Assembly (NCBI GenBank): GCA_003605055.1
Contig: QZKP01000032.1
Coordinates: 1-64,000, forward strand
DNA from: Desulfarculus sp.
Lineage (GTDB): Bacteria; Desulfobacterota; Desulfarculia; Desulfarculales; Desulfarculaceae
Length of the DNA stretch: 64,000 bases
Reading direction: 5' to 3'
Position 1 is the stretch's first letter, and each line of letters opens with the position of its first letter. Shown here one piece after another: positions 1 to 64,000 of this stretch. The position numbers were made by a program, and so were the translations under genes. Under the pieces are notes generated by a model. It was not told the origin of the DNA. It did no database searches and worked only from the letters and a program-made list of their open reading frames with translations.

Positions 1-1
1 A

Positions 2-82
2 AACGATGAATCCCGACCCCAAGGCATCCTTACCTTTCCAGTCAACTTCTTTTTGAAGGACCCAGTCGAATTCCACACCTAA
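2..82 (+). CDS. possible C-terminal end of a truncated gene
   Basis: An open frame runs in from the window edge for 26 codons and stops at TAA 80-82, reading NDESRPQGILTFPV and ending in DPVEFHT. The base composition is balanced, then turns sharply AT-rich right after the stop, as expected at a gene end. There is no domain to recognise in so short a piece, and chance openness cannot be excluded. Confidence 0.3.
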   Translation, partial: NDESRPQGILTFPVNFFLKDPVEFHT

Positions 83-368
83 CGACGAAGACCCAAAAAA
101 TAATGAATTAATATATAACACTATAAAATAACATTAATAAAAAGTTCTTATTTATCTAATAAAAGTTTTAATTTTAATGAAAAGCTAACAAGGTCTTGTA
201 CTTCAGCTCTGGGCCATCGCCTGGCGCCCAGCCTCCCGCCCCCGGGCCCCCAGCAAATGGCCAAGGCCTCCTGCAAAAGCACCTACGCTGAGGGGGCCGG
301 CGGGCCAAGACAAGGCTGCGCTATCGCTGTCAAGCTGAATGCAGAAAAGAGGAAGACCGGGCGCTGTA
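83..368. other. AT-rich intergenic stretch, no gene seen
   Basis: Bases from about 95 to 185 are almost entirely A and T, unlike the GC-rich surroundings, and hold no convincing reading frame. From about 210 the sequence returns to high GC, and the short ORFs there lack ribosome binding sites and protein-like composition. No clear terminator hairpin was found for the pyrR gene that ends here on the minus strand. The composition break suggests a junction with horizontally acquired DNA to the left. Confidence 0.55.
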
Positions 369-941
369 TTATTCCTGGTACTTGCCGGGCTCCAGCAGGG
401 CGTGGTCGCGGGCTGGGTCATCGAAGAGGTACACGTTTATTGATTCGCTGCGCTGGGTGGGTAGGGTCAGGCCCACCAGGTCCGGCTGCAGGGGCAGCTC
501 GCGGTGGCCGCGGTCCACCAGCACGGCCAACTCCACCCGGGCCGGCCGGCCCAGGGAGAAGATGGCCTCTAGGGCCGAGCGCACGGTGCGGCCGGTGAAG
601 ATCACGTCATCAACGAGTACGATCTCACGGCATTCCACGTCCCAGGGGATCACCGTGGCCCTGAGCTTGGGCACCTGGCGCAGGCGGGACCAGTCGTCGC
701 GGTAAAAGCTGATGTCCACCAGCCCCTTGGTCAGGCCCAGGTCCGGGCGGCCCAGGCGCCGGGCCATGGCCTGCTCCACCCGCCGCACCAGACGGTCTCC
801 GCCGGTGTGCACGCCTACCAGCCCCAGGCCGTTGGGCGCGGGGTGGCGCTCCAGCAGGCCCTGGGCCAGGGCGTCAATGCCCCGGGCGATATCCTGGGAA
901 TCGTAAACCAGGTTGATTTTGGGGCTTGTTTCCGCTTGCAT
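369..941 (-). CDS. pyrR: bifunctional PyrR: pyr operon regulator / uracil phosphoribosyltransferase
   Basis: PyrR is a type I phosphoribosyltransferase fold protein. In Gram-positives it binds pyr mRNA in response to UMP and also makes UMP from uracil and PRPP. The 190-aa product has the family length and the PRPP-binding signature around residues 107-119 (IVLVDDVIFTGRT), preceded by GVHTGGDRL near 44-51, a segment typical of PyrR. The start ATG at 941 lies about 125 bp from the divergent ridA start, so the two share a short intergenic control region. No pyr attenuator-like leader is visible near it, and no other pyrimidine gene is adjacent. In this lineage the RNA-regulatory role is therefore unproven, and the enzyme activity is the safer assignment. 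Confidence 0.92.
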   Translation of the reverse strand: MQAETSPKINLVYDSQDIARGIDALAQGLLERHPAPNGLGLVGVHTGGDRLVRRVEQAMARRLGRPDLGLTKGLVDISFYRDDWSRLRQVPKLRATVIPWDVECREIVLVDDVIFTGRTVRSALEAIFSLGRPARVELAVLVDRGHRELPLQPDLVGLTLPTQRSESINVYLFDDPARDHALLEPGKYQE

Positions 942-1066
942 CTGGCCTTTATGCCCTTGGCGTGCTTAAATCACGCCATAACCCTGGGGAAAGTTTGATT
1001 GTGTAGCAGTCTCGGGGCCGCCTGTCAAGGGCTTGCCGAGCTAATTGGTAATGAATGGAGGGCGTT

Positions 1067-1456
1067 ATGCAATCAGGTGCGGTGTACAGCGATCAGGCCC
1101 CGGCCGCGGTGGGCCCCTATAGCCAGGCCCGCTGGGCCGGCGACTTCTTGTTCGTCTCCGGCCAGATCGGCCTGGAGCCGGCCAAGGGCCAGCTTGTTAA
1201 CGGCGGGGTGCAGTTCCAGGCCATCCAGGCCATGCGCAACCTGGCGGCCATACTACAGGCCGCTGGCCTGGGCTGGACCCAGGTGGTCAAGGTCACCATC
1301 TTCCTGGCGAACATGGTGGACTTTGCCGTGGTGAACCAGGCCTATGCCAGCTTCTTTGAAGAGGGCGCGGCCCTGCCGGCCCGGGTCTGCGTGGCCGTGG
1401 CCGGCCTGCCCAAGGGTGCGCTGGTGGAGATAGAGGCCGTGGCCTGCAAGGGGTAG
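1067..1456 (+). CDS. ridA: RidA family enamine/imine deaminase
   Basis: RidA proteins hydrolyse reactive 2-aminoacrylate and related enamines released by PLP enzymes. The 129-aa product shows the family residues: GPYSQA (Tyr18), Arg106 in PARVCVAVAGLP, and Glu121 in EIEAVA, matching the E. coli positions that bind the carboxylate and activate water. The ATG at 1067 is preferred because GGAGGG at 1057-1062 is a Shine-Dalgarno for it. The in-frame ATG at 1055 overlaps that site and has none of its own. The gene is divergent from pyrR and is followed by about 100 bp before an unrelated accessory cassette. Confidence 0.93.
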   Translation: MQSGAVYSDQAPAAVGPYSQARWAGDFLFVSGQIGLEPAKGQLVNGGVQFQAIQAMRNLAAILQAAGLGWTQVVKVTIFLANMVDFAVVNQAYASFFEEGAALPARVCVAVAGLPKGALVEIEAVACKG

Positions 1457-1618
1457 TCGGCTGGTTCGCACCCGGGAGCGGGGAGCGCTGTTGGTCGTGG
1501 GGGCGGTAGGAAGGTGGGGAGGAAAAACCCTGAACTAGATTAATAGGCAGGCGCTGCGGCTTTGGCTATAGCACCTCTAGTATCCTCGGGCGTTCCAGGG
1601 TCAAACAGGGGTCGCGCC

Positions 1619-2410
1619 ATGGAGCTGGGCGGCAGCGAGTTTCTGAGGGGGTGGCGCTGGGTCAGTGGCAGGGGCCGCAATGATTGCCAACTCTGCGCCA
1701 GTCTGCACGGCAAGGAGTTCTATTTTCATCCCACCGCTGGGCAAACCTCTGTGCAGGACATGCCGGACGTGCCCCTGCACCCCAACTGCGACTGCACCAT
1801 TGACCCCATCATGGATCACGAGGCCATGGTCCGGGAGGAGGCCCGGGCAGCAGCCAGGAGAGGCGCCGCCAATGCAGGCAGGGAGGGCTCCGGCCAAAGC
1901 AGCCGGCCGCAGCAACCCAATGATCCCCAGGTCAGCGAATACTACTATAAGGGCAGGAAGGAGTTGTTCGGGCTTGCCTGGTGCAATGACGGCCGTTCGT
2001 GGTTGGATGGGCCGGCATATGGGAATTATGGGGGGCAGAGGTGGAGCAGGGGTAGGAATCCAGATAATATAAGGGAGGATGAGCCTCTAAATTATCAGGT
2101 AGAACCAATAGACAGAATGGATGAGGCTTTTCAAGATCACGATATTGGCTATGAAAACTGTAAAGGCCAAGAAGGGATATATCTCTATCGGTGTCAAATA
2201 GAGGTTGATAGGCGCTTGGTTGACAACCTACGCAGATTAAGTGATGATGGCACCAATTGGGAGAGGGAGTTTAAAGGTCCTGGGGACCGAGAACATGCGA
2301 AGCGATACCGCGACTGGGCTATATGGTATTTTGAGGGAAGGGTTGATCGCTACGATGTGGAGAAAAGCGAAAATTGGGGAGGAGAATATGAAGAAATAGA
2401 GGCACAATAG
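1619..2410 (+). CDS. putative toxin/effector: MuF-type Cys/His motif plus phospholipase A2-like domain
   Basis: The 263-aa product (19 more residues if a TTG at 1562 is used) has two recognisable parts. Near residues 22-59 is CxxC, then a linker with P-L-H-P-N-C-D-C, the pattern at the C-terminus of Mu gpF/SPP1 gp7-type phage head proteins and of polymorphic toxins that borrow that module. Near 132-202 is a PLA2-like core: a calcium-loop-like segment YGNYGGQRWS, the catalytic motif DEAFQDHDIGY (His174-Asp175) and a later EVDRRLVDNL supplying a second Asp (about 197), as in parvoviral and secreted PLA2. Base composition drops to AT-rich over the second half. A lipoprotein gene follows after 33 bp. 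The reading as an antibacterial phospholipase effector is inference; no signal peptide is seen. Confidence 0.6.
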   Translation: MELGGSEFLRGWRWVSGRGRNDCQLCASLHGKEFYFHPTAGQTSVQDMPDVPLHPNCDCTIDPIMDHEAMVREEARAAARRGAANAGREGSGQSSRPQQPNDPQVSEYYYKGRKELFGLAWCNDGRSWLDGPAYGNYGGQRWSRGRNPDNIREDEPLNYQVEPIDRMDEAFQDHDIGYENCKGQEGIYLYRCQIEVDRRLVDNLRRLSDDGTNWEREFKGPGDREHAKRYRDWAIWYFEGRVDRYDVEKSENWGGEYEEIEAQ

Positions 2411-2443
2411 TAATATATAGATACCATAAGGAAGAGGTCAGTC

Positions 2444-3553
2444 GTGCAAAGAAATAAATTGAATATGGTACAAGCTTTTGTACTAATTTTAGCCTTAGGT
2501 ATTTTTTGTACCGCCTGCATATCTCCCTATACGCCATATGAAATTAACTATAAAGCGTCCATACCGGAAGTGTATTGGGCCTCATTTTCACCAAACAATG
2601 ACGATATTGTTTTTTCAATGGGATGGGGCAGCCTCGGCGGCATTTTTCTAATGGACCGGCAAGGCAAAATAGTTAAATGGCTGCGCCGGAATACTAATAA
2701 GTGGTGGAGCAGTCATCCGGTTTTTTCGCCGGATGGCCAATGGATCGCCTTTGTATCTACAATGGCCGATAAGCACGGCGATATATTCATAATGGACAAG
2801 GAAGGAAATAATATTCGCAGATTAACGTCCACGGCTGATTATGACAGAGGTCCGGTCTTTTCGCCGGACGGGAAAAGAATATATTTTGTCCGTTCCAGGT
2901 ATTTCGGCAGCTATTCTCCCGTGGCCAGAAAAGGCCTTCACGAGAATGATATCTTCTATGTGGAGGTTAGTAGCGGCAGGGAGTTTGCGTTAACCGATAA
3001 CAAATTGTATCTACTAGATTCGTTGAATATCCTGCCCAGCGGAGACAAGTTATTGCTGGGCACATATAATCTAGTCCCGAGTATGGGAGGAGTAAAAGGA
3101 CCGCGGGAAAGTCAGAGAGGTTATAATTTGTGGTCAATAAATATTGCCAAACCACACCAATGGACACCGGTTATCCCTAAGTTAACAGTAGCAGCTCCTA
3201 TCAATTACAGTGCCTCTTATGATCCAGTCCTTTCTTTGAATGGTAAATATCTGGTTTTTACCTGTAGAGTAAAAGATGGCTATCAGATATTTATCGCTGA
3301 CATGAACACCATGGAAACGCATAAAATCGATACTTTCATTGGAATGAAGTCTCCAGTAAGTATTTCAATGAAAGCAAAAGAGATTTTGTTTGTCACCATC
3401 TCGCGGTTTCCGCCTTTCCACGTCCGCCAGGAAAGCAATCTCTGGATCGTCAACCGGGACGGCACGGGCCTGCGCAATTTCAGTCTGGACTTCTCGAGGG
3501 TGCTGGCCCCCAAGCAACCAAACAACACCTCGCAGACATCTGCAACCAATTAA
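2444..3553 (+). CDS. TolB/PD40-type beta-propeller lipoprotein, candidate partner or immunity protein
   Basis: The 369-aa product starts at GTG 2444 behind GGAAGAGG. Its N-terminus has a hydrophobic helix (about 8-24) ending in C-T-A-C, so Cys25 is the likely lipidated residue, although the -3 position is not canonical. After it come several WD40-like PD40 blades with the hallmark FSPDG (HPVFSPDGQWIAF, GPVFSPDGKRIYF), as in the TolB C-terminal propeller. It begins 33 bp after the PLA2-like gene, is similarly AT-rich and is followed 13 bp later by a third gene, so the three are probably one transcript. A periplasm-facing lipoprotein next to a phospholipase-like effector would suit an immunity role, as with lipase effectors of type VI secretion. 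That role is inferred, not shown. Confidence 0.6.
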   Translation: MQRNKLNMVQAFVLILALGIFCTACISPYTPYEINYKASIPEVYWASFSPNNDDIVFSMGWGSLGGIFLMDRQGKIVKWLRRNTNKWWSSHPVFSPDGQWIAFVSTMADKHGDIFIMDKEGNNIRRLTSTADYDRGPVFSPDGKRIYFVRSRYFGSYSPVARKGLHENDIFYVEVSSGREFALTDNKLYLLDSLNILPSGDKLLLGTYNLVPSMGGVKGPRESQRGYNLWSINIAKPHQWTPVIPKLTVAAPINYSASYDPVLSLNGKYLVFTCRVKDGYQIFIADMNTMETHKIDTFIGMKSPVSISMKAKEILFVTISRFPPFHVRQESNLWIVNRDGTGLRNFSLDFSRVLAPKQPNNTSQTSATN

Positions 3554-3566
3554 GGGGAGATGGACG

Positions 3567-4226
3567 ATGGACTCCGCGTTGAATCAACTAGCTGCGCAGA
3601 TAAATTCTATCGTTCTTGGCCGGCTAGCAGCCCAGCAAATTCGCGTGCGGGAAAAATGGGAGCCTCAGATAACTGAGTCCCTGGACAGCACTGCCGATGA
3701 ATGCCTGCGGGACATCAAAAAGACAATGGTCCAATACAGGCCGCTATTTGGTGGGCTAGCGACTCCGGCTTTGTTGCAACTGCGGCTGGGATTGAGCTTT
3801 GCCAACATCGTGCGGGAAAATGCGGCACAGGCCAAGGGCCTGCTCCGGGCCATGATCCAGAGCGAGGCCAAGGCTCTCAGCGACATAATCACCCTGAACG
3901 GCCTGGTGGGTGGCCGAGGGGGCCAGAAACCACCGGCCCTGGCCGAGCGCTTGGCCAATGAGTTGGCAGATGGCGCGGCCTTGGATAAAGCGACCGGCAA
4001 GAGCCTGCAACTTTTCAAAAAGCGTGTGTTCGCGGTTCTTGCCGAAGGCGATAGCTCCGAATTAGGTGCTTCGGAGCTTATGGAGCGTCTGGGCGCAGCA
4101 ACCACCTGGTGGCGGGGCCGTCTGCGGACCATCGCCAACACCGTTTTGTACGCTGCGGCCGCACAACTCAGGCGGACCGTGAACGAATACCTTTGGCGAG
4201 GGGCAAGTCAAGCGTCCGGATTTTAA
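3567..4226 (+). CDS. helical protein of unknown function, possibly MuF-like N-terminal half
   Basis: The start is ATG 3567, with GGGGAG at 3554-3559; an upstream in-frame extension overlaps the lipoprotein gene and is not needed. The 219-aa product is predicted to be mainly alpha-helical, without signal peptide or membrane segment. I do not recognise a named family. Its last 45 residues (TWWRGRLRTIANTVLYAAAAQLRR) resemble the region of MuF-type phage portal-associated proteins that lies just before the CxxC/HPNCxC module. That module is missing here but present in the gene at 1619. It ends 14 bp from the convergent peptidase gene. Composition is close to the chromosome, unlike the AT-rich middle gene. 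Confidence 0.5.
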   Translation: MDSALNQLAAQINSIVLGRLAAQQIRVREKWEPQITESLDSTADECLRDIKKTMVQYRPLFGGLATPALLQLRLGLSFANIVRENAAQAKGLLRAMIQSEAKALSDIITLNGLVGGRGGQKPPALAERLANELADGAALDKATGKSLQLFKKRVFAVLAEGDSSELGASELMERLGAATTWWRGRLRTIANTVLYAAAAQLRRTVNEYLWRGASQASGF

Positions 4227-4239
4227 CCCGCCCGCCCTT

Positions 4240-5256
4240 TCAATCCTTGCGCCCGGCTAAGTCCCTAAACGCCGGCCAGCCAGCCAGGCTCTCGGCGGCC
4301 AGCAGGCCCCGGATGATGGCCCGGCTCAGGCAGTCAGCGGCCGCGGCGCCGATCTGGCTGACGGCCAGGGCCGCGGGCGGTCCGAAGAAGCCGGGCGCCT
4401 GGGGCAGGGGCCGTTGGCCCGTGGCCAGGGCAAAGACCGTGTCGCCGTCGAACATGGTGTGGGCCGGCCGGATGGCCCGGACCAACCCGTCCTGGGCCAT
4501 CTGGGCCACCTTGGCGCACCGGGCCTTGCTCAGGGCGGCGTCCGTGGCCACCACGGCGATGGTGGTGTTCTTGGCAGGCTCGGCCTGGGGCGGCCAGGGC
4601 GGCAGCACCTTGGCCTGCTGTGCGGCCGGCCCGAACTCGCCGGCCAGCTCCTGGCCCAGCTCCCAGAAGCGGCCCGTGGCCGGGTCCAGAACCGAGCCCA
4701 GGCAGTTCACCGCCACCAGGGCGGCCACAGTCAGGCCGCTGTCCAGCACCAGACTGGCCGAGCCCAGGCCGCCCTTGACCCCCCCGGCCACCGCGCCGGT
4801 GCCCGCGCCGCAGCAGCCCATCTGCACCAGTCCGTTGGAGGTTGCCAGGCAGGCCCCACGGCCCCAGTCCGGGCCGATGGGCGGCACGAACTCCGGGCCG
4901 CGGCCCAAGTCATAGAGCACCGCGCCGGGCACGATGGGCGCCACGTGGCCCGCCTCGTCCAAGGGGAAGCCGATGCCCTGTTCGCTCAGCCAGCGCACCA
5001 CGCCGTCAGCGCAGGCTAGGCCGTACACCGAGCCGCCGCTGAGAACTATTGCCTGCACCTGCTCCACCAGGTTGACGGGATCGAGCAGGTCGGTCTCGCG
5101 GGTGCCGGGTGCGGCGCCGCGCACGTCCACGCCAGCCGTGGCGCCCGAGGGGCAGAGCACCACCGTGCAGCCGCAGACCGCGGCGCGGTCAGTGTAGGAG
5201 CCGACCTGGAGGCCGGCTACGTCGGTGAGGCAGTTGAGGGGGCCGGGCTGATTCAC
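4240..5256 (-). CDS. P1 family (S58, DmpA-like) peptidase
   Basis: S58 enzymes are Ntn-like hydrolases that cut themselves in front of a Ser or Thr and act as aminopeptidases or amidases on N-terminal D- or L-residues. The 338-aa product has the family blocks GAAPGTRETDLLDP (about 48-60) and LSGGSVYGL (72-80), the Gly-rich GTGAVAGGVKGGLGS, and a candidate self-cleavage site at N230-T231-T232 ahead of IAVVATDA. Length is normal. It stands alone on the minus strand, converging with the accessory cassette. The physiological substrate cannot be read from the sequence. Confidence 0.85.
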   Translation of the reverse strand: MNQPGPLNCLTDVAGLQVGSYTDRAAVCGCTVVLCPSGATAGVDVRGAAPGTRETDLLDPVNLVEQVQAIVLSGGSVYGLACADGVVRWLSEQGIGFPLDEAGHVAPIVPGAVLYDLGRGPEFVPPIGPDWGRGACLATSNGLVQMGCCGAGTGAVAGGVKGGLGSASLVLDSGLTVAALVAVNCLGSVLDPATGRFWELGQELAGEFGPAAQQAKVLPPWPPQAEPAKNTTIAVVATDAALSKARCAKVAQMAQDGLVRAIRPAHTMFDGDTVFALATGQRPLPQAPGFFGPPAALAVSQIGAAAADCLSRAIIRGLLAAESLAGWPAFRDLAGRKD

Positions 5257-5349
5257 GGTCTCTCCTTGCGCTGGTCTTATAATCCAGGGCCGAATGCGGC
5301 CTACTCATTATTACTTATTAGGCGCGGTCTGGGCTCTGTAAAAAGGCGC

Positions 5350-5380
5350 AAAAAAGGCCCCGGCCGAAGCGGCCGGGGCC
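5350..5380 (-). terminator. Rho-independent terminator of pckG
   Basis: Read on the minus strand this is a perfect GGCCCCGGCCG stem, CTT loop and CGGCCGGGGCC, followed by a run of six T. It starts about 25 bp after the pckG stop codon. Stem strength and U-tract are both excellent. Confidence 0.9.
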
Positions 5381-5405
5381 CTGGTTTCAGCGCGCGCTCA
5401 GGCCA

Positions 5406-7199
5406 TTAGCCCAGCCGCTTCTTGATCTCCTGGAGCTGGTTGGCCAGGCGGGCCGGCAGCCGGTCGCCGAACTTGGCGAAGTGCTTCTCGATGTCCGGCA
5501 GTTCGGCCTTCCAGGCGGCCGTGTCCACCTTGAACAGCTCCTCCATCACCGTGGGGGCAATGTGCAGGCCCTCCAGATCGAAGTCCTCCTTGCGGGGCAG
5601 GCGGCCGATGGGGGTGTCCACGGCGCCCACCTTGCCGTCCACTCGCTCACACATCCACTTGAGCACCCGGCTGTTCTCGCCGAAGCCCGGCCAGAGGAAC
5701 TTGCCTTCCGGGCTCTTGCGGAACCAGTTCACGTAGAAGATCTTGGGCGCCTTGCCGCCCAGGGTGTCGCCCATCTTGAACCAGTGGGCGAAGTAGTCGC
5801 CCATGTTGTAGCCGCAGAAGGGCAGCATGGCGAAGGGGTCGCGCCGCAGGTTGCCCACGGCGCCGATGTTGGCCGCGGTGGTCTCGCTGGCGGCGGTGGA
5901 GCCCATGAACACGCCGTGATCCCAGTTGTAGGCCTCGGTGACCAGGGGCACCACGCTGGCCCGGCGGCCGCCGAAGATGAAGATGTCAATGGGCACGCCC
6001 TCGGGCTTTTCCCAGTCCGAGCTGATGATGGGGCACTGAGAGGCGTGGGCGGTGAAGCGGGCGTTGGCGTGGGCGGCCACCTCCTTGCTGGCCGGGGTCC
6101 AGTCCCGTCCCTTCCAGTCTATGGCGTGGGCCGGCGGCTCGCCGTCCATGCCCTCCCACCACACGTCGCCGTCGTCGGTGACGGCGCAGTTGGTGAAGAT
6201 GGCGTTCTCCTTGATGCTGTCCATGGCCATGGGGTTGGACTTATAGGAGGTGCCCGGGGCCACGCCGAAGAAGCCGGACTCGGGGTTGATGGCGTACAGC
6301 CGGCCGTCCGGGCCGATCTTCATCCAGGCGATGTCGTCGCCGACGGTCTCCACCTTCCAGCCCTTGACCGTGGGCAGCAGCATGGCCAGGTTGGTCTTGC
6401 CGCAGGCCGAGGGGAAGGCGCCGGTGACGTGATACTGCCGGCCCTCGGGGCTGGTCAGGCGCAGGATGAGCATATGCTCGGCCATCCAGCCCTCGCGGCG
6501 GGCCATGGCCGAGGCGATGCGCAGGGCCAGGCACTTCTTGCCCAGCAGGGCGTTGCCCCCGTAGCCGGAGCCGTAGGACCAGATGAGGTTCTCGTCCGGG
6601 AAGTGGCTGATGTACTTCTTTTCGATGGGCGCGCAGGGCCAGGACACGTCCTTCTGGCCGGGCTTGAGCGGCGCGCCGATGGAGTGCAGGCAGGGGATGA
6701 ACTCGCCGTCGCTGCCCAGCACCTTCAGGACCCGGGTGCCCACCCGAGTCATGATGTGCATGTTGCACACCACGTAGGGGCTGTCGGTGATCTCAATGCC
6801 GATCTTGGCCAAGGGCGAGCCCACCGGGCCCATGGAGAAGGGGATGACATACATGGTGCGGCCCTGCATGCAGCCATCGTAAAGCTCGTTCATGGTCTTC
6901 TTGAGCTGGTCCGGGGCCATCCAGTTATTGGTGGGACCGGCCTCGATCTGCTGGGGGTAGCTGATGAAGGTGCGGTCCTCCACGCGGGCCACGTCCGAGG
7001 GATCGGAGCGGAAATGAAAGCTGTTGGGACGCTTGGGCAGGGGGACGGCCATGCCGGTGGCCAGCATTTCCTGCATCAGGCGGTCGTACTCCGCCTTGGA
7101 GCCGTCGCACCAATAGACCTTATCCGGTTTGCACTTGGCCGCGCACTCCTGGACCCATTTGTTCAGTTTCTGGTTGGCAGACGGTGTGGGTTGACTCAT
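5406..7199 (-). CDS. pckG: phosphoenolpyruvate carboxykinase (GTP)
   Basis: It interconverts oxaloacetate plus GTP with PEP, CO2 and GDP, the gluconeogenic or anaplerotic branch point. The 597-aa length fits the GTP-dependent family rather than the shorter ATP family. Visible motifs are the kinase-1a P-loop [10 protein letters not shown] (261-270) containing the hyper-reactive Cys of GTP enzymes, the substrate-binding YGSGYGGN (209-216) and the metal/GTP site around DDIAWM. The start ATG 7199 has GAGGAGG about 8 bp upstream. It is monocistronic, with its own terminator downstream. A roughly 250-bp gap lies between it and the next minus-strand gene. Confidence 0.97.
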
Positions 7200-7448
7200 T
7201 CTTACATGCCTCCTCAGGGCGCGAGGCCCTGCTTATGCAGAAAAGGGGCTGGCCGCCTGGACGCGTGCGGCTTTCCAAGCGGAATGGAAATACCAGCCGT
7301 AAAATAGGAATTAAAACCTAGTCTCGGCCGCCTTAGATTCTATTTTTTGCGCTCCGGCCCGTCAAGGAAATTGCCCGCCGTGCGCACACCGCCCGCCTCG
7401 GGGAACTCCGGCGGGTTGGGCCGCCCCTGGGCGTCGGCGACGGGCAGG

Positions 7449-7892
7449 TTAGGCAGGGTCCACGAGATGGCCTTGGTCGTCGAAGGGCAGGGGCCGGCCC
7501 AGACGGTAGGCCTGGGCCGTGGCCGTGGCCAGGCGCCGGCCGTCGGCCTGGCGCACTTCGGCCCGGTACAGGGCGATTTTGCGGGTGGCGTGCATCTCGG
7601 TCACCTCGGCCAGCACCCGGACTCCGGGCTCGGCCGGGGCCAGGTAGTAGATGCTCAGTTGCTGGGCCACCGCGATGCTGCCGTGGGCGTTGCAGGCCAG
7701 CTGAAAGGCCTCGTCCAGCAGGGAGAACACCGCCCCGCCGTGCAGCCGGCCGAAGATGTTGTTCAGCTCCGGGCGGTAGTCCATGGCCACCAGGGCCCGG
7801 CCCGGTTCAATCTCCAGGACCTCCATATTCAGCAGCCGGCGGAACTCCTCGTTCTGGGTCCGCTGCCAAAGCTTTTGCACGGCCTCGTCCAC
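7449..7892 (-). CDS. PaaI-type hotdog thioesterase
   Basis: These small tetrameric enzymes hydrolyse acyl- or aryl-CoA thioesters. The 147-aa product holds the signature NNIFGRLHGGAVFSLLDEAF, where HGG and the acidic residue on the following helix form the active site, then a typical five-strand hotdog pattern ending at RPLPF. I chose GTG 7892 because AGGGAGG lies 6 bp upstream. A longer in-frame start at 7943 adds a low-complexity tail and runs into the divergent promoter. The substrate is unknown. Confidence 0.82.
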   Translation of the reverse strand: MDEAVQKLWQRTQNEEFRRLLNMEVLEIEPGRALVAMDYRPELNNIFGRLHGGAVFSLLDEAFQLACNAHGSIAVAQQLSIYYLAPAEPGVRVLAEVTEMHATRKIALYRAEVRQADGRRLATATAQAYRLGRPLPFDDQGHLVDPA

Positions 7893-7981
7893 GCCTGCCC
7901 TCCCTGTTGGGGTCCGCTGGGCTTTCCTGCGGTAAGATAACACGTAACCGCCCCTGGCTCACAGAACCTAAGGAGGTTTTT

Positions 7982-9289
7982 TTGTCCACGGAAACACCAC
8001 CCCTGCACCAGGGACAGGTTCTGGAGCTGGAGGTCAGCGAGCTGGCCGCGGGCGGCCGCGGCCTGGCCCGGGCCCCGGACGGCCGGGCCGTGTTCGTGTC
8101 CGGGAGCCTGCCCGGCGAGCGTGTCCGGGCCCAGCTCACCCGCCTCAAGCGGGAATATATGGAGGCCCTGGCCCAGGAGGTGCTGAGCGCCTCGCCTCAG
8201 CGCACCCGGCCGCCGTGCCCTTTGTATGGCCGCTGCGGCGGCTGCTCTTTGCAGCACCTGGAATACCCGGCCCAGGTAGCGGCCAAGGCGGCCTGGGTGC
8301 AGCAGGCCTTGGCGCGCCTGGGGCCGCTGCCCGCGGCGCAGCCGAAGGCTTCGCCTCTGGTCTGGGGCTATCGCCATAGGGTGCGCCTGGCCGTGCAGCA
8401 AGGCGGGCTGGGCTTTTTCGCCGCCGGAACCAACCTGGTGGTGCCGCTGAGCCACTGCCCGGTGGCCGCCGAGGGGGTGAATCGCCTGCTGCCCGGTCTG
8501 GCCCAGGGCCTGACCCAGATCGACGCCCGCCATCTTTCCTGGCTGGAGGTGCTGGCCGGCCCGGAGTCCGCTTTCGTGACCCTGGGCCTGGACCCCCGCC
8601 GGCCTTTGTCCAACCGCTGGCGCGCCGAACTGCGCCGCCTTTGCCGCCGGGCCGGCGTGGCCGCCACCCGCCTGGCCTGGGGCCGGGAGCTGGAGCCCTG
8701 GGAGTATAGCCGTGAGAGCGGCGTGGCGTATTACGCGGAGCATGGCCTGGAATTGACCGCCTTCCCGGGGTTGTTTGTGCAGGCCAACTTCGCGGCCAAC
8801 CAGCGCCTGATCGAGCTGGTCCTGGCCGCGGCCCAGGATGCGCCGGCCGGCTCGGCCCTGGACCTGTACGCGGGCAGCGGCAACTTCGGCCTGCCCCTGG
8901 CCCGGGCCGGCCGCCAGGTGCTGGCCGTGGAGGCCTCGGCCGAGGCCCTGGCGGCAGCCGCCTGGCAGGCGGGGCAGGCCGGGTTGGCGGACCAGGTTGA
9001 GCTGCGGGCGGCCGAGGCGGCCCCGGCCGTGGCAGATTTGGTCGCACAGGACCGGCGCTTTGCACTGGCCGTGCTGGACCCGCCCCGGGCCGGCGCCCGG
9101 GAGGTGATGGGCGCCCTGGCCCGCCTGGCGCCGGCGCGGATCATATACGTATCCTGCCACCCCGCGGCCCTGGCCCGGGACGCGGCCCTCTTGCTGGAGA
9201 CGGGCTATCAGGCCGTGCAGGCCTGGGCCGTGGACATGTTCCCCCACTCGGGGCACACGGAGGCGGTGCTTGTCCTGGACCGCGATTAA
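7982..9289 (+). CDS. RlmD/RumA-type 23S rRNA (uracil-5)-methyltransferase
   Basis: It transfers a methyl group from SAM to C5 of a uridine in 23S rRNA (U1939 in E. coli RlmD). Domains in order are an N-terminal TRAM OB-fold (about 8-60), an iron-sulfur cluster site with CPLYGRCGGC (Cys79, 85, 88) and a later SHCPV, the SAM site LDLYAGSGNFG, the DPPRAG block, and the catalytic Cys in YVSCHP (usually SCNP in the family). The start is TTG 7982 with AGGAGG 5 bp upstream, giving 435 aa; an ORF extension to 7907 has no ribosome site. Its end overlaps the next gene by 20 bp. The exact target uridine cannot be assigned by eye. Confidence 0.88.
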   Translation: MSTETPPLHQGQVLELEVSELAAGGRGLARAPDGRAVFVSGSLPGERVRAQLTRLKREYMEALAQEVLSASPQRTRPPCPLYGRCGGCSLQHLEYPAQVAAKAAWVQQALARLGPLPAAQPKASPLVWGYRHRVRLAVQQGGLGFFAAGTNLVVPLSHCPVAAEGVNRLLPGLAQGLTQIDARHLSWLEVLAGPESAFVTLGLDPRRPLSNRWRAELRRLCRRAGVAATRLAWGRELEPWEYSRESGVAYYAEHGLELTAFPGLFVQANFAANQRLIELVLAAAQDAPAGSALDLYAGSGNFGLPLARAGRQVLAVEASAEALAAAAWQAGQAGLADQVELRAAEAAPAVADLVAQDRRFALAVLDPPRAGAREVMGALARLAPARIIYVSCHPAALARDAALLLETGYQAVQAWAVDMFPHSGHTEAVLVLDRD

Positions 9290-10256
9290 CAAAACCGCAC
9301 GGAACTTGTTGGCCGCGCTGCTGCTGGCCTTGTGCCTGGCCGGGCCGGCCCAGGCCTTGGGGCCCTTCAGCCACTTCACCCTGGCCCAAGACCTGTGGTC
9401 GCATTTGGGGCCGGTGCTGAGCCCCAGTCCGGCTGAACGGGAGCGGCTGTTCCAGGTGTTCTTGGCCGGGTCCATCGCCCTGGACACGGGCTACTATCCC
9501 GGCGCTGAGGTCAACCTGGCCAGCAGCGTGCACCTGATAAAGCCCTGGCAAGTGTGCCGGGCCCTGCTGGCCCTGGCCGCTACGCCGGCCGAGCGGGCCT
9601 TTGCCCTGGGCTGGCTTTCCCACGCCCTGCTGGACCGCCGCGGCCACCAGGAGCTGGTCAACCCCCTGGCGGGCGGGGCCTTCTCTCAGCAGGGCTACGC
9701 GCACAAGCAGGCGGAGTGGGGCCTGGACTGCTGGCTGCTGGCCAGGCCCCAGGGCGACTGGCTCTGGCGGGCGCGGCCGGACTACGGGCCCGGCCTGGGG
9801 CTGTGGGCCCGGGCCCTGGCCCAGGTGTACGGCGCGCGGGTGCCGCGGACCCTGCTGGTGCAGGCCATGGAGGCCGAGCTCAAGGAGGTGCGGCGCCTGC
9901 CCTACGTGTTCTGGCTCTCGGGCCGGTTGCAGCGGCCCGGCGGCTGGGCCGGCAACGCCCTGGGCTGGCTCCTGGGCCGCACCGCCCGGCCGGCCTACGT
10001 GGCCTGGCTTCAGTGGCGCGGCCGGGACCTGGACGCCCGGGCCGTGCTCACCGCCCGCTGGCCACGGCCAGAGGACGCGGCCAAGCTGGCGCAGGTCCTG
10101 CGGCAGGCCCGGCAGGACACCCTGGCCCTGCTTACCTTACCGCCCTCGGCTTGGCCCAGCGGCAACCTGGACGCGGACCCCGCCTGCCAAGACCTGGCCT
10201 GCCCGGACGCCCGGGCCGCCGCGGCCTGGCTGAAGTCCCTGCCGCCTGCGCCCTGA
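9270..10256 (+). CDS. exported zinc-dependent phospholipase C-like protein
   Basis: The 328-aa product has a Sec signal peptide (hydrophobic 13-25, cleavage near AQA-LG), so it acts outside the cytoplasm. The mature N-terminus GPFSHFTLAQDL (His35) and the later GWLSHALLDRRGHQ resemble the His/Asp ligands of the zinc-dependent phospholipase C / S1-P1 nuclease fold. TTG 9270 is supported by GGAGG at 9259-9263. The gene overlaps the methyltransferase by 20 bp, so the two are translationally linked. The substrate, and whether it is a lipase at all, are uncertain. Confidence 0.65.
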   Translation: MSWTAINKTARNLLAALLLALCLAGPAQALGPFSHFTLAQDLWSHLGPVLSPSPAERERLFQVFLAGSIALDTGYYPGAEVNLASSVHLIKPWQVCRALLALAATPAERAFALGWLSHALLDRRGHQELVNPLAGGAFSQQGYAHKQAEWGLDCWLLARPQGDWLWRARPDYGPGLGLWARALAQVYGARVPRTLLVQAMEAELKEVRRLPYVFWLSGRLQRPGGWAGNALGWLLGRTARPAYVAWLQWRGRDLDARAVLTARWPRPEDAAKLAQVLRQARQDTLALLTLPPSAWPSGNLDADPACQDLACPDARAAAAWLKSLPPAP

Positions 10257-10338
10257 GCCTGCCTTGCCCGGCCCTGGGCCCTGTGCTAGCTTTTTAGCAA
10301 GACCCTGAACCGGCCTAGTTTTTTTAAGAGGTGCGCGT

Positions 10339-11685
10339 TTGGAGCCCCTGGAGCTTTTCACCCGCCGTGAGATTCTCACGGTCAGCGAGTTGGTGGGCCG
10401 CCTCAAGCGCCTGACCGAGCAGAGCTTTGACTTCGTGTGGGTGGAGGGCGAGGTCAGCGGCCTGCGCCAGCCGGCCAGCGGGCATATTTACTTTGCCCTC
10501 AAGGACCAGGGCGCCCTGCTGCGCGCGGTGCTGTTCAAGCACCAGGCGGCCCTGCTGCGCTTCCGCCTGGAGGAGGGGCAGCAGGTGCTCTGCCAGGGCC
10601 GGCTGTCCGTGTACCAGGCTCGAGGCGAGGTGCAGTTAGTGGCCGACAGCATCGAGCCCCGGGGGGCCGGCGCCTTGGCCCTGGCCTTTGAGCAACTGCG
10701 CCGTCGGCTGGAGGCCGAGGGGCTCTTTGACCCGGCCCGCAAGCGGCCCCTGCCCGAGCTGCCGACCCGAGTGGCGGTGGTCACCTCGCCCAGCGGCGCG
10801 GCCATCCGCGACTTTCTGCACGTGCTGCACCGCCGCTTCGCCCGCGTGGCCGTGGCCGTGTATCCGGTGAAGGTGCAGGGCGAGCAGGCGCCCGGGGAGA
10901 TGATCCAGGCCCTCCAGGACCTGGCCGCCTGGGGTTGGCCCCAGGTGATCGTGCTCACCCGGGGCGGAGGCTCGCCCGAAGACCTGTGGGCCTTCAACGA
11001 CGAGGGTCTGGCAAGGGCCATTGCGGCCTGCCCCATCCCGGTGGTTTCGGCCGTGGGTCACGAGATAGACGTGAGCATCAGCGACCTGGTGGCGGACCTG
11101 CGCGCGCCCACGCCCTCGGCCGCGGCCGAGCTGCTGGTCAAGGAGGGGGCTGAGCTGCTGCGGCGCATCCAGGCAGTGGCCGCGCGCCTGTTGCGCGCCG
11201 GCCGGCGGCTGCTGAGCGACCGCCGCCGGGATCTGCGGGCCCTGGCCCGGGGCCTGGGCGACCCCCGGCGCATCCTGGCCGACCAGCGGCTGCGGGTGGA
11301 CGACCTGCTCTCCCGAGGCATGCACGCACTCCAGGCCGGCCTGCACGGCCGGGCACGGGAGACCTGGCGTCTGCGCGGTGCGCTATGGGCCTCGCGGCCA
11401 GACCGCCGCCTGGCGATAATTCAGGCCCGGCAGCGGGACCTGGCTTTCCGTCTGGCCGCGGCCGGCCAGGGCGCGGTGCAGACGCCCCGGGCGCGCTGGC
11501 AGGCCCTGGCCGGCCGCTTGCAGGCCCTGAGCCCCCTGGCTGTGCTGGGCCGGGGCTTCGCCCTGGTGCAGGATGAGCAGGGCCGGGTGCTGCGCCGGGC
11601 CCAAGAGACCGCGCCGGGTAGGCGGGTCAAGGTGCGCCTGGCCCAGGGCCGCCTGGGAGCCCGGGTGGAAGAGGTGGAGCCGTGA
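10339..11685 (+). CDS. xseA: exodeoxyribonuclease VII large subunit
   Basis: This is the catalytic subunit of ExoVII, which degrades single-stranded DNA from both ends and is toxic if not bound by XseB. The 448-aa product shows an N-terminal OB-fold (about 12-100: VSELVGRLKRLTEQSFDFVWVEGE), the nuclease core with VVTSPSGAAIRDFLHVL, RGGGSPEDLWAFNDE and SAVGHEIDVSISD, then a long helical coiled-coil tail. The TTG start at 10339 follows AAGAGG. It opens a tight run in which the next gene overlaps by 4 bp, and xseB follows two genes later. Confidence 0.95.
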   Translation: MEPLELFTRREILTVSELVGRLKRLTEQSFDFVWVEGEVSGLRQPASGHIYFALKDQGALLRAVLFKHQAALLRFRLEEGQQVLCQGRLSVYQARGEVQLVADSIEPRGAGALALAFEQLRRRLEAEGLFDPARKRPLPELPTRVAVVTSPSGAAIRDFLHVLHRRFARVAVAVYPVKVQGEQAPGEMIQALQDLAAWGWPQVIVLTRGGGSPEDLWAFNDEGLARAIAACPIPVVSAVGHEIDVSISDLVADLRAPTPSAAAELLVKEGAELLRRIQAVAARLLRAGRRLLSDRRRDLRALARGLGDPRRILADQRLRVDDLLSRGMHALQAGLHGRARETWRLRGALWASRPDRRLAIIQARQRDLAFRLAAAGQGAVQTPRARWQALAGRLQALSPLAVLGRGFALVQDEQGRVLRRAQETAPGRRVKVRLAQGRLGARVEEVEP

Positions 11686-12545
11686 GGGCCGCTCTGGCCG
11701 CGGCCCTGGCGCTGCTGCTCTGGCCGGCCTGGGCCGAGGCGGCCAGCCTGTCCGTGGAGCCTGCGCGCCTGGCCCTGGGCCAGCCCGGCCTGGTGCGGGT
11801 CTGCTTGAAACAGAACGCAGGCCAGGTGCGGGCTGATCTGTTGGGCCGCAGCACGGTCCTGAGCAAGGGCAGGGACGGCTGTTGGTACGGCGCGGCGGCC
11901 GCGGACCTGCAGGACAGGACCGGCCAGGCCGTGCTGCGCGTGCGGGCCGACGGCCGGCAGGTGGCCGCGGCCAAGCTGACGCTTTACCGGGCGGACCGCG
12001 GAGTGCGGCGCATCACCGTGGACCCCAAATACCTGGAGCTGAGCGCCGAGAACCTGGCCCGCTACCGCCGCGAGCGGGCCCTCATGCAGGCGGTGTTCGG
12101 CTCCTTCACGGCCAGGCGCCTCTGGTCCGGCGGATTTTCGTTGCCTTTGCCCAATAAAGTGGTCAGCGCCTTTGGCCGGCGCAGCATCGTCAACGGCCAG
12201 GAGCGCAGCCCCCACGGCGGGGTGGACCTGCGCGGCGCGGCGGGCACGCCGGTGCCGGCCGCGGCCGACGGCACCGTGGCCCTGGTCCTGGACGCCTATT
12301 TCAGTGGGGTGACCGTGCTCCTGGACCACGGCCAGGGGCTCGTCACCCGCTATCTGCACCTGTCCCAGGCCTTGGTGCGCCAGGGGCAGAAGGTGAAACG
12401 GGGCCAGATAATAGGTAAAGTTGGGGCCACCGGCCGCGTGACCGGGCCGCACCTGGACTTCGGGGTCAAGCTGGCCGGGGCCCAGGTGGACCCCCTGGCC
12501 TGGATTCAGGTCAGCCGCAAACTGGCCCAGCGTCTGGGAGAATAG
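11682..12545 (+). CDS. M23 (LytM) peptidase family protein with altered zinc site
   Basis: A signal peptide (1-19, cleavage near AEA-AS) is followed by a beta-rich N-terminal domain and a C-terminal LytM domain. LytM enzymes cut peptidoglycan cross-links or activate amidases. The zinc motif HGGVDLRG (His and Asp) is intact. The final HxH motif, normally GPHLHW or GPHLHF, reads GPHLDFGVKL here, so the last zinc-ligand His is replaced by Asp. It could be a weakened enzyme, a zinc site using Asp, or a regulator like EnvC. The start GTG 11682 overlaps the xseA stop by 4 bp, and xseB follows after 2 bp. Placement between xseA and xseB suggests an operon. Confidence 0.85.
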   Translation: MRAALAAALALLLWPAWAEAASLSVEPARLALGQPGLVRVCLKQNAGQVRADLLGRSTVLSKGRDGCWYGAAAADLQDRTGQAVLRVRADGRQVAAAKLTLYRADRGVRRITVDPKYLELSAENLARYRRERALMQAVFGSFTARRLWSGGFSLPLPNKVVSAFGRRSIVNGQERSPHGGVDLRGAAGTPVPAAADGTVALVLDAYFSGVTVLLDHGQGLVTRYLHLSQALVRQGQKVKRGQIIGKVGATGRVTGPHLDFGVKLAGAQVDPLAWIQVSRKLAQRLGE

Positions 12546-12547
12546 TC

Positions 12548-12793
12548 ATGGCCAAGCCGAAAAAAGAACCGGGCTTCGAGCAGTCCTTGCAGCGCCTGGA
12601 GCAGATCGTGGAACGCCTGGAGTCCGAGGAACTGGAGCTGGAGGAGTCTCTGGCCCTGTTCGAGGAGGGGGTTAAGCTGGCCGAGGCCTGCAACCGCCGC
12701 CTGGACGAGGCCGAGAAGAAGGTGAGCCTGTTGCTCAAGGACCGCGAGGGGGCCCTGAGCGAAACCCCCTTCGCGCCCGAGGCGGAGGAATAG
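12548..12793 (+). CDS. xseB: exodeoxyribonuclease VII small subunit
   Basis: The 81-aa acidic helical protein binds XseA to form ExoVII. The family core FEQSLQRLEQIVERLES followed by LELEESLALFEEGVKLA is clear and forms a two-helix hairpin. It lies 2 bp after the M23 gene and 1 bp before ispA, the common xseB-ispA-dxs order. The Glu-rich tail after residue 66 is not conserved. Confidence 0.95.
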   Translation: MAKPKKEPGFEQSLQRLEQIVERLESEELELEESLALFEEGVKLAEACNRRLDEAEKKVSLLLKDREGALSETPFAPEAEE

Positions 12794-12794
12794 C

Positions 12795-13682
12795 TTGGAG
12801 CTCAAGGCCTACCTGGCCCAGCGGCGCGAACTGGTGGACGAGGCCCTGGAGCGCCTGCTGCCCGCGGACGAGGCCGGCGGCGACATCCTTAAGGCCATGC
12901 GCTACAGCCTCTTCGCCGGGGGCAAGCGGCTGCGGCCCATCCTCTGCCTGGCCGGGGCCGAGGCCGTGGGCGGACGGCCGGAGCAGGTGATGTTCTGCGC
13001 CTGCGCCCTGGAGATGATCCACACCTACTCCCTGATCCACGACGACCTGCCGGCCATGGACGACGACGACCTGCGCCGGGGCCTGCCCACCTGCCACAAG
13101 AAGTTCGGCGAGGGCCTGGCCGTCCTGGCCGGCGACGGCCTGCTCACCCAGGCCATGGTGCTGCTCAGCGACCCGGCCCAGTACGCGGACCGGGAGCCCC
13201 TGCGGGTGCTGGCCGCTGGCCAGGCCGTGATGCGGGCCGCCGGCTTCCAGGGCATGGTGGGCGGTCAGGCCGTGGACCTGGCCAGCCAGAACCAGGAGCC
13301 GGACCTGGCCACCGTGCAGTACATGCACGCGCTCAAGACCGGCGCCCTGATCACCGCCGCGGTGCAGTCGGGGGCCATCTTGGCCGGCGGCGATGAAGAG
13401 CAGGTCAACCATCTGGTACGCTATGGCCGGCGGGTGGGCCTGGCCTTTCAGATCGCCGACGACCTGCTGGACCGTGAGGGCGACCAGGCCAAGCTGGGCA
13501 AGGCCACCCACGCCGACGAAAAGCACGGCAAGATGACCTATCCCGCGGTGGTGGGGGCGGTGCAGGCCCGCAAGATAGGCTGGGATCTGGTCAACCAGGC
13601 TGCGGAGCTGGCCCGGGAGTTGGGTCCGGCGGCCGATCCCCTGGCCGAGTTGGCCCGCTACATAATGGAGCGCACCCACTGA
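12795..13682 (+). CDS. ispA: farnesyl/geranyl diphosphate synthase family polyprenyl synthase
   Basis: It condenses IPP with allylic diphosphates to make C15 or C20 prenyl diphosphates. The 295-aa product has the first Asp-rich motif as DDLPAMDDDD (83-92), the two-residue-longer bacterial form, and the second as QIADDLLD. GGKRLRPIL (42-50) binds diphosphate. The start TTG 12795 directly follows the xseB stop. Position between xseB and dxs matches the E. coli gene order. Chain length (C15 versus C20) is not decided by the visible residues. Confidence 0.94.
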   Translation: MELKAYLAQRRELVDEALERLLPADEAGGDILKAMRYSLFAGGKRLRPILCLAGAEAVGGRPEQVMFCACALEMIHTYSLIHDDLPAMDDDDLRRGLPTCHKKFGEGLAVLAGDGLLTQAMVLLSDPAQYADREPLRVLAAGQAVMRAAGFQGMVGGQAVDLASQNQEPDLATVQYMHALKTGALITAAVQSGAILAGGDEEQVNHLVRYGRRVGLAFQIADDLLDREGDQAKLGKATHADEKHGKMTYPAVVGAVQARKIGWDLVNQAAELARELGPAADPLAELARYIMERTH

Positions 13683-13693
13683 GGACGTGAAGA

Positions 13694-15583
13694 TTGCCCG
13701 AGGAGCTGCCCAAATCCGTCTCCATCCTGGATGGCATTGACTCGCCGGCGGACATCAAGGAGTTGAACCTGCTGCAACTGCAGCAGTTGGCCCGCGAGCT
13801 GCGCCAACGGATCATAGAGACCGTTACCCGCACCGGCGGCCACCTGGCGCCCAGCCTGGGGGTGGTGGAGCTGACTCTGGCCCTGCACTACGTCTTTGAC
13901 GCGCCCCGGGACAAGATAGTCTGGGACGTGGGGCACCAGACCTACGCCCACAAGCTCCTGACCGGCCGCCGGCAGCAGTTCGCCAACCTGCGCCAATTGG
14001 GCGGTCTGTCGGGCTTTCCCCGGCGCTCTGAGAGCCCCTACGACGCCTTTGACACCGGCCACGCCTCCACCTCCATCTCCGCGGCCCTGGGCATGGCCTT
14101 TGCCGAGCGGCTCAAGAAAAGCCAAGGCAAGGTGGTGGCGGTGATCGGCGACGGCTCGCTGACCGCGGGCCTGGCCTACGAGGGCCTGAACCAGGCCGGG
14201 GACATGGATCAGGACCTGATCGTGGTGCTCAACGACAACGGCATGTCCATCGCGCCCAACGTGGGGGCCCTGTCCAAGTTCATGTCCCGCACCCTCTCGG
14301 GCAAGGTGTACCAGCGCTTCCGCAAGGAGCTGGAGCGGCGGCTCCGGTCCCTGCCCGGCATCGGCGAGGATTTGCTGGACATCGCCCGGCGCTCCGAGGA
14401 GTCCTTCAAGGCCTTTTACACGCCGGGCATGCTCTTCGAGGCCTTCAAGTTCAACTACGTGGGCCCCATAGACGGCCACGACCTGGAGCGGCTCATCGAG
14501 ACCCTGGGCTACGTCAAGCCCCTGCAGGGCCCGCAGTTGGTGCACGTGATCACCAAGAAGGGCCGCGGCTACCAACCGGCCGAGCAGAACCCGAGCCACT
14601 ATCACGGCGTGGGGGCCCAGCCCTCCAGCGGCGCGGCCAGGCCTCACGATCATCCGCTCAGCTACACTGAGGTGTTCGGCCAGACCATGGTGGAGCTGGC
14701 CGCCTCCCGCCCGGAGATCATCGCCATCACCGCGGCCATGCCCGAGGGCACCGGCCTGGCCCAGTTCGCCGAGGCCTACCCCGAGCGCTTCGTGGACGTG
14801 GGCATCGCCGAGCAGCACGCGGTGACCTTCGCCGGCGGCCTGGCCGCCCAAGGTTTCCGGCCGGTGGTGGCCATCTACTCCACCTTCATGCAGCGGGCCT
14901 ACGACCAGATCGTGCACGACGTTTGCCTGACCAACCTGCCGGTGGTGTTCGCCCTGGACCGGGGGGGCATCGTGGGCGAGGACGGGGCCACCCACCAGGG
15001 CCTGCTGGACCTGAGCTTTTTGCGCTGCGTGCCCAACCTGTCGCTCATGGCCCCGGCCGACGAGGACGAGCTCCGGCACATGCTGCGCACGGCCTTGGAG
15101 CACCAGGGGCCGGTGGCCCTGCGCTACCCCCGGGGCAAGGGCCGGGGCGTGCCCCTGGAAGGCCCGCCGCGGGCGCTGCCCTGGGGCCGGGCCCAGGTGC
15201 GCCGCGAGGGGGGCGACGTGTTGCTGGCGGGCATCGGCGTGGGCGTGGCCGCGGCCGAGCAAGCGGCCGAACGCCTGGCCCAGGAGGGCGCGCAGGCCGC
15301 GGTGGTCAACGCCCGCTTCGTCAAGCCCCTGGACGAGGAGCTGCTCTGCGATCTGGCCGTCCGCTGCGGCCGGGTGGTCACGGTGGAGGAGAACGAGGCG
15401 GCTGGCGGCTTTGGCTCGGCTGTGCTGGAGGCCCTGGCCCGCCGCGGCCTGAGCGGGGTGCGGGTCAAGCTGGTGGCCCTGAATGACACCTTCGTGGAGC
15501 ACGGCAGCCAGACCGAGTTGCGCGCCCTGCACCAGGTGGATGCCGCCGCGGTGGCGGCCGCGGCCCGGGAGCTTCTGGCCTAG
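13694..15583 (+). CDS. dxs: 1-deoxy-D-xylulose-5-phosphate synthase
   Basis: It is the first enzyme of the MEP isoprenoid pathway: pyruvate plus glyceraldehyde-3-phosphate to DXP, using thiamine diphosphate. The 629-aa length is typical. Motifs are DVGHQTYAHKLLTGR, the ThDP/Mg motif GDGSLTAGLAYEGLN with NDNGMSI, FDTGHASTSIS, and the C-terminal transketolase domain with DVGIAEQHAVTFAGGLA and RYPRG. The start TTG 13694 lies 11 bp after ispA. The tlyA ATG follows within 2 bp, so ispA, dxs and tlyA form one operon. Confidence 0.97.
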   Translation: MPEELPKSVSILDGIDSPADIKELNLLQLQQLARELRQRIIETVTRTGGHLAPSLGVVELTLALHYVFDAPRDKIVWDVGHQTYAHKLLTGRRQQFANLRQLGGLSGFPRRSESPYDAFDTGHASTSISAALGMAFAERLKKSQGKVVAVIGDGSLTAGLAYEGLNQAGDMDQDLIVVLNDNGMSIAPNVGALSKFMSRTLSGKVYQRFRKELERRLRSLPGIGEDLLDIARRSEESFKAFYTPGMLFEAFKFNYVGPIDGHDLERLIETLGYVKPLQGPQLVHVITKKGRGYQPAEQNPSHYHGVGAQPSSGAARPHDHPLSYTEVFGQTMVELAASRPEIIAITAAMPEGTGLAQFAEAYPERFVDVGIAEQHAVTFAGGLAAQGFRPVVAIYSTFMQRAYDQIVHDVCLTNLPVVFALDRGGIVGEDGATHQGLLDLSFLRCVPNLSLMAPADEDELRHMLRTALEHQGPVALRYPRGKGRGVPLEGPPRALPWGRAQVRREGGDVLLAGIGVGVAAAEQAAERLAQEGAQAAVVNARFVKPLDEELLCDLAVRCGRVVTVEENEAAGGFGSAVLEALARRGLSGVRVKLVALNDTFVEHGSQTELRALHQVDAAAVAAAARELLA

Positions 15584-15584
15584 C

Positions 15585-16328
15585 ATGGCCCGCGGCCCCA
15601 GGCTGGACCAGCACCTGGTGGCCTCGGGCCTGGCCCCCAACCGCAGCAAGGCCCAGGCCCTGATCCTGGCCGGCCTGGTCAAGGTGGACGGCCAGCCCGC
15701 GCACAAGGCCGGCTTTCTGGTGCCGGCGGGCGCCTCGGTGGAGGTGGCCGGCCCGGAGCACCCCTACGTGTCCCGGGGCGGAGTCAAGCTGGCCGGCGCC
15801 CTGGATCACTTCGGCCTGGAGGTGGGCGGCCTGGTCTGCCTGGACGTGGGGGCCAGCACCGGAGGCTTTACCGACTGCCTGTTGCAGCGGGGCGCGGCGG
15901 GGGTTACCTGCCTGGACGTGGGCTACGGCCAACTGGCCTGGTCCCTGCGCAACGACCCCCGAGTGACCCTGCACGAGCGGGTCAACGCCCGCCATCTGCC
16001 GCCCGAGACTGCCGCCGGCCCCTTTGATCTCATCGTGGTGGATGTATCCTTCATCAGCCTGACCCTGGTGCTGCCGCCCCTGGCCACGCGCCTGATCGCG
16101 GGCGGCCGGCTGCTGCCCCTGGTCAAGCCCCAGTTCGAGGCCGGCCGCCAGGCAGTAGGGCGCGGCGGGGTGGTGCGCGATCCTTTAGTGCAGCAGGCGG
16201 CGGTGGAGAAGGTGGCTGCCTGCCTGGCCGCTTTGGGCCTGGTGGTGCTGGGTTCCCGCCCCAGCCCCATCCAGGGCCCCAAGGGCAACCAGGAGTTTTT
16301 CCTTTTGGCCAGGAAGGCCGTCGGATAG
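15585..16328 (+). CDS. tlyA: TlyA family rRNA (cytidine-2'-O)-methyltransferase
   Basis: TlyA methylates ribose 2'-OH in rRNA; in mycobacteria these are C1409 of 16S and C1920 of 23S. The 247-aa product has an S4 RNA-binding domain (1-62) and an FtsJ-like Rossmann domain with LDVGASTGGFTDCLL for SAM. A K-D-K-E catalytic tetrad is visible: SRGGVKL, VVDVSFISL, VKPQFEAG and GNQEFF. ATG 15585 is 1 bp after the dxs stop; the longer frame upstream lies inside dxs. The dxs-tlyA order is common in bacteria. Confidence 0.92.
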   Translation: MARGPRLDQHLVASGLAPNRSKAQALILAGLVKVDGQPAHKAGFLVPAGASVEVAGPEHPYVSRGGVKLAGALDHFGLEVGGLVCLDVGASTGGFTDCLLQRGAAGVTCLDVGYGQLAWSLRNDPRVTLHERVNARHLPPETAAGPFDLIVVDVSFISLTLVLPPLATRLIAGGRLLPLVKPQFEAGRQAVGRGGVVRDPLVQQAAVEKVAACLAALGLVVLGSRPSPIQGPKGNQEFFLLARKAVG

Positions 16329-16387
16329 GGGTGTTTACGCCTCTGCCCGCGGCGGCTACAATGGAAGGCCAGTCGAGAGGAGGCCGC

Positions 16388-16816
16388 TTGCTCAAGGCAT
16401 CGCTCATAGCCGCCCTGGCCCTGGTTCTGGTCTGCCTGTCCGGCGCGGCCCTGGCCGCCGATACCGGGGAGCGGGCGGCCGTGGCCGCGGCCCAGCAGTG
16501 GCTGGCCTTGGTGGACCGCGGCGACGCGGCCGCCAGCCACGCCACGGCCCACCCCCGCCTGGCCGGCATGTTCACTCCGGAGCTGTGGCAGGCCAGGATC
16601 GGGCAGATGCGCCGAGACCTGGGTGCGACCGTGTCCCGCCGCCTGCGCGCCAGGGAGTTTTCCGGGGAGCTGAAGACCCCGCCGCCCCAGCAGTACTTCC
16701 GCTTCACCTTCGAAGCCAGGATGAGCAAGGGCGTGGACATGGAGGAGGTGGTCACCTGCCTGCAGGGAGCCGGCGGGCAGTGGCGGGTGGCGGACTACTT
16801 CGCCCATTTCAAATGA
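16388..16816 (+). CDS. exported DUF4019 protein
   Basis: The 142-aa product has a signal peptide (hydrophobic 5-18, cleavage near ALA-AD) and a single small domain. It matches my recollection of DUF4019: AAAQQWLALVDRGD, then W-x3-I-G-x-M-R-x2-L-G, R-x-R-A-R-E, YFRFTFEARM and the closing WRVADYF. I chose TTG 16388 because GAGGAGG lies just upstream; GTG 16331 and ATG 16361 in the same frame lack one. No biochemical function is known for the family. It sits between tlyA and an aminopeptidase with short gaps. Confidence 0.75.
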   Translation: MLKASLIAALALVLVCLSGAALAADTGERAAVAAAQQWLALVDRGDAAASHATAHPRLAGMFTPELWQARIGQMRRDLGATVSRRLRAREFSGELKTPPPQQYFRFTFEARMSKGVDMEEVVTCLQGAGGQWRVADYFAHFK

Positions 16817-16838
16817 AGATTATTTTGCAGGAGCCGAC

Positions 16839-18284
16839 ATGGCCAAGCTGAACAAAAAGAAGGTCAAGGAGCTGCGCGACAGCCTTACCCTGCAGCCCAA
16901 GAGCGTGTGGGAGCAGGCCAGCCCGGCCCAGCGCCGAGAGATCATGGCCTTGGGCGAGCAGTATAAGCGTTTCCTGGACCAGGCCAAGACCGAGCGCCTG
17001 GCCGTGGAGGCCATCAAGAAGGCGGCCCGGGCCAAGGGCTTTAGGCAGCTGAAGCCCGGCGCCGTTGGCAAGCGCTTTTATCTGGAGTTCAAGGGCAAGC
17101 TGCTGGCCCTGGCCGTGCTGGGCCGGCGGCCCCTGCGCCAGGGCCTGCGCCTGCTGGGCTCCCACATTGACGCCCCCCGCCTGGACCTGAAGATGCATCC
17201 CCTGTACGAGGAACAGGAGCTGGTCTTCCTCAAGACCCACTATTACGGGGGCATCAAGAAGTATCAGTGGCTGGCCCGGCCTTTGGCCATCCACGGCGTG
17301 GTCTGCACCGCCGAGGGTCGGACCGTGGAGGTGCACATCGGCGACGGGACCGAGGACCCGGTGTTCAGTCTCTTGGACCTGCTGCCCCACCTCAGCCGCC
17401 GCAGCCAGGGCGAGAAAAAGTTCTCCGAGGCGGTGGAGGGCGAGCGCATGAACCTTCTGCTGGGCACTCTGCCTCTGGACGCCGGCGCGGCCAAGGACAA
17501 GGTCAAGCTGGCCGTGCTGCAGGAGCTAAACAAACGCTACGGCATCGCCGAGAAGGACCTTATCAGCGCCGAACTGGAGCTGGTGCCCGCCGGGCGCGCC
17601 CGCGACGTGGGCCTGGACCGCAGCCTGGTGGGCGGCTACGGCCAGGACGACCGGGCCAGCGCCTTCGCCTCCCTGCAGGCCTTGCTGGAGGTGAAGAATC
17701 CGGCGGTAACCGCGGTGGCCCTGTTCTTCGACAAGGAGGAGATCGGCTCCGAGGGGGCCACCGGCGCCCAGAGCCGTTTCCTGGAGCACCTGACCGCCCT
17801 CTTATTGCAGTCCGCCGGCCAGCCGGCCGACTACCTCTCGGTCAGCCGCTGCCTGGCCGCCAGCCAGACGCTTTCGGCCGACGTGAACGCAGCCTTTGAC
17901 CCGGACTACCCCGAGGTGCACGAGAAGCGCAACGCCGCCTACCTGGGCTACGGCGTGAATCTGACCAAGTACACCGGCCACGGCGGCAAGTACGGCGCTT
18001 CGGACGCAGACGCGGAGTACGTGGCCTGGCTGCGGGGGGTGTGGGACCGGGCCGGCGTGGTGTGGCAGGCCGCGGGCATGGGCAAGGTGGACGAGGGCGG
18101 CGGCGGCACCATCGCCAAGCACCTGGCCATCTACGGCATGGACATCATTGACGTGGGTCCGCCCATGTTCTCCATGCACTCGCCCTTTGAGATATGCCAC
18201 AAGGCCGACATCTACAGCTCGGTGCAGGCCTACCTGGCCTTTTACCAGGCGCCGCCCATGAAGGGCGGCCGGGGATTGGCGTGA
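16839..18284 (+). CDS. M18 family metallo-aminopeptidase
   Basis: M18 enzymes (aspartyl aminopeptidase / ApeA type) are large dodecameric shells that remove N-terminal residues with two metal ions. The 481-aa product carries the ligands GSHIDAPRLDLK, FFDKEEIGSEG and FSMHSPFEICHKAD, and the domain-swap insertion between them. ATG 16839 has AGGAG upstream. The N-terminal 60 residues are Lys-rich and helical. Its stop overlaps the next small gene by 4 bp. Preference for acidic residues is typical for relatives but not proven here. Confidence 0.92.
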   Translation: MAKLNKKKVKELRDSLTLQPKSVWEQASPAQRREIMALGEQYKRFLDQAKTERLAVEAIKKAARAKGFRQLKPGAVGKRFYLEFKGKLLALAVLGRRPLRQGLRLLGSHIDAPRLDLKMHPLYEEQELVFLKTHYYGGIKKYQWLARPLAIHGVVCTAEGRTVEVHIGDGTEDPVFSLLDLLPHLSRRSQGEKKFSEAVEGERMNLLLGTLPLDAGAAKDKVKLAVLQELNKRYGIAEKDLISAELELVPAGRARDVGLDRSLVGGYGQDDRASAFASLQALLEVKNPAVTAVALFFDKEEIGSEGATGAQSRFLEHLTALLLQSAGQPADYLSVSRCLAASQTLSADVNAAFDPDYPEVHEKRNAAYLGYGVNLTKYTGHGGKYGASDADAEYVAWLRGVWDRAGVVWQAAGMGKVDEGGGGTIAKHLAIYGMDIIDVGPPMFSMHSPFEICHKADIYSSVQAYLAFYQAPPMKGGRGLA

Positions 18285-18484
18285 AGCCGCCCGCGGACAT
18301 CATCACCCGCCGCTGCCAGCAGTGCGGCCGGCCGGTGGAGCGGCCCGGCCTGTGCGAGGCCTGCCAGGGCCAGCCCGCCTGCGGCGGCGGGCGGTGGAAG
18401 GACTGCACCCCGGCCATGCCCGACTGCGACTGCCCGATCATCGGCTACGCCAAGCTGCATGTGCCGGGCTGCAAGTACTTTTAA
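18281..18484 (+). CDS. Cys-rich zinc-ribbon-like mini-protein
   Basis: A 67-aa frame starts at GTG 18281, overlapping the aminopeptidase stop (GTGA). It contains ten cysteines: a CQQC...CEAC pair pattern that looks like a zinc ribbon, then C-x8-C, a CDC and a final C near the GCKYF end. No family is recognised. It has no separate ribosome site, so translation would be coupled to the upstream gene. The ordered Cys pairs and strict packing between two genes argue that it is real. Confidence 0.55.
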   Translation: MKPPADIITRRCQQCGRPVERPGLCEACQGQPACGGGRWKDCTPAMPDCDCPIIGYAKLHVPGCKYF

Positions 18485-18490
18485 CCGGCC

Positions 18491-19165
18491 ATGGCTGCGC
18501 TGCCCGATCCCGCCACCCTCACCACCGGGGGTCTGTTGGCTACCTCCTTTATCATCGGCCTGTCCGGGGCGGTGATGCCCGGGCCGGTGCTGGCCGGCAC
18601 CGTGACCCACGCCGTGCGCCACGGGGTGCTGGCCGGGCCCCTGGTGGTGCTGGGCCACGCCATCCTGGAGGCGGCGCTCCTCTTGGCCCTGGTGGCCGGC
18701 CTGGGGCCCATTCTCACCCGGCCCGTGGTGGGCGGCTTGGTGGGCGCGGTGGGGACGGTGATCCTTTTGTGGATGGCCTGGGGCATGTTCCGGGCCCTGC
18801 CCGGGCTCAGGCTGGAGCTGATCCAAGGCAAAGCGGGCGCGGCCGGGCCGGTGCGCGACGGCTTCCTGCTCTCCCTGGCCAATCCCTACTGGTCCCTGTG
18901 GTGGGCCACGGTGGGGCTGTCCCTGCTGGCCATGGCCCTGAAGAGCCCCCTGGGCTGGTGGGGCCTATTGGTGTTTTACCTGGGGCACATCGGCGCGGAC
19001 CTGGCCTGGTATCTGTTCGTCTCGCTGGTGGTGGCCAAGGGCCGGCGCTTCATCAACGACCTGGCCTACCGGGTGCTGGTGGGGGGCTGCGCGGCCTTCA
19101 TGGTCCTGTTCGGCGGTTACTTCGCGCTGTTCGCCTGGCGCCAGCTCAGAGCGGTTTGGGGGTAG
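18491..19165 (+). CDS. LysE family amino acid exporter
   Basis: LysE/RhtB permeases export amino acids or small metabolites. The 224-aa product has six hydrophobic helices and the family signature near the N-terminus, GLSGAVMPGPVLAGTVTHAVRHG. A second block, FLLSLANPYWSLWWATVG, matches the conserved N-P after the central loop. It ends just before the convergent rpsU gene. The substrate is unknown. Confidence 0.86.
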   Translation: MAALPDPATLTTGGLLATSFIIGLSGAVMPGPVLAGTVTHAVRHGVLAGPLVVLGHAILEAALLLALVAGLGPILTRPVVGGLVGAVGTVILLWMAWGMFRALPGLRLELIQGKAGAAGPVRDGFLLSLANPYWSLWWATVGLSLLAMALKSPLGWWGLLVFYLGHIGADLAWYLFVSLVVAKGRRFINDLAYRVLVGGCAAFMVLFGGYFALFAWRQLRAVWG

Positions 19166-19240
19166 GGCGGCGGACTCTGGCCACGACAAAGCGGCCGCCC
19201 CCCGAGAGGTGCAGCCGCCTGTTAAGAGAAGGTCTGGGCG

Positions 19241-19447
19241 CTAGCCGCGCGGAGTGCGGGTGCGGGCCCGGGCGAGCTGACGGCGCAGACGGCGCCGCGC
19301 CTGACGCTGCTTGCGCCGGCGCATGTCCGAGGGCTTTTCGTGCCAGCGTTTTTCCTTGAGCTGCCGGAAAACGCCTTCCTTGGTCAGCTTGCGCTTGAGG
19401 ACCTTTATCGCCTTCTCTACGTTGTTGTCCACTACCTGGACTTGCAC
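19241..19447 (-). CDS. rpsU: 30S ribosomal protein S21
   Basis: This is a small basic protein of the 30S platform. The 68-aa product has the family core ekaikVLKRKLTKEGVFRQLKEKRW followed by an Arg/Lys-rich helix (MRRRKQRQARRRLRR). The GTG start at 19447 lies behind AAGGTGGTGA. It is a single gene on the minus strand, divergent from the patatin gene across about 130 bp that must hold both promoters. Confidence 0.95.
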   Translation of the reverse strand: MQVQVVDNNVEKAIKVLKRKLTKEGVFRQLKEKRWHEKPSDMRRRKQRQARRRLRRQLARARTRTPRG

Positions 19448-19577
19448 TTAAATCACCACCTTAATAAGATTGTTGTATAAAGTTGCCTTACCGCCGGTGC
19501 CGACTGCCGGCGAATGGTAAATATAGCCAAACAGACGGCGGCTGTAAAGGGGCAATTGCAGGGGGTGATTGACATAC

Positions 19578-20504
19578 ATGGCACACACTGAACACGGTTT
19601 GACCCTGGCCCTGGGCGGCGGCGGAGCCCGTGGTTTCGCCCATGTGGGCGTGCTGGAGGTGCTGGAGCGGCACCAGGTGCCGGTGGAGGGCGTGGTGGGG
19701 GTCAGCGCCGGCGCGGTGGCCGGGGCGGGCTATGCCCTGGGCTTTTCCAACGCCGAGATGCGCGAGCGGGTGTTGGCGTTCAGCCAGAGCTCCCTGGCCC
19801 GGGACCCCCGTCTGCTGGCCATGATGGGCGCCTCCAGCGGCTACAAATGCAAGAGCCTCTCCGACCGGCTAAACCGCCTGTTCAGCCAAGGCATGCTGGT
19901 CAAGTCCTTTTTCCTGGACACCTCTCTGCTGAGCCATGACTTTTTCCACGATATGGTGGCCTTTTTCCTGCCCAAGGTGAACCTGGAGGACACGGCGATT
20001 CCCTTTGCCGCGGTGGCCACGGACATCAAGACCGGCGAGCCGGTGGTGCTGGAGCGCGGCGACCTGCGCCAGGCGGTGCTGGCCTCCTGCGCCGTGCCCG
20101 GGGTGGCCGCGCCGGTGGAGATAGACGGCCGCTGGCTGATGGACGGCGGGGCCTCTCTCCTGGTGCCCACGCCGGTGGCCCGCCAGCGGGCCTCGGGTCC
20201 GGTGCTGGCGGTGAGCGTGGACCGGGACATCATCACCGAGGACCTGCCCGGCCAGTCCCTGGAGTTCTATTTGCGGGCCACGGAGATACAGGGCTTCCAC
20301 TTGGTGCAGACGCTCTTGCAGGAGGCGGACCTGGCCCTGCGGCCGGCCCTGGGCGATATCCACTGGGCCGACTTTGCCAAGGCCGCCTGGATCATGGACC
20401 AGGGCTTTCAGGCCGCCAGCCAGGCCTGGCATAAGCTGGAGTCCCTGCTCAGGCCGGGGCCCTGGTGGCGCCGTTTCTTCGGCCGGGAGGCCGCGGTCCT
20501 GTGA
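19578..20504 (+). CDS. patatin-like phospholipase (RssA type)
   Basis: Patatin enzymes are Ser-Asp dyad lipid acyl hydrolases. The 308-aa product has the oxyanion loop GGGGARG (13-19), the nucleophile GVSAG (Ser43) and the catalytic Asp in the DGG of RWLMDGGAS. There is no signal peptide, so it is probably cytoplasmic or membrane-peripheral. ATG 19578 is chosen because GGGGGTGA at 19561-19568 fits it; TTG 19569 does not. The next gene, rarA, overlaps its stop by 4 bp. Confidence 0.9.
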   Translation: MAHTEHGLTLALGGGGARGFAHVGVLEVLERHQVPVEGVVGVSAGAVAGAGYALGFSNAEMRERVLAFSQSSLARDPRLLAMMGASSGYKCKSLSDRLNRLFSQGMLVKSFFLDTSLLSHDFFHDMVAFFLPKVNLEDTAIPFAAVATDIKTGEPVVLERGDLRQAVLASCAVPGVAAPVEIDGRWLMDGGASLLVPTPVARQRASGPVLAVSVDRDIITEDLPGQSLEFYLRATEIQGFHLVQTLLQEADLALRPALGDIHWADFAKAAWIMDQGFQAASQAWHKLESLLRPGPWWRRFFGREAAVL

Positions 20505-21862
20505 GCCTGTTCGAGCCAGATGCCGGCCAGGCCGGCGCTCCCGTGCGCGCGCCCCTGGCCGACCGCCTGCGGCCCCGCAATCTGGGCGAGTTCGCGGGCC
20601 AGCGCCACCTGCTAGCCGAGGGCAAGGCCCTGCGCCGCATGCTGGAGGCCGACCGGCCCACCTCCCTGATCTTCTGGGGGCCGCCGGGCACGGGCAAGAC
20701 CACCCTGGCCCGCATCCTGGCCCGGTCTTGGGACGCGGAGTTCGTAGAGTTCTCGGCCGTGCTCTCAGGCGTGGCCGACGTGCGCCGGGTGGTGGAGCAG
20801 GCGCGGGGGCTGCTGCGCCACGGCCGGCGCACGGTGTTGTTCGTGGACGAGATACACCGCTTCAACAAGGCCCAGCAGGATGCCTTTCTGCCCCACGTGG
20901 AGTCCGGCGTGCTCAACCTGCTGGGCGCCACCACGGAAAACCCCAGCTTTGAGATGATCCCGGCCCTGCTCTCCCGGCTGCGGGTGGTGGTGCTGCACCC
21001 GCTGACCGAGGAGGACCTGCGCGCCATTTTGGAGCGGTCCTTGAGCGACAGCGAACGCGGCCTGGGAGGGTTGCAGGTGGAGCTGACCCCCGAGGCGGCC
21101 GATCACCTGATCGCCGCGGCCTTCGGCGACGCCCGGCGGCTGCTGGGGGCCCTGGAGACCGCGGTGGGGGTCGCGCCCCTGGGCCCGGGAGGCGTCCGGC
21201 GGGTGGATCTGAACCTGGCCGAGGAGGCAGTGGGCAAAAAGGCCCTGCGCTACGACAAGGACGGCGAGGAGCACTACAACCTGATCAGCGCCCTGCACAA
21301 GTCGCTGCGGGGCTCGGACCCGGACGCGGCCCTGTACTGGCTGGCCCGCATGCTGGCCGCGGGCGAGCACCCCCACTACATCCTGCGGCGCTTGGCCAAT
21401 TTCGCCTGTGAGGACGTGGGCTTGGCCGACCCCTACGCCCTGAACCAAGTCATGGCCGCGCTCAAGGCCTATGACCTCATGGGCTCGCCCGAGGGAGAGC
21501 TGCCCATTGCCCAGGCTGTGGTCTATCTGGCCCTGGCCCCCCGCACCAACGCGGTTTACAAGGCCTTTGCCGCCGCCCAGCACGACGCCCGGGAGTTGGG
21601 GCCCTTGGAGGTGCCCCTGCACCTGCGCAACCCGGCCACCAAGCTGATGAAAGGACTGGGCTACGGCCGGGACTACCAATACCCGCACGACTTTGAGGGC
21701 GCGGTGGTTGGCCAGGAGTTCATGCCCGAGCGCCTGGCCGGGCGGCGCTACTACCAGCCCAGCGAACGGGGACGGGAGAAGTTTTTGCGGGAGCGTTTGG
21801 AACAACTCAGGCGGGACAAGGCCCGCCTGCGTGGGCAGACAAAAAAAGACCGGCCTACTTGA
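20501..21862 (+). CDS. rarA: RarA/MgsA replication-associated AAA+ ATPase
   Basis: It is related to clamp-loader subunits and to eukaryotic WRNIP1, and acts at stalled replication forks. The 453-aa product has LADRLRPRNLGEFAGQ, Walker A GPPGTGKTT (60-68), Walker B LFVDEIHRFNKAQQD, sensor 1 GATTENPSF and the C-terminal tetramer/MgsA domain with RYDKDGEEHYN and GYQYPH-like (GRDYQYPHDF). The start GTG 20501 overlaps the patatin stop; the in-frame extension to 20465 lies inside patatin. Its 3' end overlaps the convergent small gene by 8 bp. Confidence 0.95.
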   Translation: MSLFEPDAGQAGAPVRAPLADRLRPRNLGEFAGQRHLLAEGKALRRMLEADRPTSLIFWGPPGTGKTTLARILARSWDAEFVEFSAVLSGVADVRRVVEQARGLLRHGRRTVLFVDEIHRFNKAQQDAFLPHVESGVLNLLGATTENPSFEMIPALLSRLRVVVLHPLTEEDLRAILERSLSDSERGLGGLQVELTPEAADHLIAAAFGDARRLLGALETAVGVAPLGPGGVRRVDLNLAEEAVGKKALRYDKDGEEHYNLISALHKSLRGSDPDAALYWLARMLAAGEHPHYILRRLANFACEDVGLADPYALNQVMAALKAYDLMGSPEGELPIAQAVVYLALAPRTNAVYKAFAAAQHDARELGPLEVPLHLRNPATKLMKGLGYGRDYQYPHDFEGAVVGQEFMPERLAGRRYYQPSERGREKFLRERLEQLRRDKARLRGQTKKDRPT

Positions 21863-22100
21863 CCAGCCTCAGGCGGGTTCTGCCCTTGATCTTGGGGCAG
21901 TCCTGCTCTTTGTGTTTGGAAGCCATGGAGCATTTGAAGCGCATGCCGTTGATCAAGAAAAAGGTGATCACCGAGCGCTCCCAATCGCGGCTGAGGTCGC
22001 AGTCCTCCATGCGGGCCTGGGCCTGGGGCAGCAACTCGCTGAGTTCGGAACCGTCCAGGTCCAAAATCTGGTCCGCTAGGTGATCCAGCATCTCCTTCAC
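21855..22100 (-). CDS. unknown small protein, 81 aa
   Basis: No family is recognised. I chose GTG 22100 because GGAGG at 22106-22110 lies 5 bp upstream and because a strong minus-strand promoter (22165-22193) sits downstream of the longer frame start at 22223. The protein has an acidic helical first half (MLDHLADQILDLDGSELSELL), a middle WERSVITFFLINGMRF, two cysteines, and a basic tail KIKGRTRLRLVK. It could be a small DNA- or RNA-binding protein, but nothing confirms that. It is divergent from pgi. Confidence 0.6.
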   Translation of the reverse strand: MKEMLDHLADQILDLDGSELSELLPQAQARMEDCDLSRDWERSVITFFLINGMRFKCSMASKHKEQDCPKIKGRTRLRLVK

Positions 22101-22164
22101 AGGCACCTCCGCGGGTCCGGGACCGGTAATGACCGGCAAATTCTCTAGTGAAAACCGGTTATCT

Positions 22165-22193
22165 TTAATAGCGCGAAACAAAAGGTTTGTCAA
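22165..22193 (-). promoter_or_regulatory. sigma-70 promoter for the 81-aa gene
   Basis: On the minus strand TTGACA (22193-22188), a 17-bp spacer and TATTAA (22170-22165) form a near-consensus promoter. It would start transcription near 22158, about 58 bp before the chosen GTG. Local AT-richness supports it. Confidence 0.7.
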
Positions 22194-22204
22194 TTTTCTT
22201 GTCC

Positions 22205-22233
22205 TTGTGAGGCCGGGTGCCACAACGTATAAT
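22205..22233 (+). promoter_or_regulatory. sigma-70 promoter for pgi
   Basis: TTGTGA (22205-22210), a 17-bp spacer and a perfect TATAAT (22228-22233) predict a start near 22240. That leaves an untranslated leader of about 125 bases before the pgi ATG. The promoter is back to back with the minus-strand one, their -35 boxes only 11 bp apart. Confidence 0.7.
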
Positions 22234-22364
22234 CAATTCAATTATTAACCAACCACGGGCCTACAGGGCCTGCAGCCAAATATGCTCCATAGCCAACGCC
22301 TGGGTCCGGGCCATGCACCGATCCGCCTGGCGCCGGCCGGAGCGCGGGCGGAAGGAAACGCGGC

Positions 22365-23756
22365 ATGTCTGAGCGCACGGTGAAACTGGACTATGCCTTT
22401 TGCCTGGAGCAGATCATTGGGGTGCCGGGCCTGGGCCTGGAGCACCTGCGCTCCCTGGCCCCCCGAGTGGCCGAGCTGCACCGGCTTTTGCAGGAGCAGC
22501 GCCAGGACGGCCGTCTGGGCTTCATGGGCCTGCCCGAGCAGGACCTGACGCCCATATTGGAGCAGGCCGCGCGCCTGAGCTCCATAGCTAAGGACCTGGT
22601 GGTGCTGGGCATCGGCGGCAGCGCCCTAGGGGCCACGGCCGTGGACATGGCCCTGCGCGGCTTCCTGCGTCATGCCGCCCCGGCCGAGCCCGGACGCATG
22701 CGCCTGTTCGTAGCCGACAACAGCGATCCCCGCTTCTTTGGATCCCTTTTGGACCAGCTTGACCTGTCCCGGACCGCCTTCAACGTGGTGAGCAAGTCCG
22801 GCTCCACCGCCGAGACCGTGGCCCAGTTCCTGGTGGTGCGCGAACTCTTGGAGCGGGCCCTGGGCCCGGAGGAGGCCCTGCGCCGCCTGCTGTTCACCAC
22901 TGACCCCAAGGAGGGCAACCTGCGGGCCATCGCCCAGCAGGAGCCAGTGGCGGTGCTCAGCGTGCCGCCCAGCGTGGGCGGGCGCTTCTCGGTGCTCAGC
23001 GCGGTGGGGTTGCTGCCCCTGGCCTGCGCCGGACACGATGTGTGGGCCCTGCTGGAGGGCGCGGCGGCCATGGCCGCGGACTGCCGCAGCGGGCAGCTCA
23101 TGAAAAACCCGGCCTATCTGCTGGCCGTGCTGGCCGTGGAGTCCGCCCGGCGCGGCCGCAACGTGCTGGTAATGATGCCCTACGCCACGGACCTGTTCGG
23201 CCTGGCCCAGTGGTTCGCCCAGCTCTGGGCCGAGTCCCTGGGCAAGGCGCGCTCCCTGGAGGGGGAGGAGGTGCACCTGGGCCAAACGCCGGTGGCGGCG
23301 GTGGGGGCCACGGATCAGCACAGCCAGTTGCAGCTTTACATGGAGGGCCCGCCGGACAAGCTGATCATGTTCCTGACCCTGGGCAACTACGGCCGGGACC
23401 AGGAGATACCGCCGCTTTATCAGGACATACCCTCCATCGCCTATCTGGGTGGGCGCAGCATGGCTGAGCTGATTCATGCCGAGGCGCGGGCCACGGCCGC
23501 GGCCCTGGCCAGCCAGGGGCGCCCCAGCCTGGGCCTGCGCCTGCCGGCCATCGACGCCTTTGCCCTGGGCCAAGTGATATATCTGCTGGAGCTGGCCACG
23601 GTCATGGCCGGGGCCCTGCTGAACATCAACCCCCTGGACCAGCCCGGGGTGGAGCTGTCCAAGCAGCTCACCTACGGGCTCATGGGCCGCCCGGGCTATG
23701 CAGAACAGGCCCAGCGGATCACGGAGCTGGAGACGGGTCCGGAGTTCATCCTCTAG
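22365..23756 (+). CDS. pgi: glucose-6-phosphate isomerase
   Basis: It interconverts glucose-6-phosphate and fructose-6-phosphate. At 463 aa it belongs to the shorter bacterial/archaeal-type PGI group rather than the roughly 550-aa E. coli form. Visible features are VLGIGGSALG, the phosphate-binding SKSGSTAET, KEGNLRAIA, the SVGGRFSVLSAVGLLPLACAG signature, and the C-terminal catalytic Lys block in QPGVELSKQLTYGLM. The start ATG 22365 has GGAAGGAAA upstream. A two-component system follows 9 bp after the stop. Confidence 0.94.
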   Translation: MSERTVKLDYAFCLEQIIGVPGLGLEHLRSLAPRVAELHRLLQEQRQDGRLGFMGLPEQDLTPILEQAARLSSIAKDLVVLGIGGSALGATAVDMALRGFLRHAAPAEPGRMRLFVADNSDPRFFGSLLDQLDLSRTAFNVVSKSGSTAETVAQFLVVRELLERALGPEEALRRLLFTTDPKEGNLRAIAQQEPVAVLSVPPSVGGRFSVLSAVGLLPLACAGHDVWALLEGAAAMAADCRSGQLMKNPAYLLAVLAVESARRGRNVLVMMPYATDLFGLAQWFAQLWAESLGKARSLEGEEVHLGQTPVAAVGATDQHSQLQLYMEGPPDKLIMFLTLGNYGRDQEIPPLYQDIPSIAYLGGRSMAELIHAEARATAAALASQGRPSLGLRLPAIDAFALGQVIYLLELATVMAGALLNINPLDQPGVELSKQLTYGLMGRPGYAEQAQRITELETGPEFIL

Positions 23757-23765
23757 GAGAGGTGC

Positions 23766-25223
23766 GTGAGCGAACAGGCCGCGGCAGCGCTGCCCCCCAG
23801 CGGGGAGATCGGCGACAACGAAGCCACCAGGCCCTTCCAGCTGGTCAAGCACTTCTCGGTGACCAGCCTGGTGATCATCCTGCTTTTCTCTCTGCTCATC
23901 TCCTCGGCGGTCAGCCGCCGGGCCGGTGATCTGTTTCTGAAAAAGCGCGAGCAGTACGCCCTGCTCTTGGCCGAGAACCTCAACCATCAGGTGATGACCC
24001 GCTTCGTGGTGGTCGCTCTGGCCGAGTACGGCGGCATCAACGTAGGCCAGCCCGAGCAGTTCAAGCTCCTGGACGCGGTGGTCAAGAACACCATCCACTC
24101 CTTCCACGTGGGCAAGGTCAACATCCTGGACCTGGAGGGCAACGTCATCTACAGCACCCAGCCGGACTATATCGGCCGGGTGGGCGACGAGGACCGCCCG
24201 TTCCAGAGCGCGGTGGCCGGCAAGCCGGTGAGCGTCATCGAACCGCCGTTCAGGTTCTTTGAGATGGGCGGCGGCGGCCAGCGGGTGCTCAAGACCTTCA
24301 TACCCCTGCGCGACGAGCGGCGACGCACCGCCGAGCTGGGCCCGCCCCGGGCGGTGTTCGAGATCATCTTGGACATTTCCCAGGATTTCCGCGAGGTTTG
24401 GCTCAACCAAATGTTGATTCTGGCCACCCTGCTGGTAATGATGGCCGTGCTGTTCGTGATCCTGCGCTCCATCGTCATCCGGGGCCAGCGCATCATGAGC
24501 CGGAGGGCGGCGCTGCAGGCTCAACTGGAGTTGCAGCTCAACCAGGCCGAGCGCCTGGCCTCCTTGGGGCGAATGGTGGCCGGCGTGGCTCATGAGATCA
24601 GAAACCCCTTGGGCATTGTGCGCTCCACCGCCGAGCTCTTGGGCAGCAAGGCCGACGACGCCGCCAAGGGCCTGGCCTCGGTGATCGTGGAGGAGAGCAC
24701 ACGCCTGAACCAGATCGTCACTGAGTTTCTGGACTTCGCCCGGCCGCAGCAGCTCAAGCTGGAGCCTCTTGATGTGGAGGAGGTCATGGACCGCAACCTG
24801 CGGTTCCTGATCCCGGAGACCCAGCGGCTGGGCGTGCAGGTGCTGCGGCGCTACCAAAGTCCGCGGGTGTTGGTCCTGGGCGACCGGGACCTGTTGTACC
24901 GGGCCTTCTTGAATATCTTCAACAACGCGGTGCAGGCCATGGAGCAGGGCGGGCTGCTCACGGTCTCCACCCTCAGCCTGGTCAAGGGCGAGCGCCGTTA
25001 CGTGCGCGTGGCCGTGGAGGACAGCGGCCCGGGCATAGACCCGGAGGCGGCCGACCACCTGCTGGAGCCCTTTTTCACCACCAAGGAGAAGGGCACCGGC
25101 CTGGGGCTGTCCATCGTCAGCAACATCGTGGCCGGCCACCAGGGCAAGCTGGAGGTGAACAACGCCCCCGGCGGCGGGGCCCAGGTGGTGGTGCTTTTGC
25201 CCGCCGCGGGCGCAGCGCACTAG
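23766..25223 (+). CDS. NtrB/ZraS-type membrane sensor histidine kinase
   Basis: The 485-aa kinase has TM1 (about 33-50), a periplasmic sensor of about 160 residues with a PAS/DCache-like pattern (VGKVNILDLEGNVIYSTQP), TM2 (about 214-238), then a coiled coil. HisKA follows with His276 in VAHEIRNPLGIVRS, then the ATPase with an N-box (FNNAVQAM), DSGPGID and GTGLGLSIV. It lacks an extra receiver. GTG 23766 follows the pgi stop by 9 bp. It is paired with the response regulator 28 bp downstream. The signal sensed is unknown; relatives respond to metals, envelope stress or organic acids. Confidence 0.9.
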   Translation: MSEQAAAALPPSGEIGDNEATRPFQLVKHFSVTSLVIILLFSLLISSAVSRRAGDLFLKKREQYALLLAENLNHQVMTRFVVVALAEYGGINVGQPEQFKLLDAVVKNTIHSFHVGKVNILDLEGNVIYSTQPDYIGRVGDEDRPFQSAVAGKPVSVIEPPFRFFEMGGGGQRVLKTFIPLRDERRRTAELGPPRAVFEIILDISQDFREVWLNQMLILATLLVMMAVLFVILRSIVIRGQRIMSRRAALQAQLELQLNQAERLASLGRMVAGVAHEIRNPLGIVRSTAELLGSKADDAAKGLASVIVEESTRLNQIVTEFLDFARPQQLKLEPLDVEEVMDRNLRFLIPETQRLGVQVLRRYQSPRVLVLGDRDLLYRAFLNIFNNAVQAMEQGGLLTVSTLSLVKGERRYVRVAVEDSGPGIDPEAADHLLEPFFTTKEKGTGLGLSIVSNIVAGHQGKLEVNNAPGGGAQVVVLLPAAGAAH

Positions 25224-25251
25224 GAGGGCAACGGGAGATGGGGATTAGCTT

Positions 25252-26601
<1,350 letters not shown>

Positions 26602-26616
26602 GGCGGCGCCCGCAGC

Positions 26617-26886
26617 TCAGGCCTTTGCCTCGCCGCTGGGCGGGGCCGGCTTGCGGAAGATGACCACGTAGTAAACCAATTCCTGCTCCTTGTGGCCGAA
26701 CAGCTTGCCCAGGCAGCCGGGGTTCACCCGCACGCCGATGGGGTCGGTGCGCATATATTGCCAGCCGTCTTGGGCCATCTTGTTGGCCAGCTCCTCCAGG
26801 TAGGCCGCTGCCTCGTGCCCCTTGTAGGCCTTGTCGCGCATCTCGATGGTGGGCGGTATCTGCAACATCTTGTAAACGTATCCCAT
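26617..26886 (-). CDS. small protein resembling DUF4177
   Basis: The 89-aa cytoplasmic protein starts at ATG 26886 behind AGGGGAGC. The central pattern, a helix with YLEELANKMAQDGW followed by beta strands (ELVYYVVIFRKP), resembles DUF4177, whose members share L-N-x-x-G-W-E. Assignment is by pattern only. It is convergent with the NtrC gene, 15 bp apart, and its relatives have no known function. Confidence 0.65.
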   Translation of the reverse strand: MGYVYKMLQIPPTIEMRDKAYKGHEAAAYLEELANKMAQDGWQYMRTDPIGVRVNPGCLGKLFGHKEQELVYYVVIFRKPAPPSGEAKA

Positions 26887-26940
26887 GCTCCCCTGCCTTT
26901 GGAGTATTGGGGCCGGGTCCGACGCGGCCGTGGGCAGAAT

Positions 26941-27636
26941 TTATTTCCAGGCGCACACCACCATTATATCCCCTTTGTCCGTCCGGAAGCGGCCGCCGGA
27001 GAAGCCCGGGTGCAGCTCCACCCGCGGGAATGCCGTGAGCCAGGTCTTCAGGTCCGCCACGGTCAGGGCCCGCACCAGGGTGGTGATGCCGCCGGCGTCG
27101 TCCAGGCGCATCTCCTCCAGGCCGGGCGCCACCCGGCGGCAGCTCATGCCCGGCTGGTACTCCCGCCAGACCCGGGGCCAATTGGCCGCGGGGTAGGTGC
27201 GCGGGTGGGGCAGCTCCAGCACCAAGACCCCGCCGGGCCGCAGCACCCGCCGCGCCTCCGCGGCCACGGCCTCCAGCTCGCCGGGCGCGCTGAGATGAAT
27301 CAGGGTGGCGTGCAGGCCGATGACCGCGGCGAAGACGCCGCCGGCAAAGGGCAGGCCGCGGCCGGCGTCGCCGCGCACCAACAGGGCCGAGGGCTGGCGG
27401 CGGGCCTGGGCCAGCATGGCCGGCGAGCAATCCAGGCCCACGGGCAGGAACCCGGCCCGGGCCAGGGCCGGCAGCATGCGGCCGGTGCCAGTGCCCAGGT
27501 CCAAGAGGGGCCCGCGGGGGCAAACCTTGGCCAGCCAGGCCGCCTGCACGGCGGTGAGCTTGGAGGGATAGGCGTAGCGCTGGTCATAGACCGAGGCCAC
27601 CTGGTCGTAAAAGTCGCGGCTGGGCAGCGGATTCAT
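26941..27636 (-). CDS. SAM-dependent class I methyltransferase
   Basis: The 231-aa product has motif I LLDLGTGTGRMLPALA, the acidic strand-2 end GLDCSPAMLAQARR, GDAGRGLPF, and post-I RVLRPGGVLVLELPHP, the Methyltransf_11/25 layout. ATG 27636 has TGGAG just upstream; a longer frame to 27684 adds a poor N-terminus. The substrate is not predictable. The DUF4177-like gene lies about 50 bp downstream on the same strand. Confidence 0.85.
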   Translation of the reverse strand: MNPLPSRDFYDQVASVYDQRYAYPSKLTAVQAAWLAKVCPRGPLLDLGTGTGRMLPALARAGFLPVGLDCSPAMLAQARRQPSALLVRGDAGRGLPFAGGVFAAVIGLHATLIHLSAPGELEAVAAEARRVLRPGGVLVLELPHPRTYPAANWPRVWREYQPGMSCRRVAPGLEEMRLDDAGGITTLVRALTVADLKTWLTAFPRVELHPGFSGGRFRTDKGDIMVVCAWK

Positions 27637-27705
27637 GGCTCCATTGTAGCGCCCCGGCCCCTGTAGCCAAAGGCGTCGGCCCACGGGGGTCCGGCCGCTT
27701 GGCTG

Positions 27706-29172
27706 CTACAGAGGCGGCCGCTGGCGGTGGTGGTCCGTGGCCTGCTGATAGGCGTGGCCCACGGCCAAGAGCGTTTCCTCGGCGAAGTGGGGGCCGATGA
27801 TCTGCAGGCCGATGGGCCGGCCGCTGGCGGCGAACCCGCAGGGAACGCTCATGCCCGGCAGCCCGGCCAGGTTCACCGACAGGGTGCAGATGTCGCTCAG
27901 GTACATCTGCAGGGGGTCGTCCACCTTCTGGCCGATGTCAAAAGCCGGGGTGGGGGCCACCGGCCCCAGCAGGGCGTCCACCTGCTGGAAGGCCTCCAGG
28001 TAATCCTGCTTGATCAAGGTGCGCACCTGGCCGGCCTTGCCGTAGTAGGCCTCGTAGTAGCCGGCGCTGAGGGCGTAGGTGCCCAGCATGATGCGCCGGA
28101 TCACCTCCGGGCCGAATCCCTGGCTGCGGGTGTCCAGGTACATGTCCATGAGGTCTCCCTGGGGCGAGCGCAGGCTCAGGCCGTACTTGACTCCGTCGTA
28201 GCGGGCCAGGTTGGAGGAGGCCTCGGCCGGGGCGATGATGTAGTACACCGGCAGGGCGTAGTCGGTGTGGGGCAGGCTCACCTCAATAAGCTCCGCGCCC
28301 TGGGCCTCCAGCACGGCCAGGGCCGCGCGCACCGCGGCCTCCACCCCGGGCTCCAGGCCGCTGGCGAAGAACTCCCGCACCACGCCCAGCTTCAGGCCCT
28401 TGACCCCGCGCCCCAGGGCGGCGTTGTAGTCCGGCACCTCCCGGGGGGCGCTAGTGGAGTCGGCCGGGTCGTGGCCGGCGATGACCGAGAGCACCTGGGC
28501 CGCGTCGGCCACGGTGCGGGTGAGCGGGCCGGCCTGGTCCAGGGAGGAGGCGAAGGCCACCAGGCCGAAGCGGCTTACCCGGCCGTAGGTGGGCTTCAGT
28601 CCCACCACCCCGCAGTGGCTGGCCGGCTGACGGATGGAGCCGCCGGTGTCGGTGCCCACCGCGAACAGGGCGCTGCCAGCGGCCACGCTGGCAGCCGAGC
28701 CGCCCGAGGAGCCGCCGGGGATGGCCGCCAGGTCCCAGGGGTTGTGCGTGGTGAAAAATCCCGAGTTCTCCGTGGAACTGCCCATGGCGAACTCGTCCAT
28801 GTTGTGCTTGCCCAAGAGCACCATGCCCGCGGCCTTGAGGCGGGCCACCAGGGTGGCGTCATAGGGGGGCACGAAGCCCTGCAGAATTTTACTGCCGCAG
28901 GTGGTGGTCACGCCCGCGGTGCAGATCACGTCCTTGATGCCGGCCGGGATGCCGGTGAGCGGCCCGCCTTTTCCCTGGGCCAGGGCCTGGTCCGCGGCCC
29001 GGGCCATGTCCAGGGCCAGGTCCGCGGTGACGGCAAGGTAGGCGCGCACCCGGGGCTCAACGGCCTCCAGGCGCGCCAGCAGGGCCTGGGTCAGCTCCAG
29101 GGAGCTGATCTGGCGCCGCTCCAGCAGCTCGCGGGCCTCCAGCAAGGTCAAATCGTGCAGGGAAGCGGTCAT
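27706..29172 (-). CDS. gatA: aspartyl/glutamyl-tRNA amidotransferase subunit A
   Basis: GatA is the amidase of GatCAB: it releases ammonia from glutamine for transamidation of Glu-tRNA(Gln) or Asp-tRNA(Asn). The 488-aa product has the Lys-Ser-Ser triad in [12 protein letters not shown] and [14 protein letters not shown], plus [14 protein letters not shown]. The start lies 1 bp after gatC. gatB is not in this window. The presence of gatCA fits a lineage that makes Gln-tRNA or Asn-tRNA indirectly. Confidence 0.96.
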
Positions 29173-29173
29173 C

Positions 29174-29458
29174 TCAGATCACCTTGGGCACCACCAGGCT
29201 CTGGCCGTCGCTAGCCGGCGCGTTGGCCAGGGCCCGCTGATGGTCCAGGCCCGGGACCGCCTTGTCCGGCCGCATGGCGCCGGTCAGCTCCAGGGCGTGG
29301 TTGGTGGGGGGCACCCCGCTGGTGTCCAGCTCGTTGAGCCGGTCCATGGCCGCGAGGATGTCGTTGAGCTGCTCGGTGAGCTTGTCGGTCTGCTCCTCGC
29401 TCAGCCTAAGCCGGGCCAGGGCGGCCACGTGGGCCACCTCCGCGGCGCTGATCTTCAT
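29174..29458 (-). CDS. gatC: aspartyl/glutamyl-tRNA amidotransferase subunit C
   Basis: The 94-aa protein wraps around the GatA-GatB interface. The family pattern is clear: [39 protein letters not shown], then the extended PTNHALE and MRPDK-V segments. ATG 29458 has GGAGG about 5 bp upstream. It forms an operon with gatA. Confidence 0.95.
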
Positions 29459-29536
29459 GGCGGCTCCTCCGCGGGAAGTGAGGCTATTTATTTAACACGG
29501 GCGGGGGGCCGGGGCAAGGCGCGCGGCCGGCCGGCC

Positions 29537-30568
29537 TCAGCCCAGTGGCCAGTAGTTCTGGGCCATCTGGCGGGCCTTGGCCACCGAGGGCGATAGCTCG
29601 GCCTGAGCCGCCTGGGCGATGAGCGCATCCTGGCGCTGTCCTTCCAGGGCCTCCAGCACCGCCACCACCGAGCGGGCCAGGGCCGCCAGGTCGTAGCCGC
29701 CCTCCAGGGAGAGAACCAGCCGGCCCGGGCAGGCATCGGCCGCCAGCTCCACCAGCATCTGGGCCAGGGCCGCGAAGCCCTGGTCCGTGATCCTCATGCT
29801 GCCCAGGGGGTCGTCGGCGTGGGCGTCAAAGCCGGCCGAAACCAGGATGAACTGGGGCTTGTACTCCTGGGCCACGGGCAGCAGCAGCCGCGAGAAGGCC
29901 TGGATTACGGCCTCGTCGCCTTGGCCCGGGCTCAAGGGCACGTTCACGGTATAGCCTTCGCCCTGGCCCCGGCCCACCGCCTGCACCGGGCCGGTGCCGG
30001 GATACAAGGGCCACTGGTGGGTGGAGAAGTACAGCACCCGGTCGTCGGCGAAAAAGATGTCCTCGGTGCCGTTGCCGTGGTGCACGTCCCAGTCCACCAC
30101 CAGCACCCGCTTGAGCCCCCGGGCGGCCAGGAGATGGGCTGCGGCCGCGGCCACGTTGTTGAACAGGCAGAAGCCCATGGCCCGGGAGGGGGTGGCGTGG
30201 TGTCCCGGCGGCCGCACCAGGGCGAAACCGCCCTGCACCTGCTGCTCCAGGGCCGCGTCGCACAAATCCAGGAGGCTCCCGGCGGCCAACAGCGCCACCT
30301 CAAAGGACCGGGGCGAGGCCGCAGTGTCCGGGTCCAGTTGGGCCATTCGCCCCTTGGTGGCGGCGATGCGGGCCAAGTGGCTGGGGTGGTGCACCCGGGC
30401 CAGCTCCTCCTCGCGGGCGGGCCGCAGGGGCATAAACAGCGCCTGCCCGCGGCCTGGCCAGGCGTTCAGGGCCTGGTCCACCGCGGCCAGGCGCTCGGAG
30501 CACTCGCAGTGATAGGGCCCGGTGTCGTGCTGCTGAAAAACCGGGTCCGCAACTATGCCGATGGCCAC
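29537..30568 (-). CDS. histone deacetylase-like (class II HDAC/AcuC family) amidohydrolase
   Basis: The 343-aa zinc enzyme removes acyl groups from lysines or polyamines. Motifs are the RPPGHHA catalytic His pair, GFCLFNNVA, the zinc ligands in VVDWDVHHGNGTEDIF, and SAGFDAHADDPLG; GGYDL near the end closes the site. The start GTG 30568 comes 2 bp after the stop of the upstream LysM gene, so they are co-transcribed. A much longer frame upstream is antisense-free but lies inside the LysM gene in another frame and is rejected. Whether the substrate is protein or a small amide is not determined. Confidence 0.9.
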   Translation of the reverse strand: MAIGIVADPVFQQHDTGPYHCECSERLAAVDQALNAWPGRGQALFMPLRPAREEELARVHHPSHLARIAATKGRMAQLDPDTAASPRSFEVALLAAGSLLDLCDAALEQQVQGGFALVRPPGHHATPSRAMGFCLFNNVAAAAAHLLAARGLKRVLVVDWDVHHGNGTEDIFFADDRVLYFSTHQWPLYPGTGPVQAVGRGQGEGYTVNVPLSPGQGDEAVIQAFSRLLLPVAQEYKPQFILVSAGFDAHADDPLGSMRITDQGFAALAQMLVELAADACPGRLVLSLEGGYDLAALARSVVAVLEALEGQRQDALIAQAAQAELSPSVAKARQMAQNYWPLG

Positions 30569-30570
30569 GT

Positions 30571-31476
30571 CTAGTCTTTCTTGGTCGCGGGCTTGGTCTG
30601 TCCCGGTTGAGGGGCTGGCTTGGGGAAGAACAGCACCCGTCCGTCGTACATGATGCCGTTCAGGTCCTTGGGGTCCACCTGTGCCAACTGGGCGAATATC
30701 TCGCTGAGGTTGAATACCACCGCCTTCTGTCCCGGCTCCAGGAGGCTCAGGTCGCGGCTCATGTGCCGGGTGCGCACGTTGTACACCCCCACCATGTGTT
30801 CGGCGAACTTGAGCACCTTGCCCACTCCCGAGGAGTGGCCCTTGGCCGTGGGCTTGTCCGCCCGGGGCGGGAGCTGTACTCCGCGGTTGGCCAGGTATTC
30901 CTTGAGCAGGCGGTAGTGGATGTCCCAGAGGTTGTCGCCCGGGCGCACCAGGTACACGCCCCATACCGTTATCTTGGGCGACTTGAGGCCCTTCTCGCGC
31001 ATCTCGCCGCGCTGCTCCACCACCAGCTTGCGCTCCAGTTCGTCTATGGTGATGCGCTGGTTGCCGATCTGCACCGCTTCGTCGCTGCGCACCACGGCAT
31101 CCACGGATTTTTCCAGGCCGAAGGGCCGCTTGCGCTGGGCCTGCTCCGCTTGCTGGGTCGGCGTGGGCATCTGACCCTGGACCTTGGCGCCGGAATCGGT
31201 GCCCGGGCCGATCTGCACCACCTTGCCGCCCTCGCTGGGCGGGGGGACCGGAACCGCGCCCGGCTTGTCGGCCGGGGCCTGGGCCTTGGGGGCCGGGGCC
31301 GGAGTGGGCTTGGCCTGCCGCGAAGATATTTCGGGCCAGAAGTACCACAGCGCCACCGCGACCGCGGCCGCCAACACCACGATGGCCGCCAGCCAGGGCC
31401 AGCGGGCGGCGGCGTGCGGCCGGGCGTTGGGTTCCGGGATGGCTATCTGCGGTTCGGTGATTCGTTTTTCGTCCAT
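30571..31476 (-). CDS. membrane-anchored LysM-like protein
   Basis: The 301-aa product has a short cytoplasmic N-terminus, one transmembrane helix (about 26-47), a long Pro/Ala-rich linker (53-115) and a C-terminal folded part. That part contains a LysM-like segment VRPGDNLWDIHYRLLKEYL and a second half ending in VLFFPKP. LysM domains bind peptidoglycan glycan chains. The architecture of anchor, linker and LysM suggests an envelope role. The cytoplasmic HDAC-like gene follows within 2 bp, an odd functional pairing. Confidence 0.72.
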   Translation of the reverse strand: MDEKRITEPQIAIPEPNARPHAAARWPWLAAIVVLAAAVAVALWYFWPEISSRQAKPTPAPAPKAQAPADKPGAVPVPPPSEGGKVVQIGPGTDSGAKVQGQMPTPTQQAEQAQRKRPFGLEKSVDAVVRSDEAVQIGNQRITIDELERKLVVEQRGEMREKGLKSPKITVWGVYLVRPGDNLWDIHYRLLKEYLANRGVQLPPRADKPTAKGHSSGVGKVLKFAEHMVGVYNVRTRHMSRDLSLLEPGQKAVVFNLSEIFAQLAQVDPKDLNGIMYDGRVLFFPKPAPQPGQTKPATKKD

Positions 31477-31501
31477 GCTTCACCTCGCGGGTGCGGGACG
31501 T

Positions 31502-31527
31502 AAAAAAAACGCCGGTTAACACCGGCG
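31502..31527 (-). terminator. Rho-independent terminator of the symporter gene
   Basis: On the minus strand the perfect stem CGCCGGT-GTTA-ACCGGCG is followed by eight T. It lies 25 bp past the symporter stop codon and separates it from the LysM gene. Confidence 0.9.
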
Positions 31528-31551
31528 CCCGGTGTTTTCCGTAATTCTATT

Positions 31552-33150
31552 CTATAGGTTACGCCAGCAGAGCCGCAAGTGCCCTTCGTCCAGGCGCGGG
31601 CTCAGCCAACTGACCACCACCGCCAGGATGAAGGAAACCGGCAGGGCGATGATGTTGGGATCGGTGAACTGCAGCAGCCACAGGCCCGAGCCCTTGGCGA
31701 ACCCGGCCGCCAGGCTGTCCACACCGAAGACGGCCTTGCACAGGCCTATGGCCTTGGCTTCCTTGGCATGCACGAACAACAGGAAGAAGAAGGAGGTGGC
31801 GAATCCACCCGCCATGGAGGTGATGGCGCCGGCCCGGGTCATTCCCTTCCAGTACAGGCCCAGGAAGTAGGCCGGCAGGAAGGAGGCCGCGCACAGGCCG
31901 AAGAAGAAGGCGGTGGCCAGGGCGATGATGGAGGGCGGCAGCAACAGGCCCCAGATCAAGGTGACCCCGATGGTCACGCCCACGCCCACCCGGTTGACCG
32001 TGATCTCGTTGCGGCCCCGGCTGGCCAGGCCGCGCTCGTAGAAGTCGCGGCCCAGGCTGGTGCCGCCCACGTGGAACTGGCTGGAGAGGGTGGACATGGC
32101 CGCGGCGAACATGGCCAGCAGGAACAGCACCTCGAACCAGTCCGGCATGACCTTGGTGATGTACAGGGGGATGATCTTGTCTATGTTGCCCCCGGCCACG
32201 GCCACGGCGATCTTGCCGAAGTTCTTGAAGAACACTACATTGCTCAGGGCCCCCACCACAAAGGCCACGCCGGTCATGGTCAGAATGAACACGCCGCCGA
32301 AAAGCACCGCCCGGTTCAGCTCCCGATCGCTGGCCACGGTCATGTAGCGCACCGCCAACTGGGGCTGGGCCAGCACGCCGATGCCCACCCCGTAGATGAT
32401 GGTGGTGTAGATCACCAGCCAAAGGGGCGAGAAAGGCTCGGCCCCCTGGGTCCAGCCCAGCATGCCGCCGGCCTTGAGGTTGGCCGGCATCTGCGGGGCC
32501 AGGTCGGTCAGGGCCTTATGGGCCGGCGTCAGGCCGCCCAGGGCGGAGTAGGTGAAGATCACCAGGAGCACCATCATTACGAACATCAGGGTGCCCTGGA
32601 AGGCATCGGTGTACATCACCGCCTTGAGCCCGCCGGTGATCACGTACAGGGCCAGGATGGCCGAAAAGACCAGCAGGGCCACGGTGTAGTTGATGCCCAG
32701 GCCCACCTCCAGCATGCGGCTGATGCCGATCAGCACCGCCGCCGCGTACACCGGGATGAACAGAAAGATCACCGCGCCGGAGAAGCCCTGGACAAAGCGC
32801 GACTGAAAGCGCTGGCCCAACAGCTCCGGGAAGGTGTGGGCGTCCAGAGCCACCCCCATGCGCCGGGTGCGCTTGCCAAAGAAGACCATGGCGATGAAGA
32901 TGCCCACGAAGATGTTCAGGAAGGTCAGCCAGAGCAGGGGAAAGCCGAACAGGGCCGCGGCGCCGCCAAAGCCGATGATGGCCGAGGTGGAGATGAAGGT
33001 GGCGCCGTAGCTCATGGCCATCACGAAGGGATTCATCTGCCGGCCGGCTAGCATGTAGTCGCTGGCCCGCCGGGTCTCCCGCCAGCCCTTGTAGCCCAGG
33101 TAGAACACCACGGCCAGATAGATCAGGGCCAGGATGATCTTGACAGTCAT
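31552..33150 (-). CDS. sodium:solute symporter (SSS family)
   Basis: The 532-aa protein has 13 predicted hydrophobic helices and the SSS motifs: the unwound TM1 region FVMAMSYGATFISTSAIIGFGG and the G-G-L-K-A-V-M-Y-T-D-A-F-Q motif. The Na+-site Ser/Thr segment AMFAAAMSTLSSQFHVGGTSLGRDFY is also visible. It drives uptake of a small solute with Na+. ATG 33150 is preceded by AGGAGG. A 54-aa membrane protein is encoded just upstream and is probably its partner. Substrate candidates include acetate-type monocarboxylates or proline, but none is favoured by the sequence. Confidence 0.93.
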   Translation of the reverse strand: MTVKIILALIYLAVVFYLGYKGWRETRRASDYMLAGRQMNPFVMAMSYGATFISTSAIIGFGGAAALFGFPLLWLTFLNIFVGIFIAMVFFGKRTRRMGVALDAHTFPELLGQRFQSRFVQGFSGAVIFLFIPVYAAAVLIGISRMLEVGLGINYTVALLVFSAILALYVITGGLKAVMYTDAFQGTLMFVMMVLLVIFTYSALGGLTPAHKALTDLAPQMPANLKAGGMLGWTQGAEPFSPLWLVIYTTIIYGVGIGVLAQPQLAVRYMTVASDRELNRAVLFGGVFILTMTGVAFVVGALSNVVFFKNFGKIAVAVAGGNIDKIIPLYITKVMPDWFEVLFLLAMFAAAMSTLSSQFHVGGTSLGRDFYERGLASRGRNEITVNRVGVGVTIGVTLIWGLLLPPSIIALATAFFFGLCAASFLPAYFLGLYWKGMTRAGAITSMAGGFATSFFFLLFVHAKEAKAIGLCKAVFGVDSLAAGFAKGSGLWLLQFTDPNIIALPVSFILAVVVSWLSPRLDEGHLRLCWRNL

Positions 33151-33207
33151 GCTTCCTCCTTGGCACAGGGAGCGGCCCGCCGGCGGCGGGCGAAGGCACC
33201 GGGGCGC

Positions 33208-33372
33208 TTAGTCGGCCGGTTCGTCAGAGGCCCACTGATCCAGGTCCCGAAGCTCCTCGCTCAGGGGGCCGGTGTCGTTCCATTTGACTATGCCGTAGAT
33301 CACGCACAGGACAGAGGCCGCGATGCACAACAGGTAGGCCAGGGCCAGCTCCGGGCTTGCTATGCCTAGCAC
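33208..33372 (-). CDS. symporter small accessory protein
   Basis: A 54-aa frame starts at GTG 33372 with AGGAGG 8 bp upstream and ends at TAA 33208, 57 bp before the symporter start. It encodes one transmembrane helix (about 8-28) and an acidic cytosolic tail (DTGPLSEELRDLDQW). The opening MLGIASPELALAYLLC and the WN after the helix match, as I recall it, a small protein annotated as symporter small accessory protein and found next to SSS transporters. It is short and easily missed by gene callers. Confidence 0.75.
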   Translation of the reverse strand: MLGIASPELALAYLLCIAASVLCVIYGIVKWNDTGPLSEELRDLDQWASDEPAD

Positions 33373-33554
33373 CTTGATTTCCTCCTAGAAAGGGGAAGGC
33401 TTGCAATGGTCCCGCCCTGCGGGCGAGGGCACAACCCTCCGGGGCGCTCGGCCGCCGGAGAGGCTTTTGCAGTTAGTCAGACTATACGAAGGGGTTGCAG
33501 GCAAAGTCAAGGCGCCAGGCGGTTTCCCGGCCAGGCGCGATACGGGCCTTGTGC

Positions 33555-33582
33555 TTGATTATGCTGGCATACATGATACATT
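33555..33582 (+). promoter_or_regulatory. possible promoter for the AAA ATPase gene
   Basis: TTGATT (33555-33560), a 16-bp spacer and TACATT (33577-33582) lie about 90 bp before the AAA start. It is the only AT-rich promoter-like spot in the roughly 300-bp divergent gap (33373-33671) between this gene and the symporter unit. The rest of that gap holds no ORF or hairpin that I can support. Confidence 0.35.
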
Positions 33583-33671
33583 GTAGCTGAATGAGGCGGG
33601 ATTCAGCGGCCTCTGATCCTGACCCGGAGAGGGGGCCGGCGTGGCGTTGTCTTTTGCAGCTAGGAGCCTTG

Positions 33672-34535
33672 ATGTCTGAGCAATTCGACCGTTTCGTGGG
33701 CACGGACAAGTACATTGTATCCCCGGAACTCAAGGACGTGGTCAATGTGGCCATTGCCCTGGCCAGGCCCCTGCTGGTTAAGGGCGAGCCGGGCACCGGC
33801 AAGACCCTCCTGGCCCACAACATCGCCCGCGGCCTGAGCAAACGGCTGATCGTGTGGAACATCAAATCCACCACCAAGGCCAAGGACGGCCTGTACGTCT
33901 ATGACACGGTGCAGCGGCTCAATGACTCCCGCTTCGGCACCGGCGATGTCAGCGACATCAAGCGCTACATCCACCTGGGGCAGTTGGGCCAGTCCTTTGC
34001 CAGCCAGGAGCAGGTGGTGCTGCTCATCGACGAGGTGGACAAGGCCGACCTCGAGTTTCCCAACGACCTGCTCAACGAGCTGGACGAGATGAGCTTCTTC
34101 GTCATGGAAACCGAGGAGACCGTGGCCGCCTTGCAGCGGCCCATCGTGGTGATCACCTCCAACTCCGAAAAGGAGCTGCCCGACGCCTTCCTGCGGCGCT
34201 GTGTGTTCCATTACATCGAGTTCCCGGATCCGGAACTGATGCGACGCATCGTGGGCGTGCACTATCCGGAGCTGGAGGAAAAGCTGCTCAAGGAGGTGCT
34301 CAAGCGCTTCTACTGGCTGCGCCAGGTGGAGGGATTCCGCAAAAAGCCCTCCACCAGTGAGCTCCTGGACTGGATTCAGGGGCTGTTGGCCGGGGGGGTG
34401 TCGCCCGAGACCGTGGCCAAGGAGCTGCCCTTTGCCGGTGCGCTGATCAAGAAGGAGCAGGACATGGAGGTGCTGGAGGCGGCCATGGCCCGCAGCGCCG
34501 GCGGAGGCCGGGTGGGCCTCAGGAGCCGGTATTAA
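33672..34535 (+). CDS. MoxR-type AAA+ ATPase
   Basis: The 287-aa ATPase has Walker A GEPGTGKT (38-45), Walker B VVLLIDEVD (about 115-123) and sensor 1 ITSNSEKELPDAFLRRC. The last includes the Arg finger region of the MoxR/dynein-related group. MoxR ATPases act as chaperones that load metals or activate enzymes together with a VWA protein. ATG 33672 has TAGGAG upstream; the frame open to 33591 is a longer, unsupported start. A CoxE-type VWA gene, the expected partner, lies 2 kb downstream beyond tag and an AT-rich gene. Confidence 0.88.
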   Translation: MSEQFDRFVGTDKYIVSPELKDVVNVAIALARPLLVKGEPGTGKTLLAHNIARGLSKRLIVWNIKSTTKAKDGLYVYDTVQRLNDSRFGTGDVSDIKRYIHLGQLGQSFASQEQVVLLIDEVDKADLEFPNDLLNELDEMSFFVMETEETVAALQRPIVVITSNSEKELPDAFLRRCVFHYIEFPDPELMRRIVGVHYPELEEKLLKEVLKRFYWLRQVEGFRKKPSTSELLDWIQGLLAGGVSPETVAKELPFAGALIKKEQDMEVLEAAMARSAGGGRVGLRSRY

Positions 34536-34548
34536 AGGCAGGCGTTCG

Positions 34549-35112
34549 GTGGCCCGCTGTCCCTGGGGCGAGGGCGACGAACTCTACCGGGAGTATCACG
34601 ACCGCGAATGGGGCGTGCCGGTGCACGACGACCGCCGCCACTTTGAAATGCTGGTGCTGGAGGGCTTTCAGGCGGGCCTTAGCTGGCTGACTGTCTTGAA
34701 AAAGCGGGAGAGCTTCCGGGCCGCCTTTGACAACTTCGCGCCCGCCAAGGTGGCGGCCTACGGGCCGGCCAAGATCAAGGCCCTGCTAGCCGACCAGGAC
34801 ATCGTGCGCAACCGGCGCAAGATCGAGGCGGCGGTAAAAAACGCCAAGGTCTTCCTGGCCATCCAGAAAGAGTTCGGCTCCTTCGACCACTACATCTGGG
34901 CCTTCGTGGACCATAAGCCGGTGCAGAACTCTTTCCGCAAACTTTCCGAGATACCGGCCCAGAGCGAGGTATCACGGGCCATCTCGAAAGACTTGAAGAA
35001 GCGGGGCATGAACTTCGTGGGGCCCACCATCATCTACGCCCACATGCAGGCCATCGGCATGGTCAACGACCACCTGGTGAACTGCCCGCGCCACAGGGAG
35101 TTAAGAGTATAG
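34549..35112 (+). CDS. tag: DNA-3-methyladenine glycosylase I
   Basis: It excises 3-methyladenine from alkylated DNA. The 187-aa protein matches E. coli Tag residue for residue at its key sites: the zinc snap Cys4, His17, His175, Cys179 and the catalytic Glu38. The W-G-V-P block and NFVGPTIIYAHMQAIGMVNDH are typical. GTG 34549 begins 13 bp after the AAA gene. Its place between AAA and VWA genes has no obvious functional logic. Confidence 0.95.
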   Translation: MARCPWGEGDELYREYHDREWGVPVHDDRRHFEMLVLEGFQAGLSWLTVLKKRESFRAAFDNFAPAKVAAYGPAKIKALLADQDIVRNRRKIEAAVKNAKVFLAIQKEFGSFDHYIWAFVDHKPVQNSFRKLSEIPAQSEVSRAISKDLKKRGMNFVGPTIIYAHMQAIGMVNDHLVNCPRHRELRV

Positions 35113-35172
35113 GTAGACGTATTTGTGTTGCATTAGGCACCGGAAGACCTAACTTGCAAAAGGGGGGAGCAA

Positions 35173-36540
35173 ATGATTAAGAACGAAATAACTAAAATAA
35201 TTAAGCATTTTATACAGCCTACCGATAAAATAGTAATTGATGAAGTGGCAGCGAACAATGTAGGCCTTGAGTTTTCGTCGAAAAAAGGCACCACGAAGTT
35301 CAATTTGCAGTTTACCAATAAAGTGTTTAAAATAAAAATAAACAAGTTAGATATTAACAAAGAAGTTGCAAGAATGCTAGCAAAACAATTAGCAGAGGAT
35401 TTAAAAAAATTTGACGACCCTAATCCGGAGGCAAGGGCCTGCGATTATTTGCAAAGTACGACGCGCAGAGTAATCTCTCGATATTTGGCAAAGAAACTCT
35501 GCCAAAACGAAATATTTTGGAATGTTGTGATCCGAAAGGTTGATGATGCTTCCAATCTAAGTTATGAAGGCAAGAACTCTAGGCCGTCGATAATATTTTT
35601 AAAGGACACTAGTTTATTGTCTGAAAATAATATTAAGAAATTCGCTGTCAAAATAAATTTATTAGAAAGTGATTTGCTTGAAGAGACTTGGGTTAGAGCT
35701 GTGGTAGAAGGAGAAAGAACAGCCTTCTTTTCTGAATCTGACGATGGATCTATAGATGGTATTCTTTCATTAGTTGACGTGGTTAATAGTGAAATTGAAA
35801 TACCAGAAAAGCAAGAAGGCACTGCTGCGCCGCATATTTCCTTATTGCAAATTCAAAATTTATTGCAAGATAGTGGGATAGCAATACACACATCGAAGAC
35901 CGGCGATATTTTCATCATGGTAGGTAAAGAGCAAGCTTTTCAAAAGAGTGGTGGTTATTGGCGGTTTTATGATTATAAAAAAATACTCAAAACTGTGAAA
36001 ACGAAAATAAATAGCTATTCTGGATTATTTTATGCGATAGAAATAGAAGAAAATAGCCTTGTCCTTCGCAACCTAATAAGGTCATGTATTGATTTGTCTT
36101 ATGAGCGACAAGGCGCTTTGTTTTGGTTGTTAGATAAAAAGTTAATCGACGTGATTGATGATACGGTTACGTTGCCTGGAAACAATGACAACTCTCCCCA
36201 TAAAAATTTATTATCAGCCTTAAAAGGCGCTAATATAACCGAGTGGTCCACGAGAAACATAATGAATGCCGCAGCAGCAGTTGATGGAGCAGTTGTGATC
36301 AATGCAAGCGGTAAAATTATAGATGTCGGCCATACAGTAACGGAAATCGAAATATATAATAAAAAGACTAGACCTAAAATAATTTTAACAGACGATCAAA
36401 AGAAAGAATATGAGGATTTACCTGGTAAAAAATCGAAGGCTGCATATAGAGGCAGTTTCCTCGGGCTGACCATAAAAGTTTCAGAGGATGGGCCTATAAG
36501 TATGTATCTTAAAGGCAATCTAATAGCCTCTTACGGTTAG
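35173..36540 (+). CDS. AT-rich protein with divergent DisA-type (DAC) nucleotide cyclase domain
   Basis: This 455-aa gene is clearly AT-rich (codons such as AAA, ATA and TTA dominate) while all neighbours are GC-rich, a sign of recent transfer. ATG 35173 follows GGGGGGAG. The C-terminal 150 residues align by pattern with diadenylate cyclase domains: GALFWLLD (314-321), the hallmark DGA in VDGAVVINASGKI (371-373), then GKKSKAA (418-424) where DisA/CdaA have GTRHRAA, and VSEDGPISMY (436-445) matching VSEETGxIS. The RHR motif thus becomes KSK. About 300 upstream residues form one or more unknown domains, possibly of the DACNV-type sensor class described for nucleotide-based conflict systems. Catalysis and product are unproven. 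Confidence 0.62.
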   Translation: MIKNEITKIIKHFIQPTDKIVIDEVAANNVGLEFSSKKGTTKFNLQFTNKVFKIKINKLDINKEVARMLAKQLAEDLKKFDDPNPEARACDYLQSTTRRVISRYLAKKLCQNEIFWNVVIRKVDDASNLSYEGKNSRPSIIFLKDTSLLSENNIKKFAVKINLLESDLLEETWVRAVVEGERTAFFSESDDGSIDGILSLVDVVNSEIEIPEKQEGTAAPHISLLQIQNLLQDSGIAIHTSKTGDIFIMVGKEQAFQKSGGYWRFYDYKKILKTVKTKINSYSGLFYAIEIEENSLVLRNLIRSCIDLSYERQGALFWLLDKKLIDVIDDTVTLPGNNDNSPHKNLLSALKGANITEWSTRNIMNAAAAVDGAVVINASGKIIDVGHTVTEIEIYNKKTRPKIILTDDQKKEYEDLPGKKSKAAYRGSFLGLTIKVSEDGPISMYLKGNLIASYG

Positions 36541-36545
36541 GTGAT

Positions 36546-37718
36546 ATGTTCATCGACCTTTTCTACACCCTCAAGTCCCTCAAGGTGCCGGTGTCCATTA
36601 CCGAGTGGATGACCCTGATGCAGGCCCTGGATGAGGGCTACGCCAAGTCCAGCCTGACCGCCTTCTACTACCTGGCCCGGGCCATACTCATCAAGTCCGA
36701 GGCCTTCTACGACCAGTACGACCAGGCCTTTGCCCACGTGTTCAAGGACGCGGAGCTGCCGGCGGACATCCGCCAGGAAATCCTGGACTGGCTGGCCGAC
36801 CCCCAGAACCGCCTGGAGCTGCCGCCCGAGGAATTGGAGCGGCTGCAAAAGCTGGACCTGGAGGATCTGCGGCGGGAGCTGGAGAAGCGCCTGGCCGAGC
36901 AAAAGGAGCGCCACGACGGCGGCAGCCGTTGGATCGGCACCGGCGGCACCAGCCCCTTCGGCCACTCCGGGGCCCACCCCTCGGGCATCCGCATCGGCGG
37001 GCCGGGCGGGGGGGGCATGGCCGTGCAGGTCGCGGCCGAGCGGCGCTTCCGCAACTACCGCACGGACGTTACCCTGGACGTGCGCCAGATCAAGCTGGCG
37101 CTCAAGAAGCTGCGGCAGTTCGCCAAGGAGGGGCCTGAGGACTGGCTGGACCTGGACGAGACTATTGACCAGACCTGCCGCAACGCCGGCGAGATCGAGC
37201 TGGTCTTCACCCGCGAGCGCAAGAACACGGTCAAGGTGCTCCTGCTCATGGACTCGGGCGGGTCAATGAATCCCTACGCCCGCCTGGTGGACCGGCTGTT
37301 CTCCGCCGCCCACCAGATGACCCACTTCCGGGACCTGAAGGCCTACTACTTCCACAACTGCGTTTATCAGGATGTGTACCAGGACATGTACAACTCGGTG
37401 AGCCTGCCCACCGGCGGCCTGCTGCACAACCTGAGCCAGGATTACAAGGTGATTCTGGTGGGCGACGCCTTCATGTCCCCCTCGGAACTGCTGTCCGCGG
37501 GCGGGGCCATTGACTACTACTACCACAACGACACGCCCGGCCTGGATTGGCTGGAGCGCATCGCCGACCACTTCCGCTACTGCGTGTGGCTCAACCCCAT
37601 GCCCGAGCGGGCCTGGATGCACCCCACCATCAGCACCATCAGCAAGGTCTTCCCCATGTTCCCCCTGACCCTGGACGGCCTGGACGACGCCATCAAGGCC
37701 TTGATGGTGCGGCACTAG
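36546..37718 (+). CDS. VWA domain (CoxE-like) protein, partner of MoxR ATPase
   Basis: The 390-aa protein has a helical N-terminus, a charged linker (95-125), a Gly-rich stretch (130-158) and a C-terminal VWA domain. The MIDAS motif is D236-S-G-G-S240 in LLLMDSGGSM, the CoxE/YehP-like variant of DxSxS. These proteins work with MoxR ATPases in metalloenzyme maturation or protein remodelling. It starts 5 bp after the AT-rich gene and ends at a strong terminator. The AAA partner at 33672 is separated by two unrelated genes. Confidence 0.87.
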   Translation: MFIDLFYTLKSLKVPVSITEWMTLMQALDEGYAKSSLTAFYYLARAILIKSEAFYDQYDQAFAHVFKDAELPADIRQEILDWLADPQNRLELPPEELERLQKLDLEDLRRELEKRLAEQKERHDGGSRWIGTGGTSPFGHSGAHPSGIRIGGPGGGGMAVQVAAERRFRNYRTDVTLDVRQIKLALKKLRQFAKEGPEDWLDLDETIDQTCRNAGEIELVFTRERKNTVKVLLLMDSGGSMNPYARLVDRLFSAAHQMTHFRDLKAYYFHNCVYQDVYQDMYNSVSLPTGGLLHNLSQDYKVILVGDAFMSPSELLSAGGAIDYYYHNDTPGLDWLERIADHFRYCVWLNPMPERAWMHPTISTISKVFPMFPLTLDGLDDAIKALMVRH

Positions 37719-37742
37719 GTCCAGAGTTCTTTGCATGCTGTG

Positions 37743-37768
37743 CCCTGGCCACCGTGGCCGGGGTTTTT
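37743..37768 (+). terminator. Rho-independent terminator after the VWA gene
   Basis: A 9-bp stem (CCCTGGCCA / TGGCCGGGG, one G-T pair) with a 3-base loop is followed by TTTTT. It lies 25 bp past the VWA stop codon and ends the AAA-tag-DAC-VWA unit. Confidence 0.82.
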
Positions 37769-38062
37769 ATTGGTTCGGTAAGGAAGATAAGGCGTCCAGG
37801 GTGAACGCCCGCTGGCTTGACGTTGGCTGCGTTTTTAGTCGGAGCGAGTGCAGGACGCCTATCTTGGTCCAGGCAGGGTGACGCGGCCGGCTCGCTTAGT
37901 TAGGTTAGGATCAGACCCCGGTCAGCGGACCTGCCAGGCCGCCGGGCGCCAAGGCCGGCAGCAGGCCTCGCTTCTTGCCTTCCGTACGCTTTCCCGGTTC
38001 ATCCCGAGGACCGGGCCGTCCGGTTCTGGCGCCTCGCTTGGATATTGTATGAAGGGCGCTCT
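37769..38062. other. about 290 bp without a supportable gene
   Basis: Between the terminator and the convergent CMD-like gene no frame has both a ribosome site and protein-like composition. The sequence is moderately GC-rich, with no clear repeat or RNA fold recognised. It may be a decayed gene. Confidence 0.5.
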
Positions 38063-38377
38063 TTACTCCGCCGCCACCTCATTGATCCAGCCCAGGGCCG
38101 CGATGATGGGCGGGAAGCCGATGGTGGGCAGGGCCAGTATGGCCGCGTGGCGCACCTCCTCCAGGGTGAAGCCGTCGTCCATGGCCCGGCGGGCCTGGGA
38201 CTTGATGCCGCCCTTGGAGCCGGTGGCGATGGCCAGGCCCAGCTTGACCATATGGGCCGCGCGTTCGTCCAAGGGGCCCACCTGGCGGCACTTGACGCCC
38301 AGGGCCTCGAAGTCCTGGGCCAGCTCGGGGTACTGTTTTTTAAAATCCGTGTAGGGCTTGGGTAGGCTCACGTTCAT
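38063..38377 (-). CDS. carboxymuconolactone decarboxylase / AhpD-like protein lacking the redox cysteines
   Basis: The 104-aa all-helical protein has the CMD pattern: RAAHMVKLGLAIATG, then a helix and DGFTLEEVRHAAILALPTIGFPP. AhpD-type members carry C-x-x-C followed by His in the middle helix. Here the segment reads SKGGIKSQARRAM, without either Cys. It is therefore not a peroxidase partner of the AhpD kind and is closer to non-redox CMD proteins of unknown role. The start ATG 38377 has GGAGG upstream, and a perfect palindrome lies in its promoter region. Confidence 0.82.
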   Translation of the reverse strand: MNVSLPKPYTDFKKQYPELAQDFEALGVKCRQVGPLDERAAHMVKLGLAIATGSKGGIKSQARRAMDDGFTLEEVRHAAILALPTIGFPPIIAALGWINEVAAE

Positions 38378-38398
38378 ACCTCCTGGAAACGGTTAATT

Positions 38399-38415
38399 GC
38401 TTCTATATTAGAAGC
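38399..38415. promoter_or_regulatory. perfect 17-bp palindrome upstream of the CMD-like gene
   Basis: GCTTCTA-TAT-TAGAAGC is an exact inverted repeat 22 bp before the CMD-like start codon. On the minus strand it contains TAATAT, a plausible -10 element, so a bound regulator would block transcription. No regulator gene is adjacent. Confidence 0.4.
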
Positions 38416-38452
38416 TGGGGGATGGACGCCGGCTTGTCAATGAGGGCGATGC

Positions 38453-38526
38453 TGGCTGGCCCGCCAGGATTCGAACCTGGATAATCGGAGCCAAAGTCCG
38501 ATGTCCTGCCGTTAGACCACGGGCCA
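38453..38526 (-). tRNA. tRNA-Gln (anticodon TTG)
   Basis: The 74-nt sequence folds as a cloverleaf: acceptor TGGCCCG/CGGGCCA, anticodon stem TCGGA/TCCGA with loop CTTTGGC (anticodon TTG), and T arm with GGTTCGAATCC. The CCA end is encoded. Direction is opposite to the downstream UroD-like gene. Confidence 0.95.
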
Positions 38527-38642
38527 GCGAGAGCGCAGGCGCTTTTTTCAATATACCGCAAAAGGGGCGGCGGGCCACGGGCACCGGTTAACGGGGGCTC
38601 AAATGGACGTAACCTTTATAATAGGCGCAGGAGGTGAGGGGC

Positions 38643-39743
38643 TTGACCGGAGACGGGCAGTCGATTTATCAGCAGCGCCGGCAGCGCATAGAGCAGGCCG
38701 TGACCCTGGAGCGGCCGGACCGCGTGCCCGTGGTTTTGCAATACGCGGGCTTCGCGGCCCTGGCCCGCGGCGCGCCCATGGCCGAGTTCGTCAGCTCCCC
38801 GGCCCGGGCCACGGAGCTGATGCTGGCGGCCTATGACCTGATTGGCGGCGGCGACGGCGTGAACTACGGCTCCTTCTGGCCCTATAGCCTGTGCCGGAGC
38901 TTTGCGGCCCGGGTGCGGGTGCCGGGCCAGGATCTGCCGCCCAATGAGATGTGGCAGGTGGACGAGCAGGAGGTGATGGAGCCCCAGGACTACCGGCGCA
39001 TCCTGGAGGAGGGCTGGCCCGCCTTTTTTGAGCGCCTGCTGAGGGATCGCCTGGGCTTCCGGCCGCCGCCGGCCCCGCCTCCCGGCTTTGACCTCAAGGC
39101 CCTGTGGGCCGGGCGGGGCGCGCCGGTGCTGTGCGGCGGGCAGGTGACCACCCCCCTGGAACTGCTCTGCGGAGCGCGGTCTCTGGGGCAGTTCGCCCGG
39201 GACCTGCACCGCCGGCCCGAGGAGGTGGCCGCGGCCATGGAGGAGATAGCTCCCCACCTGGCGGCCGGGGCCTGCGGCCGGGCGCGGGCCCTGGGCCTGC
39301 CCGGCGTGTGGCTGGGCGGCTGGCGCAGCGCGCCGGCCATGCTCTCGCGGCCCATGTGGGAGCGCTTCGTGTGGCCCTTCTTCCGGCGGCTGGCTCTGGA
39401 GATAGCCGGGCAGGGGCTCTGGGTGATCCTGCACCTGGACGCAGACTGGACTCGGGAGCTGGAGCGCTTTCGGGAGCTGCCCCGGAGGCAGTGCATCATG
39501 GCCCTAGACGGGGCCACGGACATCTGGCGGGCCAAGGAGGTGCTGGGCGGACACATGTGCCTGATGGGCGACGTGCCGCCGCACCTGCTCTGCCTGGGCA
39601 CGCCGGATCAGGTTTATGATTACAGCCGGCGGCTGGTGCAGGGCCTGGGCCCCGAGGGCTTCATACTGCATTCGGGCTGCGACATACCGGCCAACGCCCC
39701 GCTGGGTAACGTGCGGGCCATGGTGGCCGCGGCCGAGGCCTGA
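38643..39743 (+). CDS. uroporphyrinogen decarboxylase (URO-D) superfamily protein, methyltransferase-like
   Basis: The 366-aa TIM-barrel protein belongs to the broad URO-D group that includes HemE and corrinoid:CoM or methylcobalamin methyltransferases (MtaA/MtbA type). The N-terminus RIEQAVTLERPDRVPV, the central HLDADWT and the C-terminal LHSGCDIPANAPLGNVRAM with a Cys/His zinc-like site point to the methyltransferase side. A HemE role is unlikely because its N-terminal Arg-rich signature is missing. TTG 38643 is chosen, as GGAGGTGA at 38630-38637 is its ribosome site. Partner corrinoid protein genes are not in the window. Confidence 0.8.
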   Translation: MTGDGQSIYQQRRQRIEQAVTLERPDRVPVVLQYAGFAALARGAPMAEFVSSPARATELMLAAYDLIGGGDGVNYGSFWPYSLCRSFAARVRVPGQDLPPNEMWQVDEQEVMEPQDYRRILEEGWPAFFERLLRDRLGFRPPPAPPPGFDLKALWAGRGAPVLCGGQVTTPLELLCGARSLGQFARDLHRRPEEVAAAMEEIAPHLAAGACGRARALGLPGVWLGGWRSAPAMLSRPMWERFVWPFFRRLALEIAGQGLWVILHLDADWTRELERFRELPRRQCIMALDGATDIWRAKEVLGGHMCLMGDVPPHLLCLGTPDQVYDYSRRLVQGLGPEGFILHSGCDIPANAPLGNVRAMVAAAEA

Positions 39744-39777
39744 GAGCTGGCCACAAGCAGAACAGAGGTGAGCGAGC

Positions 39778-40191
39778 ATGGATTTTTCGCGCGAGGAACT
39801 GGCGGGCCTCAATAATAACTCCCTGTACCATGCCCTGGGCATCGAGGTGCTGGAAGCCGCCGGCGGCCGGGCCCGTGGCATCCTGCGCCCTGAGCCGGCC
39901 GGGTGCTGGCCCTTCAACGGACAGCCTCACGGCGGCGTGCTCTTCACCCTTATGGACACCACCATGGCCTGGGCGGTGATCAGCCTGCTGGAGCGGGGCA
40001 AGAGCTGCGCCACGGTGAGCATGGAGGTGCAGTACACCCAGCGGGCCCTGGGCGGCGAGTTCATCTGCGAGGCCTGGACCACCTTTCAGACCGGCCGCCT
40101 GGTCTACACCCGGGCGGACGTAAAAAACCAGGAGGGCGGTCTGATAGCCACGTCCCAGGCCGCCTTCCGGGTAGTTAATGACTACCAATAA
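39778..40191 (+). CDS. PaaI-type hotdog thioesterase
   Basis: The 137-aa protein has the hotdog pattern NGQPHGGVLFTLMDTTMAWA, with HGG and an acidic helix residue, and a typical VSMEVQYTQRAL strand. It probably hydrolyses an acyl-CoA. It lies 34 bp after the URO-D gene and just before the IclR promoter region, and may serve the degradation cluster that follows. ATG 39778 has GAGGTGAG upstream. Confidence 0.85.
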   Translation: MDFSREELAGLNNNSLYHALGIEVLEAAGGRARGILRPEPAGCWPFNGQPHGGVLFTLMDTTMAWAVISLLERGKSCATVSMEVQYTQRALGGEFICEAWTTFQTGRLVYTRADVKNQEGGLIATSQAAFRVVNDYQ

Positions 40192-40207
40192 GTATTAATC
40201 ATAGCCC

Positions 40208-40237
40208 TTGACAAGACCATAAGCGCCGTTTCATACT
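40208..40237 (+). promoter_or_regulatory. promoter of the IclR-headed cluster
   Basis: TTGACA (40208-40213), an 18-bp spacer and CATACT (40232-40237) form a reasonable sigma-70 promoter in an AT-rich island. Transcription would start near 40244, about 125 bases before the IclR start and just upstream of the palindrome at 40255. Confidence 0.5.
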
Positions 40238-40254
40238 ATTCACAAATAGAAAAT

Positions 40255-40277
40255 GTAGTTTCACATATTGAAACTAC
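40255..40277. promoter_or_regulatory. perfect palindrome, likely IclR operator
   Basis: GTAGTTTCA-CATAT-TGAAACTAC is an exact 9-bp inverted repeat with a 5-bp spacer. It sits at about +11 to +33 of the predicted promoter and 90 bp before an IclR-family gene. A related half-site, GTTTCA, occurs at 40228-40233 over the -10 region. IclR proteins bind such AT-rich palindromes, so autoregulation is the simplest reading. Confidence 0.65.
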
Positions 40278-40367
40278 CTAAAAGGGCTGGCCGTTTTGAG
40301 CGGACCAAGCCCGCGGCCGCGCAAGGCCCACGGCAGGATCGTATAACCGCTGCGAGGTTGATGTTAG

Positions 40368-41171
40368 GTGCAGCGCCCCCGGAACGGTATAAGTCTAGCC
40401 CCCAAGTACCGGATCAAGGTACTGGAGAAGGTCTTCCGCGTCCTGGAGCTGTTCGACGACAAGGCCAAGGAGCTGACCGCTACCGAGATTCAGGGCCAGT
40501 TGGGGCTGAACAAGACCTCCGCCTTCCGGGTTATCAAAAACCTGGAGGAGTTCGGCTACCTGGAAAAGGACCCCGAGACCCTCAAGTACCGTCTGGGCAT
40601 CAAGATCTATTATCTGGGCTCCCTGGTGCAGCCCTACGTGAGCCTGCGCAAGGTGTCCCGGCCCCTGCTACAGGAGCTTAACCGCCGCACCCAAGAGACG
40701 GTGCACCTGGCCGTGCTCAACCGGGGGCAGTCCCTGTACCTGGAAAAGTTGGACGGCCAAAAGACCATCCGGGTGATGACCAGCATCGGGGCCAAGCTGC
40801 CGGCCCACTGCTCCGGCGTGGGCAAGGTGCTGCTCTCCGGCCTGTCCCAGGAGGAGGTGGAGGAAATCATCGTCGCCCGGGGCCTGCAGCGCTTCACGGC
40901 CAACACCATCACCGAGGCCTCGCAGTTGAAAGAGGAACTGGGCCGGGTGCGCCGGCAGGGCTACGCCACGGACAATGAGGAGATAGAGATCGGCCTGAAG
41001 TGCGCGGCCGCCCCGGTGTTCATCAACGGCCGGCTGCTGGCCGCGGTGAGCGTGTCCGTGCCCAAGGACCGCTTTGACGAGCAGCCCGAGTCCTTCGTGG
41101 GCATGGTCAAGGACGCGGCCCAAGAGATATCGCGCATGCTCGGTCAGATGGACCCGGCCCGGCGGAGTTGA
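40368..41171 (+). CDS. IclR family transcriptional regulator
   Basis: The 267-aa protein has an N-terminal winged helix-turn-helix (about 17-80: VFRVLELFDDKAKELTATEI, LNKTSAFRVIKNLEEFGYLEKD). A C-terminal IclR effector domain follows, with the signature LPAHCSGVGKVLLSG and the ligand-binding NEEIEIGLKCAAAPVF. Such regulators sense small acids or aromatic intermediates and control adjacent catabolic genes. GTG 40368 has GAGG about 10 bp upstream. It heads a 14-kb co-directional cluster and has a perfect palindrome upstream. Confidence 0.92.
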   Translation: MQRPRNGISLAPKYRIKVLEKVFRVLELFDDKAKELTATEIQGQLGLNKTSAFRVIKNLEEFGYLEKDPETLKYRLGIKIYYLGSLVQPYVSLRKVSRPLLQELNRRTQETVHLAVLNRGQSLYLEKLDGQKTIRVMTSIGAKLPAHCSGVGKVLLSGLSQEEVEEIIVARGLQRFTANTITEASQLKEELGRVRRQGYATDNEEIEIGLKCAAAPVFINGRLLAAVSVSVPKDRFDEQPESFVGMVKDAAQEISRMLGQMDPARRS

Positions 41172-41223
41172 GACCTCTGGCCGTCGAGAGCGCTTAAGTC
41201 AGGGAGAACAAGGAGAGGCGCCG

Positions 41224-41835
41224 ATGAAAACCGTAAAGGTCCAGGCCAAGGTCAATCAGGAGCTATGCACCGGCTGCCGCACCTGCGAGAGGGTCTGCCC
41301 GGTTTACGCGGCCGAGCTGGTAAAAGAGGACAAGGGCTTTCACGTGGAGATTGATCCCTCCCTGTGCGTGGGGTGCTGGAACTGCGAACAGCGCTGCCCG
41401 GAGCACGCCATAGCCATGGTGGCCTGCGAGCCCTTTGACATCAGCACTGACGTCTCCCTCTACGACTACGGCCAGATAAAAGAACTTTGCCGCAAGGCCC
41501 GCTTTCACCCCAAGCAACTGGTCTGTTACTGCACGGCCACCCGGGCCGAGGAGTTGGCCGCGGCCATCCTGGGCGGGGCGGCTTCGCCCGAGGCCCTGGT
41601 GCGGGCCACGGGGGTGGGCTCGGGCTGCGGCATCGAGTGCAACCAGACCATCCTGCGCTTTTTGGAGGCGGCGGGCGTCGCCTGGGAGCGCAAGAAGGGC
41701 AGCTACCAGTGGATGGGCCGCACCATGACCAACTGGGAGGTGCCCGCGGAGGTGAAGCAGAAGTACGCTGGCTTCCGTTTTGACAGCGACCGGGAAATCA
41801 TGGACCGCATCGTCCAGGCCCCGGTTGAGCCCTAG
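41224..41835 (+). CDS. ferredoxin with two 4Fe-4S sites fused to a BFD-like 2Fe-2S domain
   Basis: The 203-aa protein has two clusters: Cys15, 18, 21, 25 and Cys48, 51, 54, 58. It then has a BFD-like domain with C101-x-C103 and C135-x3-C139 (usually C-x2-C). It is likely an electron carrier or the small subunit of an oxidoreductase. No flavoprotein partner lies next to it; iorAB downstream needs a ferredoxin. ATG 41224 has GGAGAGG upstream; the frame open to 41074 lies in iclR. The C-terminal 50 residues are of unknown function. Confidence 0.8.
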   Translation: MKTVKVQAKVNQELCTGCRTCERVCPVYAAELVKEDKGFHVEIDPSLCVGCWNCEQRCPEHAIAMVACEPFDISTDVSLYDYGQIKELCRKARFHPKQLVCYCTATRAEELAAAILGGAASPEALVRATGVGSGCGIECNQTILRFLEAAGVAWERKKGSYQWMGRTMTNWEVPAEVKQKYAGFRFDSDREIMDRIVQAPVEP

Positions 41836-41868
41836 TCCGTCTTATGCCTTAAGCAAAGGGGGCAGACC

Positions 41869-43314
41869 ATGTATAGCAAGCCGTTGCCGCCGGCGCCCAC
41901 CCGCAAGTCCCAGTACGGGGTTGACCCCAGCCTGGTCCAGAAGCGCGGGGCCGAGCTCAGTAACATCACCCACGTACCCCTGAGCGAGCTCATACCCGAC
42001 CAGCCCAGCGTAATCTATCCCTCGGCTCGCGGGCTGGCGGCGGTGCGCTCCGAGACCGAGGCCGCCCTGGCCAAGGTGGACATGTCCATGATCAGCGAGG
42101 GCAAGACGGTCAACATCCTGGCCAGCCACCACGGCTTCACCTTCCTGGGCGGCGAGCCCTACGCCGAGATGCTGCGCACCATCAAGGACGTGGTGGCCCA
42201 GCGCACCAAGGCCAAGGAGGTGCGCCTGCGGGCCGGGCTGGGCATGCGCTTTCGCGAGACCGAGGAGTACATCAAGGCCTTCAAGCTGGACGAGTACTTC
42301 AACGGCAAGGCCCAGGGCATGGCCCCCATTGACGCCGGCATCCCCATCGAGACCAGCCTGGGCACCCTCTACGGCTTGAAACGGGCCTACGACGCGGACT
42401 TCATCATCCACGCCCACAACAGCGACGTGCGCGAAGTACACTTCCACCGCCAGGTGGACCGGGCGGTCAAGCCCTTTGGCATGAGCTACGCCCGCTGCGA
42501 GACCCGCTCCACCTATCACATGAATCTAGGCCCCCGGGCGGCCAATTTCGTGGCCCGGGCCATCTTCGAGTCGCCCTTTGTGCAGAGTAAGTTTGCCTTC
42601 GCCGCCTTCATGATCATGTCCCCGGCCGGCGCGGTGACCGTGGACGCGGACAACGATCTCTACGCCATCAACGACCGCACCACCGTGGGCGGCATGAAGA
42701 ACTACGGCAAGATCATCCACTTGTTCGGGGCCGTTGACGACTGCATCGTGATCCTGGACTTCCCCTGTCCGGTGCCCTACGTCTTCGCCTCGGGGGTGAT
42801 CTACGCCAACATGGTCGGCGCCAACATCGACCTGTTCGATTTGGACAACCCCCTGCCACCCTACACCTGGTACACCGAGACCTACTACCGCGAGGGCGGC
42901 CAGCCGCTGATCCCGGACATCCCGCCGGTGAACCCGGCCATCAAGGCCGTGGTGCACAACTACGCCTGGGTGGGCTACCCCGCGGTGTTTTTCGCCGAGC
43001 ACACTCCCACCATCGTGGTGGGCCAGGAGCAGGCGGAGCTGTTCAACCGCGACCCCATGAACCTCAACTACATGAAGCACGCCCTGTTGGCCGACAACCT
43101 GGACGCGGCCATGGCCTTCGCCTACCGCACCACGGGCACCGACAAGGTGATGATCTTCGACGGGGCCTCGGGCGGCTTGAACGTGAGCCACTCCCTGGCC
43201 GACCTCCTGCGCCGGGTGGCGCCGGGGGTCAACGAAAAGGTGGACAAGGTCCTGCTGCCCAAATGGCTGGCCCAGCGCGACATTGACGTGCAGTTGCTGG
43301 ACCAGGTGGCTTGA
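41869..43314 (+). CDS. LarA-like (DUF2088-related) protein, function unknown
   Basis: I cannot name this 481-aa family with confidence. By pattern it resembles LarA, the lactate racemase with a nickel-pincer nucleotide: an N-terminal half with VNILASHHGFTFLGG and LRAGLGMRFRETEEY in the places of the LarA HTRP and GFHRP blocks. A His-rich middle (IIHAHNSDVREVHFHR) and a C-terminal end LDAAMAFAYRTTGTDKVMIFDG recall the LarA tail. The usual GGRKS lysine motif is not preserved; Lys in DRAVKPFGMSY is a candidate. No signal peptide. ATG 41869 has AAAGGGGG upstream. It lies in the IclR cluster directly before a NadC-like gene. Confidence 0.55.
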   Translation: MYSKPLPPAPTRKSQYGVDPSLVQKRGAELSNITHVPLSELIPDQPSVIYPSARGLAAVRSETEAALAKVDMSMISEGKTVNILASHHGFTFLGGEPYAEMLRTIKDVVAQRTKAKEVRLRAGLGMRFRETEEYIKAFKLDEYFNGKAQGMAPIDAGIPIETSLGTLYGLKRAYDADFIIHAHNSDVREVHFHRQVDRAVKPFGMSYARCETRSTYHMNLGPRAANFVARAIFESPFVQSKFAFAAFMIMSPAGAVTVDADNDLYAINDRTTVGGMKNYGKIIHLFGAVDDCIVILDFPCPVPYVFASGVIYANMVGANIDLFDLDNPLPPYTWYTETYYREGGQPLIPDIPPVNPAIKAVVHNYAWVGYPAVFFAEHTPTIVVGQEQAELFNRDPMNLNYMKHALLADNLDAAMAFAYRTTGTDKVMIFDGASGGLNVSHSLADLLRRVAPGVNEKVDKVLLPKWLAQRDIDVQLLDQVA

Positions 43315-43340
43315 GCCGGCCGGCGCTGCATAAGGCTGCC

Positions 43341-44150
43341 ATGAGCGGACCGCCGGACATACGCCGGCACATCTTCGCCGGGCGCCTGGACCAGGCGTTA
43401 AGCGCGGTGCTGCTGGCCGAGACCGCCGGCGTGGTCAGCGGCCTGGAACGGGCCCGGGACCTGGCCCAGGAGCTGGGTCTGGGCTTTGCCAGCAGCCTCC
43501 GCGACGGCCAGGAGGTGGCCGCCGGCGGCGAGCTGGCCCGCCTGACCGGCAACCCCCTGCAACTGACCCGGGCCGAGGAGCTGCTCATCGGAGCGCTTTC
43601 CAAGGCCTCGGGCATCGCCACCGCCGCCCGCCGGGCCCAGCGCCTGGCCGGCCCCAGGCTCAGGGTGGTGGCCGGCGGGGTCAAGAAAATGCCCCCGGAG
43701 CTCAAGGATCTGGTGCGGCGGGCCATTGAGGACGGCGGGGCCGCGGTGCGCATGGCCGAACACCCCTTCGTGTACCTGGACAAGAACTACGTGCACATGC
43801 TGGGCGGGATCAAGCAGGCCCTGCAGGCGGCCGAAGGATTGCCGGGCAGCCGGATCATCCAGGTGCGGGGCGAGACCGAGCCCATCGCGCAGGAGGCCAT
43901 AGAGGCCGCCCGGGCCGGGGCCGGCTTGATCATGGTGGACACTGGCGCACGCCAGGACGCGGCCGCGGTCAGCCGGGGCCTGCGCCAGGCTGGCCTGCGC
44001 GGGCAGGTGCAGGTGGCCTTTGCCGGCGAGATCAGCCTGGCGGACCTGCCGGATCTGGCCAAGCTGGACCTGGACGCGGTGGACATCGGCTACGCCATCG
44101 TGGACGCGCCCTGTCTGCCCATGCGCCTGGACCTGCTGAGGGAGGCCTAA
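43341..44150 (+). CDS. NadC/ModD-like phosphoribosyltransferase family protein
   Basis: The roughly 269-aa product (TTG 43311 is an alternative start overlapping the previous stop) resembles quinolinate phosphoribosyltransferase. It has an N-terminal ferredoxin-like part, then ELLIGALSKASGIATAARR, RLRVVAGGVKKMPPELKDLVRRAIEDGG in the region that in NadC contacts PRPP and quinolinate, and a barrel ending in AFAGEISLADLPDLAKLDLDAVDIGY. NadC has ASGGI near the end; here it reads FAGEIS, so substrate use is probably different. ModD proteins of molybdate loci are related. Neither nadA nor nadB is nearby, so a catabolic or cofactor role in this cluster is more likely than NAD synthesis. Confidence 0.7.
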   Translation: MSGPPDIRRHIFAGRLDQALSAVLLAETAGVVSGLERARDLAQELGLGFASSLRDGQEVAAGGELARLTGNPLQLTRAEELLIGALSKASGIATAARRAQRLAGPRLRVVAGGVKKMPPELKDLVRRAIEDGGAAVRMAEHPFVYLDKNYVHMLGGIKQALQAAEGLPGSRIIQVRGETEPIAQEAIEAARAGAGLIMVDTGARQDAAAVSRGLRQAGLRGQVQVAFAGEISLADLPDLAKLDLDAVDIGYAIVDAPCLPMRLDLLREA

Positions 44151-44152
44151 CC

Positions 44153-45100
44153 ATGGGCATGGAGTTCCGCCTCCTGGAAAAGACCGAGCTGTGGGTGGAG
44201 CCCCTGCGCCTGGCCGGGGCCGATCTGGGGGCCTGCGCCCGAGCGGTGGCAGGGGTGCTGGGACTGTCGGAGCGCGAGGTCATGGTCACCGACGCCCTGG
44301 ACAACCACCTGACCTTCGACGTGCTGGCGCCCACCCTGCGCGCCGAGCAGTTCGTGGCCCGCGAGGCCGAGCTGCTGCGGGCCTTGGCCCAGGTGCCGGG
44401 CGTGGAGATAAACGGCGGCACCCAGGTGCACTCCGCGGGCATCCTGGGGCTGATAAGCCTGGAGCCGGAAGAGGGCCGGGAGATGCTGGCCCGCTCCCAG
44501 GCCATGGGCCGGGAGATCAACCGCCGCATCCAGCGGCGGGCCAGAGTCTTCGCCACCGGGCCGGAGGTGCTGGCCGGCGAGATACAAGACAGCAACACGC
44601 CATTTTTGCTCCAGGCCCTGACCGGCGAGGGCTTTGCGGCCGAGCCGGGGCCCATCCTGGAGGACCAAGCCCCGGCCATCGCCCGGGGCCTGCGGCGGGC
44701 GGCGGAGGAGGCCTTTGGCCTGCTGATCACCACCGGCGGGGTGGGGGCCGAGGGCAAGGATCAAACCCTGGAGGCCCTGGCCAGCCTGGACCCCTCCGCG
44801 GCCACGCCTTACGTCTTGCAGTTCATCAAGGGCAACGGCCGCCACGCCAAGGACGGGGTGCGCCTGGGCGTGGGGTGCCTGGACAGCAGCCTGATCGTGT
44901 GCCTGCCCGGGCCCCATGACGAGGTGCGCCTGCTCTGGCCCGTGCTGCGCGAGGGGCTGGCCCAGGCTTTGGCACCGGAGGCCCTGGCCCATAGCCTGGC
45001 CCAGGCCCTGCGGGCCAAGTTTCTGGCCAAAAGCACAGAGCACAAACACGGACAAGCCCAAAAGCTGTGGGAGGAGATTCATGGCACTGAGCAAGGCTGA
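44153..45100 (+). CDS. MoCF/CinA-type molybdopterin-binding domain protein
   Basis: The 315-aa protein has an N-terminal region of about 130 residues of unknown fold, then a MoCF-like domain. The domain shows GEIQDSNTPFLLQALTGEG, an acidic PILEDQAPAIARGL and the signature LLITTGGVGAEGKDQT, as in MoaB/MogA and the N-terminus of CinA. These bind molybdopterin or nucleotide-like ligands. It begins 2 bp after the NadC-like gene and overlaps the hydratase gene by 20 bp, so it is tightly coupled to the cluster. Exact function unknown. Confidence 0.72.
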   Translation: MGMEFRLLEKTELWVEPLRLAGADLGACARAVAGVLGLSEREVMVTDALDNHLTFDVLAPTLRAEQFVAREAELLRALAQVPGVEINGGTQVHSAGILGLISLEPEEGREMLARSQAMGREINRRIQRRARVFATGPEVLAGEIQDSNTPFLLQALTGEGFAAEPGPILEDQAPAIARGLRRAAEEAFGLLITTGGVGAEGKDQTLEALASLDPSAATPYVLQFIKGNGRHAKDGVRLGVGCLDSSLIVCLPGPHDEVRLLWPVLREGLAQALAPEALAHSLAQALRAKFLAKSTEHKHGQAQKLWEEIHGTEQG

Positions 45101-45869
45101 GCTCAAGCAGGCGGCCGATGCGCTGCTGGCGGCGGCGGAAAAGGCCGCGCCCATTGCGCCCCTGAGCGACACCTACCCCGGCCTCACCGTGGACGAGGCC
45201 TACCAGATACAACTGCTCAACGTGGAGCACCGCCTGGCCCAGGGCCGCAAGGTGGTGGGCAAGAAGATCGGCCTGACCAGCCCGGCCATGCAGGAGATGT
45301 TCAAGGTGGCCGAGCCTGACTATGGCCACCTGCTGGAGGACATGCTGGCCTACCAGGGCCAGGGTCTGTCCTGCAACCGCCTCCTGCAGCCGCGCATCGA
45401 GGGCGAGATCGCCTTCATCCTCAAGCACGACCTGGAGGGGCCCGGCGTGACGCCCACTGACGTGCTGCGCGCCACTGATGGAGTGGCCGCGGCCCTGGAA
45501 ATCATAGACAGCCGGGTGCGGGACTGGAAGATCAGGATACAGGACACCGTGGCCGACAACGCCTCCAGCGCGGCGCTGGTGGTTGGCGCCCGGATGGTCT
45601 CGCCTAAGAAGTTGGACCTGCGGCACGTGGGTTTTGTGCTGACCAAGAACGGCCGCCTGGCCGGCACCGGCGCCGGCGCGGCGGTGCTGGGCAGCCCGGC
45701 CCAGTCCGTGGCCTGGCTGGCCAACAAGCTGGGCGAATACGGCATCCCCCTCAAGGCCGGCGAGATCATCCTCTCCGGCGCGGCGGCGGCCGCGGTGCCG
45801 GTTCAGGCCGGCGACAGCATCCACCTGCACGTGGACCGCCTCGGCGAGGTGGGCTGCTTCTTCAGCTAA
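45081..45869 (+). CDS. 2-oxopent-4-enoate hydratase family enzyme
   Basis: Enzymes of this group (MhpD/DmpE/XylJ, FAH superfamily) add water to 2-hydroxypenta-2,4-dienoates in meta-cleavage pathways or act as related decarboxylases. The 262-aa product shows VVGKKIGLTSPAMQEMF, the metal-site Glu pair in RIEGEIAFIL, and AALEIIDSRVRDWKI and ILSGAAAAAVPVQAGD. ATG 45081 has GGGAGGAG upstream. It overlaps the MoCF gene. It supports a catabolic role for the cluster, although no ring-cleavage dioxygenase is present, as expected for an anaerobe. Confidence 0.88.
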   Translation: MALSKAELKQAADALLAAAEKAAPIAPLSDTYPGLTVDEAYQIQLLNVEHRLAQGRKVVGKKIGLTSPAMQEMFKVAEPDYGHLLEDMLAYQGQGLSCNRLLQPRIEGEIAFILKHDLEGPGVTPTDVLRATDGVAAALEIIDSRVRDWKIRIQDTVADNASSAALVVGARMVSPKKLDLRHVGFVLTKNGRLAGTGAGAAVLGSPAQSVAWLANKLGEYGIPLKAGEIILSGAAAAAVPVQAGDSIHLHVDRLGEVGCFFS

Positions 45870-45913
45870 AGAAAAGAGTTTTCAGGCAAGGCATTCAAAC
45901 CGCGCGGGTGCTG

Positions 45914-46780
45914 ATGGACTTTTCGGCTTTAATAACCACCATTCTGCACGGGCTGACCCTAGGCATGGTGCTCATGCTGGTGGCCGGCGGGCTGACCATC
46001 ATCTTCGGCATGATGGAGGTGCTCAACTTCGCTCACGGCTCCCTGTACATGCTGGGGGCCTACTTCGGCTACACCGTGGCCCACCTCACGGGCAGCTTCT
46101 GGCTGGCCATCCTCATTGCGCCCTTGGCCGTGGGGGCGGTGGGCTTCTTGATCGAGTTCTTCTCCCTGCGGCCCCTGTACGGACGGCCGCCCCTGCACCA
46201 TCTGCTGCTCACCTTCGGCATCAGTCTGATTGTGCAGAACGCCATCAAGTTCATCTGGGGCAACGACATCTACTCCATCGAGATGCCCGCCTTCCTGAGC
46301 GGCTCCAGCAGCCTCCTGGGCGTCCAATACCCCACCTACCGTCTGTTCGTGCTGCTGTTCAGCGTAGCCCTGTCCATCTTGATCTGGCTTTTGATCACCA
46401 AGACCAAATGGGGCGTGGTGGTGCGGGCCGGCACCGAGGACATCGAGACCCTGGAGGCCCACGGCATAGACACCCGCAAGGTCTTCACCGCGGTGTTCGT
46501 GGTCTGCGCCGCCTTCGCGGCCGTGGGCGGCGCGGTGGTGGCGCCCATGCGCACCGTCTATCCGCAGATGGGCGTGGACATCATCATCGAGGCCTTCATC
46601 GTGGTGATCATCGGTGGGCTGGGCAGCATCAAAGGGGCGGTGGTGGGGGCCCTGATCCTGGGCCTGGCCACCCAGTTGGGCGCCGTGTTTCTCACCGGAT
46701 TCGCCGACGCGGCCATCTACATCGTCATGGCTGGCATTCTGTTGTTCAGGCCCAGCGGCCTGGTGACGGAAACCGAATAG
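45914..46780 (+). CDS. livH: branched-chain amino acid-type ABC transporter permease (LivH)
   Basis: The roughly 288-aa membrane protein has about eight hydrophobic helices and LivH motifs GGLTIIFGMMEVLNFAHGSLYMLGAY, the EAA-like loop around VVVRAGTEDIETLEAHGID and IIGGLGSIKGAVVGAL. It forms the channel with LivM. GTG 45908 is an alternative start; neither has a strong ribosome site. Liv-type importers in catabolic clusters often carry aromatic or dicarboxylic acids rather than amino acids. Confidence 0.92.
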   Translation: MDFSALITTILHGLTLGMVLMLVAGGLTIIFGMMEVLNFAHGSLYMLGAYFGYTVAHLTGSFWLAILIAPLAVGAVGFLIEFFSLRPLYGRPPLHHLLLTFGISLIVQNAIKFIWGNDIYSIEMPAFLSGSSSLLGVQYPTYRLFVLLFSVALSILIWLLITKTKWGVVVRAGTEDIETLEAHGIDTRKVFTAVFVVCAAFAAVGGAVVAPMRTVYPQMGVDIIIEAFIVVIIGGLGSIKGAVVGALILGLATQLGAVFLTGFADAAIYIVMAGILLFRPSGLVTETE

Positions 46781-46825
46781 CCCCCTGGCGCACAAAGGAA
46801 GACCGGTGAGCAAGAGGCAGAAAGC

Positions 46826-47783
46826 ATGACCGTCATCATCAAGAAGTACTACCTGCTGCTGATCCTGGCCGCCCTGGTGCTGCTGCCCTTGGCTTCGCCG
46901 GCCCTGTTCTCCGACTACTACCTGGACCTGTTCACCAAGATCCTGATCTTCGGGATCATGCTCCTGGGCTACGACATCCTGGCCGGTTACACCGGCCTGG
47001 TCAGCCTGGGCCACGCCCTGTTCTTCGGCCTAGGCGGCTACTGCGCTGCTTTTACCATCAATCATTTCTCCAGCAACCTGGCGCCGGTCCTGGCCGTGGC
47101 CCTGATCGTGAGCACAGCCATAGGCCTTTTCGTGGGCTTCTTCTCCACCCAAACCAAGGACATTTTCTTCGTCTTTTTGACCCTGGCCTTTGCGCAATTC
47201 TTCTACCTGGCGGCCTTCAACATGACCGGCATCACCGGCGGGGACAACGGCATCACCATAGCCAAAGCCACCATCGGCATCCCCAGCCTATGGACCACCA
47301 AGATACCGCGGCCCTACGGTTTTTATTACCTGGCGCTGGTGTTCTTCGTGTTGTCCTTCGCGATTTGCCGACGGGTGATCAACAGCCCCTTTGGCAAGGT
47401 CCTGGTGGCCATCCGGGAAAACGAGGAGCGGGTCAGCTACCTGGGCTACAGCATCCGGAAGGTGAAGATAAAGAGCTACATGATCTCGGTGTGGCTGGCG
47501 ACCGTGGCCGGAGTGCTGTTCGCGGCCTACCAGGACTTTGTCTCGCCGGGCATGCTGCACTGGGCCCTCTCCGGCGATCTTATCCTGATGTCGGTTCTGG
47601 GCGGCATGGGCACCCTGGTGGGGCCCGTGCTGGGCGGGGCCATCATCATCCTGCTGGGCGACGAACTGAGCTCTTTGACCGAGAACTGGATGATATTCAT
47701 CGGCGGCTTCTTCGTGCTGATGATTATCTTCGCGCCCAAGGGGGTTTTGGGAGTGCTCTCCAATATAAGGTGGTTCAGGAACC

Positions 47784-47794
<11 letters not shown>
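46826..47794 (+). CDS. livM: branched-chain amino acid-type ABC transporter permease (LivM)
   Basis: The 322-aa permease shows LivM motifs: GYDILAGYTGLVSLGHALFFGLGGYCAA, a conserved block NSPFGKVLVAIRENEERVSYLGY and VLGGMGTLVGPVLGGA. It pairs with LivH. Its end overlaps livG by 11 bp. The start ATG 46826 lies 45 bp after livH, with GAGGCAGAAAGC upstream, a weak site. Confidence 0.93.
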
Positions 47795-48521
<727 letters not shown>

Positions 48522-48524
48522 GCT

Positions 48525-49268
48525 ATGCTGCGCCTGCAGGACGTACACACCTACTACGGCCCCAGCCACGTGTTGCACGGGGTCAGCCTGAGCCTGGCCA
48601 AGGGCGAGGCCGTGTCCTTGATCGGCCGCAACGGCGCGGGCAAAACCACCCTCATGCGCTCCATCATGCAGCTCACTCCCCCCCGCCAGGGATCTATTAG
48701 CCTCAAGGACCAGGTGGAGCTGACCAGGCTCAAGCCGCACGAAGTCTTCCGGCTGGGGGTCAGGCTCTGCCCTCAGGGCCGCGGGGTTTTCCCCAAGCTG
48801 ACCGTGGAGGAGAACCTGCGCCTGGCCCTGGTCTCTCAACCCAAGCGAGAGACCCATCTGGGGGTGGACAAAGCCTACCAGCTCTTCCCGGTGCTGGCCG
48901 AAAAGCGCCACCAGAAAGTGCGCGGCCTCAGCGGCGGCCAGCGGCAGATATTGGCCATCGCCCGGGCGCTGATGGGAGAGACCAGCCTGCTGTTGATGGA
49001 CGAGCCCAGCGAGGGCCTGGCGCCGCTGATCGTGCGCGAGCTGCGCGATTTGATCCGGCAGATCAAGAAGACCGGCATCACCATCCTGCTGGCCGAGCAG
49101 AACGTGAAGATGGCCCTGTCCGCCTGCGACCGGCATTACATCCTGGAAAAAGGCGATATCCGCTTCAGCGGCACCACCCAAGAGTTGACCTGCCAGCAGG
49201 ACATCCTGGTGCAGACCCTGGGCGTGTCCTCGGGCGTGGCCGAGTGCGAGGCGCCCGCGCCGACCTAA
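48525..49268 (+). CDS. livF: branched-chain amino acid-type ABC transporter ATPase (LivF)
   Basis: The 247-aa ATPase has Walker A GRNGAGKTT, a LivF-type CPQGRGVFPKLTVEENL segment, signature LSGGQRQILAIARAL, Walker B LLLMDEPSEGLAP and the switch LAEQNVKMAL. With LivG it powers the importer. The C-terminal 15 residues are extra compared with the usual 235-aa form. Confidence 0.95.
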   Translation: MLRLQDVHTYYGPSHVLHGVSLSLAKGEAVSLIGRNGAGKTTLMRSIMQLTPPRQGSISLKDQVELTRLKPHEVFRLGVRLCPQGRGVFPKLTVEENLRLALVSQPKRETHLGVDKAYQLFPVLAEKRHQKVRGLSGGQRQILAIARALMGETSLLLMDEPSEGLAPLIVRELRDLIRQIKKTGITILLAEQNVKMALSACDRHYILEKGDIRFSGTTQELTCQQDILVQTLGVSSGVAECEAPAPT

Positions 49269-49349
49269 GGCCCGGGCCCAGGTATTCTTCGGCGGAGGTC
49301 CCTACGGGGATTCGAAACTATAGGTTGATGCTTAGCTAAGGAGGGAAGT

Positions 49350-50624
49350 ATGGAGCAGAAGAAAGACGTTACCAGGAGAGGCTTTCTCAAGCAGTCGGCC
49401 ACGGTGGCCGGCGCCGCGGCCCTGAGCGGGCTGGCGGGCAACCTGTTGGGCGGCGCACCGGCCTACGCGGCTAAGGGTTCCGGGCCCATCAAGATTGGCG
49501 TAGTGTTGCCCTTTTCCCGCGCCTACAAGGTCATCGGCGACCGCGTGGTGGCGGGCTTGGAGCTGGCCCTGGCCCAGGCCGGCGGCGCCTTCAAGGGACG
49601 CAAGTTTGAGGTCATCAAGGAAGACTCCGAGATGAATCCCAACGTGGGCCTGACCAAGACCCGCAAGCTGGTGGACAAGGACAAGGTGGATGTCTTGGTG
49701 GGGCCGGTGAGTAGCGCGGTGTGCGTGGCCATGCGCAACTACGCCAACGAGAAGAAGGTCCCCATGATCATCCCCACCGCTGGCAACGTGGAGTTGGCGG
49801 GCAACCTCTACAGCCCCTACGTGTTTCGCTCCTCCATCAGCCACTGGATCTTCGCGCACCCCATGGGTTACTGGGTCAAGGACCACCTGGGCGACGAGGT
49901 CATGGTCGGCGGCGCCAATTACGCGGCCGGGCAGCACCAGGTATGGGCCTTCACCATGGCCTTCCGCGGTAAGGGCGGCAAGGTGGTAGGCTCCATTTAT
50001 CCGCCCCTTAACGAGAAGGACTACGCGCCCTACCTGACCAAGCTGGCCAACTCCGGCGCCAAGATCTTCTTCGGCTGGTTCGCGGGCAACGACGCGGTGA
50101 ACATCTGCCGCCAGGCCGCCCAGTTCGGCCTGAACAAGAAGATCAAGATGACCACCACCGGCTGGTTCTTCGAGCGCAACCTCCTCATGGCGCAGAAAGA
50201 TGCTGCCCTGGGCTGGCACTGCTGCTTCAATTGGGCCATCACTCTGGACAACCCGGTGAACAAGGAGTTCGTGAAGGCCTACGACAAGTTCACCAAGAAC
50301 GACGCCGGCGTGTCCGTGTCCATGAGCTCGGTGCACGGCTACGATGCGGGCCAGATGATCATCCAGGCCCTTAAGAAGACGGGCGGCGACACCAAGGCCG
50401 CTAACATCGTCAAGGCCCTTGAGTACATGAAGCTGGACAGCCCGCGCGGCCCGGTGGAGCTGGACGTGAACCACGAACTGGTGCAGCCCATGTACATCGG
50501 CCAGATCGTCAAGAGCGGCTCGGGCGTGGAGGCCAAGATCATCGCCAACCTGGGCCGTTGGACCACGCCCTACCTGGGCGCTCGCGGCATCAACAGCGTG
50601 GGGCAGCCGTTTATCGTTAAATAA
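49350..50624 (+). CDS. Liv-type substrate-binding protein with Tat signal
   Basis: The 424-aa periplasmic binding protein has a twin-arginine signal peptide (TRRGFLKQSA, then a hydrophobic segment to about AYA-AK). The mature part starts IKIGVVLPFSRAYKVIGDRVVAGLELAL, typical of the LivJ/LivK (peripla_BP_6) fold. Tat export suggests it folds, or binds something, before export. It follows livF after 81 bp with AAGGAGG at the start, so it can be made in excess. A hairpin lies just after the gene. The ligand is unknown; the neighbouring hydratase suggests an organic acid. Confidence 0.92.
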   Translation: MEQKKDVTRRGFLKQSATVAGAAALSGLAGNLLGGAPAYAAKGSGPIKIGVVLPFSRAYKVIGDRVVAGLELALAQAGGAFKGRKFEVIKEDSEMNPNVGLTKTRKLVDKDKVDVLVGPVSSAVCVAMRNYANEKKVPMIIPTAGNVELAGNLYSPYVFRSSISHWIFAHPMGYWVKDHLGDEVMVGGANYAAGQHQVWAFTMAFRGKGGKVVGSIYPPLNEKDYAPYLTKLANSGAKIFFGWFAGNDAVNICRQAAQFGLNKKIKMTTTGWFFERNLLMAQKDAALGWHCCFNWAITLDNPVNKEFVKAYDKFTKNDAGVSVSMSSVHGYDAGQMIIQALKKTGGDTKAANIVKALEYMKLDSPRGPVELDVNHELVQPMYIGQIVKSGSGVEAKIIANLGRWTTPYLGARGINSVGQPFIVK

Positions 50625-50640
50625 CGACCAGCGCCGCTCC

Positions 50641-50662
50641 CGGCGTCCCGCAGGGGACGCCG
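50641..50662 (+). other. strong 9-bp stem-loop after the binding-protein gene
   Basis: CGGCGTCCC-GCAG-GGGACGCCG is a perfect hairpin 17 bp past the stop. There is no T-run, so it is not a standard terminator. Such structures often stabilise the 3' end of abundant binding-protein mRNA and reduce read-through to the next gene. Confidence 0.6.
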
Positions 50663-50838
50663 GGGCGGCCCAGACCGAGCGACACGGGCCCGCGACAGAA
50701 CAGTGGCGAATTTGCAGGGAAAGGTCTTTAAAAAAACAAAACGCAAGCGGGCCGCTTGGACCACGCGCCCCAAAGGGCCTAACCAGTATGAATTAGCCTG
50801 CCAGGCGACAACAGCCAGGAGACGATTGTGAGGATTGC

Positions 50839-52758
50839 ATGTCAGGCATAGTGGGATACAACCAAGAACAAAAAGTCAGCAAGTTCCTGCTGGGCAACGA
50901 GGCCATTGTGCGGGGGGCCTTGGAGGCGGGCGTGGATTACGCGGCCGGCTATCCGGGCACCCCCTCCTCGGAGATCATAGAGCGCCTGGCCGCCGAGGCC
51001 AGCGAGCGCCGGGTGTACGTGGAGTGGTCCACCAACGAGAAGGTGGCCAGCGAGGGCTGCGGCGCGGCGGCCACCGCCGGCCTGGCCTCCCTGGCGGCTA
51101 TGAAGAACGCGGGCCTCAGCGTGGCCCTGGACTTCCTGACCCACTTCAGCCTCACCGGCCTGGGGGAGCAGGGGGGCAGCATGGTGGTGGTGGTCTGCGA
51201 CGACCCGGATGCCCATTCCAGCGGCGACGAGACCGACTCCCGCTGGCTGGCCCGCTTCGCCTATGCGCCCCTGCTGGAGCCCACCAGCGTGCAGGAGGCC
51301 CGCGATCTGACACGCTATGCCTTCCAGTTGTCGCGGGAGAACAAGCGCTGCGTGATGCTGCGCAGCTACACCCGGCTTTCCCATGCCTCCAGCATCGTGG
51401 ATCTGGGGCCGCTGCCGGCGCTCATTGCCAAGCAGGCCCATTCGGACTCCAGCGCCTGCCTGACTCCCTACCTGGCCCGGGGCAAGCACGCCCAGACCCT
51501 GGAACGATTGGAGAGCATACGCGGGCAGTTTGAGGAGAGCGGCTTCAACAGTTACCGGGGGCCGGAGTCGCCCGAGTTGCTGGTGGTGTGCAGCGGCAGC
51601 GCCTACCAGTGCGCCCTGGAGGCCGTGGAGCTGCTGGACCTTCAGGAGCGGGTGGGCGTGCTGAAGATCGTCACTCTGTGGCCCTTCCCGCACCAGTTGG
51701 CGCTCAAGCACCTGGCCCAGGCGGGCAAGGTGCTGGCCCTGGAGGAGGTGGACCCCTTCCTGGAGAACCTGCTCAAGGAGGCGCTCAACGACGCGGGCCT
51801 GACGGACAAGCAGGTGCTGGGCAAGGGCTCGGGCCACGTGCCGCTGTTCGGCGAGATGACTCCGGACCGGGCCCTGGAGGCCCTGGCCGCCGTATTCGGC
51901 CTGAGCTACCAGCCCCGCGCGGCCCACTACTCCCAGGCCGCGGACAGGTGCGTGCAGGAACTGTTGATCAGCCGGGGCCTGACCTGGTGCCCAGGCTGCC
52001 CCCACCGGGCCAGTTTCTGGGCCCTGGACCGGGCCATTAAGGCCGAGGGCACCGACGTGTACGTCACCGGCGACATCGGCTGCTACACCCTGGACGTTTT
52101 CCCCGAGGGCAAGTGCCAGATGAACCTGCTGCACGCCATGGGCTCTGGTCTGGGCCTGGCCTCGGGCTTGGGGCAATTGGGCCCCAAGAACTACGACCAG
52201 CCGGTGATCTCCATCTGCGGCGACTCCACCTTTTTCCATTCCTCGGTGCCGGCCCTGATCAACGCCATCTACAACCGGTCCAACCTGATCCATATCGTTC
52301 TGGACAACGACGCCACGGCCATGACCGGCTTCCAGGCCCACCCGGGCGTGGGCTACAACGCCCTGGGCCAGCCCACCACCAAGATCGACCTGGAGAGCCT
52401 CTGCCGCTCCCTGGGCGCGCAGGTGGAGGTGGCCGACCCCTTTGACCTGCGCGGCACGGCCAAGACCATGCGCAAGCTGTTGCAGATGAAACAGGGCGTG
52501 CGGGTTTTGATCCTGCGCCGGCCCTGCGAGCTGGTGCGCATGAAGCGGCAGAAGAACAAACCCTTCCGCATGGAGGTGGACCAGTCCAAATGCAAGGGGC
52601 AGGAGTGCGCAATTTGCTATAGCGCCTTCCGCTGCCCGGCCTTGATGGTGGAGGCAGAGGGCGGCAAGGCCAGCATCCGGGATGACGCCTGCCCGGGCTG
52701 CGGGGTCTGCGCCAGCATCTGTCCCTTCAAGGCGATCGTGCGCGAGGAGGTGGCCTAA
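50839..52758 (+). CDS. iorA: indolepyruvate:ferredoxin oxidoreductase alpha subunit
   Basis: IorAB oxidises aryl pyruvates (or related 2-oxo acids) to acyl-CoA with ThDP and ferredoxin. The 639-aa protein has the pyrimidine-binding domain with GVDYAAGYPGTPSSEI and EWSTNEKVA, the ThDP domain with CPGCPHR, GDIGCYTL and GDSTFFHS. Two C-terminal 4Fe-4S sites follow (C-x4-C-x2-C-x5-CP and CPGCGVCASICPF). The start ATG 50839 has GAGG upstream. Its stop overlaps the iorB ATG by 1 bp. In this cluster it may act on a 2-oxo acid made from the imported compound. Confidence 0.94.
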   Translation: MSGIVGYNQEQKVSKFLLGNEAIVRGALEAGVDYAAGYPGTPSSEIIERLAAEASERRVYVEWSTNEKVASEGCGAAATAGLASLAAMKNAGLSVALDFLTHFSLTGLGEQGGSMVVVVCDDPDAHSSGDETDSRWLARFAYAPLLEPTSVQEARDLTRYAFQLSRENKRCVMLRSYTRLSHASSIVDLGPLPALIAKQAHSDSSACLTPYLARGKHAQTLERLESIRGQFEESGFNSYRGPESPELLVVCSGSAYQCALEAVELLDLQERVGVLKIVTLWPFPHQLALKHLAQAGKVLALEEVDPFLENLLKEALNDAGLTDKQVLGKGSGHVPLFGEMTPDRALEALAAVFGLSYQPRAAHYSQAADRCVQELLISRGLTWCPGCPHRASFWALDRAIKAEGTDVYVTGDIGCYTLDVFPEGKCQMNLLHAMGSGLGLASGLGQLGPKNYDQPVISICGDSTFFHSSVPALINAIYNRSNLIHIVLDNDATAMTGFQAHPGVGYNALGQPTTKIDLESLCRSLGAQVEVADPFDLRGTAKTMRKLLQMKQGVRVLILRRPCELVRMKRQKNKPFRMEVDQSKCKGQECAICYSAFRCPALMVEAEGGKASIRDDACPGCGVCASICPFKAIVREEVA

Positions 52759-53363
52759 TGAGCGGTTTCAGCGATCCCTACAACCTCATGGTCTGCGGCG
52801 TGGGCGGACAGGGCAACATCCTCATCTCCCGCATGATCGGCCGCATCTTGGTGGACAAAGGCTTCCGGGTCACCATCGGCGAGACCTTTGGCGCGGCCCA
52901 GCGGGGCGGCTCGGTGTTCAGCAGCATGCGCATCTCGCGCAAGCGCTACTACGGGCCCCTGGTGCCCAAGGGCAAGGCCAGCCTGGTGCTGAGCCTGGAG
53001 CCCCTGGAGACCCTGCGCCTCCTGGCCGAGTACGGCAACCAAGACGTGCTGACCATCACCAACACCCATCCCATCCAGCCGGTGGGGGTGCTGGCCCGGC
53101 GCCTGGATTATCCCGAGCAGGACAGGCTGAATGCGGCCATCATGGAGCTTTCGCGGCGGGCCTGGTTCGTGGACGTGACCGAAATGGCCCTGTCCTTGGG
53201 GGCGCCCATCGTGGCCAACATCATCCTGCTGGGCTGCCTGCTGGGCGCTGGCGTCCTGCCCATCGAGCCCGGCGATGTGGAAAAGGAGATGCGCGAGACC
53301 TTCCCGCCGAATAAACTGGAGCTGAATATCAAGGCCCTTAAGGCGGGCATAGAGGCGGTCTAG
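52758..53363 (+). CDS. iorB: indolepyruvate:ferredoxin oxidoreductase beta subunit
   Basis: The 201-aa subunit is the gamma-like domain of 2-oxoacid:ferredoxin oxidoreductases: LMVCGVGGQGNILISRMIG, GETFGAAQRGGSVFSSMRIS, and VANIILLGCLLGAGVLP. It completes the IorA heterodimer. Translation is coupled to iorA (TAATG overlap). The M24 gene follows 15 bp later. Confidence 0.94.
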   Translation: MSGFSDPYNLMVCGVGGQGNILISRMIGRILVDKGFRVTIGETFGAAQRGGSVFSSMRISRKRYYGPLVPKGKASLVLSLEPLETLRLLAEYGNQDVLTITNTHPIQPVGVLARRLDYPEQDRLNAAIMELSRRAWFVDVTEMALSLGAPIVANIILLGCLLGAGVLPIEPGDVEKEMRETFPPNKLELNIKALKAGIEAV

Positions 53364-53378
53364 CCAAACGGAGGCGCC

Positions 53379-54467
53379 ATGAGCGACCCGGCAACCCAGA
53401 TGCAGCAAAGCCTGGCCGCGGAAAACCTGGAAATGGCCTTTCTGGTCAAGCCGCACAACGTGTTCTACTTCGCGGGTTACGCCTCGGTCTGCTCTGGGGT
53501 GGTGCTGTTTCCGGACCAAGAGCCCGTGTTCTGCATCCTATGGCTGGACCTGCCCGAGGCCAAACAGGTCTGCCGGCTGCCCCGGCTGGCCAGCTACGTG
53601 TTCCCCCAGGACACGCTCATGGCGCGCATGGCCCAGATCGCGGCTAAGCACCGGCCGGACCCCAGGCGCATCGGCGTGGAAAAGGATTTCATGCTGGTGC
53701 GTGACTACGAGCTGCTGCGCCAGCGCTTTCCCCGGGCCGAGTTCGTGCACGTCAGCCCGCTGGTGGACCGGCTGCGGGCCATCAAGAGCCAGCGGGAGAT
53801 AGAGCTGATCCGGCGCTCGGCGGCCATCGCCGACCAGGCCATGACCGCGGCCCTGGCCGCGGTGGCGCCCGGGGTCAGCGAGCTGGAGGTGGCGGCCGAG
53901 GCCGAGTACGTCATGAGCAAGGCCGGCTCCCTGCGGCCGGCCTTCGGCACCTTCGTGGCCTCGGGACCGCGCACCCTGTTGGCCCACCCGCATGCCTCGC
54001 CCCGGGTGATTCAGGCCGACGAACCGGTGGTCATAGACCTGGGGGCCACCCACGGGGGCTACGCCTCGGACCTCTGCCGCACCACCTTCTCCGGCCCGCC
54101 CAGCCAGGCTCAGATAGACTATCTGCGCCTGGTGGCCAGGGCCCAGGCGGCCTGCGCCGGCGCGGTGCGCGACGGGGCCCTGTCCGGCGAGGTCTGGCAG
54201 GCGGCCCACCAAGTCCTGGCCGAGCAGGGCGTGGGCAAGCACCTGCCCAAGGATATAGGCTACGGGGTGGGGCTTCGGCAGTCGGAGTTCTATCCGGTCA
54301 TCGAGAAGGACAGCCGCACGGTGCTCCAGAAGAACATGGTGCTGGCCCTGATGCAGACCACCGCCTACTCCAAGGGGATCGGCGGCCTGCGCCTGGAGGA
54401 CACCTTCCTGGTCACCCAGGACGGCTGCGAGCGGCTCACCCGCCACCGGCAGGAGCTGTACTGCTAG
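53379..54467 (+). CDS. M24 (creatinase/prolidase fold) protein with lost metal ligands
   Basis: The 362-aa protein has a creatinase N-terminal domain (1-125) and a pita-bread domain. The two Asp ligands (Asp220 and Asp231 in VVIDLGATHGGYASDL) and the last Glu (Glu340 in LRLEDT) are present. The ligand His is replaced by Tyr295 (IGYGVGL instead of GHGIGL) and the first Glu is missing (LALMQTTAY instead of vxxEPgxY). A normal two-metal aminopeptidase is therefore unlikely. Creatinase itself is a metal-free member that hydrolyses C-N bonds, so a small-molecule amidohydrolase role is possible. It ends the one-way cluster. Confidence 0.8.
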   Translation: MSDPATQMQQSLAAENLEMAFLVKPHNVFYFAGYASVCSGVVLFPDQEPVFCILWLDLPEAKQVCRLPRLASYVFPQDTLMARMAQIAAKHRPDPRRIGVEKDFMLVRDYELLRQRFPRAEFVHVSPLVDRLRAIKSQREIELIRRSAAIADQAMTAALAAVAPGVSELEVAAEAEYVMSKAGSLRPAFGTFVASGPRTLLAHPHASPRVIQADEPVVIDLGATHGGYASDLCRTTFSGPPSQAQIDYLRLVARAQAACAGAVRDGALSGEVWQAAHQVLAEQGVGKHLPKDIGYGVGLRQSEFYPVIEKDSRTVLQKNMVLALMQTTAYSKGIGGLRLEDTFLVTQDGCERLTRHRQELYC

Positions 54468-54499
54468 GCAGCCGGGTGCCCCTAGCGGTCAAAAGCCTG

Positions 54500-56032
54500 C
54501 TAATGCTTTGCCGGCGCATTGCAGCCCCAGCGCGTTAACGCTCTTTCTAGGCGGCCCTTCCATAACGGCGGATGTGCATCGCGCCATGATGCGCGCAAGC
54601 GCTGGCAGGCTTCAGGCGACTTGTTTTGATCAAGAGCCAACTCAGCTTGATAATAGGCAACAGCCGATTTATATAAGGTTTCCTTAAAGACCGCCTCCGC
54701 CCGGCGATAGGCCCGTTGCGCCTCAGCCAAGCGGCCGAAGAGATGCAGGTTGCGGGCCCTGGCCAGGGCGAGCTTTGGCGGCTCTTTTTTCATCTCTTTG
54801 CGCAGATCGCGCAAGTAATGGTCCTGCAAATTATTTCCGTACCATTCCCTGGCCAGGCGAGGCAAGCCATTGTAGCCGGTGACCAAAGGCCGGCGATTGT
54901 TCAAGGTGCGCGGCTGATTGCCATAAAAGGCCCTGAGCAGGTTCTCCCTGGTATCCGGGTCGCCTTTGCGCAACGGGGTCGGGTTTTTTTGACCCAGCCG
55001 ATCGCCTATTTCCCGGAAGGAAAGCGGCCGGCCCCCGGGGCCCATGAGGGCGAACCCAAGATAAGGGTCGAACACCCCCCAACCCGAGGGGAAGGCAACC
55101 TCCAACACGCTGTGGGTGTCCTCGTTGAGAGGCTTGAACCCGGAGGTGATGACCCGGGATGACAGGCCCAGATAGGCCAGCATGTCGCCCAACACCCCAG
55201 CCTGGGTGTCGCACTTGCCGCCGCCGCGCACCAACACCTGCCAGTGAGTGTCGCCCACATAAGGACAGGTTTCGCGGCCCCACTGATCGGCCAGCCGGCT
55301 GAAGACGTAATGATAGGCCTGCCAGGCTTTTTGGTGTATGTCGTTTAGGCCGCGGGTGAGGCGGTTGGTCAGGCGCAGCAGTCCTACTCTTTCATATAAA
55401 TCCGGCAGAGAGTGGTCTCGCCAGGGGCTGTCCTGGTCGCTGGTCCGCCAGAAGCACCAGAAGGGGGAGCTGATTATTCGCCGGAAGTAGTGCCATAACC
55501 GGGTCGGCCAAGGGTCCGGCCGGCTCACCTTTACGCAATCTACGACCAGTGCCCCCTTGCCGCGATACCGCAGCCAGAACTCCAGGCGTTGGATGCCCAG
55601 GCCCATATCCGCCTCAAGGCTGATTTCCTGGCCGGCGCCATCCAGAAGCACCTGCTTTTGGGCCAGGACCCCCCGGCCGGAGCGCCCGGTTATCAACAGG
55701 ACCACCTGGCCGCCGGCTTGGCCCTCCGGCCGCGCGACCAAGCGCACTCGGACCCTGCCGAAGGCGTAAGGAAAGTCGGAATCAAAGCCCAGTTCCGCGG
55801 CGCTGCCAGCAGCGGGCTCTAAGCGGACCTCACGTAGCCCCGCGCCCCGGGGGTTGTCCATAATGCGGCCCTGTTTGATGGCGGCGGCCGCTTCGGCTTC
55901 GAAAAACAACCCCTCCAGGCTGTTCAGAAACAGCAGGGCGCCGGCATAGAGCGCGCAATAACCAAGCGCCAGGGCCAGCAAGCCACCGGACAGGCCGAGG
56001 ATCACGCCAATGAAGATTCTTTTGGTGCGCAA
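54500..56032 (-). CDS. membrane-anchored transglutaminase-like cysteine protease fold protein
   Basis: The 510-aa protein has an N-terminal transmembrane helix (about 7-37), an extracytoplasmic beta-rich region (60-170) and a transglutaminase-like core with Cys274 (GGKCDTQAG), His307 (EDTHSVLEV) and Asp322 (VFDPYLGF). The C-terminal 100 residues are helical and TPR-like. Such proteins can act as proteases, amidases or cross-linkers at the envelope. TTG 56032 is the only start in frame with a suitable signal anchor, but it has no clear ribosome site. It converges with the M24 gene at a gap of 32 bp. Confidence 0.72.
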   Translation of the reverse strand: MRTKRIFIGVILGLSGGLLALALGYCALYAGALLFLNSLEGLFFEAEAAAAIKQGRIMDNPRGAGLREVRLEPAAGSAAELGFDSDFPYAFGRVRVRLVARPEGQAGGQVVLLITGRSGRGVLAQKQVLLDGAGQEISLEADMGLGIQRLEFWLRYRGKGALVVDCVKVSRPDPWPTRLWHYFRRIISSPFWCFWRTSDQDSPWRDHSLPDLYERVGLLRLTNRLTRGLNDIHQKAWQAYHYVFSRLADQWGRETCPYVGDTHWQVLVRGGGKCDTQAGVLGDMLAYLGLSSRVITSGFKPLNEDTHSVLEVAFPSGWGVFDPYLGFALMGPGGRPLSFREIGDRLGQKNPTPLRKGDPDTRENLLRAFYGNQPRTLNNRRPLVTGYNGLPRLAREWYGNNLQDHYLRDLRKEMKKEPPKLALARARNLHLFGRLAEAQRAYRRAEAVFKETLYKSAVAYYQAELALDQNKSPEACQRLRASWRDAHPPLWKGRLERALTRWGCNAPAKH

Positions 56033-56114
56033 GTAATGCAGCCAGTTGTCTCAAGACAGTGATGATTTCGGAAAACCCGCTCTTTACACCCGGCCGGTAG
56101 GGGCTCTTAGCCCA

Positions 56115-56153
56115 TTAAAAATTCGGCGGTCTTCCTGACCCAGGAGACCGCCG
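56115..56153 (-). terminator. terminator of tRNA-Lys
   Basis: On the minus strand an 8-bp perfect outer stem (CGGCGGTC/GACCGCCG), extended by a TCCT/AGGA inner part, is followed by AATTTTTA. It lies 35 bp downstream of the tRNA-Lys 3' end. Confidence 0.85.
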
Positions 56154-56187
56154 AGCGGTGGACAGCTTAAGCAAGCTGGGTGTTTTT

Positions 56188-56263
56188 TGGTGGGCTGCGA
56201 AAGAATCGAACTTTCAACCTACGGATTAAGAGTCCGTTGCTCTGCCAGTTGAGCTAGCAGCCC
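56188..56263 (-). tRNA. tRNA-Lys (anticodon CTT)
   Basis: The 76-nt cloverleaf has acceptor GGGCTGC/GCAGCCC, D arm with AGCTCAACTGGCAGAGCA, anticodon stem ACGGA/TCCGT with loop CTCTTAA (anticodon CTT), and T arm GTTCGAT. CCA is encoded. Confidence 0.96.
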
Positions 56264-56460
56264 GTATGCGCTGTGTGCCTGTATTTATCAGCCCGGCCTG
56301 TTTTCGTCAACCGTTTTCAGGCGAAAATGCGACGGCAAGAGGGCTGGAAAAGACCGCGGCCCACGCCGCGCTCCGCCAGGCCCCGGCAGAACCCGGCTGG
56401 CTCGTCCCGGCGGGTCGTGGTAAGTTTCTGGCCGGATCGGCCTCCTGGAGGAGCGGCTTG

Positions 56461-56613
56461 GTGCAACCCACCGTGAAATGCGAGGACTACCGGGCCGGCC
56501 GGCGGCTGCTGGGGCTCAAGCAGCGCCTGGCCCAGGATGGGCTCTCACCCGAGGAGCGCCGCCGCCTGGAGGCTGAGATCGCCGAGTTGGAGCGCGAACT
56601 GGGTATGGACTGA
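56461..56613 (+). CDS. short coiled-coil protein, 50 aa
   Basis: GTG 56461 has GGAGGAG 7 bp upstream (TTG 56458 is one codon earlier). The product has a single charged helix with heptad-like Leu spacing (LLGLKQRLAQDGLSPEERRRLEAEIAELERELG). No family is recognised. It may be a small regulator or assembly factor. The longer frame to 56266 is not supported, since it runs back to the tRNA. Confidence 0.5.
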   Translation: MQPTVKCEDYRAGRRLLGLKQRLAQDGLSPEERRRLEAEIAELERELGMD

Positions 56614-56707
56614 CTTCATCATTTGTTCTTGAAAAGGGCCAACTCGCTTAGCCGGCTGGCAGTTGCGCTATTGTTTCAGGTGCGGGATATAGACCCAGGG
56701 GGTGGTA

Positions 56708-57193
56708 ATGGTGGATGAGTTGACCATCAGATCGGCCAGGCCGACGGATCATGGGCAGATCATTGCAGTCATGCCCGCATGGTGGGGCGGCCGCGACCTG
56801 AGATACGCAGTTCCGAGATTGTTTCTGGACCATTTCGCTAACACGTCATTTGTCATGGAACATGACGGACGCATGGTCGGGTTCATCATCGGTTTTTTGT
56901 CTCCGTCCCGTCCGGAGGAGGGGTACGCCCACTTCTTGGGCGTCAATCCTGGCTATCGCGGCCAGGGAATAGGCAGGTGTCTTTACGAGCGTTTCTTCGA
57001 GGCTTGCCGCGAAAACGGGCGCAGCATCGTCAGGGCATGCACCGCCCCGGTAAACAAGGCATCGGTGGCGTTTCATAGGGAAATGGGCTTCTCCCTCGTC
57101 CCCGGCGACGGTGAGAGTGACGGAATCCCGTTCATTCACGACTATAACCGGCCGGGCGACCACAAGGTGGAGTTTGTAAGGCGCCTCGGTTAG
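56708..57193 (+). CDS. GNAT family N-acetyltransferase
   Basis: The 161-aa protein shows the GNAT acetyl-CoA site in VNPGYRGQGIGRCLYERFFEACRENG (R/Q-x-x-G-x-G/A) and a C-terminal NKASVAFHREMGFS. ATG 56708 is preferred over GTG 56702, with AGGGGGT upstream. Its base composition is slightly lower in GC than its neighbours. The substrate is unknown. Confidence 0.85.
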   Translation: MVDELTIRSARPTDHGQIIAVMPAWWGGRDLRYAVPRLFLDHFANTSFVMEHDGRMVGFIIGFLSPSRPEEGYAHFLGVNPGYRGQGIGRCLYERFFEACRENGRSIVRACTAPVNKASVAFHREMGFSLVPGDGESDGIPFIHDYNRPGDHKVEFVRRLG

Positions 57194-57275
57194 GATGTAG
57201 TTTGGCGGGCTCGGCAATGCGACCGGGTGGCAGTCAAATTCTCTAAAAAAACCTAATCCCCGCATTTTCTGACAG

Positions 57276-59264
57276 CTAGGCCTCGGACTCCAGCGCCTCC
57301 AGCTCCAGGGCCATCTTCTCCCACTTGGCGGTCAGCTTGGCCACCCGCTCCTGGGCCTGGGCGTGGGCCTTGGTCAGGCGCGACCAGCGCTGGCCGTCGG
57401 CAAAGGCCGCCGGGTCCACCATCTCCTGCACCAGACCGTCCAACTCCGCGGCGGCTGCCTCCACCTGGGCCTCCACGGCCTGCACCTTGTCCCGGAGCGG
57501 CTTGAGCCGCTGGTAGCGCTCTTGGCGGGCCTGGGCCTCGGCCCGCTTCTGGGCCGCGCTCTTGGGTCCCGAAGTCTGGAGCCCCTCCGAGGCCCAGGAC
57601 GGGGCAGGGGCAGGGGCGGCCGGCGGCGCGGGGGTGGCGGCCTCGGCGTCGGACTCGGGCAGGCGTTGGCGCCATAGGCGCTGGAAGTCGTCGTAGTTGC
57701 CCGGCAACAGCGTCACCAGGCCGTGCTCCACGTAGGCCACCTTGTTGGCCACGACGTTGATAAGGTGCCGGTCGTGGCTGATCAGCACCAGGGTGCCTTG
57801 GTAGTCCTTGAGCGCCGTCTCCAGCACCTTGCGGCTGGCGATGTCCAGGTGGTTGGTGGGCTCGTCCAGCAAAAGCAGATTGGGCGCCTGGATCAGCAGC
57901 TTGGCCAGCACCAGTCGGGAGCGCTCGCCGCCGCTGAGCACCTTGACCTTCTTGAACACGTCGTCGCCGTGGAACAAAAAGGCGCCCAGCAGGGTGCGCG
58001 CCTGGCTCTGGGCCATCAAGCCGGCCACGCTGCCCAGCTCGCTGAGCACGTCGTTGTCCGGGTTCAGGTCCTGCAAGGCGTGCTGGGAGAACACGCCCAT
58101 CTTGACTCGGCCGCCCACCAGCCGCCGGCCGCCTTGGGGGCGCACCAGCCCGGCCAGAAGCCGCAACAGGGACGACTTGCCCGCGCCGTTGCGGCCCAGC
58201 AGAGCCAGGCGGTCGCCGCGCAGAAGCTGGAAGTTCAGGCCCCGGTACACCCGGTTGTCGCCGTAGGACAAGTCCAGGTCCAGAAGCTCCACCACCACCT
58301 TGGCTGAGCGGTCCACCGCGGGCAGCTCCAGGTGGATGGCCTGGTCCTGGGGGGGCGGCTTGAGCCGTTCCATCTTTTCCAGCATCTTCAGGCGGCCCTG
58401 TACCTGCTTGGCCCGGTCCTTGCGCGTGCGGTTCTTGTCCACGAACAGTTGTATCTGCTTGATGCGCTCCTGCTGGCTCTCATAGGCCGCCTGCTGGGCC
58501 TGGCGGCGGCGCTGGCGCTGCTCCTCGAACTGGCTGTAGTTGCCCCCGTAGGTGAACAACTGCCCGTCTTCCAGCTCCACGATGCGGTTAACCACCTTGT
58601 CCAGAAACACGCGGTCGTGGCTGACCAGCACCAGCGAGGCCGGGTTCTGCACCAGGTAGCCCTCCAGCCAGAGCAGGGACTCCAGATCCAGGTGGTTGGT
58701 GGGCTCGTCCAAGAGAATCAGGTCCGGGGCCGAGAGCAAAAGGCGGGCCAGGGCCGCGCGCATGAGCCAGCCGCCGGACAGGGTGGCCACGTCGCAATGG
58801 AATTGGGCCTGCGCAAAGCCCAGGCCGTGCAGCACCCGGCTGGCCCGGGCCTCCAGGTCGTAGCCGCCAAGTTGCTCGAACACCGACTGCAGCCGGCCTT
58901 GCCGCTCCAGAAGCTCGGTAAGCGCCTGCTCCTCTTGGGCCTGGCTAAGCTCCTGGTTCACCTCGACCAGCTCCTGCTCCACGGCGCCGAGCTGGTCGCC
59001 GGTCTCCATGGCCAGCTCCAGCACGGTGTGGCCGGACAGGTGCAGCAGCTCCTGGGGCAGATAGCCCAGGCGCAGGGCCTTGGCCCGGAACACCTGGCCG
59101 GCGTCCGGCTCGACCTGGCCCAGCATCAGGCCCAGCAGGGTGGACTTGCCCGCGCCGTTGGGCCCCACCAGGCCCAGGCGCTGGCCCGGGCCGATGTGCA
59201 GGCTCACGCCCCTCAGCACGTCCTGCTTGCCGAAGTACTTGCTGACGTTGTGCAGGGTGATCAT
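57276..59264 (-). CDS. ABC-F family ATPase
   Basis: The 662-aa protein has two ABC domains with Walker [12 protein letters not shown] and [11 protein letters not shown], signatures [16 protein letters not shown] and [15 protein letters not shown], and Walker [11 protein letters not shown] twice. A linker (about 240-310: [21 protein letters not shown]) and a long C-terminal coiled coil complete it. It has no membrane segment. ABC-F proteins bind the ribosome E site and aid translation. It resembles YheS/Uup-type members; no antibiotic-resistance subtype can be claimed. ATG 59264 lies about 105 bp from the divergent transporter gene. Confidence 0.92.
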
Positions 59265-59370
59265 GGGGCCTATTTATAACCAGGCGGGCCCAACCTAGCA
59301 AGGCGGCGGGTGTTTATCCGCCCGGGCCAGGCGTGCTATCATCACGCGAATTCATGCGCGGGGAGGAGGC

Positions 59371-60669
59371 ATGCAGCAGGCGCCCCTGTACTACAATCTC
59401 ATCAGCCTGGGCGGCCTGGCCGCGCTGGTGGCCATCGCCCGGCTATGCGGCCTCAGGCGGGGGCCCACGGCCTGGCGCACCCTGGCCTGGGGCCTGGGCC
59501 TGCAACTGGCCATGGGCGCGCTGGTCTTCGCCCTGCCGGCCGGCCGGGGCGGGCTGCTGGCGGTGAACGCGGCCCTGGTCAAGCTCCTGGAGTTCTCCCG
59601 GGCCGGGGTGCACTTTTTGTTCGGACCCCTGGCCCTGGGCCCGGGGCAGCAGGGCTCCCTGGGCTTCATCCTGGCCCTGCAGGCCCTGCCCACCATCATC
59701 TTCTTCATGGCCCTGACCGCGCTCTTGTACCAGGCCGGCGTTCTGCAGCGGGTGGTGCGCTGGTTCTCGGCCGTGTTCGTGCGCAGCCTGGGCAGCAGCG
59801 GGGCCGAGTCCCTGGGCGTGGCCAGCCTGATCTTCGTGGGCGTGGAGTCCGCGGGCATGGTGCGGCCCTTCTTGCCCAGCTTCACCCGCTCGGAGTTCTT
59901 CTGCCTGCTCACCGCGGCCATGAGCACCGTGGCCAGCAGCACCCTGGGCATATACGTGGCCACCCTGCACCAGAGCTTCCCCAACATCGCCGGCCATTTG
60001 GTCAGCGCCTCGCTGATCAGCGCGCCGGCGGCCATCGTGGTGGCCAAGCTCATGGAGCCCGAGATTGGCCAGCCCCTCACCGCCGGCCGCACCGTGGACC
60101 CGGCCCTGGGCAAGTACGGCGGGTACATGGAGGCGGTGATCACCGGCTCCAACGACGGGGTCAGGCTGCTGGTGGGCATCGTGGCCCTCTTAATCAGCTT
60201 CCTGGGGCTGGTGGCCCTGGCCGACGGCCTGGTGGGCTGGGTCGGCGGTCTGCTGGGCGCGCCGGGGTTCAGCCTCCAGACCGTGTTAGGCTGGCTGGGC
60301 TATCCCCTGGCCCTGATCATGGGCGTGCCGCCAACGGACGCGGCCCAGGTGGGGGCCCTGCTGGGCCAGCGGGTGCTGGTCACGGAGATACCGGCCTATG
60401 CCCAGTTGAGCCAGCTCCTGGCCCAGCACGGCCTGGCCTACGACCGCAGCGCCCTGCTGGCCTCCTATGCCCTGTGCGGCTTCGCCCACGTGGCCTCGGT
60501 GGCCATCTTCGTGGGCGGGTTCGGGGCCCTGGCGCCGGGCCGCCTGGGCGAACTGAGCCGCCTGGGGCTCAAGGCCCTGTGGGCCGCCACTCTGGCCACG
60601 GTTATGACCGGTTGCATTGCCGGCATCTTCGCCAGCGGGGGGGCCAGCCTGCTGGGACTGGGCAATTGA
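59371..60669 (+). CDS. concentrative nucleoside transporter (CNT/NupC family)
   Basis: The 432-aa protein has the CNT repeat and signature segments: FILALQALPTIIFFMALTALLYQAGVLQ, GSSGAESLGVASLIFVGVESAGMVRPFL and the C-terminal half with GVPPTDAAQVGALLG and NDGVRLL near the Na+-nucleoside site. It imports nucleosides with Na+ or H+. ATG 59371 has GGGGAGGAGG upstream. The gene is alone on its strand. Confidence 0.88.
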   Translation: MQQAPLYYNLISLGGLAALVAIARLCGLRRGPTAWRTLAWGLGLQLAMGALVFALPAGRGGLLAVNAALVKLLEFSRAGVHFLFGPLALGPGQQGSLGFILALQALPTIIFFMALTALLYQAGVLQRVVRWFSAVFVRSLGSSGAESLGVASLIFVGVESAGMVRPFLPSFTRSEFFCLLTAAMSTVASSTLGIYVATLHQSFPNIAGHLVSASLISAPAAIVVAKLMEPEIGQPLTAGRTVDPALGKYGGYMEAVITGSNDGVRLLVGIVALLISFLGLVALADGLVGWVGGLLGAPGFSLQTVLGWLGYPLALIMGVPPTDAAQVGALLGQRVLVTEIPAYAQLSQLLAQHGLAYDRSALLASYALCGFAHVASVAIFVGGFGALAPGRLGELSRLGLKALWAATLATVMTGCIAGIFASGGASLLGLGN

Positions 60670-60692
60670 GGCCGGCTATAGGTCCGGCGCAC

Positions 60693-60729
60693 AAAAAAAC
60701 CAGCGGCAGGCACGTATGCCCGCCGCTGG
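60693..60729 (-). terminator. terminator of tRNA-Pro
   Basis: On the minus strand an 8-bp stem CCAGCGGC/GCCGCTGG with an inner GGCA/TGCC part is followed by seven T. It begins 15 bp past the tRNA 3' end. It may also help to stop transcription from the transporter gene on the other strand. Confidence 0.88.
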
Positions 60730-60744
60730 CTCAAGTTGGCTAAG

Positions 60745-60821
60745 TGGTCGGGACGACTGGATTTGAACCAGCGACCCCTTGAACCCCATTCAAGTGCGCT
60801 CCCAGACTGCGCCACGTCCCG
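60745..60821 (-). tRNA. tRNA-Pro (anticodon GGG)
   Basis: The 77-nt cloverleaf has acceptor CGGGACG/CGTCCCG, D arm TGGCGCAGTCTGGGAGCGCA, anticodon stem CTTGA/TCAAG with loop ATGGGGT (anticodon GGG) and T arm CTGGTTCAAATCCAG. CCA is encoded. Confidence 0.95.
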
Positions 60822-60856
60822 ACAGCGGAACTTTGTACCATCTGGCCGCGGGGTTG

Positions 60857-62068
60857 TCAATCATGGCCGCCCAGCGCCAACAGGGCCAAAAGGCCATTTT
60901 CCAAGGCCCGCAACGCCTCAGCCAGCTCCGCGTCCACCCGCCGAGGCCTGGGGAACCAGGCGGCCTCGATTTGCGCTGCCTTCGCCTCCGCCTCCTGGCC
61001 GGCCAGGCGGGCGGCCTGGGCCCGCAGCACGGCCGGGCCATTCTCAAAGACAGGCTCCAGGGCCGCCGCCAGCCTGGCGCTGATCGCCGCCGCCTGGGGC
61101 GCATCCGCTGTGGCCCGGGCCGCGGCCTGGCTCAGGCGCAGCAGGGACCAGAACTCCAGGCCCCGGGCGCCCCTCCGCCAAAGAGGCATGGCCGGGTGCC
61201 GCGGCTGCCACAGGCCCAGGTCCCGGCCCAGGTCCCACAGGGCCTGCGCCTGCTCGGCCAGAGCCGCCAAGCCGGGAAGGGGCGGGCCGGTCTGGCGAGC
61301 GGGCGCGGCCACGGCATCCTCGCCCAGCCAGCGCCGCCAAATGCTCGCCAGGGCCTGGGCCCCGGCCGGGCAGCCGGGCGTGTCCAGGTGCAGATAGGAG
61401 AGCAGCAGCCGGCCCCGGCCCAGGCGGGCCTGGATCACGGCCGGCTGGCCCCAGACACAGGCCGGGTCCAGGGCCCGGCCGTAGGCTGCCTCCAGGCCGG
61501 GCCAGGCCGTGGGATCAACCTGGTCCACCTCCAGGTCCGCGATGCACAGGCCCGGGCCCGGCCCCTGGTAGCGGGCCAGGACCTCGATATCCGGCGAAGC
61601 CGGCTCGGCGAACTGGCCCGGCCACCACACGTGGAACAGGCCGGGTTGCTGCTGGCACAGCCACAAGGCATGCGACTCTGCGCCGGGCGCGGGCGCGGCC
61701 CACACCGGGCCGGACAGGCCGGGCAGGCGCTGGCCATCCGCAGCCCGGCCCAGGGCCACCAGGCCCAGGCCGCCCTGCACCGCCAAGGCCAGGCCCGCGC
61801 CGCCGCAAAAGCCCAGATACACGCCGCCTCGCGCCACGAACTCGCGGATGGCCGCGGCCCCGGCCGGACCCAGGGCCGGGCTCTTCAGGGCCGGCCAGCC
61901 GCCGGGCGCCACCAGCAGGCGCGCGTCGGCCAGGCCGCCGGCGGCCACCTGGGACGCGCTGATGGGCGCGAGGGCCAGATTCAGGGCGCGGCAGGCATCA
62001 TAGGTGAATAAGGACCACAGCCCGCCGCGGTCCCAGAGCAGGCGGGCCAGGGCAGGGGAGGGGGGCAC
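60857..62068 (-). CDS. biotin-protein ligase N-terminal-like (BPL_N) glutamine amidotransferase-like protein
   Basis: BPL_N domains are class I glutamine amidotransferase-like folds of unknown biochemical role. The product has ALARLLWDRGGLWSLFTYDACR at the N-terminus, LLVAPGGWPALKSPALGPAGAAAIREFVARGGVYLGFCGGAGLAL with a candidate nucleophile Cys88 (GFCGGAG), and a long Ala-rich helical C-terminal part. I chose GTG 62068, which lies just outside the neighbouring repeat element; TTG 62119 and ATG 62104 would take their codons from the element. No strong ribosome site is visible for any, so the N-terminus is unsure. Confidence 0.72.
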   Translation of the reverse strand: MPPSPALARLLWDRGGLWSLFTYDACRALNLALAPISASQVAAGGLADARLLVAPGGWPALKSPALGPAGAAAIREFVARGGVYLGFCGGAGLALAVQGGLGLVALGRAADGQRLPGLSGPVWAAPAPGAESHALWLCQQQPGLFHVWWPGQFAEPASPDIEVLARYQGPGPGLCIADLEVDQVDPTAWPGLEAAYGRALDPACVWGQPAVIQARLGRGRLLLSYLHLDTPGCPAGAQALASIWRRWLGEDAVAAPARQTGPPLPGLAALAEQAQALWDLGRDLGLWQPRHPAMPLWRRGARGLEFWSLLRLSQAAARATADAPQAAAISARLAAALEPVFENGPAVLRAQAARLAGQEAEAKAAQIEAAWFPRPRRVDAELAEALRALENGLLALLALGGHD

Positions 62069-62071
62069 GGC

Positions 62072-62332
62072 TAGCCCGGATATTTTATGAGGGTTGGGTG
62101 GCATTAAACACTGAACCAATATTCATGGGGCCGTTATGAAAAAGGCGCCGACATTACCAGGGTACGGTTTGTACCCGCTTCCGGCACAGCCAGCCGCCGG
62201 CAGACAAGGCGTCTGGCGAGCGAGCGCCGCAGGTGTAGCCAAAGCTACATCGAGGCGCGAGTGAAGCCGGCAACGTAGCATGCCGGTGGCTGGCGAAGCC
62301 GGAAGCCCAACCCTCATGAAATATCCGGGCTA
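62072..62332. mobile_element. 261-bp foldback (MITE-like) element
   Basis: The element is bounded by 27-bp terminal inverted repeats, 62072-62098 and 62306-62332, that match at 26 of 27 positions (TAGCCCGGATATTT and so on). Inside are further inverted pairs, GCCAGCCGCCGGCA with its near-complement at 62279-62294, and a central palindrome TGTAGC-CAAA-GCTACA. The whole can fold on itself. There is no transposase. It lies exactly between BPL_N and tldD, and the tldD stop codon (62330-62332) is its right end. No target-site duplication is visible. Confidence 0.72.
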
Positions 62333-63715
62333 ACCCTGGTGCAGGCCGCCCACCACCAGGCGGGGGATGCGCAGGGTGGGCTGGGCGTCGGCGATGGGCG
62401 CGCCCTGGCCCTCCTTGCCGCAGGTGCCCAGGCCCCAGCCCAGGTCGCTGCCCACCCGGTCTATGTCCTTGAGCACCTGGGGGCCGTTGCCGGTCAGGGT
62501 GGCGCCGCGCACCGGCGGGCCCACCTTGCCGTCGCGGATTAGGTAGCCCTCGCTGACCTCGAAGACAAAGTCGCCATTGATGGTGTTCACTTGGCCGCCG
62601 CCCATCTTTTTGACCAACAGGCCCTGGGGCGTGGAGCGGATGATGGACTCAGGGTCGTCCGTTCCCGGCGCGATGAGGGTGTTGGTCATGCGCGGCACGG
62701 GGCGGTGGCGGTAGCTTTCCCGGCGGCCGTTGCCCGTGGGCTGGGCCTCCAGCTTCCAACCCGAGAGCCGGTCGTGCAGATAGCCCTTGAGCATCCCGGC
62801 TTCGATGACCACGTTCTTGCGGCAGGGAGTACCTTCGTCGTCAAAGCCCCCGGAGCCCCGGCGGCCGGGGATGGCGCCGTCGTCAATCACCGTGACCAGG
62901 GGCGAAGCCACCGTCTGGCCCACCTGGCCTGCGTACACGCTCATCTTCTCGAAGACCAGGTCGCCCTCCAGGCCGTGGCCCACGGCCTCGTGGATCATGG
63001 TCCCGCCGGCCTCGGCGTGCAGCACCACGGGCATGGCCCCGCCCGGGGCCGGGTCGGCCTCCAGCATCAACAGGGCCCGGCGGGCCGCCTGGCGGGCGAT
63101 CTGGGCCGGGTCCTGCTCCTCCAGCACCTCCAGCCCGGCCAGGCCGCCGGCGCTCTCATAGCCGGTCTGCACCAGGCCCTGGTCCTCGGCCACGCAGTGC
63201 ACGGCCAGGAGCACCTGGGTGCGCTCCTCGGCCGCCTCCTGGCCCAGGGAATTGATGATGCGCACCTGCTGGCTGCGGTCCAGGTACATGACCCGCACCT
63301 GGCGGATGCGCGGGTCCAGGGCCCGAGCCGCGGCCTCGGCCGCGCGCACCAACTCCACCTTGCGCCCGGTGGCCGCGTCCCGGGGGGGCTTTTGCACCCG
63401 GGGCAACAGGCCCGGCGTCTGGGCCTGGGGCCGGGCGGGCGCCACCGCCGCGCCGCCAGCCAGCAGGGCCAGGTTGCGGGCCAGGGGCAGCAGGCCAACC
63501 TCATCCACCTGGTTGCCGTAGGCATAGGCGGTCTTGAGGTCAAAGATCAGGCGCAGCCCAGCCCCCTGGTCCACCCCGCCGATGACCTTTTCGATCTTGT
63601 GGTCGTCCATGACCAGCATCAGGGCGCTGGAGCGCTCCAGGAACAGCTCGGACATCTGGCCGCCGCGGGCCAGGGCCGCCTCCAGGACGGGCAGAGGGTT
63701 CAGCTCAAGAGTCAT
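62330..63715 (-). CDS. tldD: TldD metalloprotease (PmbA/TldD family)
   Basis: TldD works with TldE/PmbA in maturing ribosomally made peptides and in protein degradation. The 461-aa product has the metal motif HEAVGH (242-247: His242, Glu243, His247) in GGTMIHEAVGHGLEGD, YLDRSQQVRIINS, and a C-terminal GGQVNTINGDFVFEVSEGYLI. It is slightly shorter than E. coli TldD (481 aa). The TAG stop falls within the terminal repeat of the adjacent element. A TldE partner is not in the window. ATG 63715 lies behind AGGA. Confidence 0.93.
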   Translation of the reverse strand: MTLELNPLPVLEAALARGGQMSELFLERSSALMLVMDDHKIEKVIGGVDQGAGLRLIFDLKTAYAYGNQVDEVGLLPLARNLALLAGGAAVAPARPQAQTPGLLPRVQKPPRDAATGRKVELVRAAEAAARALDPRIRQVRVMYLDRSQQVRIINSLGQEAAEERTQVLLAVHCVAEDQGLVQTGYESAGGLAGLEVLEEQDPAQIARQAARRALLMLEADPAPGGAMPVVLHAEAGGTMIHEAVGHGLEGDLVFEKMSVYAGQVGQTVASPLVTVIDDGAIPGRRGSGGFDDEGTPCRKNVVIEAGMLKGYLHDRLSGWKLEAQPTGNGRRESYRHRPVPRMTNTLIAPGTDDPESIIRSTPQGLLVKKMGGGQVNTINGDFVFEVSEGYLIRDGKVGPPVRGATLTGNGPQVLKDIDRVGSDLGWGLGTCGKEGQGAPIADAQPTLRIPRLVVGGLHQG

Positions 63716-63829
63716 GGTTGGCTATCCTGCTAATATAGCAATATAAAATTAACAATACCGTTCCCTGGCATCTTAGCACAACCCCTGGCCCCGGGCAACG
63801 CGCCCGGGCAAGGAAAACCTTTTTACGCA

Positions 63830-63858
63830 TTGACAATTTGCTCCTCGGACCGTATTAT
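63830..63858 (+). promoter_or_regulatory. consensus sigma-70 promoter
   Basis: A perfect TTGACA (63830-63835), a 17-bp spacer and TATTAT (63853-63858) are spaced ideally. Transcription would start near 63865, 30 bp before the ATG of the partial gene at the right edge. Confidence 0.85.
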
Positions 63859-63894
63859 CAGCCCGCAAAGGGCCATGCGCCCGGGAAAAGAGAT

Positions 63895-64000
63895 ATGTTG
63901 CGTAGATTATTGGTTTTTATCTTCGCCGGCTTCCTGTTGCTGCCTTGCCTGACAGGTGCGGCGGAAAAGCCGGTCCAGGTTCAGACCATCAGCGTTCTGG
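63895..64000 (+). CDS. exported protein, N-terminal fragment (cut by window end)
   Basis: ATG 63895 opens 35 codons to the window end. The product starts with a classic Sec signal peptide (MLRRLLVFIFAGFLLLPCLTGAAEKP, hydrophobic 6-18; cleavage near TGA-AE). The first mature residues read EKPVQVQTISVL, similar to the opening of BamA-like outer-membrane or TolB-like proteins, but too short to name. The consensus promoter upstream suggests it begins a highly expressed unit. Confidence 0.75.
   Translation, partial: MLRRLLVFIFAGFLLLPCLTGAAEKPVQVQTISVL

Follow-up and report, generated by a model that had tools for sequence, protein, structure and literature searches.

A horizontally acquired Desulfarculus gene encodes a divergent diadenylate cyclase-fold protein with a possible role in mobile nucleotide signalling

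Introduction

A single AT-rich gene stands among GC-richer neighbours on a contig of Desulfarculus sp., a member of the Desulfobacterota. The stretch analysed here, referred to as the window, comprises 64,000 nucleotides (assembly GCA_003605055.1, contig QZKP01000032.1, positions 1 to 64,000 of the forward strand), and the gene occupies 35173..36540 on the + strand. An earlier note, made from the sequence alone, read it as a recent foreign arrival with a variant diadenylate cyclase (DAC) domain behind a sensor-like region, and proposed a stand-alone role in defence or signalling. DAC proteins have reportedly been predicted in conflict systems before. The locus raises the questions of whether the 455-aa product is a DAC-fold protein at all, whether its altered active site could still make a nucleotide signal, and whether it belongs to mobile DNA that acts against phage.

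Results

The open reading frame begins with ATG and runs for 455 codons, with the same start, stop and strand as in the earlier note, and a purine-rich stretch that resembles a ribosome-binding site can be read just upstream (35158..35169, + strand). On the evidence of the frame itself, its relatives and a structure model, the product consists of an N-terminal module followed by a C-terminal variant DAC domain. All of the motifs previously listed were located in it: DGA (residues 371-373; 36283..36291, + strand), GALFWLLD (starting at residue 314), VSEDG (residues 436-440) and the GxxxKAA segment, which reads GKKSKAA in place of G-x-RHR-AA (residues 418-424; 36424..36444, + strand). The sharp AT bias was likewise reproduced. 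GC content falls to 0.387 at 35001-36000, compared to 0.62-0.63 in the two preceding kilobases, and the three codon positions have GC contents of 0.42, 0.32 and 0.34, compared to third-position values of 0.86-0.94 in five neighbours. A second GC dip, to 0.445 and 0.508, was seen at 2001-4000 of the window.

The insert is bordered on the left by tag, which encodes DNA-3-methyladenine glycosylase I (34549..35112, + strand; PF03352, E 2.2e-84), and on the right by a gene for a VWA_CoxE-like protein (36546..37718, + strand; PF05762, E 1.5e-8). Upstream lies a MoxR-like ATPase gene (33591-34535) that, judged by synteny, forms a conserved pair with the VWA gene. The VWA gene was present in 17 of 20 searched genomes of the host's family. 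In nine of the 17 the VWA gene directly adjoins the MoxR-like ATPase gene, and in four congeners tag separates the two; in one genome a different gene lies upstream, in another a contig end interrupts the region, and one is the host, with tag and the 455-aa gene. The last, congener G045, has tag and an AT-rich gene for a 414-aa protein (GC 0.42; L073:1949-3193) on the opposite strand. This gene has a signal-peptide-like start by eye, has no Pfam match at E 0.01 and is unrelated to the 455-aa gene. Two species have thus received different AT-rich genes in the tag-VWA gap, which seems to be a site where single foreign genes land. Together with its AT-richness, the gap without the 455-aa gene in congeners indicates that the gene is a foreign insert, horizontally acquired between tag and the VWA gene, as had been proposed.

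Repeats around the insert were only short two-copy matches, with no clear border repeats. Scans returned seven promoter-like sites (4.3 expected) and three terminator-like sites (1.9 expected), which is little above chance; no promoter-like site was found between tag and the 455-aa gene, so the gene may be transcribed as part of the operon. The MoxR-like ATPase/VWA pair resembles MadB (E 6.5e-32, 110.9 bits, cut-off 475) and MadC (E 0.01). Since it is conserved across the host's family, the pair is probably housekeeping, and none of the gene's neighbours is a known defence gene by Pfam or NCBIfam. The 455-aa gene is present in a single copy, and with tag and the VWA gene for neighbours it is the stand-alone gene that the earlier note had suspected.

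Elsewhere, the host genome contains an ordinary DAC gene. SMODS had no match in this genome, which is 94% complete, and patatin had three matches, none adjacent and the nearest about 15 kb away. The patatin match at 19605-20180 was rejected as a partner, given its GC content of 0.68 and, by eye, its RssA-type housekeeping look. With an ordinary DAC, no SMODS match and no adjacent patatin in the host, any defence would be exercised by the gene alone, via an unlinked effector or via host c-di-AMP; since no effector or CD-NTase adjoins the gene, an unlinked partner or host c-di-AMP would be needed.

An insert of this kind could be the decaying remnant of a mobile element that no longer holds a functional gene. 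Its AT-richness, the absence of an effector alongside and the lack of any match to its protein in 62 other genomes of the host's class (single-sequence search, E 1e-3) would suit such a remnant. The intact frame of 455 codons with a start site, its near full-length alignment to relatives, the conserved motifs and the clean fit between tag and the VWA gene all speak against it, however, and we consider decay very improbable.

To place the protein, relatives were collected from several sources. A single-protein search of 395 genomes of the phylum gave matches in 31 at E <= 0.1, the host's own genome included and many of them due to chance. Three candidates (L014, L016 and L028) were rejected as CorC/CBS proteins, and L017-L027, L029 and L030 were left out of the family as weak single-stretch matches. 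Single-sequence searches with the 455-aa protein found no relative in plasmid, phage, viral-contig or genome-contig collections. A tightened profile retrieved five loci from the genome-contig collection, among them L041, which is the same gene as L002, and L042, a 61-residue piece at a contig edge. The viral-contig collection yielded only L031 with profiles or relatives as queries, and relatives as queries retrieved three plasmid records and one putative 'phage' record from the phage and plasmid collections. The relatives were sorted into group A (scattered), group B (chromosomes of the same phylum), group C (Pseudomonadota) and group D (one genus of the same phylum). In the tree, the 455-aa protein is a long branch beside groups A and D (support 92/92, short of the value at which the program calls a branch firm), and its identity to any row of the family alignment is at most 23%. 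In this unnamed family, a DAC-fold domain follows an N-terminal module some 285 residues long.

When the 455-aa protein was compared directly with known models, its DAC identity stayed below threshold. Its match to the Pfam DAC model (PF02457) had an E of 0.081 and 13 bits, below the cut-off of 27, and covered residues 352-387 only; DAC and UPF0180 were the only Pfam models listed at E up to 1. There was no NCBIfam or PADLOC match at E up to 1, and the PHROGs scan yielded a single line (E 0.24). The protein scored 9.3 bits against a profile of 16 ordinary DACs, below the 15.4 bits reached by the best of 2,000 shuffles. Adiponectin, the sole phmmer match among PDB sequences (E 2.8e-5), was rejected as the sum of three weak repeats of 7.5 bits each.

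The relatives supplied the link. With the 455-aa protein excluded from each profile, it was scored at 81.0 bits by groups A and D together (11 rows; E 7.1e-24; residues 3-387 and 420-447), at 38.5 bits by group B (seven rows; residues 229-455) and at 29.9 bits by group C (six rows; residues 67-448), and among 2,001 controls made by shuffling or reversal the highest scores were 6.8, 8.5 and 6.1 bits, respectively. PF02457 matched three of 13 scanned relatives, all below the curated cut-off (L031, E 8.4e-6; L004, E 6.6e-4; L015, E 4.4e-3). An eight-row family profile that included the 455-aa protein retrieved ten ordinary DACs from the 395 genomes of the phylum (E 3.8e-9 to 8.9e-7), and profile-profile comparison of the family with ordinary DACs gave a probability of 96% over 134 columns, whether or not the 455-aa protein was included. 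Because these intermediate relatives bridge to ordinary DACs, the DAC likeness of the protein is above chance. PF02457 alone fell short of its cut-off, and the profiles of the relatives made the connection.

Structure prediction agreed. The AlphaFold model, based on 24 aligned sequences, had a pTM of 0.77 and a mean pLDDT of 73.8, was weak at residues 203-219, 330-338 and 390-402, and showed a DAC fold. Foldseek and the profile-profile comparison place this domain at residues ~286-455 (36028..36537, + strand). Foldseek matched 52 PDB chains at E <= 0.001, and the best 50 of the 52 were all diadenylate cyclases; the best, 4rv7_A, had an E of 1.2e-5, a probability of 1.00, a TM score of 0.56 by target length and a high rmsd of 6.9. 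Among the best 50 of the 52 were CdaA, DacA, CdaM, 2fb5 and 3c1y, the last of which we take to be DisA. The 2fb5 chain is a CdaS homologue (PMC8573169). A search of a viral structure library with the model gave nothing at E 0.001. When profiles were run against PDB sequences, the 24-row family profile reached 2fb5 at E 0.012, 37jy at 0.91, a bromodomain at 1.2 and the diadenylate cyclase 8ofg at 1.4; no DAC was listed when the profile was confined to groups A and D, nor was one found in the PDB with the L031 domain. The group profiles, the Foldseek matches and the profile-profile comparison bear out the variant DAC domain that had been claimed, and we have little doubt that the protein has a DAC fold and belongs to the family.

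Eight residues of the domain (Asp371, Gly372, Gly418, Gly431, Lys435, Ser437, Asp439 and Gly440) are invariant in 24/24 rows. The alignment upheld the reading of KSK at the RHR place, where two basic residues are kept. Ordinary DACs had RH in 16/16 and the full RHR in 4/16, the 16 having been chosen by a pattern that demands R and then H or Y. In 15 family rows the His of RH was found in none, and the Arg was kept in 12; Gly replaces it in two group C rows and Lys in the 455-aa protein. In a study of M. tuberculosis DacA, a DisA-type enzyme, both ATP binding and activity were lost when RHR was replaced by AAA, and a change of the Gly of DGA in the same enzyme did not abolish activity (PMC3328451). 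Given the loss of function on RHR replacement, KSK may be inactive, and catalysis by the 455-aa protein can be called only putative.

These residues bear on the possibility that the protein is a pseudo-cyclase that has lost catalysis and serves as a nucleotide or cyclic-dinucleotide sensor, a sponge or a regulatory subunit, for example by reading host c-di-AMP. The altered RH position across the family is what a pseudo-cyclase would show, and an ordinary DAC gene is already present in the host. The invariance of Asp371, Gly372, Ser437, Asp439 and Gly440, however, suggests from the alignment that the nucleotide pocket is kept, and KSK retains basic charge at two places. In addition, the 37jy chain, which is named a synthase, has GGR at the RHR place, although its match to the family is weak (E 0.91). 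We regard a pseudo-cyclase as somewhat unlikely and keep to a signalling protein with a putatively active DAC domain.

The N-terminal half (residues ~1-285) had been described as about 300 residues of unknown, sensor-like sequence. It does precede the DAC domain, yet it is not peculiar to this protein, being common to groups A and D, and it may be of DAC origin itself. YEG or a near variant stands at residues 131-133, and Trp263 is invariant (24/24 and 15/15 rows). Pooled profiles of residues 105-285 gave alignments that span 66 columns for the C-terminal half, with scores of 26.2 and 33.5, and 139-140 columns for ordinary DACs, with scores of 28.9 and 22.8. In each of the four comparisons 0/100 column shuffles reached the score, the highest being 17.3; the hhalign probabilities were low, at 4, 16, 23 and 58%. 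In tests with single groups, four of 12 beat all 30 shuffles, one of these aligning as expected over 64 columns and the others over 13, 18 and 37. In the AlphaFold model, helices and strands of this half follow one another in an order that, by eye, fits a DAC. Residues ~105-285 (35485..36027, + strand) may thus be a worn-down second DAC domain, a lead given that the single-group tests were mostly negative.

Ordinary DACs need two DAC domains from two chains. Should the N-terminal half prove to be a second DAC domain, the degenerate copy would pack head-to-head with the C-terminal one in a built-in pseudo-heterodimer, which would be a new way of building a two-site cyclase. Mobile members might then drive or restrain the phospholipase or SLATT effectors found beside certain relatives (in G667 and Crenobacter, respectively; see below). 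That the family are single-chain two-DAC enzymes whose mobile members make the signal of a CD-NTase-free immunity is a speculative proposal that we consider unlikely.

The genes next to the relatives were called by a longest-ORF script; ten were scanned with Pfam and one with PADLOC, and the others were named by eye. Of the scattered group A loci, 11 were read; L042, which would have been the twelfth, was dropped as a 61-residue piece at a contig edge. Four of the 11 lie beside defence genes, four beside mobile genes or on a plasmid and three beside neither, counts that are biased towards mobile settings by the three loci taken from the plasmid collection (L117, L118 and L119). In Massilia (L038), the relative is convergent to CBASS genes (patatin, a DncV-like CD-NTase and one unmatched gene), and on an Agrobacterium vitis plasmid (L117) it is convergent to CBASS genes annotated as patatin, a DncV-like enzyme, ThiF and Mov34. 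A SLATT_5 gene lies directly upstream in Crenobacter (L039; PF18160, E 4e-34). The fourth, L076 of G329, lies between hsdM and hsdS (by Pfam; hsdR by eye), with about 1.5 kb before hsdS that has no assigned gene. Among the mobile settings, L077 is near an integrase (by Pfam), L040 is near a transposase-like gene (by eye), L118 is near insertion sequences, its product stopping ahead of the RHR place, and L119 is on a plasmid. No defence or mobile neighbour was found for L041, L074 and L120. Judged by eye, the viral-collection contig that carries L031 has integrase, HNH and terminase-like ORFs.

One group C outlier, in G667, is AT-rich (GC 0.34) and stands 94 bases before a phospholipase gene, with which it forms an AT-rich pair (L083:8422-10981). 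The phospholipase matches a PADLOC model named 'Effector' and described as a phospholipase (E 5e-158), presumably a CBASS effector model, and transposase-like genes flank the pair on both sides (by eye). SMODS was not found in the G667 genome at E 0.01. Since the SMODS model scores even the Massilia CD-NTase below its cut-off (E 4.5e-5), a distant CD-NTase in G667 could be missed. PADLOC gave no model match for nine relatives at E up to 0.01.

Other branches occupy settled chromosomal positions. Group D (L121-L124) lies between a gene for a membrane-sensor-like protein of about 750 aa and rpoB in 4/4 loci, by eye; these neighbours possibly indicate a link to stress signalling, and a SpoIIE-type phosphatase is no more than our guess. 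A STAS-like gene was seen next in three of the four loci, also by eye. Two of the four group B loci read have yraN- and nitrilase-like neighbours in common, and two of the three group C loci read have upstream neighbours in common, one of which has a transposase-like ORF nearby (both by eye). In view of these positions in groups B, C and D we dropped the idea that the family as a whole is devoted to defence, and defence is not a family-wide property.

Settled positions would also suit a signalling gene unrelated to phage that arrived with other AT-rich DNA and is expressed from the moxR-tag-VWA operon. The constant place of group D beside rpoB and the shared neighbours in groups B and C are in keeping with this, as is congener G048, whose group A relative (GC 0.46) lies elsewhere in its genome and is likewise alone. 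The defence or mobile settings of eight of the 11 group A loci, three of them from the plasmid collection, argue against it, as does the fact that the 455-aa gene is itself scattered and AT-rich, like many group A relatives. A phage-unrelated signalling gene is in our view unlikely. The proposed defence role has thus fared unevenly: some relatives adjoin CBASS, SLATT, phospholipase or type I restriction genes and others are settled, and the link is one of association. Because some relatives adjoin anti-virus defence genes, the 455-aa protein may belong to a little-known family of immune signalling proteins.

Discussion

We tentatively read the 455-aa gene as a mobile nucleotide-signalling protein of a DAC-fold family, perhaps for defence. 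A role in phage defence, to which association alone points, is comparably tentative. Under this reading, the DAC domain would bind a nucleoside triphosphate and, with KSK in place of RHR, make a cyclic or linear (di)nucleotide, and the N-terminal module would set the timing of synthesis. During phage infection, the nucleotide would turn an effector on or keep it off. For relatives, this effector would be the adjacent phospholipase, SLATT protein or CBASS operon; the 455-aa protein might act with an unlinked partner or feed the host c-di-AMP network.

Among characterised cyclases, CdaA/DacA, CdaS, CdaM and DisA (PF02457) share the fold, DGA and VSE with the 455-aa protein, which differs in having KSK for RHR and another N-terminal half, and whose direct match to them is not significant. 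Panoptoo PanS synthase (37jy, a name taken from the PDB record only) has a DG motif and, as in relatives, GGR at the RHR place. It matches the 24-row family profile weakly, as given above, and since it has only 147 residues it has no room for the N-terminal module. No publication bearing the name Panoptoo PanS was found among the matches listed.

CBASS and Panoptes pair a synthase of cyclic dinucleotides with an effector that is a membrane protein or a lipase, which resembles the loci of some relatives; in Panoptes, a constitutive dinucleotide restrains a membrane effector (PMC12657218). In those systems, however, the synthase is a CD-NTase or mCpol and not of DAC fold, and the 455-aa gene has no adjacent effector.

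The closest precedent for a DAC in phage defence is DS-2, found with DefensePredictor, which combines a DAC with a phospholipase and a cGAS-like enzyme. According to that report, phage defence was lost when either of two predicted catalytic residues of the DAC was mutated, 15 of 30 DAC homologues lay beside CBASS, and no work before DS-2 had validated DACs in phage defence, their association with it being credited to a review (PMC13092281). The model for the DS-2 DAC, NCBIfam NF053872 (DS2_3_antiphage; cut-off 630 bits), was found in one of 398 Pseudomonadota genomes at E 1e-5, in a broken gene. The DS-2 DAC copy has DGT, SRYNS and VISED where DGA, RHR and VSE stand. Its C-terminal piece scored 33.2 against the family of the 455-aa protein, compared to 19.8 for the best of 30 shuffles, and its N-terminal piece scored 20.6, no better than the best of 30 shuffles (20.5). 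The 455-aa protein had no NF053872 match at E up to 1, and two relatives matched only at E 0.014 and 0.0057, so that its likeness to the DS-2 DAC is weak. Whereas DS-2 joins three genes, with a phospholipase and a CD-NTase, the 455-aa gene stands alone between tag and the VWA gene. The DAC of DS-2 works inside one three-gene system; a wider DAC-fold family with an altered active site, scattered AT-rich members and pairings with lipase or pore-type genes, no CD-NTase lying alongside, would point to a DAC-based branch of bacterial immune signalling.
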